A DNA stretch of 64,000 bases from positions 496,001 to 560,000 of the forward strand of contig NZ_QXFK01000019.1 in NCBI RefSeq assembly GCF_003581645.1. The letters run 5' to 3'. The notes under the pieces are model-generated. The model made no database searches, had not been told where the DNA came from, and saw only the letters and a program-made list of their open reading frames with translations. Origin of the DNA: Pelagerythrobacter aerophilus. GTDB taxonomy: Bacteria > Pseudomonadota > Alphaproteobacteria > Sphingomonadales > Sphingomonadaceae. This document shows positions 1 through 64,000 of the stretch, piece by piece; position 1 is the first letter of the stretch; every line of letters begins with the position of its first letter. The position numbers and the translations under genes are program-made.

Positions 1-39
1 CGTTCACCTGCCGCGCCGCATCTGCCATGCGGCTCGGCA

Positions 40-1833
40 ATGGACGCGGGCCACGACAGGATTGAGCCGCTCGATACGGCACGCGCCGAGCTGCGCCGGC
101 TGTTCGGGCACGACGACTTCCGCGGCGTTCAGGCGCGCGTGGTCGAGCGCGTGCTGGCCGGCGAATCGACCCTGGCGGTGATGCCCACCGGCGCGGGCAA
201 GTCGCTGACCTACCAGCTTCCCGCGACGATGCTGCCGGGCACCTGCGTGGTCGTCTCGCCGCTGATCGCGCTGATGCACGACCAGCTCCGCGCCGCGCGG
301 GCGAACGGGATCGAGGCGGCGACGCTCACCAGCGTCGATGCCGACTGGCGCGAAACGCTCGACCGCTTCCGCGCCGGCGCGCTCGACCTGCTCTACGTCG
401 CGCCCGAACGCGCGAGCCAGCCCGGTTTCCGCGAGCTGCTTGCCTCCGCCCCGCTGGCGCTGTTCGCGGTGGACGAGGCGCACTGCGTGTCCGAATGGGG
501 CCACGATTTCCGCCCCGACTACCGCCAGCTGCGCGGGCTCATGGACGCCTTCCCGCAAGTGCCGCGCCTCGCGCTGACCGCGACCGCCGATGCGCATACG
601 CGGGCGGACATCCTCGAACAGCTCGGCATCCCGGCCGAGGGGCTGGTGCTCGCCGGGTTCGACCGGCCCAACATCCGCTACGTGATGCGCCACCGCGACA
701 ATCCGGTGCGCCAGCTGGCCGCGCTGATGGCCGAGGAGCAGGGCCCCGGGATCGTCTATGCCCCGACCCGCCGCAAGGTCGAGGACCTGGCGGAAAAGCT
801 CGCCGGTGCGACCGGGCGCTCGGTCTTGCCGTATCACGCGGGGCTCGATCCCGCCGTGCGGTCGGCCAACCAGGCGGCCTTCGTCGCCAGCGAGGACATG
901 GTGATCGTCGCCACGGTCGCCTTCGGCATGGGGATCGACAAGCCCGACGTGCGCTTCGTCGCCCATGCCGGCATCCCCAAGTCGATCGAGGGCTACTATC
1001 AGGAAACCGGCCGCGCCGGGCGCGACGGCGATCCGGCACGCGCGGTCATGCTGTGGGGCGCAGGCGATTTCGCCCAGGCGCGCCAGCGGCTGAGCGAAGT
1101 GGACGAAGCGCGGCGGGCCGGGGAGCGCGCGCGGCTCGATGCGCTCGCCGGGCTGGTCGAGACCGCCGGGTGCCGCCGCGCGGTGCTGCTGCGCCATTTC
1201 GGCGAAAGCCCGCCCGAGAGCTGCGGCAATTGCGACAACTGCCTGTCTCCGCCCGGCGTCATCGACGCGACCGAAACCGCACGCAAGCTGCTCTCGGCCG
1301 CTTATCGCACCGGGCAGAGCTTCGGCTTCGGGCACCTGCAGAAAGTGCTGACGGGGGCGGAGGACGAGCGCGTACGCCAGCGCGGGCATGACCGGCTGAG
1401 CGTGTTCGGGATCGTCGACGGAGAGGAAGCGCGCCTGCTCCAGCCGCTCTCGCGGGCGCTCCAGGCGCGCGGTGCGCTGGTCTCGACCGAGCACGGCGGT
1501 TTCGCCCTCGCCGGTGACGCACGCGCGATCCTGAAGGGCGAACAGACGGTCGAGATCGTCCTTCCTCCTCGCAGCGAACGCCAGCGTCGCCGCCGCGACA
1601 GCGGACCGAATCCGGTCGGCGATCCGCTGTTCGACGCCCTGCGCGAACTGCGCCGCGAGCTCGCGGTCGAAGCGCAGGTCCCGCCCTATGTCATCTTCCA
1701 CGACGCCACCTTGCGCGAAATGGCCGCCCGCCGGCCCTCCTCGCTCGCCGAGTTGGGCGAGATCGGCGGCGTCGGCGCGAAGAAGCTCCAGGCCTACGGC
1801 GAGCGCTTCCTCGACACGATCAGGCGCCATTGA
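40..1833 (+). CDS. recQ: ATP-dependent DNA helicase RecQ
   Basis: Superfamily 2 3'-5' DNA helicase used in recombination and stalled-fork repair. The 597-residue product has Walker A MPTGAGKS near residues 48-55, a DEAH box (VDEAHCVSEWGHDFRPDY) near 146, and the helicase C-terminal stretch YYQETGRAGRDG. A RecQ-C-terminal zinc site is shown by CGNCDNC near residue 398, and an HRDC-like domain occupies roughly the last 75 residues (ELGEIGGVGAKKLQAYG). Length matches E. coli RecQ (about 610). The ATG at 40 is the first in-frame start and the domains begin directly after it. A trans-sulfuration gene follows after 88 bp, probably not functionally linked. Confidence 0.95.
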   Translation: MDAGHDRIEPLDTARAELRRLFGHDDFRGVQARVVERVLAGESTLAVMPTGAGKSLTYQLPATMLPGTCVVVSPLIALMHDQLRAARANGIEAATLTSVDADWRETLDRFRAGALDLLYVAPERASQPGFRELLASAPLALFAVDEAHCVSEWGHDFRPDYRQLRGLMDAFPQVPRLALTATADAHTRADILEQLGIPAEGLVLAGFDRPNIRYVMRHRDNPVRQLAALMAEEQGPGIVYAPTRRKVEDLAEKLAGATGRSVLPYHAGLDPAVRSANQAAFVASEDMVIVATVAFGMGIDKPDVRFVAHAGIPKSIEGYYQETGRAGRDGDPARAVMLWGAGDFAQARQRLSEVDEARRAGERARLDALAGLVETAGCRRAVLLRHFGESPPESCGNCDNCLSPPGVIDATETARKLLSAAYRTGQSFGFGHLQKVLTGAEDERVRQRGHDRLSVFGIVDGEEARLLQPLSRALQARGALVSTEHGGFALAGDARAILKGEQTVEIVLPPRSERQRRRRDSGPNPVGDPLFDALRELRRELAVEAQVPPYVIFHDATLREMAARRPSSLAELGEIGGVGAKKLQAYGERFLDTIRRH

Positions 1834-1921
1834 CGGACGTGCGGGGCCGGGGTTGCATGACGGCGCGATCTCGTCGATGGCGCGCGACCGGCTTGCAAGA
1901 GGTGATGGGAGTTTGGCGCCG

Positions 1922-3073
1922 ATGAATCCGATCGATGCGGACGATGCGCTGATCTGTCTGCGCGCCGGCGATGCCGCTGGGGCCGTCATGCCGCCGATCG
2001 TGCAGGCCTCGCTGTTCCGCTTCGAAACGCTCGAGGAACTGCACGGCGCGCAGGCGCGCGAGAACGAGGTCTGCGTCTATTCGCGCGGCACCAATCCGAC
2101 CGTGCGTGAGCTGGAGGAGACGCTCGCGCGGCTCGAGGGTGCCGAAGCCGCGAAGTGCTTCGCCAGCGGCATGGGCGCGATCTCGGCCACGCTCTTCGCA
2201 CTGCTCGCCGAGGGCGATCACGTGCTGTTCTGCGGCGACATCTACGGCCCGACGATCGAGTTCGCCCAGCGGCTGGAGGACTACGGCGTCACGCATAGCC
2301 GGTGCTTCGCCGCCGGAATCGACGAGATCGAAGCGGCGCTGACGCCCGCGACGAAGATGATCTACTTCGAAAGCCCCGGTTCGATGCGCTTCGAGCTGCT
2401 GCCGATCGCGCAAATCTGCGCCCTCGCCAAACGGCGCGGTATCCTGACCGTGGCCGACAACACCGTCGCGACGCCGCTGCTGCAGAAGCCGCTCGCGATG
2501 GGCTGCGACCTCGTGCTCCATTCGCTGACCAAGTACGTCGGCGGGCATTCGGACACGCTCGGCGGCGCGCTCGCGGGCTCGGCCGAGCTCGTCGAGCGCG
2601 TGTTCCGGCGCGGCTACATGCTGATGGGCGCGGTGATGGCGCCGTTCGACGCCTGGCTGCTCCTGCGCGGACTGGCGACATTGCCCGCCCGGCTGGCGCA
2701 GCAGCAAGCCGACGCGTTCGCCGTCGCGCGCTTCCTCGCGGGTCATCCGAAGGTCCGCCGGGTGTTCCATCCGGCGCTGGCCGAAGGCGCGCAGGCGGCG
2801 CTGTTCGCGCGGCAGATGCGCGGCCATTCGGGCCTGCTCTCCGCCGAGTTCGACCTGCCCGACCACGCCGCCACGCTCGCGCTCGGCAACCGCCTGCGCC
2901 TGTTCGGCAAGGCGATAAGCTGGGGCGGCGTCGAAAGCCTGGTGTCGAGCGCGCACAGGACCGATCCGGGGCCGGATCACGACGGCCGCATGCCGCGCAC
3001 GCTGCTGCGCTTCTCGGTCGGACTGGAAGGCGCCGAGGCCCTGATCGCCGATCTGGAGCAGGCACTGGCATGA
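1922..3073 (+). CDS. Trans-sulfuration family PLP-dependent enzyme (cystathionine gamma-synthase/beta-lyase type)
   Basis: Fold-type I pyridoxal-phosphate enzyme of the Cys/Met metabolism family, 383 residues, the normal family length. The PLP lysine is recognisable as Lys204 in HSLTKYVGGHSDTLGG, and the SRGTNPTVRELE motif near the N-terminus is typical. Family members interconvert cysteine, homocysteine and cystathionine, and the exact reaction cannot be read from the sequence. The ATG at 1922 is preferred because a GGGAG lies 10 nt upstream and the family similarity begins with DDALICLRAG; an ATG at 1877 is also in frame. The stop overlaps the next start (ATGA), so the two genes are probably co-translated. 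Confidence 0.85.
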   Translation: MNPIDADDALICLRAGDAAGAVMPPIVQASLFRFETLEELHGAQARENEVCVYSRGTNPTVRELEETLARLEGAEAAKCFASGMGAISATLFALLAEGDHVLFCGDIYGPTIEFAQRLEDYGVTHSRCFAAGIDEIEAALTPATKMIYFESPGSMRFELLPIAQICALAKRRGILTVADNTVATPLLQKPLAMGCDLVLHSLTKYVGGHSDTLGGALAGSAELVERVFRRGYMLMGAVMAPFDAWLLLRGLATLPARLAQQQADAFAVARFLAGHPKVRRVFHPALAEGAQAALFARQMRGHSGLLSAEFDLPDHAATLALGNRLRLFGKAISWGGVESLVSSAHRTDPGPDHDGRMPRTLLRFSVGLEGAEALIADLEQALA

Positions 3074-4494
3074 GCGACATCGAACGGACCGAGCGGGCGC
3101 CGCTGCCGCTGGCTCTCGCGCTGGCGCCGATCGCCGCGCTGTTCGCAGCCGGGGTCGGCGGCGCGGCGGTGTTCGGCTTCGGCGGCGAACCCTTGCTGCT
3201 GGCGCTGCTCTTCGCCGCGGCGGTCGCGGCGGCCATCGCGCGGGCGCGCGGGCATGGCTGGGCGGAGGTCCAGGCCGCGGCCGGGCGGCTGCTGGCCGAG
3301 GCGCTGCCGGCGGTGCTGATCCTGCTTAGCATCGGCGCATTGCTGGGAAGCTGGATGTTCGCAGGCACGATCCCGCTGCTGGTCGTGCTCGGGATCGATC
3401 TCATCAGCCCGCAGTGGATGGCGCTGACGGCTTTCCTCGCGACGGCGGTCATGTCGGTCGTCTCGGGGACTTCGTGGGGCTCGGCGGGCACGATCGGCGT
3501 CGCACTGATGGGCGCGGCCGAGGCCATGGGCCTGCCGCTCGCACCGGTCGCCGGCGCGGTCGTCTCGGGCGCCTATTTCGGCGACAAGCTCTCGCCGATT
3601 TCGGACATGACCAACATCACCGCGATCGGCGCCGGGGCGGAGCTCTACGCGCATATTCGGAACATGCTGCCGACCAGCCTGCCGCCCGCGCTGATCGCGA
3701 TCGCCGCCTTCGCGCTGTTCGCGCCCGGGGCGGAGCTGGCCGGCGCGAATCCGGCGGCGGCGATCCGCACCGAGCTGGTCGGTCTCTTCGCGCCCGGCCT
3801 CTGGGCTGCCCTGCCGCTCGCGGTTGCCGTCGGCGGGATCGCGCTGCGCTACCCGCCGGCGCCGGTGATCATCGCCTCGGCCCTGGTGGCGCTCGTCATC
3901 GGGGTAACGGTCAACGGCTTTCCCGCCGCTGCGGGCGTGCACGCGTTCGTCGCCGGCTTCGCGCTCGATCAGGTCGCGCCGGGCGCCGCGGTGAGCGAGC
4001 AATTGACCGGCCTGGTCGAGCGCGGCGGCCTCTATGCCATGGCGCCGACGCTGGTCTTCATCCTGGCCGCCTTCCTGCTGGCCGCGGGCATGGAAGTGTC
4101 CGGCGCGCTCGATACGCTGCTCGCCCGACTGCTGGGCGCCGTGCGCGGTGCCTTCGGGCTGGTCGCGGCGACCATGGCGGCGGGCGCGACGATGGTCGGG
4201 ATGACGAGCCACGGCGGCGTCACCTCGCTCGTCGTCGGGGGCCTGTTCCGCCCGTCCTACGCCGAGCGCGATCTCGCGCCGGAGAATCTCGGCCGCGCGC
4301 TGGCCGACTCGGTCACGATCACCGAACCGCTGATGCCCTGGACCGTCTCCGGCCTGTTCATGGCCTCTACTCTCGGCGTCGCGACTCTCGCCTACGCGCC
4401 CTGGGCGGTGTTCTGCTGGCTCGGCCCGGTCTTCAGCCTCCTGATGGCCCTGCGCTTCCGCCTGACGGGCAAGGGGCTGAAGCCCGCCGCCTGA
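3070..4494 (+). CDS. NhaC-family Na+/H+ antiporter
   Basis: Inner-membrane transporter of 474 residues made almost entirely of hydrophobic helices (about 11-12). The conserved NhaC-family core is visible as SVVSGTSWGSAGTIG, then SGAYFGDKLSPISDMTN, then the late block GMTSHGGVTSLVVGG. The family exchanges sodium, or in some members other small cations or organic substrates, for protons. The start overlaps the stop of the upstream trans-sulfuration gene by four bases (ATGA), so the enzyme and transporter form one translational unit. In some bacteria NhaC relatives sit beside amino-acid genes and move amino-acid-like substrates, so a sulfur amino-acid role is possible but inferred only from context. 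Confidence 0.85.
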   Translation: MSDIERTERAPLPLALALAPIAALFAAGVGGAAVFGFGGEPLLLALLFAAAVAAAIARARGHGWAEVQAAAGRLLAEALPAVLILLSIGALLGSWMFAGTIPLLVVLGIDLISPQWMALTAFLATAVMSVVSGTSWGSAGTIGVALMGAAEAMGLPLAPVAGAVVSGAYFGDKLSPISDMTNITAIGAGAELYAHIRNMLPTSLPPALIAIAAFALFAPGAELAGANPAAAIRTELVGLFAPGLWAALPLAVAVGGIALRYPPAPVIIASALVALVIGVTVNGFPAAAGVHAFVAGFALDQVAPGAAVSEQLTGLVERGGLYAMAPTLVFILAAFLLAAGMEVSGALDTLLARLLGAVRGAFGLVAATMAAGATMVGMTSHGGVTSLVVGGLFRPSYAERDLAPENLGRALADSVTITEPLMPWTVSGLFMASTLGVATLAYAPWAVFCWLGPVFSLLMALRFRLTGKGLKPAA

Positions 4495-4522
4495 CTTGCC
4501 ACCTGCCACGATTTGCGACAGT

Positions 4523-4545
4523 CCCGTCCGGCGCAAGAGGACGGG
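4523..4545 (+). promoter_or_regulatory. Hairpin abutting the Shine-Dalgarno of the nitronate monooxygenase gene
   Basis: A perfect 7-bp inverted repeat, CCCGTCC and GGACGGG, with a 9-nt loop, lies between the antiporter stop and the next start. The right arm runs into the ribosome-binding sequence GGGAGGA that serves the ATG at 4556. It could be a weak terminator (no T-run follows) or a structure that partly hides the ribosome site. Confidence 0.4.
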
Positions 4546-4555
4546 AGGACGCACG

Positions 4556-5530
4556 ATGAAAACCGCGATTACCGAGATGTTCGGAATCGAGCATCCGATC
4601 ATCCAGGGCGGGATGCACTTCGTCGGCCTGGCGGAGATGACGGCGGCGGTGTCGAATGCGGGCGGGCTCGGGATCATCACCGGGCTCACGCAGAAGACGC
4701 CGGGCGACCTTGCGAACGAGATCGCGCGCTGCCGGGACATGACCGACAAGCCGTTCGGCGTGAACCTGACGTTCCTGCCCACGGTCAACGCGCCCGATTA
4801 TCCGGGCTACGTCCGCGCGATCATCGAAGGCGGGGTCACGGTGGTCGAGACCGCCGGCAACAACCCGCAGGCCGTGCTGCCGTACCTCAAGGACGCGGGG
4901 ATCCGGGTGATCCACAAGTGCACCAGCGTGCGCCATGCGCTGAAGGCGCAGTCGATTGGATGCGACGCGGTCTCGGTCGACGGGTTCGAGTGCGGCGGCC
5001 ATCCGGGGGAGGACGACGTGCCCAACTTCATCCTCCTGCCCCGCGCGGCGGACGAGCTGGAAATCCCGTTCGTCTCCAGCGGCGGCATGGCCGACGGGCG
5101 CAGCCTTATCGCCAGCCTCGCGTTCGGCGCGGCCGGCATGAACATGGGCACGCGCTTCATCGCGACCCGGGAAGCGCCGGTGCACGACAATGTGAAGCAG
5201 GCGATCCTCGCCGCGAGCGAACTCGACACGCGGCTCGTCATGCGCCCGCTGCGCAACACCGAGCGGGTGCTCAACAACGCCGCGGTCGAGCGGCTGCTGG
5301 AGAAGGAGCGCGAACTCGGCGCGAACCTCAAGTTCGAGGACATCATCGAGGAAGTCGCCGGCGTGTACCCCTCGATCATGCGCGAGGGCGAGATGGATCG
5401 CGGCGCGTGGAGCTGCGGCATGGTCGCCGGGCTCGTCTACGACATCCCGACGTGCCAGGAACTGATCGAGAGGATCATGCGCCAGGCCAACGAGATCATC
5501 GACCGGATGGACGCGCTGCGCCGCGCCTGA
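4556..5530 (+). CDS. Nitronate monooxygenase / 2-nitropropane dioxygenase family flavoprotein
   Basis: FMN-dependent TIM-barrel protein of 324 residues. The N-terminal block MFGIEHPIIQGGM, the central GGHPGEDDV segment and the VSSGGMADGRSL phosphate-binding loop are characteristic of the nitronate monooxygenase/FabK superfamily. Such enzymes oxidise propionate 3-nitronate and related nitronates, and FabK-like enoyl reductases share the fold. The ATG at 4556 is chosen because GGGAGGA lies directly upstream and the family homology begins at the second codon. It ends 4 bp before a convergent DUF924 gene. Confidence 0.85.
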   Translation: MKTAITEMFGIEHPIIQGGMHFVGLAEMTAAVSNAGGLGIITGLTQKTPGDLANEIARCRDMTDKPFGVNLTFLPTVNAPDYPGYVRAIIEGGVTVVETAGNNPQAVLPYLKDAGIRVIHKCTSVRHALKAQSIGCDAVSVDGFECGGHPGEDDVPNFILLPRAADELEIPFVSSGGMADGRSLIASLAFGAAGMNMGTRFIATREAPVHDNVKQAILAASELDTRLVMRPLRNTERVLNNAAVERLLEKERELGANLKFEDIIEEVAGVYPSIMREGEMDRGAWSCGMVAGLVYDIPTCQELIERIMRQANEIIDRMDALRRA

Positions 5531-5534
5531 GGCG

Positions 5535-6083
5535 CTACCAGGCGAAGCCCCGCGCCACCGCGCGCTCCTCCGCCGGCGTCGAGCGGCGGCCGAGCACCGG
5601 GTTGCGGTGCGGGAAGCGCCCGAAGCGAGCGATCATCCGGTGATGGCTGACGGCGAACGTGCGATTCTCCGGCTCGCACGCGAAGAAGCGCAGCGAGGCG
5701 AGCTGGTCGGCGATCGCCTCGCTGTGCATCAGCGGCATGCCGGTGAACGCGCGCATTTTCCGCGGCACGCGCTCGTGCCAGCCGCGCGCAATCATCCCCT
5801 TGGCGATGGCAAGCGAGAGCCCGTCGGAGGCGAAGGCGCGCGGATCGCTGCGGAAGATATTGCGCGGCACCTGATCGAACAGCAGCACCGCCGCCTGCGC
5901 GGTCAGCGGATCGCTCAGGAACTCATGCGCCGGCCGATGCCGCAGCGCCTGCCATTCGCCCGCGAAGCGGCGGCGCAGCAGCGCGTCGACCTCGGCGCCG
6001 CCACCGAACCAGTCGGTGGGACCGAGAGTATGAAACCAGAGATGCAGCAGATCCGCCGCCCAGCGGCGCGGGGCGGCGGTCAT
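5535..6083 (-). CDS. DUF924 family protein
   Basis: Protein of 182 residues belonging to the DUF924 family, an all-helical fold related to tetratricopeptide-type proteins. Typical blocks are LLHLWFHTLGPTDWFGG at the N-terminus, LLFDQVPRNIFR around residues 68-80, and the C-terminal HHRMIARFGRFPHRN. The family is widespread in proteobacteria and its biochemical role is not established. It converges on the nitronate monooxygenase gene and lies 8 bp from the small secreted-protein pair. Confidence 0.85.
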   Translation of the reverse strand: MTAAPRRWAADLLHLWFHTLGPTDWFGGGAEVDALLRRRFAGEWQALRHRPAHEFLSDPLTAQAAVLLFDQVPRNIFRSDPRAFASDGLSLAIAKGMIARGWHERVPRKMRAFTGMPLMHSEAIADQLASLRFFACEPENRTFAVSHHRMIARFGRFPHRNPVLGRRSTPAEERAVARGFAW

Positions 6084-6091
6084 GCGTCAGG

Positions 6092-6490
6092 TCAGCCTTC
6101 GACCTTCTTGTAGGGGACGAAATCGCCGAGGAAGATATTGCCGGTGTAGAACCCGCCCGTGCGATCGAAGGTCGTCACGATATCGGAGCGGCAGAGCTGA
6201 TTGCTGGTCCGGCGGATTTTCATCGCATCGTCGTCGTCGAGCGATTCGGGATGCTGCGGGATGTTCACGTAAAGCGTGCTGCCGCGCTCGATCACGATCG
6301 CCGTGCCGTCGATGATGCGCATATTCGTGCTCGGGAAAGTCTGGACGCAGTTCTGCGGTTCGCCCGCCACGCGGCCTTCGAGCAGCTTGGCGAGTTCGGC
6401 CTCGCCCTTGGGCTTGGCTTCCTCGGCCGCGGCCGGCCCCGCGAACAGGGCACCGGCGGCGATGGCGGCAATGAGAGTTGCTGTTTTCAT
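6092..6490 (-). CDS. Small secreted protein, downstream copy of a tandem paralogous pair
   Basis: Uncharacterised 132-residue protein with a clear Sec signal peptide (hydrophobic run after MKTATL, cleavage near AAAEE). The mature part shares LEGRVAGEPxNC, GTAIV, GxTLxVN, SxQLCR and LGDFVPY with the gene immediately upstream at 6494. Two conserved cysteines (in EPQNC and NQLCR) could form a disulfide in the periplasm. I do not recognise a named domain. The gene starts only 3 bp after its paralogue ends, so the pair is almost certainly one transcript. Confidence 0.75.
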   Translation of the reverse strand: MKTATLIAAIAAGALFAGPAAAEEAKPKGEAELAKLLEGRVAGEPQNCVQTFPSTNMRIIDGTAIVIERGSTLYVNIPQHPESLDDDDAMKIRRTSNQLCRSDIVTTFDRTGGFYTGNIFLGDFVPYKKVEG

Positions 6491-6493
6491 CGG

Positions 6494-6922
6494 TCAGCCT
6501 CCTTCGGCGGCCTTCTGATCGTCCGCCTTCGTGTATGGGACGAAGTCACCGAGCGCCAACCTTGGTCCGGGTATCGTGCCGCTGCCGAGGCGATCGCGCA
6601 GTTCGACCTGATCGAGTCGGCAGAGCTGCGAGCTGAACTGGTGGAACACCGGCAGGTCGCTGCGCGAGAGAAACTGCGCGCCGGCCGGTCGGTTCACCCA
6701 CAGCGTGCCGCCGTCGCGGAACACGATCGCGGTGCCGTCCACGATCTGAATCGAGTCGCGCTGCGACTCGTTCAGGCAATTGGCCGGCTCGCCGGCCACG
6801 CGCCCTTCCAGAATTTCAGCGAGCTTCGCCTCGCCGCGCGCCGGCTCCTCCGCGGAAGCGGAAACCGCGCCGGCGAGCGCAAGCGACGCCAGCAGGAGCG
6901 AGATGGACTTCGTACCAATCAT
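6494..6922 (-). CDS. Small secreted protein, upstream copy of a tandem paralogous pair
   Basis: Uncharacterised 142-residue exported protein. A signal peptide (SISLLLASLALAGAVSASA) precedes a mature domain that matches the neighbouring 6092-6490 gene along its length, including LEGRVAGEPANC, DGTAIVF, GGTLWVN, SSQLCRLD and LGDFVPYTK. The ATG at 6922 is selected because the signal peptide begins there; a longer in-frame extension upstream runs antisense through tldD and is not credible. Head-to-tail arrangement with 3 bp spacing indicates a local gene duplication followed by divergence. Confidence 0.75.
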   Translation of the reverse strand: MIGTKSISLLLASLALAGAVSASAEEPARGEAKLAEILEGRVAGEPANCLNESQRDSIQIVDGTAIVFRDGGTLWVNRPAGAQFLSRSDLPVFHQFSSQLCRLDQVELRDRLGSGTIPGPRLALGDFVPYTKADDQKAAEGG

Positions 6923-6978
6923 GTCCCGCGTTATAGCACAGCAGGCGTGAATGCACGATGAGCGGCGGCGTAGCTGCG

Positions 6979-8418
6979 TCAGGCCGTTCCGCCGACGGTG
7001 AGCCGGTCGACGAGCAGCGTCGGCTGGCCCACGCCGGCGGGCACGCTCTGCCCGCCCTTGCCGCACACGCCCACGCCTTCGTCGAGCGCGAGATCGTTGC
7101 CGATGCCGGAAACGCGGGTCAACACGCTCGGCCCGTCGCCGATCAGCGTCGCGCCCTTGATCGGCGCGCCGATCACGCCGTTCTCGACCTTGTAGGCCTC
7201 GGTGCAGGAGAACACGAACTTGCCCGAGACGATGTCGACCTGCCCGCCGCCGAAGCTCTTGGCATAGATGCCGTTCTTCACTCGGCCGAGCAGTTCGGCC
7301 GGATCGTCGCTGCCGGCCCGCATGAAGGTGTTGGTCATGCGCGGCATCGGCGCGTGCTGATAGCTCTCGCGGCGGCCGTTGCCGGTCGCCTCGACACCCA
7401 TCAGCCGCGCGTTGAGCCGGTCCTGCATATAGCCCTTGAGAATGCCGTCCTCGATCAGCACGGTCTCGGCCGTCGGCGTGCCTTCGTCGTCGATCGAGAG
7501 CGAGCCGCGCCGGTCGCGGATCGAGCCGTCGTCGACCACCGTCACGCCGGGCGCGGCGACGCGCTCCCCGATGCGGCCGGAAAAGGCGCTCGTGCCCTTG
7601 CGGTTGAAATCGCCCTCGAGCCCGTGGCCGACCGCCTCGTGCAGCAGCACGCCGGGCCAGCCGGGGCCGAGCAGAACGGTCATCTCGCCTGCCGGGGCGT
7701 CCACGCTGTCGAGGTTGACCAGCGCCTGGCGCACCGCCTCGTCCACCGCCCGGCCCCATCCGGCGGGCTCGAACAGCGGATCGTAGAGATAGCGCCCGCC
7801 GAAACCGAAGCTGCCGCGCTCGCGCCGGCCATTCGCCTCGGCGACCACGCCGACGTTGAGCCGCACCAGCGGCCGCACGTCGGTCGCGACGAAGCCGTCG
7901 GGCCGGACGATCTCGACCACGCTCCAGCTCGCCAGCAGGCTGGCATTGACCTGCACCACACGCGAATCGCGCGCGCGGGCGGCGGCATCGATCGCCTGCA
8001 GCAGCGCGACCTTCTCGGCAAAGGGCACGGCGTCGAGCGGATTGTCGGCGGTATAGAGGTGGCGGTTGCTTCGGCGCGGCGGCGCGGCAAGCGGGCTTGC
8101 GGTGGGATCGAGCAGTTGCAGCGTCTCGCCGGCCCGGCGGATCGCCGCTTCGCTGATCTCGTTGGCATGGGCGAAGCCGGTCGTCTCGCCTGAGACGCCG
8201 CGCAGGCCGAAGCCCGAATCGCGCGCATAGTCGGCGGTCCTGAGCCGCCCGTCCTCGAACGCCAGCGCCTCGCGCGCGGTATATTGCAGGTAGAGTTCGC
8301 CGTCGTCGCAGCTCTTGAGTAGCTCGGCCGCGAGCGCGGGTGCGCGTTCGGGGTCGAGCCTGCCTTCGCCGTAGAGAAAGGTGCGTGGATCGGCTCGGAG
8401 GTCGGCTGATAGGGTCAT
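6979..8418 (-). CDS. tldD: TldD family metalloprotease
   Basis: Zinc metalloprotease subunit of the TldD/PmbA(TldE) family, 479 residues (E. coli TldD is 481). The zinc motif HEAVGHGLEGDFNRKG begins near residue 260, and the C-terminal cysteine ligand region GVCGKGGQSVP is present. TldD with TldE degrades unfolded peptides and processes some antibiotics and antitoxins; no tldE lies in this window. The ATG at 8418 (MTLSADLRADP) is preferred over one six codons upstream because it gives the usual family length. It follows a small zinc-finger gene on the same strand after 63 bp. Confidence 0.9.
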   Translation of the reverse strand: MTLSADLRADPRTFLYGEGRLDPERAPALAAELLKSCDDGELYLQYTAREALAFEDGRLRTADYARDSGFGLRGVSGETTGFAHANEISEAAIRRAGETLQLLDPTASPLAAPPRRSNRHLYTADNPLDAVPFAEKVALLQAIDAAARARDSRVVQVNASLLASWSVVEIVRPDGFVATDVRPLVRLNVGVVAEANGRRERGSFGFGGRYLYDPLFEPAGWGRAVDEAVRQALVNLDSVDAPAGEMTVLLGPGWPGVLLHEAVGHGLEGDFNRKGTSAFSGRIGERVAAPGVTVVDDGSIRDRRGSLSIDDEGTPTAETVLIEDGILKGYMQDRLNARLMGVEATGNGRRESYQHAPMPRMTNTFMRAGSDDPAELLGRVKNGIYAKSFGGGQVDIVSGKFVFSCTEAYKVENGVIGAPIKGATLIGDGPSVLTRVSGIGNDLALDEGVGVCGKGGQSVPAGVGQPTLLVDRLTVGGTA

Positions 8419-8461
8419 GGCATGCGATATAGGCACGCCCGCGCGAATGTCAGCCGCAACC

Positions 8462-8497
8462 CGTCAGCGGTGGCAAGGCCGTCAGCGGTGGCCGGGG
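8462..8497. repeat. 18-bp tandem duplication at the 3' end of the CHCC zinc-finger gene
   Basis: CGTCAGCGGTGGC occurs twice with an 18-bp period. The second copy contains the stop codon of the gene ending at 8482. It looks like a small local duplication with no evident function. Confidence 0.5.
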
Positions 8498-8742
8498 TCG
8501 CTGCCGGCGGAGATGTCCTCCAGCGCGGCCTGCGCGGCGCCGTCGGCCGGTCCGCCACGCAGCACGAAACGGCGGTCGCAATAGCCGCAGTCGACGTAGC
8601 CGTGCTCGTCGATCTCCAGCCAGACGCGGGGATGGCCGAGCGCGGAGGGGCGATAGCGGTCGCCGCCGCGGATGGCTTGCGCGCCGTCGCACTTGACGCG
8701 GCGATGGTCGACCAGGGTCACTTCGGGCGGTGGAATGTCCAT
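8482..8742 (-). CDS. CHCC-type zinc-finger protein (NDUFS6-like)
   Basis: Short protein of 86 residues with one zinc site of the zf-CHCC type: Cys18, a histidine in GHPRVWLEI, and the pair DCGYC near 52-55. The same domain is found in the mitochondrial complex I accessory subunit NDUFS6 and in many short alphaproteobacterial proteins. A respiratory-complex role is an inference from the family only. The ATG at 8742 is the first compact start; the longer in-frame extension overlaps the divergent ABC transporter promoter region. Confidence 0.8.
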
Positions 8743-8839
8743 GGGCCCGCCGATAATCCGAAGCGCGCCCGCGTGCAACTGCGCCCTGCGGGGCCTCACA
8801 CCCTTTACGGATCGCCCGCCGGACGCCAAGTGGGGCGCC

Positions 8840-9787
8840 ATGACGACCGCCCCCGCTGCCGAACCCGCAATCGCCATCCGCGATCTGACCAAACGCTACG
8901 CCGGGGAGAAGGGCGAGCCGGGCAAGCTCGCGCTCGACGGGGTCAGCTTCGACGTGCCGCAGGGGCAGATCTTCGGTCTCCTCGGCCCCAACGGGGCGGG
9001 CAAGTCGACGCTGATCAATATCCTCGCCGGGCTGGTGCGGAAGACCGGCGGCAGCGCCGAGATCTGGGGCTTCGACATCGACCGGAACCCGCGCAACGCC
9101 AAGCGGATGATCGGCATCGTCCCGCAGGAAATCGTCTTCGACCCGTTCTTCACCCCGTTCGAAGTGCTCGAGAATCAGGGCGGCTTCTACGGCATCGGCA
9201 AGCGCGACCGGCGCAGCGAGGAACTGCTCGCCGCCGTGCACCTGGCGGACAAGCGCGACGCCTATGCACGCACGTTGTCGGGCGGGATGAAGCGGCGGCT
9301 GCTGATCGCCAAGGCGATGGTCCACTCGCCGCCGATCCTGGTGCTCGACGAACCGACCGCCGGGGTCGACGTCGAGCTGCGGCGGCAGCTGTGGGAACTG
9401 GTGACCGATCTCAACCGGCGGGGCGTCACCGTGGTGCTGACGACCCACTATCTCGAGGAAGCCGAGCAGCTCTGCGACCGGATCGCGATCATCAATCACG
9501 GCAAGCTGATCGCCAACAAGCCGACCCGCGAGCTGGTCGGCATGGCGCGCGAGAAGATCGTGCGGGTGACGCTCGACAAGGATCTCGCCGGACCGCCGAT
9601 GGAGGAGGGCTTCGTCAAGGCCGAGGCGCTCGATCCACGCACGCTCGAGATCACGTACGACCGCGACAAGGCGAGCGCCGGGCAGGTGCTCGCGCGCATC
9701 CAGTCGCACGGCTATGCGATCGAGGACGTGACCACGCGCGAGCCCGATCTGGAGGACGTGTTCGTCCAGCTCACCGCCGCGCGCTGA
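8840..9787 (+). CDS. ABC-2 type transporter ATP-binding protein (no adjacent permease)
   Basis: Nucleotide-binding subunit of 315 residues. Walker [10 protein letters not shown] lies near residues 50-58, the signature LSGGMKRR near 146 and Walker [13 protein letters not shown] near 166, and the H-loop reads [11 protein letters not shown] roughly 90-residue C-terminal extension is typical of ABC-2 (multidrug/lipid/polysaccharide) ATPases. Such proteins normally pair with a six-helix ABC-2 permease, but none is adjacent: the next gene is a convergent 65-residue coiled-coil gene. The ATG at 8840 begins the recognised domain ([20 protein letters not shown]). Confidence 0.9.
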
Positions 9788-9793
9788 GGCCGG

Positions 9794-9991
9794 CTAGGGC
9801 GTCGCCGCGCGGCGGAAGCGCTTGGCGGCCGCCAGCGCCTGATCCTTCGAATCCTCGTCGCAATCGGCGTCGGCAAGCTGCTCGATTTCCGCCGCGGCGC
9901 GGTTCAGCAGGCGCTGCATGATCGCCTTGTCATGCTCGGCCTCGTCGCGCTCCTTGCGCAGCCGTTCCGACTTCGAATTCGAGTTTTCCAT
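9794..9991 (-). CDS. Small coiled-coil hypothetical protein
   Basis: A 65-residue, highly charged protein with continuous heptad-like helix from about residue 5 to 60 (KSERLRKERDEAEHDKAIMQ, then LLNRAAAEIEQLADADCDED). No signal peptide and no known domain. It converges on the ABC ATPase gene with a 6-bp gap. The reading frame has an ATG start and uses high-GC codons like its neighbours, but function is unknown. Confidence 0.6.
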   Translation of the reverse strand: MENSNSKSERLRKERDEAEHDKAIMQRLLNRAAAEIEQLADADCDEDSKDQALAAAKRFRRAATP

Positions 9992-10027
9992 TGTCCCCTG
10001 CCCCCTTGCCGCGATTCGGGCCGTATC

Positions 10028-10942
10028 TCAGCGGCGATGACGCCAGAAGAAATACCACATCGCCTCGTTGTCGGCGACCCATTCGTGACCGCGCCCCTCG
10101 GTCACTTGGCCGATCACCTGCACGCGGCCGCGGCATCGGTCGTAGCGCTGCTCCTCGACCGTTTCGGACAGGGCAGCGGTCTCCGGCCCGGCGCGGCAAT
10201 CGCCGAGTTCGGCCCAGCGGGCGAGCGCCGCATCCATCGAATACTGCCAGTATCCCGCGCCGCCGCCGGCGACCGGATTGACCGTGTCGGTCTCCCCGGC
10301 GAACGCCAGCACCGCCATCGGGTTTTCAGGGTGGCACGTCGCCGGGTCGGGGCGCTGCGGATCGGAGGCGAGCGGATTGCCCGCGCGCAAACCCACGACC
10401 GGCGCGATCGCCGCGAAACGGTCGGAGGCGACGCAGCCCAGCCATGAGGTCATCCGCCCGCCGCCCGAGAGCCCGGTCGCATAGACCCGCTCGCGATCGA
10501 TGCAGCCGCTGTCCGCCAGCCAGTCGATCGCGGCGGTGAGGAAGACGACGTCGTCCGGATCGTCGGCGGTCGGAATCTCGCCGGTGATCGTCGGCACGCC
10601 GGGGATGTTCCACACGAAGCCCTTGTCGACCGGAATGCCCGCGTCGGGCGCGGCGAGCAGAAAGCCGTGATGGTCCGAGGTCGCGGCGAGGCCAGAGTTC
10701 TCGAGAATGCCCGCCCCCGTACCGCCGCTGCCGTGGAGCAGGAAGACCAGCGGCAGGTCGTGAATGCGGCGCACGCCGACGGGGACGTGAACGAGCATCG
10801 CCCGCCCGGTCTCGCCCACCGTGACGCGCTGGGTCGTACCGGGCGCGCCGATCGCGCAGACAGGCGCGGCGGCGGCGGGCTGCGCGAGAGCGGCGAGGCC
10901 GAGAAGGAAGGCCAGGCAGGCGGCAAAGCGGGCAAGCGTCAT
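10028..10942 (-). CDS. Secreted PHB-depolymerase / LpqC-like esterase
   Basis: Exported alpha/beta hydrolase of 304 residues. A signal peptide (FAACLAFLLGLAALAQPAAA) precedes a domain with FLLHGSGG at the oxyanion region and the nucleophile elbow GLSGGGRMTSW; the C-terminal GRGHEW supplies the likely catalytic histidine. The family covers extracellular short-chain polyhydroxyalkanoate depolymerases and feruloyl esterases, which cannot be separated by eye. Four cysteines in the mature part suggest disulfides. It lies 4 bp downstream of the phosphatase-family gene on the same strand, so the two exported hydrolases probably share a transcript. Confidence 0.8.
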   Translation of the reverse strand: MTLARFAACLAFLLGLAALAQPAAAAPVCAIGAPGTTQRVTVGETGRAMLVHVPVGVRRIHDLPLVFLLHGSGGTGAGILENSGLAATSDHHGFLLAAPDAGIPVDKGFVWNIPGVPTITGEIPTADDPDDVVFLTAAIDWLADSGCIDRERVYATGLSGGGRMTSWLGCVASDRFAAIAPVVGLRAGNPLASDPQRPDPATCHPENPMAVLAFAGETDTVNPVAGGGAGYWQYSMDAALARWAELGDCRAGPETAALSETVEEQRYDRCRGRVQVIGQVTEGRGHEWVADNEAMWYFFWRHRR

Positions 10943-10946
10943 CGGA

Positions 10947-11771
10947 TCAGCGCCTCGTCAGGGTTGCGGCGACGCCGAAGTGGTCGGACGGGTACTCGCC
11001 GTCTACCGCCCGGTCCCCGATCACGCGGGCATCGGCGACGGCAAAGGCGGAGCGCTCGGCGAAGATATGGTCGATCACCCGCGGCTCGTGCCCGCGCGCC
11101 GGGTTCAGCGTGGTCTCGGCTGCGCCGGGCGGGAGCGCGGTCTCGAACCGCGGCGGGCCCATCGCCTTCAGGCCCGGATCGTCGAGCGGCGCGTTGAAAT
11201 CTCCCATCACGATCAGCGGCGTGCCGTCGTCGGGCAGCCAGGCGAGCAGGTCGGCAAGCTGCTGCGCGCGCACCGGGCCCTGGTCGGGCTTCCACGCGAG
11301 ATGCGTGCCGACCACGTCGACTGGCCCGGCCTCGGTCTGCACCCGGACGCGGATCGCGGTGCGGTAGTCGGACAGCGGCTCCAGCTTGCGCCGCGCGACC
11401 TCGATCACCGGCAGCCGGGTGAGGATCGCATTGCCGTAGCGCTTGGGCGCGCCCTCCGGCTCGACGGCGACGAAGTGCACTTCGGGATAGCCGAGCTCGG
11501 CCGCGATCGTGTCGGCCTGGTTGGGCAGGCCCTTGCCCGCGTCCCCGAGCACTTCCTGCAGCGCGATCACGTCGGCATCGACCGCGCGCAGAGCATCGGC
11601 GAGCAGCCCCAGCCGCACCGGCCAGTTGCCGCCCGCGTCGTGCCAGATGTTGAACGTCGCGACCCGCAGGCGTCCTGTCGCCCCGCCCGCAAGGCCCGGC
11701 GCGCAGGCGCTGAGCGGAAGCGCCGCCATCCCGGCGAGCACCGCGCGGCGGCCAAATCCTGCTTCACCCAT
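10947..11771 (-). CDS. Exported endonuclease/exonuclease/phosphatase-family hydrolase
   Basis: Protein of 274 residues in the EEP (DNase I-like) superfamily. Family motifs are ATFNIWHD, ALQEV, the central GTHLAW, MGDFNAPLDD and the C-terminal SDHFGV with the catalytic histidine. The N-terminus GRRAVLAGMAALPLSACAPG combines a twin arginine with a lipobox (LSAC), so it is probably a lipoprotein outside the cytoplasm. Substrates of exported members include phosphodiesters and nucleic acids; the real substrate is unknown. First gene of a two-gene unit with the esterase downstream. Confidence 0.8.
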   Translation of the reverse strand: MGEAGFGRRAVLAGMAALPLSACAPGLAGGATGRLRVATFNIWHDAGGNWPVRLGLLADALRAVDADVIALQEVLGDAGKGLPNQADTIAAELGYPEVHFVAVEPEGAPKRYGNAILTRLPVIEVARRKLEPLSDYRTAIRVRVQTEAGPVDVVGTHLAWKPDQGPVRAQQLADLLAWLPDDGTPLIVMGDFNAPLDDPGLKAMGPPRFETALPPGAAETTLNPARGHEPRVIDHIFAERSAFAVADARVIGDRAVDGEYPSDHFGVAATLTRR

Positions 11772-11845
11772 GGCGATGATTCCTCTTCACGCCCCTCATC
11801 GAATCCTCTCTGTCGCCCCGCCGCGCGCTGTGCAACAGAGGCGTG

Positions 11846-13423
11846 ATGAACGATACCGATATCATCGTCATCGGCTCGGGCGCAGCCGGGCTCAGTGCGG
11901 CGCTCGCTCTGGCGGAAACCCGGAAAGTGCTGGTCCTCGCCAAGGGTTCGCTGACCGGCGGCAGCACCGCCTGGGCGCAGGGCGGGATCGCCGCCGTGCT
12001 CGACGCCGGCGACACGTTCGAGAACCACATTCACGACACGATGGTCGCGGGCGCTGGCCTCAATCGGCGCGAGACGGTCGAGTTCGTGATCGAGCGCGCC
12101 CCGCACGCGATCGACCGGCTGGTCGAGCTCGGCGTGCCGTTCAACCGCGAGAGCGGCGACCTGCACCTGACCCGCGAGGGCGGCCACTCGCACCGCCGGA
12201 TCGTCCACGTCGACGACGCGACCGGCTGGGCGGTGCAGGAGGCGCTGCTCAAGGCGGCCGAGGCGCATCCCAACGTCACGCTCCTGCCCGGCCAGGCCTG
12301 CATCGATCTGATCACCGGGCGCAACCAGCAGACCTTTTCCGGCTCGGGCCGCGTCTGGGGCGTCTATGCGCTCGACGAGGCGAGCGGCAAGGTCGTCGCC
12401 CATGTCGCCCGCGCGACCGTGCTCGCGACCGGCGGAGCGGGCCGCGTCTACCAGTTCTCGACCGCCCCGCGCGGCGCGACCGGCGACGGCATCGCCATGG
12501 CCTGGCGCGCCGGCAGCCGGGTCGCGAACATGGAGATGATGCAGTTCCACCCGACCTGCCTCTACAATCTCGAGGTCAAGAACTTCCTCATTACCGAGGC
12601 GGTGCGCGGCGAAGGCGGCCACCTGCTCCACCCGGAGACCGGGCACCGCTACATGCCCGATTACGACCCGCGCGCCGAACTCGCCCCGCGCGACATCGTC
12701 GCCCGGGCGAACGACGACCAGATCAAGCGCTACGGCCTCGACTGCGTCCATCTCGACATCAGCCACCGGCCGCCCGAATTCGTGCGCCAGCACTTCCCGA
12801 CGATCCACGAGAAGCTGCTGGGCCTCGGCATCGACATGACCAGGGAGCCGATCCCGGTCGTGCCCGCACAGCACTACACCTGCGGCGGCATTCCGGTCGG
12901 CCTCGACGCGCGCACCGACCTGCCGGGCCTGTGGGCGGCGGGCGAATGCACCGAAAGCGGCCTCCACGGCGCCAACCGCCTGGCCTCCAACAGCCTGCTC
13001 GAATGCTTCGTCTTCGGCGAGGCGGCCGCGCGCGACATCGCCGAATGCTGGGACCAGCTCGACGACCCGCCGCCGATCCGCGAGTGGGACGAGAGCCGCG
13101 TGACCGATTCCGACGAGGAAGTCGTCATCAAGCAGAACTGGACCGAGATCCGGCGGATGATGTGGAACTACGTCGGCATCGTGCGCACCACCAAGCGCCT
13201 CGAGCGCGCGCAGCACCGGATCGAACTGCTCGCGCAGGAGATCGAGGACTACTACGGCAGCTTCCGCGTCACGACCGACCTGATCGAGCTGCGCAACCTC
13301 CACCAGTGCGCCGACCTGATCGTCCGCAGCGCCCTCAAACGCCACGAAAGCCGCGGCCTGCACTTCACGCTGGATTACCCCGAGACCCTGACGGACGCGT
13401 GCGACACCGTACTGATGCCGTGA
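11846..13423 (+). CDS. nadB: L-aspartate oxidase
   Basis: FAD enzyme that oxidises L-aspartate to iminoaspartate, first step of de novo NAD synthesis. The 525-residue product has the dinucleotide-binding GSGAAGLSAAL near residue 9, GSTAWAQGGI, the catalytic HPTCLY block, the GEGGHLL loop and the family hallmark HGANRLASNSLLE. The succinate dehydrogenase/fumarate reductase family is related, but this spacing is typical of NadB. The ATG at 11846 is favoured over the adjacent GTG at 11843; AGAGG lies just upstream. The partners nadA and nadC are not next to it. Confidence 0.93.
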   Translation: MNDTDIIVIGSGAAGLSAALALAETRKVLVLAKGSLTGGSTAWAQGGIAAVLDAGDTFENHIHDTMVAGAGLNRRETVEFVIERAPHAIDRLVELGVPFNRESGDLHLTREGGHSHRRIVHVDDATGWAVQEALLKAAEAHPNVTLLPGQACIDLITGRNQQTFSGSGRVWGVYALDEASGKVVAHVARATVLATGGAGRVYQFSTAPRGATGDGIAMAWRAGSRVANMEMMQFHPTCLYNLEVKNFLITEAVRGEGGHLLHPETGHRYMPDYDPRAELAPRDIVARANDDQIKRYGLDCVHLDISHRPPEFVRQHFPTIHEKLLGLGIDMTREPIPVVPAQHYTCGGIPVGLDARTDLPGLWAAGECTESGLHGANRLASNSLLECFVFGEAAARDIAECWDQLDDPPPIREWDESRVTDSDEEVVIKQNWTEIRRMMWNYVGIVRTTKRLERAQHRIELLAQEIEDYYGSFRVTTDLIELRNLHQCADLIVRSALKRHESRGLHFTLDYPETLTDACDTVLMP

Positions 13424-13430
13424 CGTTCCA

Positions 13431-13513
13431 GCCCCACCCCCAGCCCCTCCCGCAAGCGGGAGGGGAGCGAGACTTGGGTCTGCGCGGCAGGCCCTAGTCG
13501 CAGCGGGGTGGGC
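13431..13513. repeat. Intergenic palindromic repeat element
   Basis: The interval between nadB and the hydrolase gene holds a GC-rich element bounded by near-inverted ends (GCCCCACCCC and GGGGTGGGC). Inside is a perfect 10-bp hairpin at 13444-13465 (CCCCTCCCGC, loop aa, GCGGGAGGGG). It resembles dispersed intergenic repeats of high-GC alphaproteobacteria and may also terminate nadB transcription. Only one copy of this type is seen in the window. Confidence 0.55.
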
Positions 13514-13602
13514 CTCGCGCAACGCAGGCAGTTTGAAGGTTGGCGCACCCGCGCTATGTCCACCCGGGCCTTTCCGCGAACGGAAGGGGAGGAGGGGGAC
13601 CA

Positions 13603-14496
13603 ATGACACAAATCACCGCCAACGGCATCACGCTGGAATACGAGGACTACGGCAACCCGGGCGATCCGCCGGTGCTGCTGGTCATGGGGCTCGGCGCGCA
13701 GCTGACCTTGTGGCCGATGGAGCTGGTCGAAGCGCTGGTGGCGCGGGGGTTCCGGGTGATCCGCTACGACAACCGCGACATCGGGCTCAGCCACAAGTTC
13801 GACGGGGTGAAGGCGCCGGGCATTGTCAAGCTCATGCTGCTCGGCCGGCTCGGGCTGACGCCGCGCGTGCCCTATACGCTGGCCGACATGGCGGCGGACG
13901 GCGTCGGGCTGCTCGACGCGCTCGGGATCGACAAGGCGCATGTGGTCGGCGCGAGCATGGGCGGGATGATCGCGCAGCACATCGCCTTCACTCACCCTGA
14001 GCGCGTGCTCTCGCTCACCTCGATCATGTCGACCACCGGCAACCGCCGCCTGCCCCCTGCACAGAAGCAGGCGATCGAGGTCCTGACCAAGCGCCCCGTC
14101 TCCGATGACGAGGACATCCTGATCGCGCACGGCATGAAAATCGCACGCACGATCGGCAGCCCCGGCTACCCGCCCGACGAGACGCGGCTGCGGGCGAACG
14201 TCACCGCCGGCGTGCGGCGCAGCTATTACCCGGAGGGGCTCTCGCGCCAGCTCGCCGCGATTCTCGCCGATGGCGACCGGCGCGCGCGGCTCAAGGGCGT
14301 GACCGCGCCGACGCTGGTGATCCACGGCGAGGACGATCCGCTGGTCCCGTTCCCGGGCGGGAAGGACACCGCCGCATCGATTCCCGGCGCCACGCTGCGG
14401 AGCTTCCCCGGCATGGGCCACGACCTGCCGCTCGAACTGGTCGAGCCGATCGCCGACGCCATCGCCGGGCATACCCGGATGGCCGCAGCAGCATGA
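13603..14496 (+). CDS. Alpha/beta-fold hydrolase
   Basis: Cytoplasmic hydrolase of 297 residues. The nucleophile elbow is GASMGGMIAQ, the likely acid is in HGEDDPLVP and the catalytic histidine in GMGHDLP. The N-terminal MTQITANGITLEYEDYG and LVMGLGAQLTLWP are typical of a group often annotated as hydrolases of unknown substrate. Start chosen at 13603 because a strong GGGGAGGAGGGGG precedes it. No signal peptide. Nothing in the neighbourhood indicates the substrate. Confidence 0.85.
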   Translation: MTQITANGITLEYEDYGNPGDPPVLLVMGLGAQLTLWPMELVEALVARGFRVIRYDNRDIGLSHKFDGVKAPGIVKLMLLGRLGLTPRVPYTLADMAADGVGLLDALGIDKAHVVGASMGGMIAQHIAFTHPERVLSLTSIMSTTGNRRLPPAQKQAIEVLTKRPVSDDEDILIAHGMKIARTIGSPGYPPDETRLRANVTAGVRRSYYPEGLSRQLAAILADGDRRARLKGVTAPTLVIHGEDDPLVPFPGGKDTAASIPGATLRSFPGMGHDLPLELVEPIADAIAGHTRMAAAA

Positions 14497-14986
14497 CGCC
14501 GGAGGGCCGCGCGGCGCCATGAAATTGCGCGGCCCGATTCGATTGATTCAAAGCCCCCGAATACCCACTTTCCGCATATAAATTTTTTCACGGATTCATT
14601 TTGGGGCTTGCACCGGTGCACACCCAAGGAGTTTCCACGCGTCGCGGTGTGGCACTTGGATAGGACACCGCGGTCCGCAATGGTTTCTGACCATTTAACC
14701 CCTTGCACCCGACTCGCGGGTGATTCAGTATCTAGTGGTCAGGAACGCAGGGGAACCCACTAGATCGTGTTGCCGCCGAGGATACGCCCCACAGGGGTGC
14801 AGGCGGCGGCCGGTCTCGGAAACACCCCTCGCAAGGGCCTGGCCGGGGCGGATCGGGGGATAAGTAATTCCCCCCTGTTCGTCGGGAAATGGTAGGCGGA
14901 ACCAGGCTTCCGCCGAATCGAACGGAAGCGGAACATCGTGCCGTCGGCGCGATTGTCCGAATGGCGCGAGAACGGGTGGGGCGAAC
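14497..14986 (+). promoter_or_regulatory. Long structured upstream region of nrdA
   Basis: A 490-bp non-coding interval. The left part is AT-rich and includes the 12-bp palindrome TGCACCGGTGCA at 14609-14620. The right part holds a row of perfect inverted repeats: ACCCG/CGGGT (14707-14721), TCTAGTGG/CCACTAGA (14731-14764), GCCGCCG/CGGCGGC (14772-14810) enclosing CCCC/GGGG, and GGCGGAA/TTCCGCC (14895-14914). The sequences at 14723-14738 and 14757-14772 partly match the NrdR box (about 11 and 10 of 16 positions) with centres 34 bp apart. I see no cobalamin riboswitch core. Reading: promoter with possible NrdR control followed by a structured 5' leader. Confidence 0.5.
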
Positions 14987-17029
14987 ATGGATTTCAGAAC
15001 CGGGGACGATGCGGCGATGGGACTCGATCAGACGGATGGCGTGACGCTCGAGGGTGACGAAACCCCGGCAGACGCCAAGCCCGGGAAGGCGGCGATGAAG
15101 ATGGACAAGTCGGACAAGGGCAGCGAGCAGCTCGTCGCGGAAAAGGCGGGCGAGGCGATCGCCGGCGCCATGGCCGAAGCGGCCAAGGCCTCTGCCGAGC
15201 AGCACGATTCGAAGAAGATCCTCGACCGCCGGTTCGACATTACGATCGACGAATCGCGCGATGCGCTGCTGACCGAATTCGGCAAGGAAACGCTGGTCGA
15301 CCGCTACCTGCTGCCGGGCGAGAAGTTCCAGGACCTGTTCGCGCGCGTCGCCGATGCCTATGCCGACGATCAGGACCACGCGCAGCGGCTCTACGACTAT
15401 ATCTCGAAGCTGTGGTTCATGCCGGCGACGCCGGTGCTGTCGAACGGCGGCACCAACCGCGGCCTGCCGATCTCCTGCTACCTCAACTCGGTCGAGGACA
15501 GCCTGGAAGGGATCGTCGGCACCTGGAACGAGAACGTCTGGCTCGCCAGCCGCGGCGGCGGGATCGGCACCTACTGGGGCCAGGTGCGCGGGATCGGGGA
15601 GCCGGTCGGCCTCAACGGCAAGACCAGCGGCATCATCCCGTTCGTGCGGGTGATGGACAGCCTGACGCTGGCGATCAGCCAGGGCTCGCTGCGGCGCGGC
15701 TCGGCCGCCTGCTACATCGACATCTCGCACCCGGAGATCGAGGAATTCCTCGAGATCCGCAAACCTTCTGGCGACTTCAACCGCAAGGCGCTGAACCTGC
15801 ACCACGGCGTGCTGGTGAGCGACGAGTTCATGGAAGCGGTGCGCGCCGGCGAGACCTTCGATCTCGTCTCCCCGCGCGACGGCAGCGTGCGCAAGACGAT
15901 CGACGCGCGCAGCCTGTTCCAGAAGCTGGTCGAGACGCGGCTTGCCACCGGCGAGCCCTACATCGTCTTCTCCGACACGGTGAACCGGATGATGCCCAAG
16001 CATCACCGCGAGCTGGGCCTCAAGGTCTCGACCTCGAACCTGTGCTCGGAAATCACTCTGCCGACCGGCCGCGATCATCTCGGCAACGATCGCACGGCGG
16101 TCTGCTGCCTGTCCTCGCTCAACCTGGAAAAGTGGGAAGAGTGGGAAGGCGACAAGCTCTTCATCGAGGACGTGATGCGTTTCCTCGACAACGTGCTGCA
16201 GGACTATATCGACCGCGCGCCGCCGGAAATGGCGCGGGCGAAGTATTCGGCCATGCGCGAACGCAGCGTCGGCATGGGCGTGATGGGCTTCCACTCCTTC
16301 CTTCAGTCGAAGGGCATCGGCTTCGAAAGCCCGATGGCGAAAGTGTGGAACCTCAAGATGTTCAAGCACGTCAACGCCAAGGCCAACGAGGCCTCGATGA
16401 TGCTGGCGAAAGAGCGCGGCCCCTGCCCCGATGCCGAGGACATGGGGGCGATGGAGCGCTTCTCCTGCAAGATGGCGATCGCGCCGACCGCGTCGATCTC
16501 GATCATCTGCGGCGGCACGAGCGCCTGCATCGAGCCGATCCCGGCGAACATCTACACGCACAAGACCCTGTCGGGCTCGTTCGTGGTCAAGAACCCCTAT
16601 CTCGAGAAGATCCTGCGCGAGAAGTCGAAGGATTCGACCAACGTGTGGAACTCGATCCTCGAGCGCGGCGGCTCGGTCCAGCACCTCGACTTCCTGACAC
16701 CGGAGGAAAAGGCGACCTTCAAGACCAGCTTCGAGATCGACCAGCGCTGGCTGCTCGAATTCGCGGCCGACCGCACGCCCTATATCGACCAGGCGCAGAG
16801 CCTGAACCTGTTCATCCCGGCCGACGTCGACAAGTGGGACCTGATGATGCTCCACTTCCAGGCGTGGGAGAAGGGCATCAAGTCGCTCTACTACCTGCGG
16901 TCGAAGTCCGTGCAGCGCGCCGGCTTCGCCGGCGGCGTCGAGGCCGACAACACCGCGGAGGCGGCGAAATACGAGCTCATGGCCGGCGGCGAGCAAACCG
17001 ACTACGAGGAATGCCTGGCCTGCCAGTGA
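14987..17029 (+). CDS. nrdA: Class I ribonucleoside-diphosphate reductase, alpha (large) subunit
   Basis: Catalytic subunit reducing ribonucleotides to deoxyribonucleotides. The 680-residue protein shows the active-site triad block NLCSE near residue 351, redox cysteines in ISCYLNS (about 164) and AVCCLSSLN (about 372), and the C-terminal shuttle pair CLACQ at the very end. There is no N-terminal ATP-cone; instead about 70 residues of charged, low-complexity sequence precede the barrel, so dATP inhibition through a cone is not expected. Its partner nrdB lies 1.75 kb downstream rather than adjacent. The ATG at 14987 follows GGGTGGGG. Confidence 0.93.
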   Translation: MDFRTGDDAAMGLDQTDGVTLEGDETPADAKPGKAAMKMDKSDKGSEQLVAEKAGEAIAGAMAEAAKASAEQHDSKKILDRRFDITIDESRDALLTEFGKETLVDRYLLPGEKFQDLFARVADAYADDQDHAQRLYDYISKLWFMPATPVLSNGGTNRGLPISCYLNSVEDSLEGIVGTWNENVWLASRGGGIGTYWGQVRGIGEPVGLNGKTSGIIPFVRVMDSLTLAISQGSLRRGSAACYIDISHPEIEEFLEIRKPSGDFNRKALNLHHGVLVSDEFMEAVRAGETFDLVSPRDGSVRKTIDARSLFQKLVETRLATGEPYIVFSDTVNRMMPKHHRELGLKVSTSNLCSEITLPTGRDHLGNDRTAVCCLSSLNLEKWEEWEGDKLFIEDVMRFLDNVLQDYIDRAPPEMARAKYSAMRERSVGMGVMGFHSFLQSKGIGFESPMAKVWNLKMFKHVNAKANEASMMLAKERGPCPDAEDMGAMERFSCKMAIAPTASISIICGGTSACIEPIPANIYTHKTLSGSFVVKNPYLEKILREKSKDSTNVWNSILERGGSVQHLDFLTPEEKATFKTSFEIDQRWLLEFAADRTPYIDQAQSLNLFIPADVDKWDLMMLHFQAWEKGIKSLYYLRSKSVQRAGFAGGVEADNTAEAAKYELMAGGEQTDYEECLACQ

Positions 17030-17036
17030 ACCTTGT

Positions 17037-17089
17037 CCCTCTCCCACCGGGAGAGGGAGGGAGCGCCGCAGGCGCGGAAGGGTGAGGGC
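17037..17089 (+). repeat. Palindromic repeat, left copy (flanks DUF559 gene)
   Basis: Double-hairpin element of 53 bp. A perfect 9-bp stem CCCTCTCCC/GGGAGAGGG with a 3-nt loop is followed by AGGG, a second hairpin GCGCC/GGCGC, and the end sequence AGGGTGAGGGC. An inverted copy with the same two ends lies at 17472-17531. This copy begins 8 bp after the nrdA stop and ends 7 bp before the DUF559 start. Confidence 0.8.
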
Positions 17090-17096
17090 CCGCGGT

Positions 17097-17459
17097 ATGA
17101 AGATCTACCGCGACGCCCCTTCCGGCGCGGTCGATCGAGCCCGCCGCCTGCGCCGTGACATGACCGATGCGGAGCGGCTGCTCTGGCGAGGCTTGCGGAA
17201 AGCCTTTCCGGAGGCAAAGTTTCGTCGGCAGGCCCCGATGGGCCCCTACATCGCCGATTTCCTGACCTTCCAGCACAGGCTCGTGATCGAAGTCGACGGC
17301 GGCCAGCACACCGAAGCGCTCGAAGCCGATGCTCACCGAACCCGTTACATCGAAGGGGAGGGTTTCCGCGTGATCCGCTTCTGGAACAGCGAAGTGATGG
17401 ACAACCTCGACGGCGTGCTCGATACGATAGCGTCGCATCTCGACGGGAGGCCTGCATGA
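17097..17459 (+). CDS. DUF559 (Vsr-like) endonuclease domain protein
   Basis: Small protein of 120 residues made of a single DUF559 domain, a branch of the PD-(D/E)xK nucleases related to very-short-patch repair endonucleases. Probable catalytic residues are Asp54 in YIADF and Glu65/Asp67 in VIEVDGGQH, followed by the typical GFRVIRFWNSEV strand. The N-terminal ARRLRRDMTDAERLLWRGLR is the usual start of the family. The ATG at 17097 is used; the in-frame GTG at 17082 lies inside the repeat. Inverted palindromic repeats frame the gene tightly on both sides. Biological role of free-standing DUF559 proteins is not established. Confidence 0.85.
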   Translation: MKIYRDAPSGAVDRARRLRRDMTDAERLLWRGLRKAFPEAKFRRQAPMGPYIADFLTFQHRLVIEVDGGQHTEALEADAHRTRYIEGEGFRVIRFWNSEVMDNLDGVLDTIASHLDGRPA

Positions 17460-17800
17460 TACCTCGCATCCGCCCTCACCCTCCCACGCCGCTGCGCGGC
17501 GCGGGCCCCTCCCTCTCCCGGTGGGAGAGGGGTGCGGTCGTCGCCATCCTGCTTGCCGCCCTCTCGGCCTGCGCGTCGCAAGTCGACGCGGGCGTGTCGC
17601 AGGACCCGGGCGCGCCGGGCTTCCTCTGGGGGCTGTGGCACGGGTTCGTCTTCCCGTTCGCCTGGATCGGCTCGCTGTTCGATCCGGAGATCGCGGTCTA
17701 TGCCGTGCCCAACCGCGGCGGGTGGTACGATTTCGGGTTCTTCCTCGGGATCACCGTGCTGGGCGGCGGGTCGTGGTTCGGCTCGAGGTCGCGCAAGTAA
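17456..17800 (+). CDS. Probable lipoprotein whose N-terminus is encoded by a palindromic repeat
   Basis: Protein of 114 residues. The signal region VVAILLAALSACAS ends in a lipobox (LSAC). The mature part GFLWGLWHGFVFPFAWIGSL and GGWYDFGFFLGITVLGG is recognisable as a small conserved family of unknown function. The first 25 residues (MIPRIRPHPPTPLRG and onward) are a direct translation of the palindromic repeat at 17472-17531, and the start overlaps the DUF559 stop (ATGA). No other in-frame start precedes the signal peptide, so the repeat seems to have replaced the original 5' end. Confidence 0.65.
   Translation: MIPRIRPHPPTPLRGAGPSLSRWERGAVVAILLAALSACASQVDAGVSQDPGAPGFLWGLWHGFVFPFAWIGSLFDPEIAVYAVPNRGGWYDFGFFLGITVLGGGSWFGSRSRK
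17472..17531 (-). repeat. Palindromic repeat, right (inverted) copy
   Basis: Inverted counterpart of 17037-17089. Read on the minus strand it has CCCTCTCCC/GGGAGAGGG (9-bp stem, 3-nt loop), AGGG, a longer GC-rich second hairpin, then AGGGTGAGGGC. The two copies share their ends and first hairpin exactly and differ in the second hairpin. It lies in frame within the 5' end of the lipoprotein gene. Confidence 0.8.
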
Positions 17801-17816
17801 GGCCCGAATAGCAGAA

Positions 17817-17845
17817 CCCCGGCCGCCAAGGATGGCGAACCGGGG
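17817..17845. terminator. Hairpin between convergent genes
   Basis: CCCCGG/CCGGGG enclosing CGCC/GGCG with a 6-nt loop, located between the convergent lipoprotein and DUF2171 genes. There is no T-run, so it may act as a weak bidirectional terminator. Confidence 0.45.
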
Positions 17846-17891
17846 CTCTTCGCTGCTGCCGTTGCCGGCGCAGCGGATCGCTGCCCATCCG

Positions 17892-18131
17892 TCAGGCGGT
17901 CGCGGCGTTCGTGCCCAGCCCCGCCGGGATGCGCGCCGTCTCCTTCAGATAGATGCGGTTGTCGTCGATCTTCTCGATATCGTCGATCGCGAGGAAGTGG
18001 TGGATGTCGTCGGCGCTGTCCGACCTGGTCAGCTTGATCGCATCGTCCTCCACTTCGTCGACCGTGCCAATGTGCTGGCCCTTGCAGTCGGCGACTTCCA
18101 TGTGCTCCTTGATACGCATCTTCTCGAACAT
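17892..18131 (-). CDS. DUF2171 domain protein
   Basis: Cytoplasmic protein of 79 residues with a PRC-barrel-like DUF2171 domain: MRIKEHMEVADCKGQHIGTV, then VEDDAIKLTRSD and HHFLAIDDIEKID. Relatives are common in sphingomonads and rhizobia, often stress-induced; molecular function is unknown. Start at 18131 is supported by GAAAGGAGAG just upstream. An EcfG-type promoter lies 36 nt before the start codon. Confidence 0.85.
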   Translation of the reverse strand: MFEKMRIKEHMEVADCKGQHIGTVDEVEDDAIKLTRSDSADDIHHFLAIDDIEKIDDNRIYLKETARIPAGLGTNAATA

Positions 18132-18166
18132 GATCGCTCTCCTTTCGGTTGGCTTTACACTTTGCC

Positions 18167-18192
18167 AACGGAGCGCGGCGCCGGCCCGTTCC
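18167..18192 (-). promoter_or_regulatory. EcfG-type general stress promoter for the DUF2171 gene
   Basis: On the minus strand the sequence reads GGAAC, 17 nt, CGTT, an exact match to the GGAAC-N16/17-CGTT consensus of the alphaproteobacterial general stress sigma factor EcfG. The -10 element is 36 nt from the start codon at 18131. Confidence 0.7.
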
Positions 18193-18238
18193 GTCGTTGA
18201 GCGCACGCGAGGAACGGTTCGTTCGAGATGCCGCGGGA

Positions 18239-18493
18239 TCAGACCGGCCGCTCGGCGTCGGCCTTCGCCCGGCGCGCCGGATCGTCGGAGGTTTCGCCGA
18301 CCACCGGCTCGCCCGCCTGCGCCTGCCGCTCGCCGATCACGCCGGTCTTGAGGTCCTGCACCTCGCCCTCCTGCGCCCGCTTGCCGCCCTGCCGCGTCTC
18401 ACCCTCGCGCGGGCCGGTGCGCTCGATGCCGCCTGGCTCGGGCCCCGGCTTGAGAGTGACGTTGCGGCTGTCGTCCGGTTCGTATTCGCCCAT
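18239..18493 (-). CDS. Small hydrophilic hypothetical protein
   Basis: An 84-residue, very polar protein rich in Gly, Glu, Arg and Asp (MGEYEPDDSRNVTLKPGPEP, later GETSDDPARRAKADAE). No membrane segment or domain; probably disordered. Start at 18493 is supported by GAAAGGAGAA upstream and by an EcfG-type promoter 26 nt from the start codon. Function unknown; the promoter suggests a stress-induced peptide. Confidence 0.65.
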   Translation of the reverse strand: MGEYEPDDSRNVTLKPGPEPGGIERTGPREGETRQGGKRAQEGEVQDLKTGVIGERQAQAGEPVVGETSDDPARRAKADAERPV

Positions 18494-18518
18494 GGAAATT
18501 CTCCTTTCGCGAGCGACC

Positions 18519-18544
18519 AACGGCCGGCCGCGCCGCTGCGTTCC
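18519..18544 (-). promoter_or_regulatory. EcfG-type general stress promoter for the 84-residue protein
   Basis: Minus-strand GGAAC, 17 nt, CGTT, an exact consensus match. It lies 26 nt before the ATG at 18493. Confidence 0.7.
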
Positions 18545-18739
18545 GGGGCCGCCCCCGGTTATCCCCACCCTATCGCCCGCGCCCGTTTTGGCGTGCCCGG
18601 CGGCGGGCATAGTGTCGTTCGCCTGACGCGCGCGCCGGGGGAGCGATTCGCGGGTGCGGGGCCTTGCCGCCTCGCGCGGTCCGCCCTTCGCAAAGATCCC
18701 TCCCGGCGCCCGCAAACCGATTCACATACCCGCCCCGAT

Positions 18740-18755
18740 ACGCTATATATTGGGG
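18740..18755 (+). promoter_or_regulatory. Candidate NrdR box upstream of nrdB
   Basis: ACGCTATATATTGGGG matches 12 of 16 positions of the NrdR consensus ACACTATATATAGTGT and stands out as AT-rich in a GC-rich context. It lies 24 bp before the nrdB start, where a repressor would cover the promoter. A clear second box at the usual three-turn spacing is not seen. Confidence 0.5.
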
Positions 18756-18778
18756 CCAACGCCAACCGGAGACGCCAG

Positions 18779-19846
18779 ATGTCCCTTCTCGAAGCCCGCA
18801 AGACCTACAAGCCGTTCGAATACCCGTGGGCTTACGACTTCTGGAAGCGCCAGCAGCAGATCCACTGGATGCCCGAGGAAGTGCCGCTGGGCGAGGACTG
18901 CCGCGACTGGGCGCAGAAGCTCTCCGAGCACGAGCGCAACCTGCTCACCCAGATCTTCCGCTTCTTCACCCAGGCCGACGTCGAGGTGCAGGATTGCTAC
19001 CACGACAAGTACGGCCGCGTGTTCAAGCCGACCGAGATCAAGATGATGCTCGCCGCCTTCTCCAACATGGAGACGGTGCACATCGCCGCCTATTCGCACC
19101 TGCTCGACACGATCGGCATGCCCGAAAGCGAATACGGCATGTTCCTCGAATACGAGGAGATGAAGAACAAGCACGACTACCTGCAGCAGTTCGGGGTCGA
19201 CAGCGACGAGGACATCGCCCGCACCCTGGCGATGTTCGGCGGCTTCACCGAGGGGCTGCAGCTCTTCGCCAGCTTCGCCATGCTGATGAACTTCCCGCGC
19301 TTCAACAAGATGAAGGGCATGGGCCAGATCGTCAGCTGGTCGGTCCGCGACGAGAGCCTGCACTGCGAAGGCATCACCCGCCTGTTCCACGCCTTCGTGC
19401 AGGAACGCGACTGCCTGACCAAGGCGGTCAAGGAAGACATCATGGACATGTGCCAGAAGACGGTGCGGCTGGAGGATGCCTTCATCGACCTCGCGTTCGA
19501 GCAGGGCCCGGTCCCGGGGATGACGGCGAAGGAAATCAAGCACTACATCCGCTACATCGCCGACTGGCGCCTGGGCCAGCTCGGCCTCCAGCCGATCTAC
19601 ATGGTCGAGGACCACCCGCTCCCCTGGCTCGCCCCGCTGCTCAACGGCGTGGAGCACGCCAACTTCTTCGAAACCCGCGCGACCGAGTATTCGAAGGGCG
19701 CGACCAAGGGCAACTGGCAGGACGTCTGGTCGAGCTTCGACAAGCGCCAGAAGGCGAAGAAGGGCGAAGAAGCGAACGACCTCGGGGACGAGGGGCCGGG
19801 GCTGTTCGGGGATGGCGGCGAGAGCGGGAGCGTGGCGGCGGAGTGA
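18779..19846 (+). CDS. nrdB: Class I ribonucleoside-diphosphate reductase, beta (small) subunit
   Basis: Radical-generating subunit for NrdA, 355 residues. The di-iron and tyrosyl-radical signature ExxHxxxY is present as Glu98, His101 and Tyr105 in METVHIAAYSH. The remaining ligands are in FTQADVEVQD and in the late SVRDESLHCEG. Presence of the tyrosine argues for a tyrosyl-radical enzyme (class Ia-like) rather than a Tyr-lacking subclass. Separated from nrdA by the DUF559 unit and small genes. The stop overlaps the start of the next gene (GTGA). Confidence 0.94.
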   Translation: MSLLEARKTYKPFEYPWAYDFWKRQQQIHWMPEEVPLGEDCRDWAQKLSEHERNLLTQIFRFFTQADVEVQDCYHDKYGRVFKPTEIKMMLAAFSNMETVHIAAYSHLLDTIGMPESEYGMFLEYEEMKNKHDYLQQFGVDSDEDIARTLAMFGGFTEGLQLFASFAMLMNFPRFNKMKGMGQIVSWSVRDESLHCEGITRLFHAFVQERDCLTKAVKEDIMDMCQKTVRLEDAFIDLAFEQGPVPGMTAKEIKHYIRYIADWRLGQLGLQPIYMVEDHPLPWLAPLLNGVEHANFFETRATEYSKGATKGNWQDVWSSFDKRQKAKKGEEANDLGDEGPGLFGDGGESGSVAAE

Positions 19847-20388
19847 ATACTCCAGATTTCTGGGTAGTATTCTGGACCGCGCTGATCACGCTTGGAGGAG
19901 CTTGGTTTGGCTACTGGTTGGCTGGCAAACCGCGGTTGATCGTATTCAGCCCAAACTCCACCTTCTTCCAACTTGATCCCCCCGAGGTTGGAGGCTCACC
20001 GCTCGCAATTCGGGCTGGTCAGATTATCGTCCAAAATTATGGTCGGAAAAGCGCGACTAAGGTCCAACTCGTCGCTGAACCCGGGACGATGCCATGGGGG
20101 TACAACCTCTTTCCAGCTTTAGATCATGCAGTAAGGAGGGGTGCTCGCGGAGAGTGGATATTGGAACTTGAGTTCCTCGGGCCGGGTGAAAACGTCACGG
20201 TCCAGATCCTAAATGGGCCACAGATCGCGTCTGTTAGATCGCTCGAAGGAGCGGCAAAGGCCGTCCCGGTCATTCACCAGCGTTTGTATCCGCGGTGGGT
20301 CCAAGTCACGACTGCTGTCTTGATGGCGGTCGGCGTGATTACAATTGCCTATGGTATTTTCACCCTCTTCGAAAGACTGCTGAATTGA
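19843..20388 (+). CDS. Low-GC hypothetical protein with terminal membrane helices
   Basis: Unrecognised protein of 181 residues. It has an N-terminal membrane helix (FWVVFWTALITLGGAWFGYW), a soluble middle with a beta-rich look (IIVQNYGRKSATKVQLVAEP), and a C-terminal helix (VQVTTAVLMAVGVITIAYG). The GTG start overlaps the nrdB stop (GTGA). Base composition is clearly lower in GC than the neighbours (about half by eye) and codon use is atypical, which suggests recent acquisition. The middle could be a CARDB/ig-like extracytoplasmic domain, but this is a guess. Confidence 0.65.
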   Translation: MNTPDFWVVFWTALITLGGAWFGYWLAGKPRLIVFSPNSTFFQLDPPEVGGSPLAIRAGQIIVQNYGRKSATKVQLVAEPGTMPWGYNLFPALDHAVRRGARGEWILELEFLGPGENVTVQILNGPQIASVRSLEGAAKAVPVIHQRLYPRWVQVTTAVLMAVGVITIAYGIFTLFERLLN

Positions 20389-20494
20389 GAGCAGCTCCGC
20401 CTCAGAGCCTAGATCTAGCGCAAGAATACTTACGTCGGACGCCGTGCCATCAAGACGCTTTCCGCGCACGCTCGGACGCGATAGCCTCGCACGT

Positions 20495-21286
20495 ATGAAA
20501 CCACTTGGCCTTCTCACGCTCCTCGCCCTCGCCCCCCTGACCCTCGCCACCCCCGCCGTCGCCTGCTCCGTCGCGCCAGACTACCGCGTCCCCACCAACC
20601 TCGAACTCGCCGAGGAGGCCGAGCTGGTGCTGCTCGGGCGGGTTGTCGGGGAGGTCGAGGGGGCGGATCCGTGGGACAGGAAGCTGCTGGTCGAGCCGGT
20701 GCAGGCGATCAAGGGTGAGATGCTGGAGGGCACGGTGTCGATCGCGTACGCCGGGCTCGTGCCCGAGGACAGGCCGGACTTCGGCATTCTCAGCAATCCC
20801 TACGAGCTGAACCAGGCGCACCCGCTCAGCTATATCGGCGGCTGCATCCGCTACATGTTCCCGCGCGGAACCACGGCGCTGTTCTTTCTCGATCGCGCGC
20901 CGGATGGTGAGGGCTGGCGACCGTCGGGCGGGCCGTTCTCGCGCTGGGCGGAGGACGTGCTGGATGAGCAGGCGCCGTGGCTGATGCTCACGCAGTTGTA
21001 TGTCGACGTCGCCGCCGCGCCCGAGAGCGAGCGCAAGGCCATGCTCGAAGCCGAGCGCGGCGAGCTTGCCGCCATGGCCGACGATCCCGTCGCCCGGCTT
21101 ATCGCCGCCGACATCGCGCGCCAGATCGAAGGGCCGAACCCGACCTGGCACGAAGTCATGGAGCGCGAGATGGAAGCTCACCGGGAGCTCGATTCCGCGA
21201 TGGACGCGGTAGCGGACCTCGAAGCCTCTGCCGACGAACCGCACGAGATGGGTCAGGCCGATGCGATGGAGGATCCCGAGCGCTAG
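20495..21286 (+). CDS. Exported hypothetical protein
   Basis: Protein of 263 residues with a signal peptide (LGLLTLLALAPLTLATPAVA) cleaved before CSVAPDY. The first half (EEAELVLLGRVVGEVEG, EPVQAIKGEMLEGTVSIAYA) resembles the beta-barrel domain of small exported proteins that follow a VACS cleavage site. The C-terminal third is acidic and helical. No specific function recognised. Start at 20495 is set by the signal peptide. The first cysteine lies right after the hydrophobic run, but the site is not a classical lipobox. Confidence 0.7.
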   Translation: MKPLGLLTLLALAPLTLATPAVACSVAPDYRVPTNLELAEEAELVLLGRVVGEVEGADPWDRKLLVEPVQAIKGEMLEGTVSIAYAGLVPEDRPDFGILSNPYELNQAHPLSYIGGCIRYMFPRGTTALFFLDRAPDGEGWRPSGGPFSRWAEDVLDEQAPWLMLTQLYVDVAAAPESERKAMLEAERGELAAMADDPVARLIAADIARQIEGPNPTWHEVMEREMEAHRELDSAMDAVADLEASADEPHEMGQADAMEDPER

Positions 21287-21307
21287 GCGCCAGTGATCCG
21301 CCCCGGG

Positions 21308-21325
21308 TTCCCGCTCTCGCGGGAA
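21308..21325. repeat. Dispersed palindrome TTCCCGC-tctc-GCGGGAA
   Basis: A 7-bp perfect hairpin followed by TGACGAGG, just after the stop at 21286. It matches the well-known class of short dispersed repeats in proteobacteria whose translated shadow reads VIPAxAG. It may also act as a terminator. Confidence 0.6.
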
Positions 21326-21405
21326 TGACGAGGAGGGGAGGCGTTTGCGCATCGTCCCTGCCGGTCCCGCGTGAACCGCTCGCCCGCCTCGCGCGTTGTC
21401 CCCGC

Positions 21406-21618
21406 ATGCCCTCCACCGCGATCGCCCGCTATGCCTATCGCGCCGAGATCGGAGCGCTCGACATCGAGTTCGTGAGCGGGCGCGTCTATCGCTATTTCGC
21501 CGTGCCGGAACGGACCGCGCGCGGGCTGGCGCAGGCAGGGTCGAGAGGCGGCTATTTCAACCGCGCGATCCGCGACCGCTATCGTTACGAACGGTTGCGG
21601 AGCTGGGAGGACGGGTGA
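21406..21618 (+). CDS. KTSC domain protein
   Basis: A 70-residue protein that is a single KTSC domain: IARYAYRAEIGALDIEFVSG, VYRYFAVPE, GGYFNRAIRDRYRYERL. The domain is named from its occurrence at the C-terminus of some lysyl-tRNA synthetases and is frequent as a stand-alone protein; its role is unknown. Start at 21406 is the only compact ATG. It sits between a dispersed palindrome and a low-complexity gene. Confidence 0.8.
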   Translation: MPSTAIARYAYRAEIGALDIEFVSGRVYRYFAVPERTARGLAQAGSRGGYFNRAIRDRYRYERLRSWEDG

Positions 21619-21798
21619 CGCGCGCACCCTCGTTCGCCCGCCGCTTCCAAGATGCAACATATGTCAATTCTCCTCCGAAAATCAACAACTTGGCGCACCC
21701 CGCCTTCGCTCTGGCGCAAGTGAGGAACCGCCCGCCGCGTGGCGGCTTTGGTCGGCAGGTCCTCACAAAAACGGACCCTTTGGAGAAGGAGCCAAGTC

Positions 21799-21963
21799 AT
21801 GAACCAGAGCAACGACAACAAGGGCGGCGGTCAGCGCCAGCAGGGTGGCGGCCAGCAGGAACGCCAGCGCGAGCAGCAGGGCGGCAACCAGCGCCAGCAG
21901 GGCGGTGGCGGCCAGCGCGAACGCGAGCGCGAAGATCAGGGCGGCGGCAGCCAGCGCCGCTGA
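21799..21963 (+). CDS. Gln/Gly/Arg-rich low-complexity peptide
   Basis: A 54-residue peptide composed almost only of Q, G, R, E and N, built from imperfect repeats such as QRQQGGG and QREREREDQGGG. An excellent ribosome site (GGAGAAGGAG) precedes the ATG and a GC-rich hairpin follows the stop, so it looks like a genuine expressed gene. It is predicted to be disordered and soluble. It resembles small stress-induced hydrophilic proteins in composition, without a domain match. GGAACC at 21723 could be part of a stress promoter but the -10 is poor. Confidence 0.65.
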   Translation: MNQSNDNKGGGQRQQGGGQQERQREQQGGNQRQQGGGGQREREREDQGGGSQRR

Positions 21964-21989
21964 CGCCACCGACGCACGTAATGCGAGCG

Positions 21990-22018
21990 GCGGCCGTTCT
22001 CTTTCCGGGGGCGGCCGC
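21990..22018 (+). terminator. Hairpin after the Q/G-rich peptide gene
   Basis: GCGGCCG/CGGCCGC with a 15-nt loop, followed by TTCTCTTT. Probable rho-independent terminator for the 54-residue gene, just before the ribosome site of the ClpP-like gene. Confidence 0.55.
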
Positions 22019-22047
22019 TTCTCTTTCCAGCAGGGGAGATGCGGCCG

Positions 22048-22683
22048 ATGGCCGATTACGAACCACCCGCCGCGGGCTCACCGTCCGCCGGCGGACAAGC
22101 CTCCAGCGCCGCCGCTCCGGCGCGCGAACTGGTCCACAATCCCACCATTCGCCTCCACGGAACGGTCGACGACGCGATGCTCGACACGTTTCTCGACGGG
22201 GTGGCCCGGGCCGAGGGCGGCCAGGGGCCGGTCGCGGTGGAAGTCTGCACGCTCGGCGGGGATGCCGAAGTCGGGCGCCGCATGGTGCTCGAGGTCGGCC
22301 TCGCGCGCGAGCGGCTGCCGGGACGCCGGCTGATCTTCATCGGCAAGACGATCGTCTATTCCGCCGGGGTCACGATCATGAGCGCCTTCCCGCACGAGGA
22401 CCGCTTCGTCACCTCCGACGGGGTGTTCCTGATCCACTGCCGCCAGCTCGAAAAGACGGTCGAGCTGTCCGGCCCGATGCGGGGCAGCATGCCGCTGGTC
22501 GAGTCGCTCTGCCGCCAGCTCAAGCTCGGCTGCGAAATGGAGATCCAGGGCTTCAGGCGGCTGATCGCGGGGAGCGAGATCGAAATGGAGGAGGTGCTCG
22601 ATAAGGGGCTGCACAACTGGTACCTCACCGCGGAAGACGCGCTCGAGCGGCGGCTGATCGCGGGGATCATCGACTGCGACTGA
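22048..22683 (+). CDS. ClpP-like serine protease family protein, possibly degenerate
   Basis: Protein of 211 residues with the ClpP/crotonase fold. After a disordered 30-residue N-terminus come HGTVDDAMLDTFL, FIGKTIVYSAGVTIMSAFP with the expected serine, and FLIHCRQ with the expected histidine. In the segment that normally carries the catalytic Asp (before the TAxEA motif) it reads LHNWYLTAEDA, with no Asp at the expected place. It is therefore a divergent relative of ClpP, active or not. Start at 22048 gives proper spacing to GGGGAG; the ATG at 22039 abuts that site. No Clp ATPase is nearby. Confidence 0.7.
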   Translation: MADYEPPAAGSPSAGGQASSAAAPARELVHNPTIRLHGTVDDAMLDTFLDGVARAEGGQGPVAVEVCTLGGDAEVGRRMVLEVGLARERLPGRRLIFIGKTIVYSAGVTIMSAFPHEDRFVTSDGVFLIHCRQLEKTVELSGPMRGSMPLVESLCRQLKLGCEMEIQGFRRLIAGSEIEMEEVLDKGLHNWYLTAEDALERRLIAGIIDCD

Positions 22684-22740
22684 TCCGGCCGGGCGCAGTC
22701 ACCGGGTCGGGGCGGGCGGGTGCTTCGGTCTGCGCGGGAT

Positions 22741-22780
22741 TTGACGCGGTGCGCCTTATCTGTATTATAGACTTAATACA
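22741..22780 (+). promoter_or_regulatory. Promoter with an overlapping operator-like dyad
   Basis: TTGACG at 22741-22746 and TATTAT at 22763-22768 with a 16-bp spacer form a good sigma-70 type promoter. A perfect dyad TGTATTA-N6-TAATACA (22761-22780) covers the -10 and the expected start site. In such a GC-rich genome this AT-rich 20-bp dyad is likely to be a repressor operator. It controls the DUF4440 gene at 22803. Confidence 0.6.
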
Positions 22781-22802
22781 CTAAGCCACCAGAAGGCCCT
22801 CC

Positions 22803-23339
22803 ATGTTCTCGTTTATCGCACCGCTTCTTCTCGCGCAGGCCGCGCCCGCCACGGCAATGTCGGTTCCGCCGCTCGACGCGCTCACCGGGCAGATCGAGGC
22901 GGCGGACGGGGCGCTGTTCTGGGCGGCGTTCGAGGCGTGCGATCCGCCTGCCGTCGAGCGGGTGCTGGGCGAGGATTTCCGCATGCTTCACGACAAGGGC
23001 GGGCTCGTCGCGAGCAGCCGGGCGGAGTTCATCGCCCAGATGGAGCGCGAATGCGCCGCGCGCGCGCCGGGCGGGGCACACGCCGGCTACGCCAATCGCC
23101 GGCTCGCAGTGCCGGGCTCGCGCACCATCCGCCCCCTCGGCCAATGGGGCGCGCTCGAGGAAGGCGCGCACGTGTTCTTCGAGCGGCGCGCGGATGGCGA
23201 GTGGGAGATGGTCGGCGGGGCACGCTACCAGCACGTCTGGCGCTGGATGCCCGGCGAAGGCCGCCTGCGCCTCGTCGAAAGCCTGAGCTACGACCACGGT
23301 GCCGCAGCGGCGTACCCGCCGGAGGGCGCCGAACAGTAG
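22803..23339 (+). CDS. DUF4440 / NTF2-like protein
   Basis: Protein of 178 residues with an NTF2-like alpha+beta barrel of the DUF4440 type: FWAAFEACDPPAVERVLGED, FRMLHDKGGLVASSRAEFI, then HVFFERRADGEWEMVGGARYQ. An N-terminal hydrophobic stretch (SFIAPLLLAQAAPATA) may be a signal peptide, placing it in the periplasm. Family members have varied or unknown catalytic roles. It has its own promoter with an operator-like dyad, so it is probably an inducible single-gene unit. Confidence 0.75.
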   Translation: MFSFIAPLLLAQAAPATAMSVPPLDALTGQIEAADGALFWAAFEACDPPAVERVLGEDFRMLHDKGGLVASSRAEFIAQMERECAARAPGGAHAGYANRRLAVPGSRTIRPLGQWGALEEGAHVFFERRADGEWEMVGGARYQHVWRWMPGEGRLRLVESLSYDHGAAAAYPPEGAEQ

Positions 23340-23430
23340 CCGAGGCGGTTCGCGCTGGAGCTTGCGTGCCGGGGCTGGCGCGCGCACAAATCGCTTTCCT
23401 ACATGCGCAAAATTTGCTCCATCCTGAGCG

Positions 23431-23970
23431 ATGAAGCGCTATCCGCCCCCTCCGCCGGCCGGCGAGTCGGCCCGCGAGCCGCGGCAGACCCGCCGCCGCA
23501 TCCCCGCTTTCCATCCCGTGCCCGTCGGCCCGCGCCGCGACGGCTGGGTGCCCGAACGACAGGCGGCCTTCATCGGCTTCCTCGCCCACACGCGCTCGGT
23601 TTGTGCCGCCGCGCGCGCCGTCGGCATGGGGCGGGAGAGCGCCTACCGCCTGCGCAAGCGCCCGGGCGCGGCGGGCTTCGCCGCGGCGTGGGACGCGGCG
23701 CTGGGAAAGTCACACCAGCCTGTGGACTTGGCTTCGGCGAAGTCCACAGGGCTGGATGCCGGCTACCGCGCCGAGGAAGGGTTGATCCAGGTCGTGATGG
23801 AGCACGGGCGCTATGCCGGAACATACTGGAAAGACGACAACAATGCGCTCCTCCAGCATCTCGCGCGGCTGGACCGGGCGGGCCGCTGGGCCTCCGATTC
23901 CGGCGCAAGGTTACACCGCGTAAAACCCGGCGGAGCGTCAACGCCGGGGCGACACCTTGCCCGCGCTTGA
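23431..23970 (+). CDS. Helix-turn-helix-like hypothetical protein carrying palindromic elements
   Basis: Protein of 179 residues. A Pro-rich N-terminus is followed by a likely helix-turn-helix segment (RQAAFIGFLAHTRSVCAAAR, VGMGRESAYRLRKRPGAAGF) and then EEGLIQVVMEHGRYAGTYWK. I recognise it as a type of small protein frequent in sphingomonads, with no assigned function. Two palindromes lie inside the reading frame: 23715-23755, encoding QPVDLASAKSTGLD, and 23905-23960, encoding the C-terminal tail. A DNA-binding role is inferred from the HTH-like segment only. Confidence 0.6.
   Translation: MKRYPPPPPAGESAREPRQTRRRIPAFHPVPVGPRRDGWVPERQAAFIGFLAHTRSVCAAARAVGMGRESAYRLRKRPGAAGFAAAWDAALGKSHQPVDLASAKSTGLDAGYRAEEGLIQVVMEHGRYAGTYWKDDNNALLQHLARLDRAGRWASDSGARLHRVKPGGASTPGRHLARA
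23715..23755. repeat. 41-bp near-perfect palindrome inside a coding sequence
   Basis: CCAGC-CTGTGGACTT, a 10-nt loop, then AAGTCCACAG-G-GCTGG: 15 paired bases with a single-base bulge. It lies within the 23431-23970 gene in frame. Confidence 0.75.
23905..23960. repeat. Nested palindromic element at the 3' end of the same gene
   Basis: Outer inverted ends GCAAGGT and ACCTTGC enclose a hairpin CCCGGCG/CGCCGGG with a 9-nt loop. The element covers the last codons before the stop at 23970. Confidence 0.6.
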
Positions 23971-24032
23971 TCGCACTGCCGCCGCCCCCATCTTGCAGGG
24001 GTATCAGGACTAGAGAGAGGACCGACCCGCCG

Positions 24033-24326
24033 ATGCGCACCGAAGCCGAAGTGGCCGCCATGTCATGCCCCGTCTGCCGCGTCCCGCTCGCGATGAGCGA
24101 CCGGCAGGGGATCGAGATCGATTATTGCCCGCAGTGCCGCGGCGTCTGGCTCGACCGCGGGGAGCTCGACAAGATCGTCGAACGCAGCGCGCCCCAGGCC
24201 GCCCCGCAGCGCCCCGCGCCCGACTACGCGCGCCACGGCGGGCAGGCGCACTCGGGCTACGGCCACGGTCATCACGGCAAGCCCTACAAGCGGCGCAAGA
24301 GCTGGCTCGAGGATATCTTCGACTGA
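24033..24326 (+). CDS. TFIIB-type zinc-ribbon protein
   Basis: Protein of 97 residues with one zinc ribbon: MSCPVCRVPL, then IDYCPQCRGVWLDRGEL, the hallmark of the zf-TFIIB family. The C-terminal half is low complexity with a His/Gly stretch (HSGYGHGHHGKPYKRR) and ends in SWLEDIFD, a common ending in the family. Function is unknown. Start at 24033 has AGAGAGG upstream at a slightly long spacing; an internal ATG at 24060 would begin directly at MSCPVC. Confidence 0.75.
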   Translation: MRTEAEVAAMSCPVCRVPLAMSDRQGIEIDYCPQCRGVWLDRGELDKIVERSAPQAAPQRPAPDYARHGGQAHSGYGHGHHGKPYKRRKSWLEDIFD

Positions 24327-24391
24327 GCCGAAGCGCGGGACGTGCGATTTGTCAGTGACCCGCGGCGGTGCTATTGGTTACAGGAGAAACT

Positions 24392-25330
24392 ATGGCCACG
24401 ATCGCACCCGAAGAACAGGACTTTACGGCTCTCCCCGAGATGCCGGCGGACGTCTTCACCGCCCCGCTGAAGAAGCCGGCGCACGTCGGCGACGATTGGC
24501 TGGAGCCGAAGCAGACCGACTACACCTCGGATGACGATGCGATCTGGAACGATCTCTTCGCCCGGCAGATGGCGGTCCTGCCCGGCCACGCGGCGAGCGC
24601 CTTCATGGAGGGGCTGGACAAGCTCGACCTCGGCCAGGGCGGCGTGCCCGAGTTCGCCCGGCTGTCGGAGGATCTCGGCAAGCTGACCGGCTGGAGCGTG
24701 GTGCCGGTGCCGATGCTGATCCCGGACCACGTGTTCTTCTGGCATCTCGCCAACCGCCGCTTCCCGGCAGGCAACTTCATCCGCACCCGCGAGACGTTCG
24801 ACTACATCCAGGAACCCGACGTGTTCCACGACGTCTTCGGCCACGTCCCGATGCTGACCGACCCGGTCTACGCCGACTACATGCAGGAATACGGCAAGGC
24901 CGGGTGGAAGGCGATGCGCTACAACCGGCTCAAGGCACTGGGCGCGCTCTACTGGTACACGGTGGAGTTCGGGCTGATGCTCGAACACGGCGAAGTGCGG
25001 GCCTACGGTGCGGGCATCCTCTCGGGGCCGACCGAGGTGGTCTTCGCGGTCGAGGGGAAGAGCCCCAACCGGATCATGCTCAACGTCGACCGGGTGATGC
25101 GCACCGACTACGTGATCAGCGACCTGCAGCCGACCTACTTCGTGATCGAGAGCTTCGAGGACCTCTACCGCCAGACGGTGGAACGCGACTTCGACCGCCT
25201 CTACCGCAACCTGCCGCCGGCTTTCACTTACGCGAACTCGGCCGTCATCGACGTCGACAACGTGATCCACCGCGGCACCCAGGAATACCTCCTGCGCGGT
25301 GGCCGCGGGAGCGGCGCTGCGCCGGTCTGA
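24392..25330 (+). CDS. phhA: Phenylalanine 4-monooxygenase
   Basis: Pterin- and iron-dependent hydroxylase converting phenylalanine to tyrosine, 312 residues. The iron ligands are His146 and His151 in EPDVFHDVFGHVP and Glu192 in YWYTVEFG; the pterin-site region is also intact. Bacterial members (about 260-300 residues) lack the mammalian regulatory domain, as here. CAGGAGAAAC gives a good ribosome site for the ATG at 24392. No pterin dehydratase or tyrosine catabolic gene is adjacent. A strong hairpin terminator follows. Confidence 0.93.
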   Translation: MATIAPEEQDFTALPEMPADVFTAPLKKPAHVGDDWLEPKQTDYTSDDDAIWNDLFARQMAVLPGHAASAFMEGLDKLDLGQGGVPEFARLSEDLGKLTGWSVVPVPMLIPDHVFFWHLANRRFPAGNFIRTRETFDYIQEPDVFHDVFGHVPMLTDPVYADYMQEYGKAGWKAMRYNRLKALGALYWYTVEFGLMLEHGEVRAYGAGILSGPTEVVFAVEGKSPNRIMLNVDRVMRTDYVISDLQPTYFVIESFEDLYRQTVERDFDRLYRNLPPAFTYANSAVIDVDNVIHRGTQEYLLRGGRGSGAAPV

Positions 25331-25346
25331 GCGGCGGCAAAAGAAA

Positions 25347-25374
25347 AGCCGGCCCGGGCTGACCCGGACCGGCT
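25347..25374. terminator. Terminator hairpin after phhA
   Basis: AGCCGG-C-CCGGG / CCCGG-A-CCGGCT, 11 base pairs with one mismatch and a 4-nt loop, between convergent phhA and the small lipoprotein gene. The A-rich left flank would give a T-run for the minus-strand gene. Confidence 0.7.
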
Positions 25375-25399
25375 CTCCTGAATTCGAGAAGCGAAGAGC

Positions 25400-25681
25400 T
25401 TACTCGGCCGGCGGGGTCGCAGCAGCGTCGCCCTCGGCAGCGGCTTCGGCCTGGTCTTCCATCGCGTCCGCCTGATCTTCGGCCGCGTCGGTCATCGCAT
25501 CGGCTTCGGCGTCGGTGATCTGGCCGGTGTCTTCCATCGCTTCGGCCTGCTCGTTCACCATCTCGGCGTTCTGCTCGCCGGCGTCCTCGGCCGCGTTCTC
25601 CTGCGCGCTATCGCAGGCAGCGAGGCTGAGGCCCATTGCGGCAACCGAAGCAACCATCGCGCTCTTGAAAATGCTCTTCAT
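25400..25681 (-). CDS. Small acidic lipoprotein
   Basis: A 93-residue protein with a lipoprotein signal (SAMVASVAAMGLSLAAC). The mature part is extremely acidic and made of Ala/Glu/Asp/Met/Gln repeats (EAMEDTGQITDAEADAMTDA, EDQADAMEDQ), probably a long helix or disordered. No known domain. Such short, abundant acidic lipoproteins are common in the sphingomonad envelope; function unknown. Confidence 0.7.
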   Translation of the reverse strand: MKSIFKSAMVASVAAMGLSLAACDSAQENAAEDAGEQNAEMVNEQAEAMEDTGQITDAEADAMTDAAEDQADAMEDQAEAAAEGDAAATPPAE

Positions 25682-25750
25682 CTCAGTCTTTCCCCTTTGT
25701 TGTTGGGTGGGCCGACCTGTACACGCATGTCGACCCGGCGTGAATAGCGT

Positions 25751-26014
25751 TTACCTTTGGTGCTCGTCGAACCGGTTTCGAAACAGGGCCAGGGCACCGA
25801 TGAGGACCAGCGCACCGCCGGCAGCGATCGGGATCGAGATCCCGCTGATGCCGGAAAGTATCGATCCGCGATTGCCGATCACCCCGCTGATGACGGCCCC
25901 GACCGTGCCCGCGGCCACGTTGGCCATGATCCCCCGCCCGTCTTCCACGCGCAGCACGATCGCCGCGAGCCAGCCCAGAACCGCGCCACCCGCAAGAAAG
26001 AAAATCAAACCCAT
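25751..26014 (-). CDS. GlsB/YeaQ/YmgE family membrane protein
   Basis: An 87-residue, three-helix inner-membrane protein with the family pattern MGLIFFLAGGAVLGWLAAIV, VAAGTVGAVISGVIGN and a third helix AAGGALVLIGALALF. Family members are stress-induced small membrane proteins of unclear function, sometimes named transglycosylase-associated. An EcfG-like promoter lies 35 nt before the start, in keeping with stress induction. Confidence 0.85.
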   Translation of the reverse strand: MGLIFFLAGGAVLGWLAAIVLRVEDGRGIMANVAAGTVGAVISGVIGNRGSILSGISGISIPIAAGGALVLIGALALFRNRFDEHQR

Positions 26015-26048
26015 CGTGTTATCGTCTGCGAACCATCCTGCCCGATAC

Positions 26049-26074
26049 AACCCGGCGTCGCCGCGAAACGTTCC
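26049..26074 (-). promoter_or_regulatory. EcfG-like promoter for the GlsB-family gene
   Basis: Minus-strand GGAAC, 17 nt, GGTT; the -35 is exact and the -10 keeps the GTT core. It is placed 35 nt before the ATG at 26014. Confidence 0.55.
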
Positions 26075-26130
26075 GATGCTTGCGGCCAGCCGAGCAGGAT
26101 AGTTGCACCCGGGCAACGATCCGGAATGGA

Positions 26131-26940
26131 TCAGCCCGCGGCGAGCCAGACGATCGCGCCCGCACCGAGTACGATGCGGTACCAGGCGAACGGCGCGAAG
26201 CCGTGGCGGCTGACGTAGGCGACGAAGGCCCGGATGACCACGAGCGCGACGAGGAACGCCGCGAGGAAGCCGAGCGCGATCTCCCCCCAGCCGACCGTCG
26301 CCTCGCCCGCCAGCAGCGCCGGCTCGTCGAGGATCTTGACCGTCGCGGCGCCCAGCATCGTCGGAACCGCGAGGAAGAACGAGAATTCGGCCGCGGTCTT
26401 GCGCCCCACGCCCATGGCCAGCGCGCCGAGGATGGTTGCCGCCGAACGGCTCGTGCCGGGGATCATCGCCAGGCACTGGGCGAAGCCGACCGCGATCGCC
26501 GTCTTCCACGACAGCCCGGCCACGCCGACGTCCTCACGCACCGGGATCGTCCTCTCGAGCGCGAGGATCGCGATGCCGCCGATCACCAGGGCCACGGCCA
26601 CCACCATCGGCGTGCCGAGCATGACGTCGATCGCATCCTTCGCGAGCAGTCCGATCACCGCTGCGGGCAGAAAGCCGAGCAGGATGTTGCGCGCGAACCG
26701 AAGGGCTTCCGGTTCGAGGCGGAGAAGGCCCATGCCCATCGTCCAGAACGTCTTCCAGTATGTCACCACGACCGCGAGGATCGCACCGAGCTGGATAACG
26801 ATGTTGAACTGCCGCCACTGCGCCGGATCGTAGCCGAAGAAGGCCTGCGCGAGGATCAGGTGGCCGGTCGAGGAGACGGGGAGGAACTCGGTCAGCCCTT
26901 CGAGGATGCCGAGCAGGATTGCGGTAAGGGTGAGGCTCAT
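26131..26940 (-). CDS. uppP: Undecaprenyl-diphosphatase
   Basis: Integral membrane phosphatase (BacA/UppP family) that recycles undecaprenyl diphosphate to the monophosphate carrier for peptidoglycan and O-antigen synthesis. The 269-residue protein contains both catalytic motifs, LEGLTEFLPVSSTGH near residues 13-27 and PGTSRSAAT near 170, and about eight helices. Overproduction of the family gives bacitracin resistance. No operon partner; it lies between the GlsB-family gene and the M13 peptidase. Confidence 0.94.
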   Translation of the reverse strand: MSLTLTAILLGILEGLTEFLPVSSTGHLILAQAFFGYDPAQWRQFNIVIQLGAILAVVVTYWKTFWTMGMGLLRLEPEALRFARNILLGFLPAAVIGLLAKDAIDVMLGTPMVVAVALVIGGIAILALERTIPVREDVGVAGLSWKTAIAVGFAQCLAMIPGTSRSAATILGALAMGVGRKTAAEFSFFLAVPTMLGAATVKILDEPALLAGEATVGWGEIALGFLAAFLVALVVIRAFVAYVSRHGFAPFAWYRIVLGAGAIVWLAAG

Positions 26941-27003
26941 TGCCTGCGGGTCATGGCGATGGCGCGCGGCGTGTCAAACGCAAATCGGTCGCCGCCCATA
27001 AAA

Positions 27004-27034
27004 ATTGCCCCCGGCCGCTCGGGCCGAGGGCAAT
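27004..27034. terminator. Terminator hairpin after the M13 peptidase gene
   Basis: ATTGCCC-CC-GGCC / GGCC-GA-GGGCAAT with a short loop; the plus-strand AAAA before it becomes a T-run for the minus-strand transcript. It lies 24 bp after the M13 peptidase stop. Confidence 0.7.
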
Positions 27035-27057
27035 CCTTGGTGATGGCAAGGGTGCCC

Positions 27058-29208
27058 TTACCAGATATGCACGCGCTGCTCCGGCGGCAGGTAGAGTGCG
27101 TCGTCGGGCGTCACGTTGAACGCCTTGTACCAGGCATCCATCTGCCGCACCGCGCCGTTGGTGCGGAACTGCTCGGGGCTGTGCGGATCGGTGCGCAGCC
27201 GCTGACGCGCGGCGTCCTCGCGCTGCTGCGAGCGCCAGACCTGCGCCCAGGCGAGGAAGAAGCGCTGGTCGCCGGTCAGACCATCGATCACCGGCGCTTC
27301 CTTGCCGTTCAGCGAGAGCTTGTAGGCGCGGTAGGCGAGGCTGAGCCCGCCGACGTCGCCGATGTTCTCGCCCAGCGTCAGGCGCCCGTTGACGCAGGTC
27401 GTGCCGTCGTCGAGCGGGCAAAACGCGCTGTACTGCTCGACCAGCGCGTCGGTGCGCTTGTCGAACGCCGCGCGGTCGGCGTCGGTCCACCAGTTGCGCA
27501 GCATGCCGGTGCCGTCGGACTTGGAGCCCTGGTCGTCGAACCCGTGGCCCATCTCGTGCCCGATGACCGCGCCGATGCCGCCGTAGTTGACCGCCGGATC
27601 GGCCGAGAGGCCGTAGAACGGCTGCTGCAGGATCGCGGCGGGGAATACGATCTCGTTCTTGGTCGAGTTGTAGTAGGCGTTGACCGTCTGCGGCAGCATG
27701 CCCCACTCGGTGCGGTCGATCGGCCCGCCGAGCTTGGAGAGCATGTCCTTCCACTGCCATTCGGCCGCGGCGATGCGGTTGGCGAGCGGCGTGCCGGCGT
27801 CGATCGCGAGGCCCGGATAAGTCTCCAGGTTGTCGCGGTAGCCGATCTTGGGATCGAAGCTGTCGAGCTTGGCGACGGCTTCCCGCTTGGTCGCCGCGCT
27901 CATCCAGTCGTTCTCTTCGATGCTGATCGCCAGCGCCTTGCGCAGGTTGACGACCAGATCTTCCATCGCCGCCTTGTTCTCCGGCGGGAAATAGCGCTCG
28001 ACGTAAGAAGCGCCGACCAGCTCGCCGAGCAGGCCCTCGGTCTCCGCCGTCGCCCGCTTCCAGCGCGCGCGCTGCTCGGGCGTGCCGGTCAGCGTCTTGC
28101 CGTAGAAGGCGAAGTCCGCCTGGTCGATCGCGCTCGGCAGAACCGCGGCGTTGCTGGCGAGGAATTCCTTGACCGTCCACGCCTGCAGCACGTTAACCGG
28201 TGTCTTCGCCAAGAGCGCGAGCATCGCCGGCGTGCCGCCGCCGATCTTGGCGAGCGTATCCTCGGTCAAGCCGAGCGCAGCCGCTTCCTGGTCGGTCGGC
28301 GGCAGGTCGTAGACGACGAAGCGGTCGGTCTCGCCGAAACCGCTCGCATCGAGCATCGCGTTGAGCGGGAAGCCGCCCGCCAGATCGCCGAGCTCGGCAG
28401 GGGTCACGGCGTTGTAAGTCAGGTCGCGGTTGCGGCGCGTGGCGCGGTCCCAGGCGATGTTGTGCGCGATCGCGTCTTCGAGCGCATAGACCTGCTGCGC
28501 GGTCGCGGCGGGGTCTGCGTACCCGGCCTGCTGGAACAGGAAGGCGAGATATTCGCGGTACTTGGCCTGGATATCGCGGCCCTTCTCGGTCTCGTCGAGA
28601 TAGTAATCGCGGTCGGGAAGGCCGAGGCCACCTGACGCCACGTAGACCGAATAGCGGGTCGGCTCCTTCGCATCGACTGTCACGAACCCGCCTACGGGCG
28701 AGGAATAGCCGGGCGTGCCCCACAACGTGGCGAGCTCGGCGAGTGTCTTCGCGCCTTGGATACGATCGAGATAGGGCTTGGCCGGAGCGAGACCCGCGGC
28801 ATCGATCGCGGCGGTATCGAGGAAGGCGTTGTAGGCGTCGACGATGCGCTTCTCGTCGGCCGAGAGGCTTGCCGGATCCTTCGCCACCAGTTCGTCGACC
28901 AAAGTCTTCACGTCGCTGGTCGATTTCTCGCGCAGCAGGTTGAACGCGCCGAAACGCGAGAACTCGGGCGGCAGCGGATTGGCTTCGAGCCACTTCTCGT
29001 TGGCGTAAGCGAAGAAGTCGTCGCCCGGATCGATGGTCTTGTCGAGATAGGCCGGATCGAAGCCCCATTCGCCGAAGCTCATCGTCGGCAGCGGGGTTTC
29101 CTCGGCCTTGGCGGCGGGCGCCGCGGCGTCGGCATCCTGCGCCAGCGCCGGAACGGCAAGAGTCAGGGCGAGAGCGCTGGCCCCCGCGGCAAGCATGGTG
29201 CGGATCAT
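27058..29208 (-). CDS. M13 family zinc metallopeptidase (neprilysin/PepO type)
   Basis: Exported oligopeptidase of 716 residues. A signal peptide (MLAAGASALALTLAVPALA) precedes the typical N-terminal domain (DDFFAYANEKWLEANPLPPE). The zinc motif is IGHEMGHGFDDQG near residue 551, with the third ligand in LGENIGDVGG about 60 residues later. The C-terminus ends in the family tail PPEQRVHIW. The lipid anchor of some relatives is absent. It probably trims small peptides in the periplasm. Single-gene unit with its own terminator. Confidence 0.92.
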   Translation of the reverse strand: MIRTMLAAGASALALTLAVPALAQDADAAAPAAKAEETPLPTMSFGEWGFDPAYLDKTIDPGDDFFAYANEKWLEANPLPPEFSRFGAFNLLREKSTSDVKTLVDELVAKDPASLSADEKRIVDAYNAFLDTAAIDAAGLAPAKPYLDRIQGAKTLAELATLWGTPGYSSPVGGFVTVDAKEPTRYSVYVASGGLGLPDRDYYLDETEKGRDIQAKYREYLAFLFQQAGYADPAATAQQVYALEDAIAHNIAWDRATRRNRDLTYNAVTPAELGDLAGGFPLNAMLDASGFGETDRFVVYDLPPTDQEAAALGLTEDTLAKIGGGTPAMLALLAKTPVNVLQAWTVKEFLASNAAVLPSAIDQADFAFYGKTLTGTPEQRARWKRATAETEGLLGELVGASYVERYFPPENKAAMEDLVVNLRKALAISIEENDWMSAATKREAVAKLDSFDPKIGYRDNLETYPGLAIDAGTPLANRIAAAEWQWKDMLSKLGGPIDRTEWGMLPQTVNAYYNSTKNEIVFPAAILQQPFYGLSADPAVNYGGIGAVIGHEMGHGFDDQGSKSDGTGMLRNWWTDADRAAFDKRTDALVEQYSAFCPLDDGTTCVNGRLTLGENIGDVGGLSLAYRAYKLSLNGKEAPVIDGLTGDQRFFLAWAQVWRSQQREDAARQRLRTDPHSPEQFRTNGAVRQMDAWYKAFNVTPDDALYLPPEQRVHIW

Positions 29209-29367
29209 GTGGAATTCTCCCGGAAATTTCAGTCAGCCCCAAGGATGCAGAGATCCTCTGGCGTCAGCATAGGTGACGGCACGTGTGCTGCGTCGCCGTT
29301 CGTCGGTTTCAGTCGCAACTTCATAGATTGTCGCGCCTGTGTCTCGGCTGAACGCGTCGATCCGGCT

Positions 29368-31212
29368 TCAGGCGGCTTCGCCGGGGGCGAACTGGAGCGC
29401 AGCGAGTCGGCTGTAGAGCCCGCCCGCCTCGGTCAGTTCGGCATGCGTGCCCTGCTCCACGATCCGCCCCTCGTCCATCACCACGATCCGGTCGGCCGCG
29501 CGGACGGTGGCGAGGCGGTGCGCGATCACCAGCGTCGTGCGCTCCGCCATCAGCCGGTCGAGCGCCTGCTGGACGAGCCGCTCGCTTTCCGCATCGAGCG
29601 CGCTGGTCGCCTCGTCGAGCAGCAGGATCGGCGCGTCGCGCAGCAACGCTCGGGCGATGGCGAGGCGCTGCTGCTGTCCGCCGGACAGCCGCGTGCCGCT
29701 CTCGCCCAGATAGGTATCGAGACCCTCGGGAAGCTCGCGCAGGAAGCGTTCGGCATTGGCCGCGCGCGCTGCCTCCCAGATGTCTTCGTCGCTCGCGTCC
29801 CAGGCGCCGTAACGCAGGTTGTCGCGCGCGTTGGCGGAGAACAGCACCCCGTCCTGCGGGACGAGGGCGATGCGCTTGCGGATCTCCGCCGGATCGGCGC
29901 TGGTGAGCGGGATCCCGTCGAGCCGGATCGTGCCGGCCTGCGGATCGTAGAACCGCTCGGCAAGCTGGAACACGGTCGACTTGCCCGCGCCCGACGGGCC
30001 GACCAGCGCGACTGTCTCTCCCGGCTCGATTTCGAGCGAGAACTCCTTGAGCGCTGCGCTTTCGAGCCGCGTCGGGTAACGGAAGGAGACACCGCGGAAC
30101 GAGAGGCTGCCGCGCGGCGGCTCGGGCAATGCCAGGGGGCGTGCGGGCGGGGCGATCGTGGGTCTTTCCTGAAGCAGTTCCTCCAGCCGGCTGGCGGCGC
30201 CGGCGCCGCGCAACAGATCACCGTAGACCTCGGTCAGCGCCCCGAACGCCCCCGCGACGAGCCCGCCGGTGAGCACGAACGCGGCGATCGTGCCGCCACT
30301 GATCTCGCCGGTGGAGACAGCGATCGCGCCGCGCCACATGACCATGGTGATCCCGCCGAACACCAGCAGGATCACGATCGAGGTCATCGCCGCACGCAAC
30401 GCGATGCGCCGCCGCGCGGTGGCGAACGTGCGCTCGACCGCCTGCGCGAAGCGGCTGCCCTCGCGCGCCTCCTGGTTGAACGCCTGGACGATCTTCATCG
30501 CCGCGAGCACTTCGGTCACCATCGCGCCGACATCGGCCACCCGGTCCTGGCTCGACCGCGAGACCACGCGGATACGGCGGCCGAAGTACATGATCGGCGC
30601 GATCACCAGCGGGATGCCCACGAGCAGCCCCACGGTCAGCGTCGGGGCGAGGTAGAGCAGGATCGCGGTTCCGCCGAGGGCGGTCAGCAGGTTGCGCAGG
30701 GCAACCGAGACGGTGGTGCCGACGACCTGCTCGATCAGCGCGGTGTCCGAGGTCATCCGACTGGAGATTTCCTTCGGGCTGTTCGCCTCGTAGAAGCCGG
30801 GCGCAAGGCGCAGGAGGTTCGCCTGGACCTTGAGGCGGATGTCGGCGACCACGCGCTCCCCCAGCCAGCTGACGAAATAGAACCGCGCCGCCGTGCCGAT
30901 CGCCAGTACGACCACGATCATCAGCAGGTACTCGAATGCGTTGGCGATCTCCGCCAGGCTCGCGCCGCCGCCGAACGCGCGATCGATGATGACCTTGAAC
31001 CGCCAGGGAATCGCGAGCGTCGCCGCGGCGGTCGTGAACAGTGCGGCTAGCGCGAGCGCGACGCGACCCGGATACTTGGCCGCCTCGCGGAAGATCATCG
31101 TCAGCGGGCCGAGCGTGCGCGCGGGCTTCGCCTCGCCCTCGATGGCCGAGCTGCGGCGGAAGAGGCCGCGGCGCGCGGGGCGCGCTTCGGGTTGTGGGGT
31201 GTCCGCGTCCAT
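29368..31212 (-). CDS. ABC exporter, fused permease and ATPase (MsbA-like)
   Basis: Half-transporter of 614 residues. An N-terminal six-helix export domain begins near residue 50 and ends near 340. The ATPase domain follows with VGPSGAGKST, the signature TRLSGGQQQR, ILLLDEATSALD and an H-loop IAHRLATV. The family includes lipid A flippases and multidrug exporters; the substrate cannot be assigned. Start at 31212 (MDADTPQPE) is preferred to one 12 codons upstream. It is divergent from phaZ, with a 166-bp shared control region. Confidence 0.88.
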   Translation of the reverse strand: MDADTPQPEARPARRGLFRRSSAIEGEAKPARTLGPLTMIFREAAKYPGRVALALAALFTTAAATLAIPWRFKVIIDRAFGGGASLAEIANAFEYLLMIVVVLAIGTAARFYFVSWLGERVVADIRLKVQANLLRLAPGFYEANSPKEISSRMTSDTALIEQVVGTTVSVALRNLLTALGGTAILLYLAPTLTVGLLVGIPLVIAPIMYFGRRIRVVSRSSQDRVADVGAMVTEVLAAMKIVQAFNQEAREGSRFAQAVERTFATARRRIALRAAMTSIVILLVFGGITMVMWRGAIAVSTGEISGGTIAAFVLTGGLVAGAFGALTEVYGDLLRGAGAASRLEELLQERPTIAPPARPLALPEPPRGSLSFRGVSFRYPTRLESAALKEFSLEIEPGETVALVGPSGAGKSTVFQLAERFYDPQAGTIRLDGIPLTSADPAEIRKRIALVPQDGVLFSANARDNLRYGAWDASDEDIWEAARAANAERFLRELPEGLDTYLGESGTRLSGGQQQRLAIARALLRDAPILLLDEATSALDAESERLVQQALDRLMAERTTLVIAHRLATVRAADRIVVMDEGRIVEQGTHAELTEAGGLYSRLAALQFAPGEAA

Positions 31213-31275
31213 GCGGGGCAGGTAGCGATGCGGCGCGGCAAAATCCACTTATCCGGCGCGCATCGGGCACGAAAC

Positions 31276-31327
31276 TGCAAATGATGCGTTGCACAATGCC
31301 ACACGACCCGTCACTGTGCAGTGCACA
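31276..31327 (+). promoter_or_regulatory. TGC/GCA-rich palindromes upstream of phaZ (candidate PhaR site)
   Basis: The region before phaZ holds repeated TGC and GCA words (CTGCAAATGATGCGTTGCAC, TTGCACAATGC) and a perfect dyad TGTGCA-G-TGCACA at 31315-31327. Alphaproteobacterial PhaR, which senses PHB, binds TGC/GCA-type repeats, so this is a plausible operator. Assignment is inferred. Confidence 0.45.
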
Positions 31328-31378
31328 AATCCACGACGGCAGGCGTCCGCACCGGACGCTCGGCAAGGGAAACGCGAC

Positions 31379-32626
31379 TTGCTCTATCACGCTTACGAAT
31401 TGCAACGCGCCTGGCTCAGCGGCGCGAGCGCGCTCGCCTCGATGGGCGCCGAGGCGCTATCGAACCCCTACCTGCCGGTGGGCTACATGGGCTTCGGACA
31501 GGTGGGCGCGAGCGCGCTCGAGGTCTTCGCCCATGCCGCCGCCCCGCGCGGCAAGCCCGCGTTCGGGATCGATTTCGTTGAGGTGGCCGGCGAGCCCTGC
31601 GCGGTCGAGGAAGCGACCGTCGTCAACCGGCCGTTCGGCGATCTCAAGCGCTTTACCCGGGAAGGGCTGCCCGAGGACGTGCCGAAGCTGCTGATCGTCG
31701 CGCCGATGAGCGGCCACTACGCCACGCTGCTGCGCGGCACGGTGCGGCGCATGGTCGAGAGCTGCGAGGTCTATGTGACCGACTGGGCCGACGCGAAGAC
31801 GGTGCCGCTGTCGGAAGGCCGTTTCGATCTCGACGACTACATCGACTACCTGATCGAGTTCCTGGAGCATATCGGGCCCCAGAAAAACGGCTTGGGCGCC
31901 CACATGATGGCGGTGTGCCAGCCATCGGTGCCCGCGCTCGCAGCCACCGCGATCATGGGGGCGCAGGAGCATCCCTGCCGCCCGGCGACGCTGACCATGA
32001 TGGGCGGCCCGATCGATACGCGCGAGAGCCCGACCACGGTCAACGATGTCGCCATGGACCGTCCGATCGAATGGTTCCGCAACACCGTGATCGCCACCGT
32101 GCCGATGCAGCATCGCGGTGCGGGGCGACGGGTCTATCCGGGCTTCCTCCAGCTTGCCGGGTTCATGAGCATGAACCTCGGCCAGCACATTCTCAGCCAC
32201 TACGAGATGTTCAAGCACCTCACCGTCGGCGACGAGGACAGCGCGCAGGCGACCAAGGATTTCTACGATGAATACCGCTCAGTCTGCGACATGACCGCGG
32301 AGTTCTACCTCCAGACGGTGGAGGAGGTGTTCCAGGAGCATTCGCTGGCGAAGGGCACGTTCACGCACCGGGGCGAGCCGGTCGATCTGAGCGCGATCCG
32401 CGACACCGCGCTGCTGGCGATCGAGGGCGAACGCGACGACATCTCCGGCATCGGGCAGACGAAAGCCGCGCTTACGCTCGCCACCGGCCTGGCGAAGTCG
32501 AAGAAGCAGTACCTGCTCGCCGAAGGCGCCGGGCACTACGGTATCTTCAACGGCAGCCGCTGGCGCACCAAGATCGCGCCGGCAGCCGAGGCCTTCATGG
32601 CAAGGCACGGCAAGACGAAAGCCTGA
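31379..32626 (+). CDS. phaZ: Intracellular polyhydroxybutyrate depolymerase (Cys-type)
   Basis: Cytoplasmic granule-degrading hydrolase of 415 residues, close to the 419 of Cupriavidus PhaZ1. The nucleophile is Cys180 in AVCQPSVPAL, corresponding to the cysteine used by that family in place of serine. LIVAPMSGHYATLLRGTV and VTDWADAKTVPL are family hallmarks, and EGAGHYGIFNGSRW supplies the histidine. The start is taken as TTG at 31379 (giving MLYHAYELQRAW) because relatives begin there and GGGAA precedes it; no ATG is available. Works with the acetoacetyl-CoA reductase at 54979 in PHB turnover. Confidence 0.9.
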   Translation: MLYHAYELQRAWLSGASALASMGAEALSNPYLPVGYMGFGQVGASALEVFAHAAAPRGKPAFGIDFVEVAGEPCAVEEATVVNRPFGDLKRFTREGLPEDVPKLLIVAPMSGHYATLLRGTVRRMVESCEVYVTDWADAKTVPLSEGRFDLDDYIDYLIEFLEHIGPQKNGLGAHMMAVCQPSVPALAATAIMGAQEHPCRPATLTMMGGPIDTRESPTTVNDVAMDRPIEWFRNTVIATVPMQHRGAGRRVYPGFLQLAGFMSMNLGQHILSHYEMFKHLTVGDEDSAQATKDFYDEYRSVCDMTAEFYLQTVEEVFQEHSLAKGTFTHRGEPVDLSAIRDTALLAIEGERDDISGIGQTKAALTLATGLAKSKKQYLLAEGAGHYGIFNGSRWRTKIAPAAEAFMARHGKTKA

Positions 32627-32637
32627 GCCGAAAGGAT

Positions 32638-32652
32638 CGGGTTCCTAACCCG
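32638..32652. terminator. Short hairpin between convergent phaZ and DUF4126 genes
   Basis: CGGGTT-cct-AACCCG; the DUF4126 stop codon lies in the loop and right arm. No T-run, so the terminator call is tentative. Confidence 0.35.
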
Positions 32653-33241
32653 CCCCGCCCCTCTGCCCGAAGAACCGCCGCACGATCCGCCGCGCCAGCA
32701 GCAGAAGCCACACCGTCAGCGCCAGCAACACCAGCGCGATCGCGCCGGCCGCGTAGGGATACTCGTAAGCCGCCCAGAGCAGGCTCGCAGTCGCGACGTC
32801 CTCCACGGTTGAGACGGCCACGTTGCTCACCGGCTCGGGGCTGGTGTTGACCACACCGCGCGCGCCGGCCTTCCCTGCATGCGCCGCGAAGGCCGCACCG
32901 CCGCCGAGGAGGAAGGCGATCACCTGCGTCGCCGGGTCGGCCGGATCGACGATCGCCAGCGCCAGCAGCGCGCCGCCGACCGGGCGCACGAAGGTGTGTA
33001 CCGCATCCCACACCGAATCGAGCCACATGACCTTGTCGGCGAAGAACTCGCACAGCGCGGCGACGGCAGCGATACCCATGACCCACGGGTTCTCGAGCAC
33101 GGCGAGGCTCGCCAGATGCTCGGGCACGGGGATCGCGTCGAGCCGCATGGCGAGCCCGGTGGCGAAGATGCACAGGTAGAGGCGCCATCCGGCCAGCAGG
33201 CTGACGCTGCCCGCGATGCCGATAATCTCCATCACGCCCAT
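32645..33241 (-). CDS. DUF4126 membrane protein
   Basis: Inner-membrane protein of 198 residues with about five helices. The DUF4126 pattern is clear: GSVSLLAGWRLYLCIFATGL, then ENPWVMGIAAVAALCEFFAD, KVMWLDSVWDAVHTF and GARGVVNTSPEPVSN. The family is of unknown function and widespread. Starts at 33241 or three codons later. It is convergent with phaZ and follows a lipoprotein gene on the same strand. Confidence 0.85.
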   Translation of the reverse strand: MGVMEIIGIAGSVSLLAGWRLYLCIFATGLAMRLDAIPVPEHLASLAVLENPWVMGIAAVAALCEFFADKVMWLDSVWDAVHTFVRPVGGALLALAIVDPADPATQVIAFLLGGGAAFAAHAGKAGARGVVNTSPEPVSNVAVSTVEDVATASLLWAAYEYPYAAGAIALVLLALTVWLLLLARRIVRRFFGQRGGAG

Positions 33242-33301
33242 CGTTCTCTCCTCCGCTCGGAAGGATGCGCCGCAATGGCGCGCGCCGCAAGCGCCGGCGT
33301 T

Positions 33302-33943
33302 CTAGCGTGCGTTGCCGACCACGCGCATCTCGTCGACGCCGCAGCGGAAGTCGTTCGCACGCGTATCGGCGATCTCGCGCGCGATGGGGTTCGCACCGGG
33401 CGTGTCGCCTGCGATCTGGGCGACGCGGCAGCCTGGCGCGCCTTGCCGCCCGATCTTCTCGACCCCGATCACCGTGCGTCCCGTGCTTTGCGGAGCGACG
33501 TCGCGATAGCGGAAGATCACCGCGAACGGCTCCCCGTCCTTCATGCGCCATTCGAGCCGCTCGCCCAGCTCGTTGAAGGCGCCGATGGTCATGAATTCCT
33601 CGCCGTCGACGCCGGCATCGATATCGAGCCGCCCGTCGCCGAGATGAACGAAGATCGGGACATCTCCGCGGCCCGGGCAGGCGTAATCGACGCTTGCGCC
33701 TTCGCTCGCTTCCCCGGTCACCCGGCAGACGTCGAGATCGAATGCGGTGTAGGCCGAGGAGTAACCGTCGGCATCGGCGGGTTCTTCGGCCGCAGGATCG
33801 ACTGTCGGCTCCGCGGCGGTAGTTCCGGCATCTCCCGCGGTCGGTGAAGACTGCGCCTCTACTGCCTCACGCTCGGGCCCTTCCTGCGAGCACGCAGCAG
33901 GCAGCGCGGCTGCCAGCAATAGCCAAACGAAAGGGCGGCGCAT
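33302..33943 (-). CDS. Lipoprotein of unknown function
   Basis: Protein of 213 residues with a lipoprotein signal (FVWLLLAAALPAACSQ), a disordered acidic linker of about 45 residues, then a folded domain containing AFDLDVCRVTGEASEGASVD, IFVHLGDGRLDIDAG and GQGAPGC-type segments with four cysteines. No domain recognised. It is likely to sit in the outer or inner membrane facing the periplasm. A near-consensus EcfG promoter lies 33 nt before the start. Confidence 0.7.
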   Translation of the reverse strand: MRRPFVWLLLAAALPAACSQEGPEREAVEAQSSPTAGDAGTTAAEPTVDPAAEEPADADGYSSAYTAFDLDVCRVTGEASEGASVDYACPGRGDVPIFVHLGDGRLDIDAGVDGEEFMTIGAFNELGERLEWRMKDGEPFAVIFRYRDVAPQSTGRTVIGVEKIGRQGAPGCRVAQIAGDTPGANPIAREIADTRANDFRCGVDEMRVVGNAR

Positions 33944-33975
33944 GCGGTTCTCCTTCGGCAAGAGGCACGAAGAAG

Positions 33976-34000
33976 AACGCACGAGCCGCCCACCTGTTCA
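33976..34000 (-). promoter_or_regulatory. Possible EcfG promoter for the lipoprotein gene
   Basis: Minus-strand TGAAC, 16 nt, CGTT; one mismatch in the -35. Distance of 33 nt to the ATG agrees with the other EcfG sites in this window. Confidence 0.4.
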
Positions 34001-34014
34001 AATCCGGCGCTGAA

Positions 34015-35196
34015 TCAGAGGACTTCGAACATCCCCGCCGCGCCCATGCCGCCGCCGACGCACATCGTCACCACGACGTACTTCGCGCCGCGCCGCTTGC
34101 CTTCGATCAGCGCATGGCCGGTGCAGCGCGCGCCGGTCATGCCGTAGGGGTGCCCGATCGAGATCGAGCCTCCGTTGACGTTGAGCAGGTCGTTCGGAAT
34201 GCCGAGCTTATCCCGGCAGTAGAGCACCTGCACCGCGAACGCCTCGTTGAGTTCCCACAGGCCCACGTCCTCCAGCTTCACGCCCGTGCGTTCAAGCAGC
34301 TTGGGGATCGCGAAGACGGGGCCGATGCCCATCTCGTCGGGCTCGGTGCCGGCCACCGCCATGCCGACGTAGCGGCCGAGCGGGGTGAGGCCCTTCTTCT
34401 CGGCGACCTTGGCCTCCATCAGCACGCTGGCCGAGGAGCCGTCCGAAAGCTGGCTGGCATTGCCCGCGGTGATCGTGGTGCCCGACCCCATGACAGGCTG
34501 CAACGCCGACAGGCCCTCCAGCGTGGTCTCGGGCCGGTTGCCCTCGTCCTTGGCGATGGTGACTTCCTTGTCCGAAACCTCGCCCGTTTCCTTGTTGGTC
34601 ACCTTCATCGTGGTGGTGACCGGCACGATCTCGTCGTCGAACTTGCCTGCCGCCTGCGCTGCGGCTGTGCGCTGCTGCGACTGCAGGGCGTACTCGTCCT
34701 GCGCCTCGCGGCTGATGCCGTAGCGCTGCGCGACCGTCTCGGCGGTCTGCAGCATCGGCATGTAGATCGCGCCGTGCATGTTGATCAGCTCCGGATCGGG
34801 CATCACGCGCATTTCCTTGGTCTGCACGAGGCTGATCGATTCCTGTCCACCGGCCGCGACCACATCCATGTTGTCGATCATGATCTGCTTGGCCGCGGTG
34901 GCGATCGACATCAGGCCGGAAGAGCACTGGCGGTCGATCGTCATGCCGGACGTACCGATCGGGCACCCGGCCCGCAGCGCGACCTGGCGTGCGAGGTTGC
35001 CCGCCTGCGTGCCCTGCTGAAGCGCCGAGCCCCACAGCACGTCGTCGATCTCGCCCGGTTCGATCCCGGCGCGTTCGATTGCCGGCGCAAGCGAATAGGA
35101 ACCGAGCGTGGCGCCCTTGGTGTCGTTGAACCCGCCCTTGTAGGCGCGGCCGATGGCGGTGCGGGCGGTGGATACGATGACTGCTTCGCGTGACAT
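34015..35196 (-). CDS. Acetyl-CoA C-acyltransferase (thiolase)
   Basis: Thiolase of 393 residues, the standard length. The nucleophilic cysteine is Cys91 in [10 protein letters not shown], the catalytic histidine is in [12 protein letters not shown] and the second cysteine in [12 protein letters not shown]. It either cleaves 3-ketoacyl-CoA in beta-oxidation or condenses two acetyl-CoA; the degradative type is favoured because a MaoC dehydratase lies directly upstream on the same strand. It could also supply acetoacetyl-CoA for PHB, but it is 20 kb from phaB. Confidence 0.9.
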
Positions 35197-35286
35197 GGAA
35201 AACTCCTTCGAAAATCAGGTCCGCCCTTCAGGAAGCGGATCGGGAGAGGTCTTGCGCCACCGGTAGCGACACCTGCTCGCCCGTCG

Positions 35287-35302
35287 CTCCCCAAATGGGG
35301 AG
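35287..35302. terminator. Hairpin between the MaoC and thiolase genes
   Basis: CTCCCC-aaat-GGGGAG lies 8 bp after the MaoC stop on the minus strand. It may attenuate read-through into the thiolase gene; no T-run follows. Confidence 0.4.
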
Positions 35303-35309
35303 TGGTCGT

Positions 35310-35759
<450 letters not shown>

Positions 35760-35820
35760 TGCGCCTCTCCTTTGCCGCGAGTTTGACTTGAAACCGCGGC
35801 TTCATGGCGCATCGAATGGG

Positions 35821-37218
35821 CTAGCGCAACGCGCCCGCGCCTGCCGCTACGGCATCGCCGCTAGAGGTCGGCGCCACCTGCGGCCGGCGGACGCGGCGGG
35901 CCTCCCGCACCTGCGAATCGAGCCGTTTGCAGTAGGACCAGAGACCGATCTGGAGGCCGATCAGCATGAGCACGAACGGCTGATAGGCGATGCCCTGGAA
36001 CAGCGACCCGAGGAGATAAATGATCTGGCCCACCTGCAGCGCGCTCGCGAGCGGTGCCTGCCATTGCTCGGTCGCGCCGGTTCGCCCGCGCCATCGGCGG
36101 CGAATCCGCTCCATCTGCCATAATCCAAGCGCGTGGATCCAGAGCCACAGTGCGAGGCCCGGCCAGCCCTGCTCGCCCAACATCTCGAATATCGCCGAGT
36201 GATAGGCGCGCGCCTTGTCGACGACGTCCTTGTATTCGATCGCGGTCGTGTTCCCCTGCTCGACCAGAACCGGCAGCTTGTAGGTGAAGCTGTTCCCGCG
36301 ATAGGCGTCGAACCCGCCTCCGAAGGGATTCTGGGCGGCATAGTCGAAGGTCCATTGCCACACCGCGACGCGGGTGGAGGCTGACTGGTCCTGATCGTGG
36401 CTGCCGATCGTCGACATCCGCTCGTAATAGCTCTGCGGAAGGAAAGGCAGGGCCATCAACCCCAGCGCGGCACCCGCCGCGAGGAAGGTGAAGCGACGCT
36501 TCACGTCACGCAGGGAGACTACCGCCAGCGCCGCGATACAGAGCAGGCCCGTTCGTGCTTCCGTCCCCACCGGGATCAGCAAACAGGCAAAGATCAGCGC
36601 ATAGCCGAAGGTCTTCACCCGCCAGTCGGGAGGAAACACCGTTCCGTGGCGTGTGAACCAGACGATCAGCGGGATGATCGCGATCGCCACCGTCGCCAGC
36701 GTCGAGCTTTCGTACATTCCCGCGTTGTCGTTGACGAAGAAATAGAGCGAGGCGTAGCCGCCGCCGCCCAGCGCGGTCTTCATGCCCGCGCTGATGATGA
36801 TCGCACCCGCGGTGAGCACCATGACCAGTGCCGTGCCCTCGATCCTGAGGCGGGTGGTGAGCGTGACGGGCAGGAAGATCGCGAACACCAGCGCTTTCCA
36901 TACCCAGTCCCACTTCTCCAGCGCCTCGACCGGGAAATCGGCGGTCTTCGTGGTCCAGAAGCAGTAGAGCAGCAGCACCGCCAGCAGGAACTGACGGAAC
37001 GTGAAGCGCACGTCCTTCTTGCTGTCGGTCAGCAGCCATCCGGCAAAGGCGGCGCAGAAGGCGATCAGTGAGATGGGCAGGGCCGAAGTGATCGACCAGC
37101 CGATCTTCTGCGGCGCAAGGATGTCGATGTAGCAGTAGGCGAGCACCCACAGGAACGGGCGGCGCAGACCGATCGCGAAGAACGCCATGACGAAGCCGAA
37201 TAGCGCGAGGTCAAGCAT
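35821..37218 (-). CDS. Putative O-glycosylation ligase, exosortase A system-associated
   Basis: Polytopic inner-membrane protein of 465 residues with about 10-12 helices, related to the O-antigen ligase WaaL family. The start MLDLALFGFVMAFFAIGLRR, with PFLWVLAYCYIDILAPQKIG, is diagnostic of the exosortase-A-associated ligase group (TIGR03097). A large periplasmic loop (RVAVWQWTFDYAAQNPFGGG to YHSAIFEMLGEQGWPGL) carries the expected catalytic region. A 49-codon reading frame upstream overlaps its start by 8 bp. The exosortase gene itself and PEP-CTERM targets are not in this window. Confidence 0.88.
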   Translation of the reverse strand: MLDLALFGFVMAFFAIGLRRPFLWVLAYCYIDILAPQKIGWSITSALPISLIAFCAAFAGWLLTDSKKDVRFTFRQFLLAVLLLYCFWTTKTADFPVEALEKWDWVWKALVFAIFLPVTLTTRLRIEGTALVMVLTAGAIIISAGMKTALGGGGYASLYFFVNDNAGMYESSTLATVAIAIIPLIVWFTRHGTVFPPDWRVKTFGYALIFACLLIPVGTEARTGLLCIAALAVVSLRDVKRRFTFLAAGAALGLMALPFLPQSYYERMSTIGSHDQDQSASTRVAVWQWTFDYAAQNPFGGGFDAYRGNSFTYKLPVLVEQGNTTAIEYKDVVDKARAYHSAIFEMLGEQGWPGLALWLWIHALGLWQMERIRRRWRGRTGATEQWQAPLASALQVGQIIYLLGSLFQGIAYQPFVLMLIGLQIGLWSYCKRLDSQVREARRVRRPQVAPTSSGDAVAAGAGALR

Positions 37219-37360
37219 CGGGCGTCTGCCCACCGTCACCACCGTCCCCAGGCGCCTCCTCGAGAGCCGGATCGCGGTCGGTCGCATCGCGCCCGGCGAG
37301 CCGTAGCAGCGCGATCGCGATCAACGCGTGGATCAGGCCGAGGGCGAAATAGTCGATCAA
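37211..37360 (-). CDS. Small membrane peptide overlapping the ligase start
   Basis: Candidate 49-residue protein starting at TTG 37360: MIDYFALGLIHALIAIALLR, then LAGRDATDRDPALEEAPGDG and a short acidic tail. It has one hydrophobic helix followed by a disordered tail. Its stop (TGA) lies inside the first codons of the ligase gene (ATGCTTGA), the arrangement expected for translational coupling. There is no ATG or GTG in frame and no strong ribosome site, so the call is tentative. Confidence 0.45.
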   Translation of the reverse strand: MIDYFALGLIHALIAIALLRLAGRDATDRDPALEEAPGDGGDGGQTPDA

Positions 37361-37453
37361 ACCGGAAAAGTGCTTTCGATTGGCGCGCGTCGATGCCGAC
37401 TAGCACCGCCCGGTTGACGCGCCGTTAAGGTTGCTGTGGCACCAGCCGCTGCG

Positions 37454-38683
37454 ATGACCCGGGTGCTGCACGTCCTCGACCACTCGCTGCCGCTGCACAG
37501 CGGCTACACCTTCCGCACGCGCGCTATCCTGAAGAGCCAGGAGGCCGCAGGGCTGGAGGTGCGCGGCGTGACCGGCCTGCGCCATGCGGCGGACGGCCCG
37601 CCGCTGGAGACGGTGGACGGGCTCACCTTCCACCGCGCCTCCGGTTCGGTATCGGGGCCGGCTGGCCTGCGCGAATGGCGCGAAATCGCGCGTTTCGCGG
37701 AATCGATCGAGCAAGTCGTGCGCGAATGGCGGCCCGACGTTCTCCACGCGCACTCGCCCGCTCTGTGCGGCGCCGCAGCGATGAAGGTCGCGCGCCGGCA
37801 CGGTATCCCGCTCGTCTATGAAATCCGCGCCTTCTGGGAAGACGCGGCGGTCGGCAACGGCACCGGGCGTGAAGGCTCGCTCAAGTACTGGCTGACACGT
37901 GCGCTGGAGAACCGCGTGATCGCGGGCGCGGATGCGGTGTTCACGATTTGCTGGGGCTTGAAGGACGACCTCGTCGTGCGCGGCTTCGCACCGGGCAAGA
38001 TCGGCCTCTCGCCCAACGGCGTCGACCTGTCGTTGTTCGGCGAACCCGTCCCACGCGACGAGGTTCTCGCACGCGAACTGGGCCTCGGGAGCGGCCCGGT
38101 GATCGGCTTCATCGGCAGCTTTTACGATTATGAAGGGCTGGGCGACCTGGTGGCCGCTATGCCCCTCCTGCAAGCCGAAGTACCGGGCTCGCAGCTTTTG
38201 CTGGTCGGCGGTGGACCGATGGACGATGCGCTGCGCGGGCAGGCCCAGACGAGCCCGGCGCGTGAGGCGATTCGCTTCACCGGACGGGTGCCGCACGACG
38301 TGGTCGAGCGATATTATTCGCTGATCGACGTGCTCGCCTATCCGCGCAAGCAGAGCCGGCTGACCGACCTGGTGACGCCGCTCAAACCGCTCGAGGCCAT
38401 GGCGCAGCGCCGGCTCGTCGCCGCCTCCGACGTCGGCGGCCACCGCGAGCTGATCGAACACGGCGAAACGGGCGTACTGTTTGCTGCGGACGATCCCGCG
38501 GCCTGCGCGGCAAGGCTGGCGAGCCTGCTGCGAAACCCGGGCGGGTGGGAGGCGATGCGCGACCGCGCGCGGGCCCACGTCGCCGAGCATCACGACTGGG
38601 CCCGCAACGTACGTCGTTATCAAGACGTTTACCATCGCCTGTTAGCTCCGATGCCGAATGGGGCAATGCCCGCCGCTGCATGA
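37454..38683 (+). CDS. Glycosyltransferase, exosortase A system-associated (TIGR04063 type)
   Basis: GT-B fold, family 4 glycosyltransferase of 409 residues. The N-terminus MTRVLHVLDHSLPLHSGYTF, with TRAILKSQEAAGLEVRGVTG, is typical of the exosortase-A-associated group. The donor-binding C-terminal domain contains GFIGSFYDYEGLGDLV, FTGRVPHDVVERYY and the GT4 motif LVTPLKPLEAMAQRR. It probably transfers a sugar from a nucleotide donor to the lipid-linked repeat of an exopolysaccharide. It is divergent from the ligase gene, with a shared promoter region of about 90 bp. Confidence 0.88.
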   Translation: MTRVLHVLDHSLPLHSGYTFRTRAILKSQEAAGLEVRGVTGLRHAADGPPLETVDGLTFHRASGSVSGPAGLREWREIARFAESIEQVVREWRPDVLHAHSPALCGAAAMKVARRHGIPLVYEIRAFWEDAAVGNGTGREGSLKYWLTRALENRVIAGADAVFTICWGLKDDLVVRGFAPGKIGLSPNGVDLSLFGEPVPRDEVLARELGLGSGPVIGFIGSFYDYEGLGDLVAAMPLLQAEVPGSQLLLVGGGPMDDALRGQAQTSPAREAIRFTGRVPHDVVERYYSLIDVLAYPRKQSRLTDLVTPLKPLEAMAQRRLVAASDVGGHRELIEHGETGVLFAADDPAACAARLASLLRNPGGWEAMRDRARAHVAEHHDWARNVRRYQDVYHRLLAPMPNGAMPAAA

Positions 38684-38717
38684 GGCGCGCACTGCCTGGG
38701 TAACGGGGAAGAACGAA

Positions 38718-40349
38718 GTGGCAGCCACGCACATCGGCACGACCGCCAGCAAGCCGCCGATCAGCCAACATCCGGTGTTTCCGGCCATTGTGGCACTATG
38801 GTTCGCCGCACTGCTCGGCATCGGCAGCCTCGTCCTGCCCGTGACCTTGTTCGAGAGTCTCATCGTCGCGACGGGCCTGCACACCGTTATTCCGGCTGCG
38901 GAGCCGCCGCTGGGGGTCGCCGCCCGCATTCTGATCGCGCTGGTCGGCGCAGGCCTCGGAGCCCTCGCGGGGCTCTACATCGCGCGCAAGGTCGCCGCTG
39001 CGCAGGCAGCCCCGCGCTTCGTGCCGGCTCCCGTACGGCGCCAACCGAAGAGCGTCAGGCCCGCGAAGCGCCCGATCTCGGCGCATGAGGAACTCGGGGC
39101 CGACGGCTTCGACGAACCGGTCGAGGATCTCCGCTCCGCGCCGATCCCCGGGCGCCGCCGTGCACTTTCGCTCACCGAGGAGAACGGAGCGAGCGAACTG
39201 CTCGACTATGCGCCCCTGCCGGGCGCGGGTGCCGAGATCGTGGTGCTTTCTGCGGATGAAGACGAGCCGCCCGCGCCTGAGGAAGACCCGCTCGATCTCG
39301 CCGCATTTGCCGGCCACTCGCCCGAACAGGACGAGGAGCCCGAAGCCGAACGCCCCGCAGAAACGCCAATTCTCCCATCCGAAGAAAATCCCGTGTTCGC
39401 GTCCGCCCCGGCCGAGCAGGCGCGTCCGTTCGACGGCCCGGCCGCCTTCGCCATGCCGGACATTGACCTCAACGAACCGTCGGTGGACGCGGAGGCTCCC
39501 ATCGCTGCGGGCGAGGAGCTTAGCGTCGCCGCAGCGCCCGCTATGTTGGGCGATCCGCTGGCGGCGAACGAAGACGGGGCCGCCGAGTTCGCTCCGGCGC
39601 AGCCGAATGCGCCGGTGGAAACCGAGGAGCGGCCATTGCGCGAGCTCTCCATCGCCGAGCTCGTCGACCGGTTCGCTATCTCGCTCCAGCGCGCGGCCGA
39701 ACGGGCCGAGGCGGAGCTTCCCGCAGCCGAAACGCCAGCCCGCTACGTGCCGGACCTGGGCGTCGAGGCCGTGGAAGCGCCGCGCCTGGAAGCAAACCCT
39801 GCACCGGAACCGGCACCACCGGCAGAAGCCGGGGAGGCTGCGGCGGCTCCCGAAGCCGCTGGACCGGCGGAAGCAATTCCGGCTGCCTTGCGCCCGCTCT
39901 CGCTCGATGACGAACTCGCCGACGAGGAGCACGAAGACCTCGCGCTCACGCTTTCCTTGACGCCCGAGGCACGCCCGTTCGCCTCTCCCGCCCCCACACC
40001 CGATGCCGGGGACGACGAGAGCGACGTCTCGCCCACCGAAGGGGCTTACAGCTCGCTGCTCAGCATTCGCCGACCAGAGAGCCAGCGCGAGTTCGTCCGC
40101 GTCGAAGACGATCCGGATAGCGACGAGAGCGACGCATTCGAACCGGTTGTCGTCTTTCCCGGGCAGGAGGAGCGCCGCGCCGCGCCGGCGGCAACGCCGG
40201 TCATGGGGCAGGAACGCCCCTTCGATGCTCCTCGAGGCGTCCGCGCAGCCGCGCCGACAGGCGAGATGGCGCCGGTCGATCAGGCCCAGGCCGAACGGGC
40301 CCTGCGTGAGGCACTCCACAAGCTTCAGCGCCTGAGCGGCGCGGCCTGA
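38718..40349 (+). CDS. Large acidic membrane-anchored hypothetical protein
   Basis: Protein of 543 residues, not recognised. Two hydrophobic helices lie near the N-terminus (FPAIVALWFAALLGIGSLVL and ARILIALVGAGLGALAGLYI). The remaining 450 residues are very rich in Ala, Glu, Pro and Asp, with little predicted order. Within this lie short conserved-looking segments (ELSIAELVDRFAISLQRAAE; EGAYSSLLSIRRPESQREFV), and the last 20 residues (ALREALHKLQRLSGAA) are helical. Start is taken as GTG 38718 (GGGGAAG six bases upstream); an ATG at 38658 overlapping the glycosyltransferase is also possible. It could be an envelope scaffold or regulator. Confidence 0.65.
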   Translation: MAATHIGTTASKPPISQHPVFPAIVALWFAALLGIGSLVLPVTLFESLIVATGLHTVIPAAEPPLGVAARILIALVGAGLGALAGLYIARKVAAAQAAPRFVPAPVRRQPKSVRPAKRPISAHEELGADGFDEPVEDLRSAPIPGRRRALSLTEENGASELLDYAPLPGAGAEIVVLSADEDEPPAPEEDPLDLAAFAGHSPEQDEEPEAERPAETPILPSEENPVFASAPAEQARPFDGPAAFAMPDIDLNEPSVDAEAPIAAGEELSVAAAPAMLGDPLAANEDGAAEFAPAQPNAPVETEERPLRELSIAELVDRFAISLQRAAERAEAELPAAETPARYVPDLGVEAVEAPRLEANPAPEPAPPAEAGEAAAAPEAAGPAEAIPAALRPLSLDDELADEEHEDLALTLSLTPEARPFASPAPTPDAGDDESDVSPTEGAYSSLLSIRRPESQREFVRVEDDPDSDESDAFEPVVVFPGQEERRAAPAATPVMGQERPFDAPRGVRAAAPTGEMAPVDQAQAERALREALHKLQRLSGAA

Positions 40350-40436
40350 GCGCCCCGCGCGCACTTTTCCGCGCGCAAGAATTACTAATACCTATGCGCT
40401 GCCTTCGCAGTTGCAAAAATCCGTTCATATCGTCAT

Positions 40437-40490
40437 GAAGCGCCTTCGCGATAATTTTCGTGCGCGATCGCGCGCCACGGAAAGCGCTTC
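40437..40490 (+). promoter_or_regulatory. Structured leader hairpin upstream of gltB
   Basis: A 54-nt extended hairpin ends 57 bp before the gltB start. Outer arms GAAGCGC and GCGCTTC are perfect. Inside, TTTCGTG pairs with CACGGAAA (one bulge) around the palindrome CGCGATCGCG. It could be an attenuator, a protein-binding leader or a DNA operator. Confidence 0.45.
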
Positions 40491-40547
40491 ATTGCCGGAG
40501 CGTGGGGGAGACACGCGCTTCGGCACCTGACACGACGAGGTTTCTGG

Positions 40548-45188
<4,641 letters not shown>

Positions 45189-45193
45189 CGGAT

Positions 45194-46630
45194 ATGGGCA
45201 AGGAAACAGGCTTCCTCGAATTCGAGCGCGAAGATCGCGGCTACGCGGATCCCGCGGAGCGCACCGCGCACTACAAGGAATTCGTCGTCCCCCTGCCGGA
45301 CGACAAGCTGCGCAATCAGGCGGCGCGCTGCATGAACTGTGGGATTCCCTACTGCCACACCGGCTGCCCGGTGAACAATCTGATCCCCGACTGGAATCAC
45401 CTTGTCTACGAGGCCGACTGGAAGCGCGCGCTCGACACGCTCCATTCGACCAACAACTTTCCTGAGTTCACCGGCCGCGTCTGCCCCGCCCCGTGCGAGG
45501 CGGCCTGCACGCTGAACATCATCGACAGCCCGGTGACGATCAAGTCGATCGAATGCGCGATCGTCGATCGCGGCTGGCAGGAAGGCTGGATCAAACCGCA
45601 GGTTCCCGAAAGGCCGACCGGCAAGTCGGTCGCGGTGATCGGATCGGGTCCGGCCGGCCTCGCCTGCGCGCAGCAGCTCGCCCGCGCGGGCCATGCGGTC
45701 ACGGTGTTCGAGAAGGCCGACCGGATCGGCGGTCTGCTCCGCTACGGCATTCCCGACTTCAAGATGGAGAAGCACCTCATCAACCGCCGCGCGGTGCAGA
45801 TGGAGGCGGAAGGGGTCCAGTTCCGCACCAACAGCGAAGTCGGCGTCGAGGTCTCGTTCACCGCGCTCAAGGAGAATTTCGACGCCATCGTCCTCGCCGG
45901 CGGCGCGGAGAAGGCGCGCCAGCTCGACATCCCCGGCGCTGAATTGCCGGGCGTGCGGCTGGCGATGGAGTTCCTGACGCAGCAGAACAAGCGCAACGCC
46001 GGCGACGACGAAGTACGCGCCGCGCCGCGCGGTTCACTGACGGCGACGGGCAAACACGTGATCGTGATCGGCGGCGGCGACACCGGCAGCGACTGCGTCG
46101 GCACCTCCAACCGCCAGGGTGCGGCAAGCGTGACCCAGCTCGAGATCATGCCCAAGCCGCCTGAAAAGGAAGACAAGGCGCTGACCTGGCCGGACTGGCC
46201 GCTCAAGCTGCGCACGTCCTCCAGCCATCAGGAAGGCGTGGACCGCGACTGGGCCGTGCTGGCGAAGCGCGTGGTTGCCGAGAACGGCGAAGTAGCGGGG
46301 CTCGAATGCGTACGCGTCGAATGGCGCGATGGGCGGATGCACGAGATCGAAGGCAGCGAGTTCACGCTGCAGGCCGATCTGATCCTGCTCGCGATGGGCT
46401 TCACCGGTCCGAAGCGCCGTGGGCTGCTCGACCGGGCGGGGGTCGACCTCGACGCGCGGGGCAATGTCGCCGCCGACACGCAGAGCTACGCCACGAGTGA
46501 GCCCAACGTCTTCTCCTGCGGCGACATGCGCCGCGGGCAGAGTCTCGTCGTCTGGGCGATCCGCGAAGGCCGCCAGGCCGCTCGTGCGGTGGACGAAGCG
46601 CTGATGGGTGCGAGCGAATTGCCGCGTTAA
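45194..46630 (+). CDS. gltD: Glutamate synthase (NADPH), small subunit
   Basis: Beta subunit of 478 residues that passes electrons from NADPH through FAD to the two low-potential [4Fe-4S] clusters and on to GltB. Cluster cysteines are in [18 protein letters not shown] and [18 protein letters not shown] binding is shown by [20 protein letters not shown] and NADPH binding by [34 protein letters not shown] closes the FAD site. Immediately downstream of gltB, as usual. Confidence 0.96.
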
Positions 46631-46636
46631 GGCGCG

Positions 46637-47320
46637 TCAGACCCGCCAGTCGATCGCGCCGCGGCCCTGCGCCTCGAGGAAGGCGTTGGCCTTGCTAAAG
46701 GGGCGCGAGCCGAAGAAGCCGCGGTGGGCAGAGAGTGGGCTAGGGTGCGGCGAGCGCAGCACCAGGTGCCGGTCGCTCCGCGCGAGTTCGGGAATGCGCG
46801 CCGCCTTGCCCTGCGCGTGGCTGCCCCAGAGGATGAACACGCTCGGCTCGGCGCGCGCCGCGACAGCCGCGACGCAGGCATCGGTGATCGCCTCCCAGCC
46901 CTTGCCTGCGTGACTGCCCGCGCGCCCGGCCTCCACCGTCAGCGAATTGTTGAGCAGGAGCACGCCCTGCCGCGCCCAGGCGCTCAGATCGCCATGCCCG
47001 GGCGAGGGCAGGCCGAGGTCGCTTTCCAGCTCCTTATAGATGTTGACCAGGCTGGGCGGCACGCGGACGCCTTCGGGTACGGCAAAGCACAGGCCCATCG
47101 CCTGATCCGGCCCGTGATAGGGATCCTGCCCGAGAATCACGACTTTCACGTCTTCCAGCGGCGTCAGGTCCAGCGCGGCGAGCCGCGTGCCGCGCGGAGG
47201 ATAGATCGTCCGCCCGGCGGCTTCCTCGGCGCGAAGCCAGCCGCCCAGCCGCCTCGCCTCCGGTGCAGCGAGGACCGGATCGAGCACCGGCCGCCAGCTC
47301 TGGGGTAGCGTGTCGCTCAT
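46637..47320 (-). CDS. ung: Uracil-DNA glycosylase
   Basis: Family 1 UDG of 227 residues that removes uracil from DNA to start base-excision repair. The water-activating motif GQDPYHGPDQA spans residues 64-74, LLLNNSLTVEAG is the uracil-binding block, and HPSPLSAHRGFFGSRPF carries the catalytic histidine and DNA-intercalating loop. Start at 47320 gives the normal length. Convergent with gltD (6 bp gap). Confidence 0.95.
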   Translation of the reverse strand: MSDTLPQSWRPVLDPVLAAPEARRLGGWLRAEEAAGRTIYPPRGTRLAALDLTPLEDVKVVILGQDPYHGPDQAMGLCFAVPEGVRVPPSLVNIYKELESDLGLPSPGHGDLSAWARQGVLLLNNSLTVEAGRAGSHAGKGWEAITDACVAAVAARAEPSVFILWGSHAQGKAARIPELARSDRHLVLRSPHPSPLSAHRGFFGSRPFSKANAFLEAQGRGAIDWRV

Positions 47321-47401
47321 GCCGCGCACGATAGTGCCCGCGCGCGCGCCATTCCAGCAGCCCTTTCCCTCAATCCCCAATGCGCCTAAGAGCCGCGCCT
47401 T

Positions 47402-48019
47402 ATGGCAGTGCATTTTCACGAAGAAGACCTGCCCGCCGGCGTGCTCGCCGACGGGCCGATCGCCGTCGACACCGAAACGATGGGTCTCATCACCCCGCGC
47501 GATCGGCTCTGCGTCGTCCAGCTCAGCGATGGTCATGGCGACGAGCACCTCGTGCGTTTCCGCGTCGGCAGTCCCTACGATGCACCGAACCTCAAGGCCG
47601 TGCTCGCCGATCCCGCGCGGCTCAAGCTCTATCACTTCGCGCGGTTCGATCTCGCGGCGATCGAATACTATCTGGGCGTCACCGCCGCGCCGGTGTTCTG
47701 CACCAAGATCGCGAGCAAGCTGACGCGGACTTACACCGACCGGCACGGGCTCAAGAATCTGGTGCAGGAACTGCTCGGTGGCGAGATTTCCAAGGCCCAG
47801 CAGAGCTCCGACTGGGGTGCGCCGGAGATCAACGAGGCGCAGCGCGAATACGCAGCTTCCGACGTGCGTTTCCTCCACCGCCTGCGTGACATTTTCGTGG
47901 AGCGGCTGGCGCGCGAAGGCCGCACCGAGATAGCCCAGGCCTGCTTCGACTTCCTTCCCACCCGTGCGCGGCTCGACCTCGCCGGATGGGCCGAGAACGA
48001 TATTTTCAGCCACGCGTAG
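47402..48019 (+). CDS. RNase D-like 3'-5' exonuclease
   Basis: DEDDy exonuclease of 205 residues. Catalytic acids are Asp23 and Glu25 in IAVDTETMGL, an Asp in YHFARFDLAAI and the Tyr/Asp pair in YAASDVRFLHRL. It contains only the exonuclease domain; full RNase D proteins of about 380 residues add HRDC domains, which are absent here. Short forms are common in alphaproteobacteria and act in RNA maturation. Located upstream of lptC with a 22-bp gap, so possibly co-transcribed. Confidence 0.88.
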   Translation: MAVHFHEEDLPAGVLADGPIAVDTETMGLITPRDRLCVVQLSDGHGDEHLVRFRVGSPYDAPNLKAVLADPARLKLYHFARFDLAAIEYYLGVTAAPVFCTKIASKLTRTYTDRHGLKNLVQELLGGEISKAQQSSDWGAPEINEAQREYAASDVRFLHRLRDIFVERLAREGRTEIAQACFDFLPTRARLDLAGWAENDIFSHA

Positions 48020-48041
48020 TCCTTCCGGGTAGGCGCAAACG

Positions 48042-48710
48042 ATGGTGACGAAACGGCGGATCGAGACACAGGAGGCGGCCCGGCTGAGGAGCGAGCGGCA
48101 GCACTTCGCCGCGCCCGGCGGGTCGCACGATCGGCTCATCGCCCTCCTCGCCAAAGTTCTGCCGATGGGCATAGGCGTCGTCGCGGCGCTGATGGTGATC
48201 ACACCGCTCAGCCCGCGCGGCGAGGTCAGCTTCCTGCTCGACCGCAACGAAGTCGCGGTTATCGACGAGCGGCTGCGCGTCGACAATGCCATGTACCGCG
48301 GGCAGGACGACAAGGGACGGCCGTTCTCGCTGACCGCCGGCGAGGCGGTGCAGCGGTCGAGCGCGGAAGGAATCGTGCGGATGAACGATCTCGTCGCCCG
48401 GATCGCGTTGCCCGAAGGCCCCGCCCGTCTGGGCGCGCAGGCCGGTACCTACGATCTCAACGACGAGGTCGTCTCCGTCTTCGGCCCGGTCCGCCTGACC
48501 GCTGCCGACGGCTATCGCATGGTCGCGCGCGGGGTTTCGGTCGATCTCGCGGCGAAGCGCATGGTCGGGCGCGGCGGGGTCGAAGGCGAGATCCCGGCCG
48601 GCACATTCTCCGCCGACCGTCTGATCGCCGACATGACCGAACGCACGGTGACGCTTGACGGCAACGCCCGCCTGCGCATGATCCCGGGCGAACTGAGGAT
48701 ACCCTCATGA
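48042..48710 (+). CDS. lptC: LPS export ABC transporter periplasmic protein LptC
   Basis: Single-pass membrane protein of 222 residues that hands lipopolysaccharide from the LptB2FG extractor to LptA. A membrane helix (VLPMGIGVVAALMVITPLSP) is followed by a beta-jellyroll region (FSLTAGEAVQRSSAEGIVRM, GTYDLNDEVVSVFGPVRLTA). Low sequence conservation is normal for the family; the neighbour LptA supports the call. Its stop overlaps the lptA start (ATGA). Confidence 0.85.
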   Translation: MVTKRRIETQEAARLRSERQHFAAPGGSHDRLIALLAKVLPMGIGVVAALMVITPLSPRGEVSFLLDRNEVAVIDERLRVDNAMYRGQDDKGRPFSLTAGEAVQRSSAEGIVRMNDLVARIALPEGPARLGAQAGTYDLNDEVVSVFGPVRLTAADGYRMVARGVSVDLAAKRMVGRGGVEGEIPAGTFSADRLIADMTERTVTLDGNARLRMIPGELRIPS

Positions 48711-49240
48711 CATCGTACCTTTCCACCGCAATGCGTTGGGCGCTTGCAGGCTTCGTCGGCACTCTCGCCGTCTTCGCAGGCATGCAGATCAACGCCCAGG
48801 CGATCGCCGGGCACAACTCGAACGCGCCGGTCAACTATGCCGCCGACCGGATCGAGCTGCAGGACCGCCAGAACCGCGTCGTCCTGTCGGGCAATGTCGA
48901 CATCACGCAGGCCGGTCTGCGGCTGCGCGCCGCGCGCACGCTGGTCAACTACAGCGACGCCGGCTCCCTGAGCATCCAGCGCATCACCGCGACGGGAGGG
49001 GTGCGGGTAACGCGCGGCAACGAATCGGCGACGGGCGACGTCGCGGTGTACGACTTCAATCGCCGGATCATCACCATGGCCGGCAACGTCCGCCTGCGGC
49101 GCGGCACCGATACGCTCAATGGCGGACGGCTGGTGATCGACCTGAGGACCGGCGTGTCGAGCGTCGACGGTAGCGCTTCGGGAACTTCGACCACGTCGGA
49201 AGGACGCGTGTCGGGCACCTTCCAGGTTCCCGAGAACTAG
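48707..49240 (+). CDS. lptA: LPS transport periplasmic protein LptA
   Basis: Periplasmic bridge protein of 177 residues with a signal peptide (MRWALAGFVGTLAVFAGMQI) and an OstA/LptA beta-jellyroll: NYAADRIELQDRQNRVVLSG, GNVDITQAGLRLRAARTLVN, NGGRLVIDLRTGVSSVDG. Overlaps lptC by four bases. The usual next gene, the ATPase lptB, is absent; a convergent holA follows after 10 bp. Confidence 0.9.
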   Translation: MTSYLSTAMRWALAGFVGTLAVFAGMQINAQAIAGHNSNAPVNYAADRIELQDRQNRVVLSGNVDITQAGLRLRAARTLVNYSDAGSLSIQRITATGGVRVTRGNESATGDVAVYDFNRRIITMAGNVRLRRGTDTLNGGRLVIDLRTGVSSVDGSASGTSTTSEGRVSGTFQVPEN

Positions 49241-49250
49241 GTCCAGTGTA

Positions 49251-50279
49251 TCACCGCCGCGCTGCGCGGCGGGCGATCTCGGCCAGGCCCTGCGACAGCA
49301 GCAGCTCGGCCGACTGGCTGTTGGCGAGCAGCGCACGGTGGAGCGCGACGAGCTTCGCGACCAGCCGGTCGAGCTCGCGTCCACGCCAGTGCTTGAGCTG
49401 GGCGGCAAGATCGCGCTCGTCCTTCCAGAAGATGCGACGGGCGCGCTTTTCCGCATCGAGCGCCGCCGCCACGTTTCCCCGCGGTCCGATCTTCGCGGCG
49501 ATCTGGGCGAGCTGAGCCGCGCGCCGCTCGATCGCTAGCAGCACGCCGACCGGGTTGAGCGACAATTCACGCAGCCGGTGCAGCTCCGCCGGAATCTTGC
49601 GCGTCTCGCCGGCGAGGACGGCATTGACCAAGGGCATGAAGCCATCCTCCTCGGTCGAGGCGCCGATGGCGTCGAGGGCACCGGCATCAGCCGTTTTGGG
49701 AGAAGCGGGCGAAGCATCGAGATAGAGCGCGAGCTTGTCGACTTCCGACTGCGCCAACCGCACGTCGAGCCCGGCGGCGCGCGCGATCCGCTCGGCAATG
49801 TCGCCGTTGAGGCGCAGACCGGCTGCGTCCGCCATGCCGCGCACGCTGGCGGTGACGGAGGCGAGATCGGGCGGCCAGAACATCGCCACCAGCGCATCGT
49901 CGCGCTTCTCCAGCAGTTTCGCGGTGCGCGACTTGTCGGTGGCGGAGGTGGCGACGATCAGCACCGGGCAGGCCTCGCCCGTGCCCAGCAGCAGGTTGCC
50001 GATCGCGTCCAGCGCCTCGTCGCCGCTCGCGCGCACGTAGATGTGACGCGCGTCGCCGAACAGCGAGGCCGAGCGGGCCTCGTCGCCGAGCAGAACCGGA
50101 TCCTTGCGCAGAGATGCGCCCGACATCTCGATGCGTTCGCCCGGGTCGTCGAGCAGTTCGACGATCCTGTCGGCCGCGGCCGAAGCGCCGGCCTCGTCCG
50201 GTCCGCAGAAGAAGAACACCCGGCACTGCTGCGCCGCGCGCCGGGCGGCAGCGGCGAAATCGCGCTGGGTCGCCTTCAC
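49251..50279 (-). CDS. holA: DNA polymerase III subunit delta
   Basis: Clamp-loader delta subunit of 342 residues, recognised from RVFFFCGPDEAGASAAADRI, RHIYVRASGDEALDAIGNLL, the ALVAMFWPPDLASV segment and the C-terminal collar region WKDERDLAAQLKHWRGRELD. The start is a GTG at 50279 that overlaps the lptE stop (GTGA), indicating translational coupling. Fourth gene of the DUF3576-leuS-lptE-holA operon typical of alphaproteobacteria. Confidence 0.9.
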   Translation of the reverse strand: MKATQRDFAAAARRAAQQCRVFFFCGPDEAGASAAADRIVELLDDPGERIEMSGASLRKDPVLLGDEARSASLFGDARHIYVRASGDEALDAIGNLLLGTGEACPVLIVATSATDKSRTAKLLEKRDDALVAMFWPPDLASVTASVRGMADAAGLRLNGDIAERIARAAGLDVRLAQSEVDKLALYLDASPASPKTADAGALDAIGASTEEDGFMPLVNAVLAGETRKIPAELHRLRELSLNPVGVLLAIERRAAQLAQIAAKIGPRGNVAAALDAEKRARRIFWKDERDLAAQLKHWRGRELDRLVAKLVALHRALLANSQSAELLLSQGLAEIARRAARR

Positions 50280-50767
50280 CGGTCTTCGCGCAGCGTGAGC
50301 GAGAGCTGCGTCACGATACGGTCGGCGACCTCGCGCGCGAGATTCTCGAGCGCAGTCTGCTCGGCTGCGATGGTCGCGTATTCGCTGGAGACGACGTCGA
50401 TCCCTGCGTCCGAACCGGCGGTCGCGTCGAGCAGGATCGAACCGTCGGCGGTGTCGACGAGTTGGTAGCGCGCGCGCAGCGTGCGGCGTTCGCGCCCGAT
50501 CGTGTCGTCGCTCAGCACGCCGAGCCCTTCGAGCCGATCGTCGAGCCGCACGTCGAGACGGTAGCGCGGGCTCTCCTCGCCCGCCGCACCGAGCCGGTCG
50601 CGCAGCGCATTGCGCACCAGCCAACCGGCACGCCCGTCGATCGGGGGTACTTCGACGGCGGCGAGCCCGCGCGCCACCGCGCCGTTTCCGCCGCCCGCGT
50701 ACATCGGCTGCAGCGAGCAGCCGGACAGCGCGACCAGCGCCGCGGCGAGGGCGGCCGCGCGGATCAC
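50276..50767 (-). CDS. lptE: LPS assembly lipoprotein LptE
   Basis: Outer-membrane lipoprotein of 163 residues that plugs LptD for surface delivery of lipopolysaccharide. A lipoprotein signal ([20 protein letters not shown]) precedes the alpha/beta domain with [28 protein letters not shown] and the C-terminal [15 protein letters not shown]. The start is GTG at 50767, overlapping the leuS stop, and its own stop overlaps the holA start. Such gene order (leuS-lptE-holA) is conserved. Confidence 0.9.
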
Positions 50768-53283
50768 GTGACGATGTTCACCAGCCGGTCGGGCACGACG
50801 ATCACCTTGCGCACGGTTGCTCCATCGATCGAACGCTGGACCTTCTCGCTTGCCAAGGCAAGCGCTTCGAGGTCTTCCTTCGGTGCGCCCTTGGGCGCAG
50901 TCAGCGTGTCGCGCAGCTTGCCCATGTGCTGGATGGCGATGGTCACCTCGTCCTCGACCAGCAGCGCCGGATCGACCGGCGGCCAGGGCGCGTTCGCGAT
51001 CAGGCCGTCCCCGCCGATTGCGGCCCAGCCCTCCTCGGCCAGGTGCGGCATCATCGGGCTGACGAGCAGCAGCGCAGTGCGGATCGCCTCGCTGCGTGTG
51101 GCGGAAGGCTGCGCCTTCTCGATCGCGCCGGTCAGCTCGTAGAGCCGCGCGACGGCCTTGTTGAACGACAGCGCCTCGATATCCTCGGCAACCGCGGCAA
51201 TCGTCTGATGCGTCTTGCGCAAGAGCGCCTTGTCCTCACCGGTCGCTGCCGCATCGAACTGCCCGAACAGGCGCCAGAGGCGCTGGACGAAGCGCCAGCA
51301 GCCTTCGATCCCGGCTTCGGACCAAGGCAGGTCCCGTTCGGGCGGACTGTCGGACAGCATGAACCAGCGCACCGCATCGGCACCGTACTTGGCGACGATC
51401 TCGTCCGGGTCGACGGTGTTCTTCTTCGACTTGGACATCTTGATGACGCGGCCGATCTCGACCTCGCCGCCATCGTCCTTGAGCAGAGCGCGCTCGGCCT
51501 CGCGGCTGATCTCGTCGGGCGCGTAGTAGACCGTCTTGCTGCCTTCCGACCGACTGTAGGTCTCGTGCGTCACCATCCCCTGCGTGAACAGGGAAGCGAA
51601 CGGCTCGGCGAAATCGAGCTGGCCCATGTGCTGCAGCGCGCGGGTCCAGAAGCGGGCGTAGAGCAGGTGCAGGATCGCATGCTCGATCCCGCCGATGTAC
51701 TGTTCCACCGGCAGCCACTTGGCGACTTCCTCGCGGTCGAACGGCTTGTTGGCCGGCTGGCTGGCGAAGCGCAGGAAGTACCAGCTCGAATCGACGAAAG
51801 TGTCGAGCGTGTCGGTCTCCCGCTCCGCCTTGCCGCCGCACTTGGGACAGTCGACGTGCTTCCAGGTCGGATGACGCAGCAGCGGATTGCCGGGCGTCTT
51901 GAAATCGACGTCCTCGGGCAGGACGACGGGGAGCTGATCCTTGGGCACCGGCACCACGCCGCACTCGGCGCAGTGGATGAACGGGATCGGCGTGCCCCAG
52001 TAGCGCTGGCGCGATACGCCCCAGTCGCGCAGGCGCCAGACGGTCGTGCCCTGGCCCCAGCCATCCTTCTCGGCGCGCGCGATCACTTCGCGCTTGGCCG
52101 CTTCAACCTCCATTCCGTCGAGGAATTGCGAGTTCACCAGCACGCCCTCGCCTGCCTCGGCTTCACCGGCGAACGGCTTGCCGGCGTCCTCCGCGCTGGA
52201 CGCGACGACCCGCGGGATCGGCAGGCCATACTTGGTCGCGAATTCGAAGTCGCGCTGGTCGTGCCCGGGCACCGCCATGATCGCGCCGGTGCCGTAGTCC
52301 ATCAGCACGAAGTTCGCGATGTAGACGGGCAGATACTCGCCGGTGAACGGATGGCGCGCGCCGATGCCGGTGTCGAAGCCGAGCTTCTCCGCCGTCTCGA
52401 GCTCGGCCGCGGTCGTCCCGCCGCGCTTGCATTGCTCGATGAACTTCGCCGCGTCGCAATTGATCGTCGCCACGCGCTGCGCGACCGGATGGTCGGGCGC
52501 AACGGCGACGAAACTGGCGCCGAAGATCGTGTCGGGCCGCGTGGTATAGACGGCCAGGCTTTCACCGTCCGACAGTTCGAACGAGAATTGCAGGCCGCGG
52601 CTCCGGCCGATCCAGTTCTCCTGCATCAGCCGAACTTTGTCCGGCCAGTTCTCGAGCTTGCCCAGCCCGTCGAGGAGGTCCTCTGCGAACTGCGTGATCT
52701 TGAGGAACCATTGGTTGAGCTTGCGCTTCTCGACCTCGGCGCCGGAACGCCAACCCTTGCCGTCGATCACCTGCTCGTTGGCGAGCACGGTCATGTCGAC
52801 CGGGTCCCAGTTGACCTCGCTCTCCTTGCGATAGACCAGCCCCGCCTCGTAGAGGTCGAGGAACATCGCCTGTTCGTGGCCGTAATACGCGGCGTCGCAG
52901 GTCGCCAGCTCGCGGCTCCAGTCGAGCGCGAAGCCGATGCGCTTCAACTGCGCCTTCATGTTGTCGATATTGGCGTGCGTCCAGCCGTCGGGGTGGACGC
53001 CCTTTTCCATCGCCGCATTCTCGGCCGGCATGCCGAAGGCATCCCACCCCATCGGGTGCAGCACCTCGTGCCCGGTCATCCGCTTGTAGCGCGCGAGCAC
53101 GTCGCCCATCGTGTAGTTGCGCACGTGCCCGATGTGGATGCGGCCCGAGGGATAGGGAAACATCTCGAGCACGTAGCTCTTGGGCTTGGCGGAATTGCTG
53201 TCGGCTTCGAAACAGCGCGCTTCTTCCCACGCGCGTTGCCAGCGCCCGTCGGCTTGCGACGGATCGAAACGAGTGTCGGTCAT
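50764..53283 (-). CDS. leuS: Leucine-tRNA ligase
   Basis: Class I aminoacyl-tRNA synthetase of 839 residues. The HIGH motif is at residues 50-53 ([12 protein letters not shown]), the editing domain contains [14 protein letters not shown], and KMSKSKKN lies near residue 614. Zinc-ribbon cysteines are in HCAECGVVP and HVDCPKCGG. The anticodon-binding C-terminal domain follows. Start at 53283 ([20 protein letters not shown]) is typical for the family. Second gene of a four-gene operon. Confidence 0.97.
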
Positions 53284-53308
53284 GGAAACCCCGTTAGGGC
53301 GAATTGAA

Positions 53309-53758
53309 CTAGGAAACCACCGCCTGGCGGCGCAGGTCGCGAGCCTTGGTGAGGATGATGCCCTCGAGCTTCTGCACCGTTGCCGCCTGGACCGGCGCAT
53401 CGACCCAGGTTCCGCCCTGCGCAACCTGGCGGCTGGCGGCGACGCGCACGGCGTCGGCGCGCAGGTCCTGGTCGAGGATCGAGACCGTCAGCTTGACACG
53501 CTCGCCGGGGTTCTCCGGATTCGTGTACCAGTCGGTCACGATCACCCCGCCCGCGCTGTCGGTCTGGAGCAGCGGCGCGAAGCTCACCGTCTCCAGTGCG
53601 GCGCGCCAGAGGTAGGAATTGACGCCGATCGTGGTCACCTGGCTCGCGGCGAGGTCCGAAGCGGGACGGCCGCCGCCGCCGCAGGCCGTGAGGCCGGCGA
53701 GCGCCAGTGAGACGAGCAGGCCGCGGGAAACGGTCGAGGTAAGGCGGGTCGCGTTCAT
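53309..53758 (-). CDS. DUF3576 lipoprotein
   Basis: Small lipoprotein of 149 residues. The signal region [17 protein letters not shown] ends in a lipobox (LTAC), and the rest is a DUF3576 domain: [60 protein letters not shown]. The family is almost confined to alphaproteobacteria and commonly precedes leuS. Function unknown; the linkage to lptE suggests an envelope role. First gene of the operon, 25 bp before leuS. Confidence 0.88.
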
Positions 53759-54102
53759 GATGATCGGGTCGTATCCTGTCAGTGTGCTCGTTCGCCTCTA
53801 TAGCCCGCACGGCGCGAGCGGCAAGCACAGCGTGGACTCCATGTTCGGGATGCCGGATTGACCCGGAAGCGTTTGAACCGCGCCTTAATCGCCCGCCAGC
53901 ATGTGGGCATGGTGCAACACCTGCGGCGAATCACGGACTTCGCCTTGTGGAAAACACTGGCCAAGGCTTTGGATCGATCCTAACTTTCCTTTCGACTCTC
54001 CTGCGCCCGAGTCTCACCAGGGGTGAACGACGCGGAAAGTCAGGAACCGTTCAGGCCCGATCGGCTTGGATGGGCGGGGAACAAGGGGAAGGACGCGCTG
54101 CA
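53759..54102. other. Intergenic control region between the leuS operon and the gene at 54103
   Basis: A 344-bp divergent intergenic region. It holds the promoter area of the DUF3576-leuS operon on the left, without an obvious consensus promoter, and a compact inverted-repeat structure at 53983-54040 on the right. No additional open reading frame in it is convincing. Confidence 0.5.
53983..54040 (+). ncRNA. Candidate three-way-junction RNA element
   Basis: Outer arms ACTTTCC (53983) and GGAAAGT (54034) are perfectly complementary. Between them are two independent perfect hairpins: GACTC/GAGTC (53994-54013) and TCACC-agg-GGTGA (54014-54026). The geometry is a small three-way junction in the 5' leader of the gene at 54103. 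It is shown by base pairing only. Confidence 0.4.
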
Positions 54103-54858
54103 ATGTCTGGGTCACGCAAGATGACACACAAGGGTGGGTTTGCCCCCACGCTGCTGTCGGCTGCGTGTCTGGCGCTCGCGATTCCTTCGACTGGCCTGGC
54201 GCTCGTCGGGCTCGAAAACGGAGACGCCGCCGCTCCGGTGGCCGGGCAGTTCGCCCCCTTCACTCCCGCATCGGTCGATCCGCAGCTCGCGCGCCGAGTC
54301 GCGCAGCAGGTCGCCGCGCATGGCCAGATGCTGCGCTTCACGCCCGCCGGGCCGGCCAAGCCGCTCGACCGTACTGTCACCGTCGCCATCCGTGTCGACG
54401 AGGAGACCGCACGCGCGATCTCGTTCCGCTCGACGCTGGCATCGATCGCCGGAGAGCCGGGGACTGGCGCTGCGGCGATTGCCTCCACTCGCTACAATCT
54501 CGGCATTGCGCGCGGTTACCAGACGTTCGCCAAGGCTCCGTCGCTGCCCGAGGGCGTGCGCGAGCTGGACGTTCCCGATCTCGCGAGCTTCGAACCCGCC
54601 CAGGGTCACAAGGAAGAACCGAGCCGGTTCCAGCCGCGCATCGCGTTCGAGCGTGACCGCAGCGTCGGCCGCGCACCGCGCACCCTCGAAGGATTGGGCG
54701 ATCAGTCCGTCGATCTCGGCGGTGCCTACCGTGTTACCCGCAATCTGGACGTTACCGCAGGCGTGCGGCTGTCGCAGGACCGCGACCGGCTCGCTCCGCT
54801 CACCGACATGGAGCAGGACAGCCAGGCGGTCTACGTCGGCACGCAGTTCCGCTTCTGA
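54103..54858 (+). CDS. Exported hypothetical protein with a barrel-like C-terminus
   Basis: Protein of 251 residues, unrecognised. A signal peptide (FAPTLLSAACLALAIPSTGL) is followed by a region rich in Ala/Pro and then ARAISFRSTLASIAGEPGTG. The C-terminal 50 residues alternate polar and hydrophobic (SVDLGGAYRVTRNLDVTAGV, VYVGTQFRF) and end in phenylalanine, as outer-membrane beta-strands do. It may be an outer-membrane-associated protein. The ATG at 54103 follows AAGGGGAAGG; an ATG at 54121 is an alternative. A clean terminator follows. Confidence 0.65.
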   Translation: MSGSRKMTHKGGFAPTLLSAACLALAIPSTGLALVGLENGDAAAPVAGQFAPFTPASVDPQLARRVAQQVAAHGQMLRFTPAGPAKPLDRTVTVAIRVDEETARAISFRSTLASIAGEPGTGAAAIASTRYNLGIARGYQTFAKAPSLPEGVRELDVPDLASFEPAQGHKEEPSRFQPRIAFERDRSVGRAPRTLEGLGDQSVDLGGAYRVTRNLDVTAGVRLSQDRDRLAPLTDMEQDSQAVYVGTQFRF

Positions 54859-54889
54859 TCGGCGTTTCCGCCTGAATTCGTCTGCAAAG

Positions 54890-54911
54890 CCCCGCTTCCG
54901 GCGGGGTTTTT
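54890..54911 (+). terminator. Rho-independent terminator
   Basis: CCCCGC-ttccg-GCGGGG followed by TTTTT, 31 bp after the stop of the preceding gene. The best intrinsic terminator in the window. Confidence 0.85.
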
Positions 54912-54978
54912 CTTTTGTGTCGCGCAGCCTTCGCGTAGACCTTCGGGACACACAAAAATCAGGCGGAGAGACAAGTCC

Positions 54979-55701
54979 ATGGCTCGCGTTGCAATCGTCA
55001 CCGGCGGAACCCGCGGTATTGGTGAGGCGATCAGCCTCGCGCTCAAGGCACAGGGGCGCACCGTGGTCGCCAACTATGCCGGCAACGACGAGAGGGCGCA
55101 GCGCTTCTCCGCCGAGAATGGCATTCCGGTCTACAAGTGGGACGTCGGCGATCACGAGGCATGCCAGGACGGCTGCCGCCGGGTGACCGAAGAGGTTGGC
55201 GATGTCGATATCGTCGTCAACAATGCGGGGATCACCCGCGACGGCACACTGCACAAGATGACCTACGACGACTGGAACGAGGTCATGCGGATCAATCTCG
55301 GCGGATGCTTCAACATGGCCAAGGCCTGCTTCCCCGGCATGCGCGAACGCGGCTGGGGCCGGATCGTCAACATCGGCTCGATCAACGGGCAAGCCGGGCA
55401 ATACGGGCAGGTCAACTATGCCGCAGCCAAGAGCGGTATCCACGGCTTCACCAAGGCGCTGGCGCAGGAAGGCGCGCGTTTCGGGGTGACCGTGAACGCG
55501 ATCGCACCGGGCTATATCGACACCGACATGGTCGCCGCCGTGCCCGAGCCCGTGCTGGAGAAGATCGTCGCCAAGATCCCCGTGGGCCGCCTCGGCCAGG
55601 CGGAGGAAATCGCCCGCGGCGTCGCCTTCCTCACCAGCGACGAGGGCGGCTTCGTCACCGGCTCGACGATGAGCATCAACGGCGGCCAGCACATGTATTG
55701 A
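54979..55701 (+). CDS. phaB: Acetoacetyl-CoA reductase
   Basis: Short-chain dehydrogenase of 240 residues reducing acetoacetyl-CoA to (R)-3-hydroxybutyryl-CoA with NADPH, the second step of PHB synthesis. The cofactor loop is TGGTRGIGEAI, the catalytic residues are Ser in NIGSINGQAGQYGQ and YxxxK in NYAAAKSGIHG. SINGQAGQYGQVNYAAAK is diagnostic of PhaB against FabG. A good ribosome site (GGCGGAGAG) precedes the ATG. No phaC or phaA adjoins it. Confidence 0.94.
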   Translation: MARVAIVTGGTRGIGEAISLALKAQGRTVVANYAGNDERAQRFSAENGIPVYKWDVGDHEACQDGCRRVTEEVGDVDIVVNNAGITRDGTLHKMTYDDWNEVMRINLGGCFNMAKACFPGMRERGWGRIVNIGSINGQAGQYGQVNYAAAKSGIHGFTKALAQEGARFGVTVNAIAPGYIDTDMVAAVPEPVLEKIVAKIPVGRLGQAEEIARGVAFLTSDEGGFVTGSTMSINGGQHMY

Positions 55702-55782
55702 GGTCGCAGACCGGCAGTCTCGTCACGCCGGCGGCTTCATCCGCCTGATGCTGGAACTGCCGGCCCTTCCGACGTGGCGCCG

Positions 55783-56556
55783 TCAGGAAATCCAGTAGCC
55801 GACCACCCGCCATTCCGAACCCTCGCGAGCCAAGGTGAGGGTTTCCGTGACATCGGCCCTGTTGGCGAAGCTGGTACGGAACTTGATCATCTCGTAGCCG
55901 TAAGGCGGCGCCGGCACGCCTTCCTGGCTGATCGCGGTCCGCGAAAGCACCTTGCCCAACGGAGGCCGGGCCTGCTCGGAAACCGAAGCCCATTTCTCGC
56001 TCGTGTTCAATTCCTTGAAAGCCTGGCCGGTCGCGTTCCAGCTTTCGTCCCAACGCCCTTGGTCGACAAGGGTAAGCCATTGGCGCGCCGCTTCTACGAC
56101 ATCGCCGCCGACTTCCCCGCCGGGAGCGCCGGCCTCGGCTGAGACGGCTTGGCCGTTCCTCGCCGCCGGTTCCCCGACTTGCGACAGGGACGTGAGCGCG
56201 AGCGTTGCAAGAATGAGAGACATGAGCATTCCTCCGATGATCCAGAAGCGGTGAGACCTCGCATCGAGACCGTTCGCCGCTGCTCCATCGTGTCCCACGC
56301 CGGGGGTGGGTGCGGCTGCCCCCATTTGCTTGCCTGCAAGAAAATCGGACCCTTCACTCTCCTTGGCGAGGAGCATTCGCGCCGCCTCGCGGCTGCTGGA
56401 AACCTCCATCTTCCGCCGCGCATGGCGCAGCCGCTCGTTCACCGTGTGAACCGAAATGCCGAGGCGCCGCGCGAGCGATTTCGCATCATAGCCGCGGACG
56501 ATCAGCCGCAGCGTCTGCTTTTCCTTCTCGGTGAGAGCCCGGTATCCTTCCGACAT
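55783..56556 (-). CDS. Membrane-tethered LuxR-type HTH protein with DUF4019 domain
   Basis: Protein of 257 residues in three parts. Residues 5-65 are a LuxR/GerE helix-turn-helix (LTEKEKQTLRLIVRGYDAKS, LARRLGISVHTVNERLRHAR). One membrane helix lies near 105-127 (FWIIGGMLMSLILATLALTS). The outer part from about 155 is a DUF4019 domain (AARQWLTLVDQGRWDESWNA, TAISQEGVPAPPYGYEMIKF). The layout puts a DNA-binding domain inside and a sensor-like domain outside the cytoplasm, as in ToxR-like one-component regulators. There is no receiver domain. Target genes unknown. Confidence 0.8.
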   Translation of the reverse strand: MSEGYRALTEKEKQTLRLIVRGYDAKSLARRLGISVHTVNERLRHARRKMEVSSSREAARMLLAKESEGSDFLAGKQMGAAAPTPGVGHDGAAANGLDARSHRFWIIGGMLMSLILATLALTSLSQVGEPAARNGQAVSAEAGAPGGEVGGDVVEAARQWLTLVDQGRWDESWNATGQAFKELNTSEKWASVSEQARPPLGKVLSRTAISQEGVPAPPYGYEMIKFRTSFANRADVTETLTLAREGSEWRVVGYWIS

Positions 56557-56677
56557 TCGCTCCCCGCGTTCGCATAACCTGATCGATCACGAAGGCTAGG
56601 CTGCGCCCCGGCAGCGGACCACCCCAAAAAAATCGTAGGGATTCGCTCGTCGAGGCGTCAGGCGGCGCCGGGTCGCC

Positions 56678-57118
56678 CTACGATTCCTCGCGAAAGATCT
56701 CTCCCCACATGCTGTAGATGAAGGTGGCGGACCAGGTGAGAACCATGAAACCGCCGAGCGAGAGCAGCATGATCAGCAGCCGAATTGCGCCATGTGCGTT
56801 TACCTGCGCGTATCCCAGCGTCACGAACGAACTCCCCGCGACATAGAGGTAATCGGCCGGCGTAGGTTCGGCCGCGGCGCCGAGCGAACCGGTGCCGGGG
56901 ATCAGGAGCAGCAACCACAGCATCAGTGCGCCGAGTGCGATCTCCGCGAGATGAAGAAGGCCCAGGCTCCAGAAGGTCGCGATGACGCTGAGGTGCGGGT
57001 GATCCTGACGTCGGGGCGTACACCAGCCGATCAGACGCAGACCGCTCATGTGAAATGCGCCGAGCACGCCGAGCAGAACGGCGCCGCCGGCAAGAACCAG
57101 GATTTGGCTTTCAGTCAT
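56678..57118 (-). CDS. Two-helix potassium-channel-like protein with altered filter
   Basis: Small membrane protein of 146 residues with four hydrophobic helices. Between the last two sits a pore-loop-like segment SSFVTLGYAQVNA, which resembles the TxGYG filter of potassium channels with Ala in place of the final Gly. The layout (HLAEIALGALMLWLLLLIPG, pore, LLIMLLSLGGFMVLTWSATF) matches short ion-channel proteins annotated in alphaproteobacteria. It lies 57 bp after the TIGR02588 gene on the same strand and may be co-transcribed. Confidence 0.7.
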   Translation of the reverse strand: MTESQILVLAGGAVLLGVLGAFHMSGLRLIGWCTPRRQDHPHLSVIATFWSLGLLHLAEIALGALMLWLLLLIPGTGSLGAAAEPTPADYLYVAGSSFVTLGYAQVNAHGAIRLLIMLLSLGGFMVLTWSATFIYSMWGEIFREES

Positions 57119-57175
57119 CAGTTTGCCCGAGACAATGTCTTCGCGCCGGCACCGGTTCCTCGGGGCACTGGCCGC

Positions 57176-57607
57176 TCAAGGCTCGGCGAAGCCCAGCGCG
57201 CGGACTTCGAGTCGGTGGCGGCGCGGGTCGTCCTCGAAGAACAGCCCGGCGTTCCGCGTCGATTCTCCCGGGACGTAATCCACCGTCGCCGTACTGGTCG
57301 CAGTCGTCCCGTCGGACCTGATCAGCTCGCCTTCGATCTCGACGGCCGCCGCGGTGGCCGACGAACGATTGCGCAGCTCGATTTCGACCACGTAACCGGC
57401 CCGAACGGGGGTGATCCGGCTGATCATGGCTTCGACCGCCGGCGGGGCGCCGTTGGAACCCGCCAGTCCTTCCCACGTCAGCGCGCCGAGCACCGCCAGA
57501 GTCAGCAGGAGCCCGACCCCTGCGGAAATCCACTCGAGCAGCGGAGGCTGCGACGACCGCTTGCGGCCCTGCTTTTCCGATCGCCCTTCGTGTCCGGTCC
57601 GTGCCAT
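57176..57607 (-). CDS. TIGR02588 family protein
   Basis: Protein of 143 residues with one N-terminal membrane helix (LLEWISAGVGLLLTLAVLGA) and an extracytoplasmic beta-rich domain (GYVVEIELRNRSSATAAAVE, IEGELIRSDGTTATSTATVD, DDPRRHRLEVRALGFAEP). This is the TIGR02588 family, found beside TIGR02587 proteins. Function unknown. The ATG at 57607 lies 11 bp after the TIGR02587 stop. Confidence 0.82.
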   Translation of the reverse strand: MARTGHEGRSEKQGRKRSSQPPLLEWISAGVGLLLTLAVLGALTWEGLAGSNGAPPAVEAMISRITPVRAGYVVEIELRNRSSATAAAVEIEGELIRSDGTTATSTATVDYVPGESTRNAGLFFEDDPRRHRLEVRALGFAEP

Positions 57608-57618
57608 CGGCTCCCCCT

Positions 57619-58482
57619 TCAGACCACCAGCCGCGCGATCGCCGCGCCGACTGCCGACGGAAACGCGAGAACCCCCGTGATCGAGGCGATCTGCGTCAGG
57701 TCTGCGCCATCCAGCCGTCCGAAAGTCCACAGCACATAGAGGCTGACGAGCAGCGCGATGCCGTACCCTGCAATCGTATAGCTGATTAACAACCGCCAGA
57801 AACCGCTCCCTTCCGGCGGCTGTTCCTGCCCGGCGAAGCCGACGCCGTAGACAAAGGCGTGAAGGATCAGAACCGAGAGGAGAACCAAGGCGATGCCGTG
57901 CCAGGGCGACATCTTGAAGCCGATGAGGATCATCTCTTCGGTTGGCGCCAGGTTGAAGGCGAGGAACAGCGCCCCTGCCACCATCAGGAACAACTGCCAG
58001 CCGTAAGCGCCGCGGCGCTCGGCTACATCGTGCTCGTCGTCCTTCTCCCCGTCCGTCTTGTCTCCCATCTGCCGGCGCGCGATGATCGCTCCGAAGCTGG
58101 CCGGGACGCTTTGCACTGCGATCTTGCCGACGATCTCACCCAGCGACATGCCCGGCAACAGGATACCGAAGACGGCGAGGGTCGCGGCGGAGGCGATTAC
58201 GCCCACCCCGTAAGCTGCCAGCGCGTCCAGCAGATCCTCCTTCACGCTGGCCGTTTCCTCAAAGCCGGAGAAGCGGGAGAGGCCGACCAGGATCGCGAAA
58301 TTAACAAGCAGGAAGAGAACGAGGCGCGTGCGGTCGAGATAGAAACCGAGGAACCACATCTCCATCGTCATCAAGTTGGGGAGGCCGAAGATGATCGCGC
58401 CGCCGAACGCACGGGCGAGACCGATCGCGTACTTCTTGTTGGGGTGCGCGCTCGCCGCCCGGCTAGCCATTCCAACATCCAT
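57619..58482 (-). CDS. TIGR02587 family integral membrane protein
   Basis: Polytopic inner-membrane protein of 287 residues with about seven helices. Its start (ARAFGGAIIFGLPNLMTMEM, WFLGFYLDRTRLVLFLLVNF) and the central NLAPTEEMILIGFKMSPWHG are hallmarks of TIGR02587. The family always occurs with TIGR02588 and its function is unknown. A consensus EcfG promoter precedes it by 31 nt, so the pair, and perhaps the channel gene, belongs to the general stress response. Confidence 0.85.
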   Translation of the reverse strand: MDVGMASRAASAHPNKKYAIGLARAFGGAIIFGLPNLMTMEMWFLGFYLDRTRLVLFLLVNFAILVGLSRFSGFEETASVKEDLLDALAAYGVGVIASAATLAVFGILLPGMSLGEIVGKIAVQSVPASFGAIIARRQMGDKTDGEKDDEHDVAERRGAYGWQLFLMVAGALFLAFNLAPTEEMILIGFKMSPWHGIALVLLSVLILHAFVYGVGFAGQEQPPEGSGFWRLLISYTIAGYGIALLVSLYVLWTFGRLDGADLTQIASITGVLAFPSAVGAAIARLVV

Positions 58483-58512
58483 GGCGGTTATGGAGGATCA
58501 TGCAGGAACATG

Positions 58513-58538
58513 AACGGACCGAGCAGGCGAGCGGTTCC
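58513..58538 (-). promoter_or_regulatory. EcfG-type promoter for the TIGR02587-TIGR02588 genes
   Basis: Minus-strand GGAAC, 17 nt, CGTT: exact consensus, with the -10 31 nt before the start codon at 58482. Confidence 0.7.
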
Positions 58539-58682
58539 TCCCGCTCCTGCGCAGACTCGTGGCATCGTGCGCTTGACAGCTCCATCGAAGGGATCCGGAG
58601 CCATCCTTGGCATGCTTATGCCCGGGCCCCCGCAACGTCAGCAAGCGCGCCACGCGGCGTCCGATCTGCTAGAGCTCACATT

Positions 58683-58916
58683 ATGGACGCGCCCTATCAT
58701 CCGCCGGTCAAGCGCTCGGTCGAGATCGCCGGACACAAGACCTCGATCAGTCTCGAACCGCTGTTCTGGGACATGCTGCGCGCCGCGGCAGAGCGCGAGG
58801 CCGTACCGCTCAATGCACTCGTCGCGCGTATCGACGAAGAACGGATCAGGGCCGAGCATCCGCCCGGCTTGGCAGGGGCGATCCGTATCTGGCTGGTGGC
58901 GTCTATGCGGTCCTAG
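58683..58916 (+). CDS. Ribbon-helix-helix domain protein
   Basis: Short protein of 77 residues. The ribbon strand KRSVEIAGHKTSISLEPLFW and helices DMLRAAAEREAVPLNALVAR, then GLAGAIRIWLVASMR, match the ribbon-helix-helix family common in alphaproteobacteria (relatives are annotated as RHH or aryl-sulfate sulfotransferase-associated). It may bind DNA as a dimer. No toxin gene is adjacent. ATG at 58683 gives the compact family length. Confidence 0.8.
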   Translation: MDAPYHPPVKRSVEIAGHKTSISLEPLFWDMLRAAAEREAVPLNALVARIDEERIRAEHPPGLAGAIRIWLVASMRS

Positions 58917-58945
58917 GCGGGCAACCGCCCGCCTGTGCAGGCCGC

Positions 58946-59176
58946 CTAGTAAGTCGCGGGCGGATCGCTTGCCGGGAAGCTCTCGTCGCTCGCCTCGTCG
59001 GCCTTGCTCCAGCCGCGCTTGGGCTTGTCGCGCATCGATTCGGGCCCGGCGTCACGCACGTTCGCGTTTCCCTGGTTCCCGGCGAAGGCCGGGCGGTCGT
59101 CCCCCTTGTGCTTCTCGTAGTACTTGTACCCGGCGTATCCGAGCGCTCCGAGCGCGGCGAGCTTCAGTAGTGCCAT
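58946..59176 (-). CDS. Small membrane-anchored hypothetical protein
   Basis: A 76-residue protein with a short N-terminal helix (MALLKLAALGALGYAGYKYY) and a hydrophilic disordered tail ending in KADEASDESFPASDPPATY. The final DESFPASDPP tail is widely shared by small sphingomonad stress proteins. A near-consensus EcfG promoter lies 24 nt before the start. Function unknown. Confidence 0.72.
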   Translation of the reverse strand: MALLKLAALGALGYAGYKYYEKHKGDDRPAFAGNQGNANVRDAGPESMRDKPKRGWSKADEASDESFPASDPPATY

Positions 59177-59199
59177 GATCGAACTCCTTTCCTCTCGCC

Positions 59200-59224
59200 A
59201 ACGCGGCATCGGGCGGAAAGGTCC
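59200..59224 (-). promoter_or_regulatory. EcfG-like promoter for the 76-residue protein
   Basis: Minus-strand GGACC, 16 nt, CGTT: one mismatch in the -35. Spacing to the ATG (24 nt) is consistent with the other sites. Confidence 0.5.
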
Positions 59225-59236
59225 GCAGCGGCGAAG

Positions 59237-60520
59237 CTACTCGTCGCCGATCCGTTCGACTTGCGCGCCGACCAGAGCGAGCTTCTCCTCCAGCCGTTCG
59301 TAGCCCCGGTCGAGATGGTAGAGACGCCGCACTTGCGTCTGCCCTTCCGCAGCCAGCCCGGCGATGACGAGACTCATCGAGGCGCGCAGGTCGGTGGCCA
59401 TGACTTCGGCGCCGGTCAGTCGCTCGACGCCGTGCACGATCGCCGTGCGGCCCGAGGTTTCGATGTTTGCGCCCATGCGATTGAGTTCCGGCACGTGCAT
59501 GTAGCGGTTCTCAAAGATCGTCTCGGTCAGCACGCTGGTGCCTTCGGCGCGAGTCAGCAAGGCCATGAGCTGCGCCTGCATATCAGTGGCGAGGCCAGGG
59601 TAGGGCGCGGTCGAAAGATTGACCGCCTTCAGCCGCCCGTTCGCGCCGATACGCACGCCGTTCGCCTCGCTTTCGGCATGAATGCCGATGTTGCGCAGCG
59701 CGTGCAGCGTCGCCTGCATCTCCTCCGCTTTCGCGCCTTCGAGCAGGACTTCACCGCCCGTGATCGCCGCGGCGCAGGCGTAGGAGCCGGCCTCGATCCG
59801 GTCGGCCATCACGCGGTAGGTCGCCCCATGGAGCCGCCGGACGCCATGAATCGTCAGGTCGGACGTGCCGATCCCCTCGATCTGCGCGCCCATCGCCACC
59901 AGCAGGTTGCACAGATCGACGATCTCCGGCTCCCGCGCGGCATTGAACAGACGCGAGGTGCCGTTGGCGAGGACGGCGGCCATCAGCGCGTTCTCAGTCG
60001 CGCCGACCGACACCACCGGGAAGTCGAACTCGCCGCCCGGCAGCCCGCCATCCGGCGCGCGCGCGCGAACGTAGCCCTGCGCGAGCTCGATCTCCGCGCC
60101 GAACGCCTCGATCGCCTTGAGGTGCAGGTCGATCGGGCGGTTGCCGATCGCGCACCCACCCGGGAGCGACACGGTCGCCTCGCCCATGCGCGCCAGCATC
60201 GGGCCGAGCACGAGGATCGAAGCGCGCATCTTGCGCACCAGTTCGTAGGGGGCGACGGTCGAGGTGATCCGCGGCGCTTCCAGCGTCATCACGCGGCCGA
60301 AATCCTCCGGCCGGGTGCCCTGGATCGAGGTCGTGATCCCGAACTGGTTCATCAGGTGCTGGAACCCGTCGATGTCCGCCAGCCGCGGCAGGTTGCGCAG
60401 CGTCAGCGGTTCTTCGGTCAGCAGCGCGCAGGGGATGAGGGTAAGCGCGGCGTTCTTCGCGCCCGAGATCGGGATCGTGCCCGCGAGCCGCTTGCCGCCT
60501 TCGATGATGATCTTGTCCAT
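59237..60520 (-). CDS. murA: UDP-N-acetylglucosamine 1-carboxyvinyltransferase
   Basis: First committed enzyme of peptidoglycan synthesis, transferring enolpyruvate from PEP to UDP-GlcNAc; 427 residues. [10 protein letters not shown] holds the conserved Lys22-Asn23, and Cys123 in [15 protein letters not shown] is the catalytic and fosfomycin-binding cysteine. [16 protein letters not shown] and the C-terminal [13 protein letters not shown] complete the family pattern. The in-frame upstream extension is not credible. Divergent from galU by 79 bp. Confidence 0.96.
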
Positions 60521-60599
60521 GGTCGAGCGTCTAGCGTGAATCGATGCTTCCGCAAGGTACCGGTTGCGCTGATCCCCCGCGCTTCCTACTCCAATCGTC

Positions 60600-61472
60600 A
60601 TGAGCGCACGCAAACCGATCCGGAAGGCCGTGTTCCCCGTCGCCGGCCTCGGCACCCGCTTTCTCCCCGCAACCAAGGCGATTCCGAAGGAATTGCTGCC
60701 GATCGTCGACCGCCCGCTGATCCAGTACGCGGTGGACGAGGCGCGCGAGGCGGGAATCGAACAGATGATCTTCGTCACCGGGCGCGGCAAGACGGCGATC
60801 GTCGAGCATTTCGACACCGCCTTCGAGCTCGAAACCACCATGAGCGAGCGCGGCAAGAGCCTCGACATCCTCGAACCCACGCGCTTCCCGCCCGGCGATA
60901 TCATTACCGTGCGCCAGCAGGTTCCGCTCGGACTGGGCCATGCGATCTGGTGCGCGCGGGCCATCGTGGGCGACGAACCCTTCGCGATCCTCCTGCCCGA
61001 CGAGCTTATGGTCGGCAAGCCGGGTTGCATGAAGCAGATGGTCGAAGCTTACGAGGACGTCGGCGGCAACCTCATCAGCGTGCTGGAAATCCCGCGCGAG
61101 GAAGTCTCCAGCTACGGCGTGATCGACCCGGGCGAAGAGCGCGGGGCGCTGACCGAAGTGCGCGGTCTCGTCGAGAAACCCCCGGTCAGCGAGGCGCCTT
61201 CCAACAAGATCGTGTCGGGGCGTTACATCCTCCAGCCCGAAGTCATGCGCACGCTGGAGGATCAGGAGAAGGGTGCGGGAGGCGAAATCCAGCTCACCGA
61301 CGCCATGGCACGGATGATCGGCGGACAGCCGTTTCACGCAGTGACCTTCGCCGGCCGCCGCTTCGACTGCGGCAGCAAGACCGGTTTCGTCGAGGCGACG
61401 CTCGCGCTCGCGCTCGAACGCGAAGACATGGGTGAGGAAGTCCGCGCGATGGCCAGGCGGCTGCTCGGCTAG
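60600..61472 (+). CDS. galU: UTP-glucose-1-phosphate uridylyltransferase
   Basis: Nucleotidyltransferase of 290 residues making UDP-glucose for exopolysaccharide and lipopolysaccharide. The N-terminal [20 protein letters not shown] is the nucleotide-binding signature, with [40 protein letters not shown] and the FDCGSKTGF tail. It ends overlapping the stop of the convergent acyl-CoA synthetase by 3 bp. It may serve the exosortase-linked polysaccharide pathway seen at 36-38 kb. Confidence 0.95.
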
Positions 61473-63007
61473 GCGTCCTCGCGCGCCCTAGCGGCGTATT
61501 CGTCGCGCAGCTCGCGCTTGTAGAGCTTGCCGTTCGCCTCGCGCGGGAGATCGGGCCTGAAGTCGAACTGCTTGGGCATCTTGATCCGGGCGAGCTGAGG
61601 CGCGAGGAATTCGCGCAGCTCGGCCTCGAGCGCCTCGCCTGCATCGTCCATATCGCGCGGCTGGATCACTGCGACGACTTTCTCCCCCAGATCGGGATCG
61701 GGCACGCCGATGACCGCCGCGTCCATTACCTTGTCGTGCGTGACGAGCAGGTTCTCGATCTCCTGCGGATAGATGTTCACCCCGCCGGATATGATCATGT
61801 GGCTCTTGCGATCGGTCAGATAGAGGAAACCGTCGTCGTCCACGTGTCCGATGTCGCCCAGGGTCATCCAGCCTTCGGGGTGCATCGCCTCCGCGGTCTT
61901 GGCCGGATCGTTGTGATAGGTCGGGATCGTATCGTTCTCGAAGTAGATCAGGCCGTCTGCGCCCGGCGGCAGCTCCTCGCCCTCGGGCCCGCAGACATGG
62001 ATCTTGCCATGAAGCGCCGGGCCGACCGAGCCCGGGTGCGCGAGCCAGGCATCGCTGCGGATCAGCGTCATCCCTATTCCTTCCGATCCGGCGTAGTATT
62101 CGACCAGGATCGGCCCCCACCACTCGATCATCGCCTGCTTGACCGGGATCGGGCAGGGCGCCGCGGCGTGGATGGCCCGCTGGTGGCTGGACAGATCGTA
62201 GCGCGCCCGCACTGCATCATCGAGCTTGAGCATGCGCACGAAGTGAGTCGGCACCCATTGGCTGTCGGTCACCCTGTACTTCTCGATGGCGGCGAGTGCG
62301 GCCTCAGGGTCGAACTTCTCCATGATCACCACCGTGCCGCCAAGCCGGTGGACGGTGCAGCACCAGGCGAGCGGCGCTGCGTGATAGAGCGGCGCGGGCG
62401 AGAGATAGACCATCTCCCCATCCGCCGGCATGCCCGGCCCCATCACCGCCAGCATGACCAGCGCATTTGTAGCCTGGACGTCGTCGTCCTGCGGCGGCGG
62501 CGGACGAATGCCCTTGGGTCGGCCGGTCGTGCCTGAAGAATAGAGCATGTAGAGCCCAGGGTAGGGGTCGGCGATCGGTTCGGCGGGTTGCGCCGCCATC
62601 GCCGCTTCGAAGTCGGCGCTCCCCTCCCCATCGAGCACGAACACGGGCAGATCGGGGCATTCGCGGCGAATACCCTCGGTCACATCGGCAAACTGCGGCG
62701 AGGTGATCAGCAGCTTGGCGCCGCTGTCTTTCAAAATGTAGGCGATCTCCGGCGCGGTCAGGCGGGTCGAGATCGGGACCAGCATCGTGCCAGCGCGCTG
62801 CGATCCCCACACGAGCTGGAGATAGAGCGCGTTGTTCTCCATCAACAGCCCGAATGCGTCGTCGCGCTCCAGACCCTGCGTCCGCAGGAAGTGAGCGAAG
62901 CGGTTGGCGGTGCGGTCGAGCTCGGCATAGGTGACCGTCTCGCCCGAGCCCGCCACCACGATCGCGGGCCGGTCGGGGCGTGCTTCGGCGTGGGTGATGG
63001 GATGCAT
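61469..63007 (-). CDS. AMP-dependent acyl-CoA synthetase
   Basis: Adenylate-forming ligase of 512 residues. The P-loop-like motif YSSGTTGRPKGI, the adenine-binding YYAGSEGIGMT, the GWMTLGDIGHVDDDGFLYLT hinge region and the C-terminal lysine in LPREANGKLYKREL are all present. Members activate fatty or aromatic acids as CoA esters; the substrate is not assigned. Relatives near steroid and medium-chain acid genes are similar. Start at 63007 (MHPITHAEARPDRPAIVVAG) is typical. Preceded by a strong terminator from the upstream M23 gene. Confidence 0.9.
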   Translation of the reverse strand: MHPITHAEARPDRPAIVVAGSGETVTYAELDRTANRFAHFLRTQGLERDDAFGLLMENNALYLQLVWGSQRAGTMLVPISTRLTAPEIAYILKDSGAKLLITSPQFADVTEGIRRECPDLPVFVLDGEGSADFEAAMAAQPAEPIADPYPGLYMLYSSGTTGRPKGIRPPPPQDDDVQATNALVMLAVMGPGMPADGEMVYLSPAPLYHAAPLAWCCTVHRLGGTVVIMEKFDPEAALAAIEKYRVTDSQWVPTHFVRMLKLDDAVRARYDLSSHQRAIHAAAPCPIPVKQAMIEWWGPILVEYYAGSEGIGMTLIRSDAWLAHPGSVGPALHGKIHVCGPEGEELPPGADGLIYFENDTIPTYHNDPAKTAEAMHPEGWMTLGDIGHVDDDGFLYLTDRKSHMIISGGVNIYPQEIENLLVTHDKVMDAAVIGVPDPDLGEKVVAVIQPRDMDDAGEALEAELREFLAPQLARIKMPKQFDFRPDLPREANGKLYKRELRDEYAARAREDA

Positions 63008-63091
63008 CGTCGGTTTCTCTCCACTCACGGCGCCCTGCCGGCGTCTCGTTGTGATTCGAAACCTAGCTGCCCGCACAGTGGCGGCAAGAGA

Positions 63092-63121
63092 AAAGGCGGC
63101 GGGATCGCTCCCGCCGCCTTT
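63092..63121. terminator. Strong bidirectional hairpin terminator
   Basis: AAAGGCGGCGGGA-tcgc-TCCCGCCGCCTTT, a perfect 13-bp stem, between the M23 peptidase stop (63177) and the start of the acyl-CoA synthetase (63007). The A and T ends form a U-run on either strand. Confidence 0.85.
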
Positions 63122-63176
63122 CTGTCAGGCATCCTCTCCCATGCCTGCCTCCCGCCCCTCGCACGAGGGGTGAAAT

Positions 63177-63926
63177 CTATTCCTCGCCGCCGCCCATGCC
63201 GCCGCGGCCGGTCGCCAGCGCGAAAGCCTGCTGCGCTTCGGTTTCGACCATGTAGGGGATCGGATTGACCGCTTCGCCGTCGATGCGGATTTCGTAGTGA
63301 AGGTGCGGACCGGTCGAACGGCCGGTGGAGCCGACGTAACCGATCAGGTCGCCCTTCTTGACATGCTGGCCGTCGGCCACGGCAAGCTTCGACAGATGCG
63401 CGAAACGCGTCTGGAGCTTCGCACCATGTTCGATCTGGACGTAGAGACCGTAGCTGCTGAACCAGTCGGCGCGGCCGACAATTCCGTCGGCAGTGGCGTA
63501 AACCGGCGTGCCGGTGGCCGCTGCGAGGTCGACACCCTTGTGTGACCGGCGGCCGCCGAGCACCGGATGGGTGCGCATGCCGTAGTCGCTGGTGAGCTGC
63601 GCGCCATCGAGCGGCATGCGCGAGGGAACCGAAATACCGGTGCTAGCGACCGGCTGCGCGGCGCGATCACCGTCAAGCGAGCGCCAGCTGGCGAAGAGTT
63701 CGCGAAACTGCGCATCCCCGCCGGCCGGCTTTTGCGCTTCTTGTACAGGAGCGGTGATATCGGCCGCAGCTGCGGCACTCGAATTCGCCAGTGCCGGACT
63801 TGCGGCGATGGCGAGGAAAGCGGCGCCCGCCGCTGCCGCGGCTTTGGCGATCCGCCGATTGCTGAGAGTTGCGACCAAAACCCCGTCCTCTTTTTTGCGG
63901 CCCTTGAGCCACAGCGATCCGTGCAC
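63177..63926 (-). CDS. M23 family metallopeptidase (LytM domain)
   Basis: Exported peptidoglycan-hydrolase-like protein of 249 residues. A hydrophobic export segment (AAAAAGAAFLAIAASPALAN) precedes a linker and then the LytM domain: GMRTHPVLGGRRSHKGVDLA with the zinc His and Asp, and GPHLHYEIRIDG with the His-x-His pair. All catalytic ligands are present, so it should be active. Members cleave peptide cross-bridges or regulate amidases. GTG at 63926 is used as start; a TTG 16 codons later would give a shorter signal peptide. Confidence 0.85.
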   Translation of the reverse strand: MHGSLWLKGRKKEDGVLVATLSNRRIAKAAAAAGAAFLAIAASPALANSSAAAAADITAPVQEAQKPAGGDAQFRELFASWRSLDGDRAAQPVASTGISVPSRMPLDGAQLTSDYGMRTHPVLGGRRSHKGVDLAAATGTPVYATADGIVGRADWFSSYGLYVQIEHGAKLQTRFAHLSKLAVADGQHVKKGDLIGYVGSTGRSTGPHLHYEIRIDGEAVNPIPYMVETEAQQAFALATGRGGMGGGEE

Positions 63927-64000
63927 GCCGGGATACCCGACCGGCGTGAATTTTTTATGCGAGACTTGGGAACCCTCCTCCGTCTCAATAATTGCAGGCC

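Follow-up and report, generated by a model that had tools for sequence, protein, structure and literature searches.

In REP/REPIN-RAYT systems (REPtrons), a gene lies between two inverted palindromes, inverted pairs of the repeat are dispersed, repeat and protein co-vary and orthologues stay in place, according to the available text of the reports that describe them (PMC2817692; PMC3116915). In repeats known as box C, PIT or the intrastrand triplex motif (TM), a purine tract follows a pyrimidine-purine hairpin, and inverted pairs sometimes occur (PMC4666352); in the accessible parts of that paper, Holder et al. (2015) report that TMECO sites have no mobility gene nearby, and neither “DUF” nor “ycjD” appears in its main text. 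YcjD/DUF559 proteins are predicted PD-(D/E)XK nucleases related to Vsr (PMC1189080), and one DUF559 gene has already been classed under EDxHD (PMC9403480), as far as the available sections of these sources go. The Caulobacter DUF559 protein VsrA is, in the excerpts available, the reported cause of an SOS response in cells without cytosine methylase (PMC12907096), so DNA seems to be an in vivo target of some DUF559 members. DUF559 is still a Pfam family of unknown function. No paper linking DUF559 to these repeats was found within the searchable text of the open-access PMC literature, and a repeat association is not mentioned in the accessible portions of the literature on the family. Linking DUF559 and hairpin repeats gives each a testable partner. 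Here we describe a DUF559 gene between hairpin repeats in a window of 64,000 nucleotides from Pelagerythrobacter aerophilus, together with DUF559 loci from relatives, from a phylum sample and from named genomes. Coupling between the nuclease and the repeats is well supported, and the best reading is an element that resembles REP/RAYT but has as its enzyme an unrelated nuclease of the Vsr fold, similar to homing endonucleases.

The nrdA-nrdB interval of Pelagerythrobacter aerophilus

The original prediction described a 363-bp DUF559 gene enclosed by two inverted double-hairpin repeats of 53 and 60 bp that share their outer hairpin and inner end, and coordinates, Pfam matches and folding agree with this description. 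The gene (17097-17459, forward strand; Pfam PF04480, E 1.3e-37) runs from ATG to TGA and encodes a YcjD-like nuclease of the Vsr/EDxHD fold with 120 aa. Pairwise arm comparison and DNA folding place the left repeat (53 bp) at 17037-17089 on the forward strand; the right repeat (60 bp) occupies 17472-17531 and has the layout of the left repeat on the opposite strand, with its purine tract toward the gene. From the outside inward, a 9-bp pyrimidine-purine hairpin comes first, a second hairpin follows, and the purine tract GGGTGAGGG(C) closes the repeat on the gene side. The outer hairpin of the left repeat is CCCTCTCCC-ACC-GGGAGAGGG (17037-17057), and its inner hairpin (approximately 17063-17075) is followed by the gene-facing purine tract GGGTGAGGG. 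The outer arms (17037-17061 and 17507-17531) are 100% complementary over 25 nt and the inner ends (17071-17089 and 17472-17490) 89% complementary over 19 nt. Both arms fold as DNA into double hairpins (z -3.28 and -3.19), with a second loop of ~22-29 nt that itself folds. The gaps predicted between repeats and gene, 7 bp on the left and 12 bp on the right, are exact. With 0.03 copies expected, the window contains two copies of the outer hairpin, and a search of the 3,653,105-base genome with up to two mismatches returned a total of two copies, both at the cassette.

The left neighbour of the cassette is nrdA (14987-17029, forward strand; ribonucleotide reductase large subunit; Pfam PF02867 and PF00317), and the next conserved gene to the right is nrdB (18725-19846, forward strand; small subunit; PF00268). 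The unit was said to lie between these normally adjacent genes: Pfam bears out flanking by both, and near adjacency is found in some relatives, where the nrdB match starts 62 bp (L120) and 43 bp (L127) past nrdA, but in the window two further ORFs from the ORF list precede nrdB. One is lipoprotein-like (17456-17800, forward strand), a label that reflects a by-eye judgement of its N-terminal part, and it has no family in Pfam or NCBIfam; the other is on the minus strand (17892-18206). At 17456-17531, an N-terminal extension of the lipoprotein-like ORF is encoded by the right repeat, and the corresponding ORF in two relatives (G004 and G006) begins without the repeat. A search for defence genes with PADLOC returned weak matches only, the best at E 0.0013.

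In the window protein, Pfam finds DUF559 alone above cut-off, with MTES_1575 below threshold. In Foldseek, the structures matched by its AlphaFold2 model (pLDDT 91.9) are 3hrl (NGO0050), 3r3p (the homing endonuclease I-Bth0305I; E 4.8e-4) and, less closely, 1vsr (Vsr; 0.045), and sequence profiles agree for the first two (hmmsearch; 3hrl E 2e-35, 3r3p E 1.3e-4). In alignment A4, residues E26, D54, E65, H71 and D78 are nearly invariant, D67 is invariant and G68 is also conserved or nearly so. The protein has a Vsr-type catalytic domain in which the conserved E, D, H and D residues probably serve in catalysis. It belongs to the YcjD/DUF559 family (PF04480; 3hrl, NGO0050) and has a fold in common, and related sequence, with EDxHD homing endonucleases (I-Bth0305I) and Vsr. 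Unlike EDxHD homing endonucleases, it consists of one short domain in an intergenic hairpin cassette, not in an intron or intein, and has gene-less cassette relatives elsewhere.

The REPtron traits listed above have counterparts in the DUF559 family, dispersed copies for some cassettes and not for others. In contrast to REPtrons, the enzyme is by Pfam and fold a Vsr-fold DUF559 nuclease and not an IS200/IS605-type (Y1, Transposase_17) tyrosine transposase, the left repeat and its edges (17030-17096) contain no GTAG tag, and in the window repeats a third purine tract accompanies the pyrimidine-purine hairpins. Dispersed copies are usual in the DUF559 family (median 39), but the window hairpin has two copies and the L003 type described below has four. 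The DUF559 cassette works like REP/RAYT but is not a member, having neither a tyrosine transposase nor a GTAG tag. The window arms show the triplex-motif pattern of a pyrimidine-purine hairpin and a third purine tract, triplex formation being putative. Most inverted repeats that frame DUF559 genes are hairpins like the intrastrand triplex motif or box C, with TM-form arms at, for example, L012 and L280. The loop limit of 1-6 nt given for the TM search in the available text (PMC4666352) accommodates L012 and L280 but not the second loop of the window arms.

Five DUF559 matches (L001-L005) occur in the same genome. L001, L002 and L003 are each framed by inverted hairpins of their own distinct sequence, and L004 and L005 are of a weaker DUF559 type without such framing. 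The L003-type hairpin has 4 copies, all its own, and 38 copies of the L002 type were counted. L004 and L005 are identical in score and over the searched sequence stretch; they are located on separate contigs, their motif is degenerate and hairpins are absent, and a redundant contig is possible (assembly contamination 4.71%). In the L004-type clade, which has no hairpins, the motif is degenerate in two aligned members and close members have common neighbours. An unassigned ORF of 116 aa on contig C10 (L296, 1188-1538) lies amid four copies of the L002-type hairpin (type B), which encode its C-terminal end.

Inverted framing across the DUF559 family

The 300-bp flanks of DUF559 domains were compared for inverted similarity at a local score threshold of 16; the score captures inverted similarity and not hairpin type, and a few passing loci (e.g., L086) have another repeat. 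In the first set of 59 genomes (the own genome and 58 relatives), inverted repeats were found at 68 of 93 loci and at none of 179 offset controls; 15 matches weaker than ~1e-14 were left out (two more fall in loci already included), and the proportion may be slightly high because five of the 15 (G005:C10, G020, G031:1001519, G006:2409302 and G011:C2) are full length but weak, like the repeat-less clade. The phylum sample gave inverted repeats at 49/69 loci and 2/132 offset controls, with the highest control at 32 (L147); G082, G145 and G188 in this sample also belong to the family of the window genome, and the sample omits G101:C1448:40624, G177:C4:105354, G129:C1:2233132-2233445 and G082:C1:288055 as well as matches weaker than ~1e-5. 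In the named-genome set, which leans to intact proteins because it was fetched by active-site patterns (80 kept of 432), 66/79 loci and 1/151 offset controls passed, and the passing loci include Desulfobacterales, Chloroflexi, Nitrospirae, Omnitrophota and others.

With two named-set loci that duplicate others removed, the pool holds 241 distinct DUF559 loci, 238 of them testable, 182 with inverted repeats and 56 without; pooled offset controls were framed in 3 of 462 cases. Inverted framing of DUF559 genes is general and extends across phyla, and the excess of flanking repeats that the original prediction called for is present (182/238 against ~1% of controls). Inner hairpins can be oriented on both sides in 118 of 243 loci, 102 of which have the two purine tracts directed toward the gene (34/38, 31/36 and 37/44 by set); bilateral hairpins occur at one of 463 control positions. 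Inverted repeats accompany an intact D, E, D, H motif in 175 of 215 loci as against 7 of the 23 other loci (Fisher p 9e-7, which is indicative only because the loci are related). Among plasmid-borne loci, 9 of the 12 fetched from 45 records pass, including three from Deinococcus and two from Pseudanabaena; three other cyanobacterial loci fail.

Dispersed hairpins and their match to DUF559 flanks

Hairpin numbers in 150 genomes of the phylum were obtained with a generic pattern, the reversed pattern serving as control. Genomes with a strong DUF559 match (n = 30) have a median of 39 hairpins and the others (n = 120) a median of 0 (Mann-Whitney p 2e-15); 46 genomes have any DUF559 match, and the 16 with a best match weaker than 1.1e-16 were counted among those without. 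Five or more hairpins occur in 25/30 genomes with strong DUF559 matches versus 8/120 others, and contrasts within nine mixed families are positive in eight cases and tied in one, with no negative case. Two exceptions are hairpin-rich and have no strong DUF559 match (118 hairpins in G197 and 74 in G112); there the gene may have been lost, the assembly may be incomplete or a different enzyme may be involved. The reversed control occurs 0-2 times in most hairpin-rich DUF559 genomes (exceptions are G161 with 13 and G127 with 7), and in G076, G107 and G183 it is similarly frequent as the hairpin pattern.

Agreement in trans was assessed in 10 genomes other than that of the window, with 112 distinct hairpins among those listed and 28 DUF559 loci. 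Similarity between the listed dispersed hairpins and the DUF559 flanks of the genome in which they occur was higher than in any of 20,000 permutations. After row and column centring, own flanks rank first in 7 of the 10 genomes and second, third and fourth in the remainder; uncentred, they rank first in five, second in four and last in G101, one of whose DUF559 genes was left out. Exact matches among the listed hairpins number 11 to own flanks versus 6 to the flanks of the nine other genomes together. Because hairpins beside DUF559 genes were excluded, the match in trans is not local linkage, and descent common to genome and repeats remains in the figure. Genomes with DUF559 usually have many dispersed hairpins, which tend to match their own DUF559 flanks. 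Protein and repeat similarity are correlated (Mantel r 0.38), as linkage and common descent can produce.

The type-B hairpin occurs in 25-37 copies in five own-genus genomes with a type-B DUF559 gene and in 3 and 10 copies in two own-genus genomes with no type-B gene among those fetched (one weak match each was left out). Elsewhere, G008, from another genus and with a type-B gene, has only 6 copies, and up to 19 copies occur in genera in which no type-B gene was seen, so this link is not absolute.

Gene-less hairpin pairs and sites without the element

Dispersed hairpins are often paired ~40-140 bp apart. At least 14 pairs occur in G109 among 35 of its 36 listed hairpins (73 in the genome), at 99-136 bp start to start. 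In the own genome, one such pair, L132 (1500-1624), forms a single long hairpin when folded (z -7.8). Its two different ends recur on either side of DUF559 in L043, L023, L042 and L046 (82-95% identity), and one end only recurs in L002, L019 and L014. Terminal repeats are common to gene-bearing and gene-less copies, as for MITEs and transposons, and L132 looks as would be expected of a shortened DUF559 cassette. The L132 pair is present in G000-G003, has one hairpin left in G004 and is absent from G005 and G006.

Sites without the element were found at the nrdA slot, at the L132 pair and on Deinococcus plasmids. Given these sites and the large excess of inverted repeats at DUF559 genes, neither of the two outcomes named beforehand as counting against the original prediction, a lack of repeat excess or a unit fixed in all relatives, was observed. 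DUF559 was found in 3 of 30 loci examined at the nrdA slot. Within the genus, the cassette is present in the own genome and in G002 (where the DUF559 match covers model positions 1-78 only), and a cassette whose repeats are related to these but not the same occurs in G008, a member of another genus. In G004 only the left repeat is present and another gene pair follows it, and G006 has that pair without a repeat; G001, G003 and G005 have no DUF559, and hairpin tracts precede the lipoprotein-like ORF in G001. Because the slot varies in several ways (G004, G006 and G001), it is not a pure insertion contrast. The two-gene pair that occupies the DUF559 slot just past nrdA in G004 and G006 (L100 and L102) is presumably DUF4160/DUF2442. 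In Deinococcus proteolyticus, the stop codon of plasmid-borne hpaE overlaps the start of an oxidoreductase gene, and Deinococcus sp. NW-56 has a DUF559 cassette between the two. Genes for hydroxyphenylacetate/phenylacetate catabolism surround the cassettes on Deinococcus plasmids (L328, L329 and L330), and the positions of the cassettes differ between two related clusters. No target-site duplication was seen at the nrdA slot, the L132 hairpin-pair site or the Deinococcus site, where the divergence of the element-less sites could hide one.

Pairs of loci with inverted repeats have both neighbours in common in 11/12 cases at 90% protein identity or above and in 10/11 at 80-90%. At 70-80% identity both neighbours are in common in 13/22 pairs and none in 9/22, and at 60-70% the respective counts are 25/139 and 111/139. 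Movement, if any, is slow, since close pairs hold position and neighbours diverge at 70-80% identity; RAYT orthologues are likewise reported to hold position in the available text of PMC2817692. Frequent recent transposition is not supported, given the neighbour conservation of close pairs. The original prediction is borne out in part: its RAYT analogy draws support from the excess of inverted repeats, the dispersed matching hairpins and the element-less sites, but movement itself is something that we infer, with nearly all of the closest pairs in place, and the window hairpin has no dispersed copies.

Proposed mechanism and alternative explanations

The window unit is probably a hairpin-nuclease-hairpin element, that is, a coupled nuclease-repeat element acting in trans, in which a Vsr-fold DUF559 nuclease is cognate to the flanking hairpin. 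The cognate DNA of DUF559 would be a pyrimidine-purine hairpin followed by a gene-facing purine tract. DUF559 may cleave such hairpins: the nuclease could recognise extruded or single-stranded hairpins and nick the adjacent DNA, and the repeat would then be spread or restored in a homing-like manner, through repair or through copying of a further hairpin copy. Gene-less hairpin pairs would be non-autonomous derivatives like REPINs or MITEs, single hairpins would be what remains after deletion between two copies, and the window unit would represent a member present in one copy and passed on mainly by vertical descent. We consider it an even call whether the nuclease spreads the repeats, which would make DUF559 and triplex-motif hairpins a widespread selfish element that is convergent with REP/RAYT and has a Vsr-fold, homing-endonuclease-like driver. 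Movement of the repeats by the nuclease would suggest that the REP/RAYT lifestyle arose more than once, with unrelated enzymes. It would also supply the enzyme behind box C/TM repeats, the origin of which has been open, and imply that a nuclease of 120 residues is able to spread dispersed palindromes with no transposase involved.

A less likely explanation is that the nuclease is a housekeeping partner that polices hairpins from another process. Extruded hairpins or triplexes would be cut and then repaired or kept uniform, and the gene would stay beside its substrate for autoregulation and not as an agent of spread. The Vsr-like fold of DUF559 suits this role, as do the SOS effect of Caulobacter VsrA without cytosine methylase in the available account (PMC12907096), the vertical inheritance of close DUF559 pairs and the collapse in G004 of a hairpin pair, of which one hairpin is left. 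Policing alone leaves unexplained the gene-less pairs that have both ends of a DUF559 cassette and the equal gene-facing polarity of both hairpins.

It is quite improbable that the hairpins recombine or move by machinery of another kind and that DUF559 is chance cargo captured between them. Near-palindromic copies would be direct and inverted repeats of each other, which should make recombination easy, and the L296 ORF (1188-1538) of the own genome also lies between hairpin copies. When neighbouring ORFs of the three sets were treated alike, however, only 6 of 674 were framed, against 182 of 238 DUF559 genes; all six lie within ~250 bp of the DUF559 domain and so have an intergenic region in common with it. 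Hairpin number also tracks DUF559 presence, and dispersed hairpins match own flanks in trans, both of which speak against passive cargo.

There is very little likelihood that the repeats are regulatory hairpins, terminators or attenuators that insulate a small foreign gene. Stable hairpins do lie near both gene ends, but no T-run terminator was found in 16900-17900, none of the six loci searched matched an Rfam family, and such a role predicts neither dispersed copies nor a match to own flanks. Chance or composition, by which GC-rich genomes would yield such hairpins anywhere, is rejected by three control sets and has a negligible probability: the repeats are GC-rich, and reversed control and hairpin reach comparable numbers in a few genomes (G076 34 against 13, G107 23 against 30), but controls in tested loci were framed in 3/462 cases, the reversed pattern occurs 0-2 times in most hairpin-rich DUF559 genomes and the window has two copies versus 0.03 expected.

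ycjD of Escherichia coli and plasmid-borne loci

Escherichia coli fits a coupled nuclease-repeat element only in part, because its triplex-motif copies lie on a single side of ycjD: in K-12 and strain 2021CK-01784 they occur at or beyond the 3′ end of the gene and none was seen upstream (inverted-repeat score 9). Of 5426 genomes, 3362 match the ycjD region over at least 80% of the query. Three other genomes (L303, L304 and L307) were considered as clean empty sites for ycjD and rejected, since they hold TetR and RND efflux genes by fabI, which represents a locus swap. E. coli ETEC6 (NZ_CP041627.1, 1404669-1406233) has an IS1-like element within the ycjD region. On cyanobacterial plasmids, DUF559 lies near DUF1156 or PglX methylase genes in L332, L333 and L334, where inverted hairpins are weak or absent. 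On plasmid pPg_02 of Pseudanabaena galeata (L339, 1201-1503), DUF559 and inverted hairpins are in frame inside a long annotated protein, in an intein-like position, and the frame continues into a DPACGSG stretch, which we take to be a DNA methylase motif.
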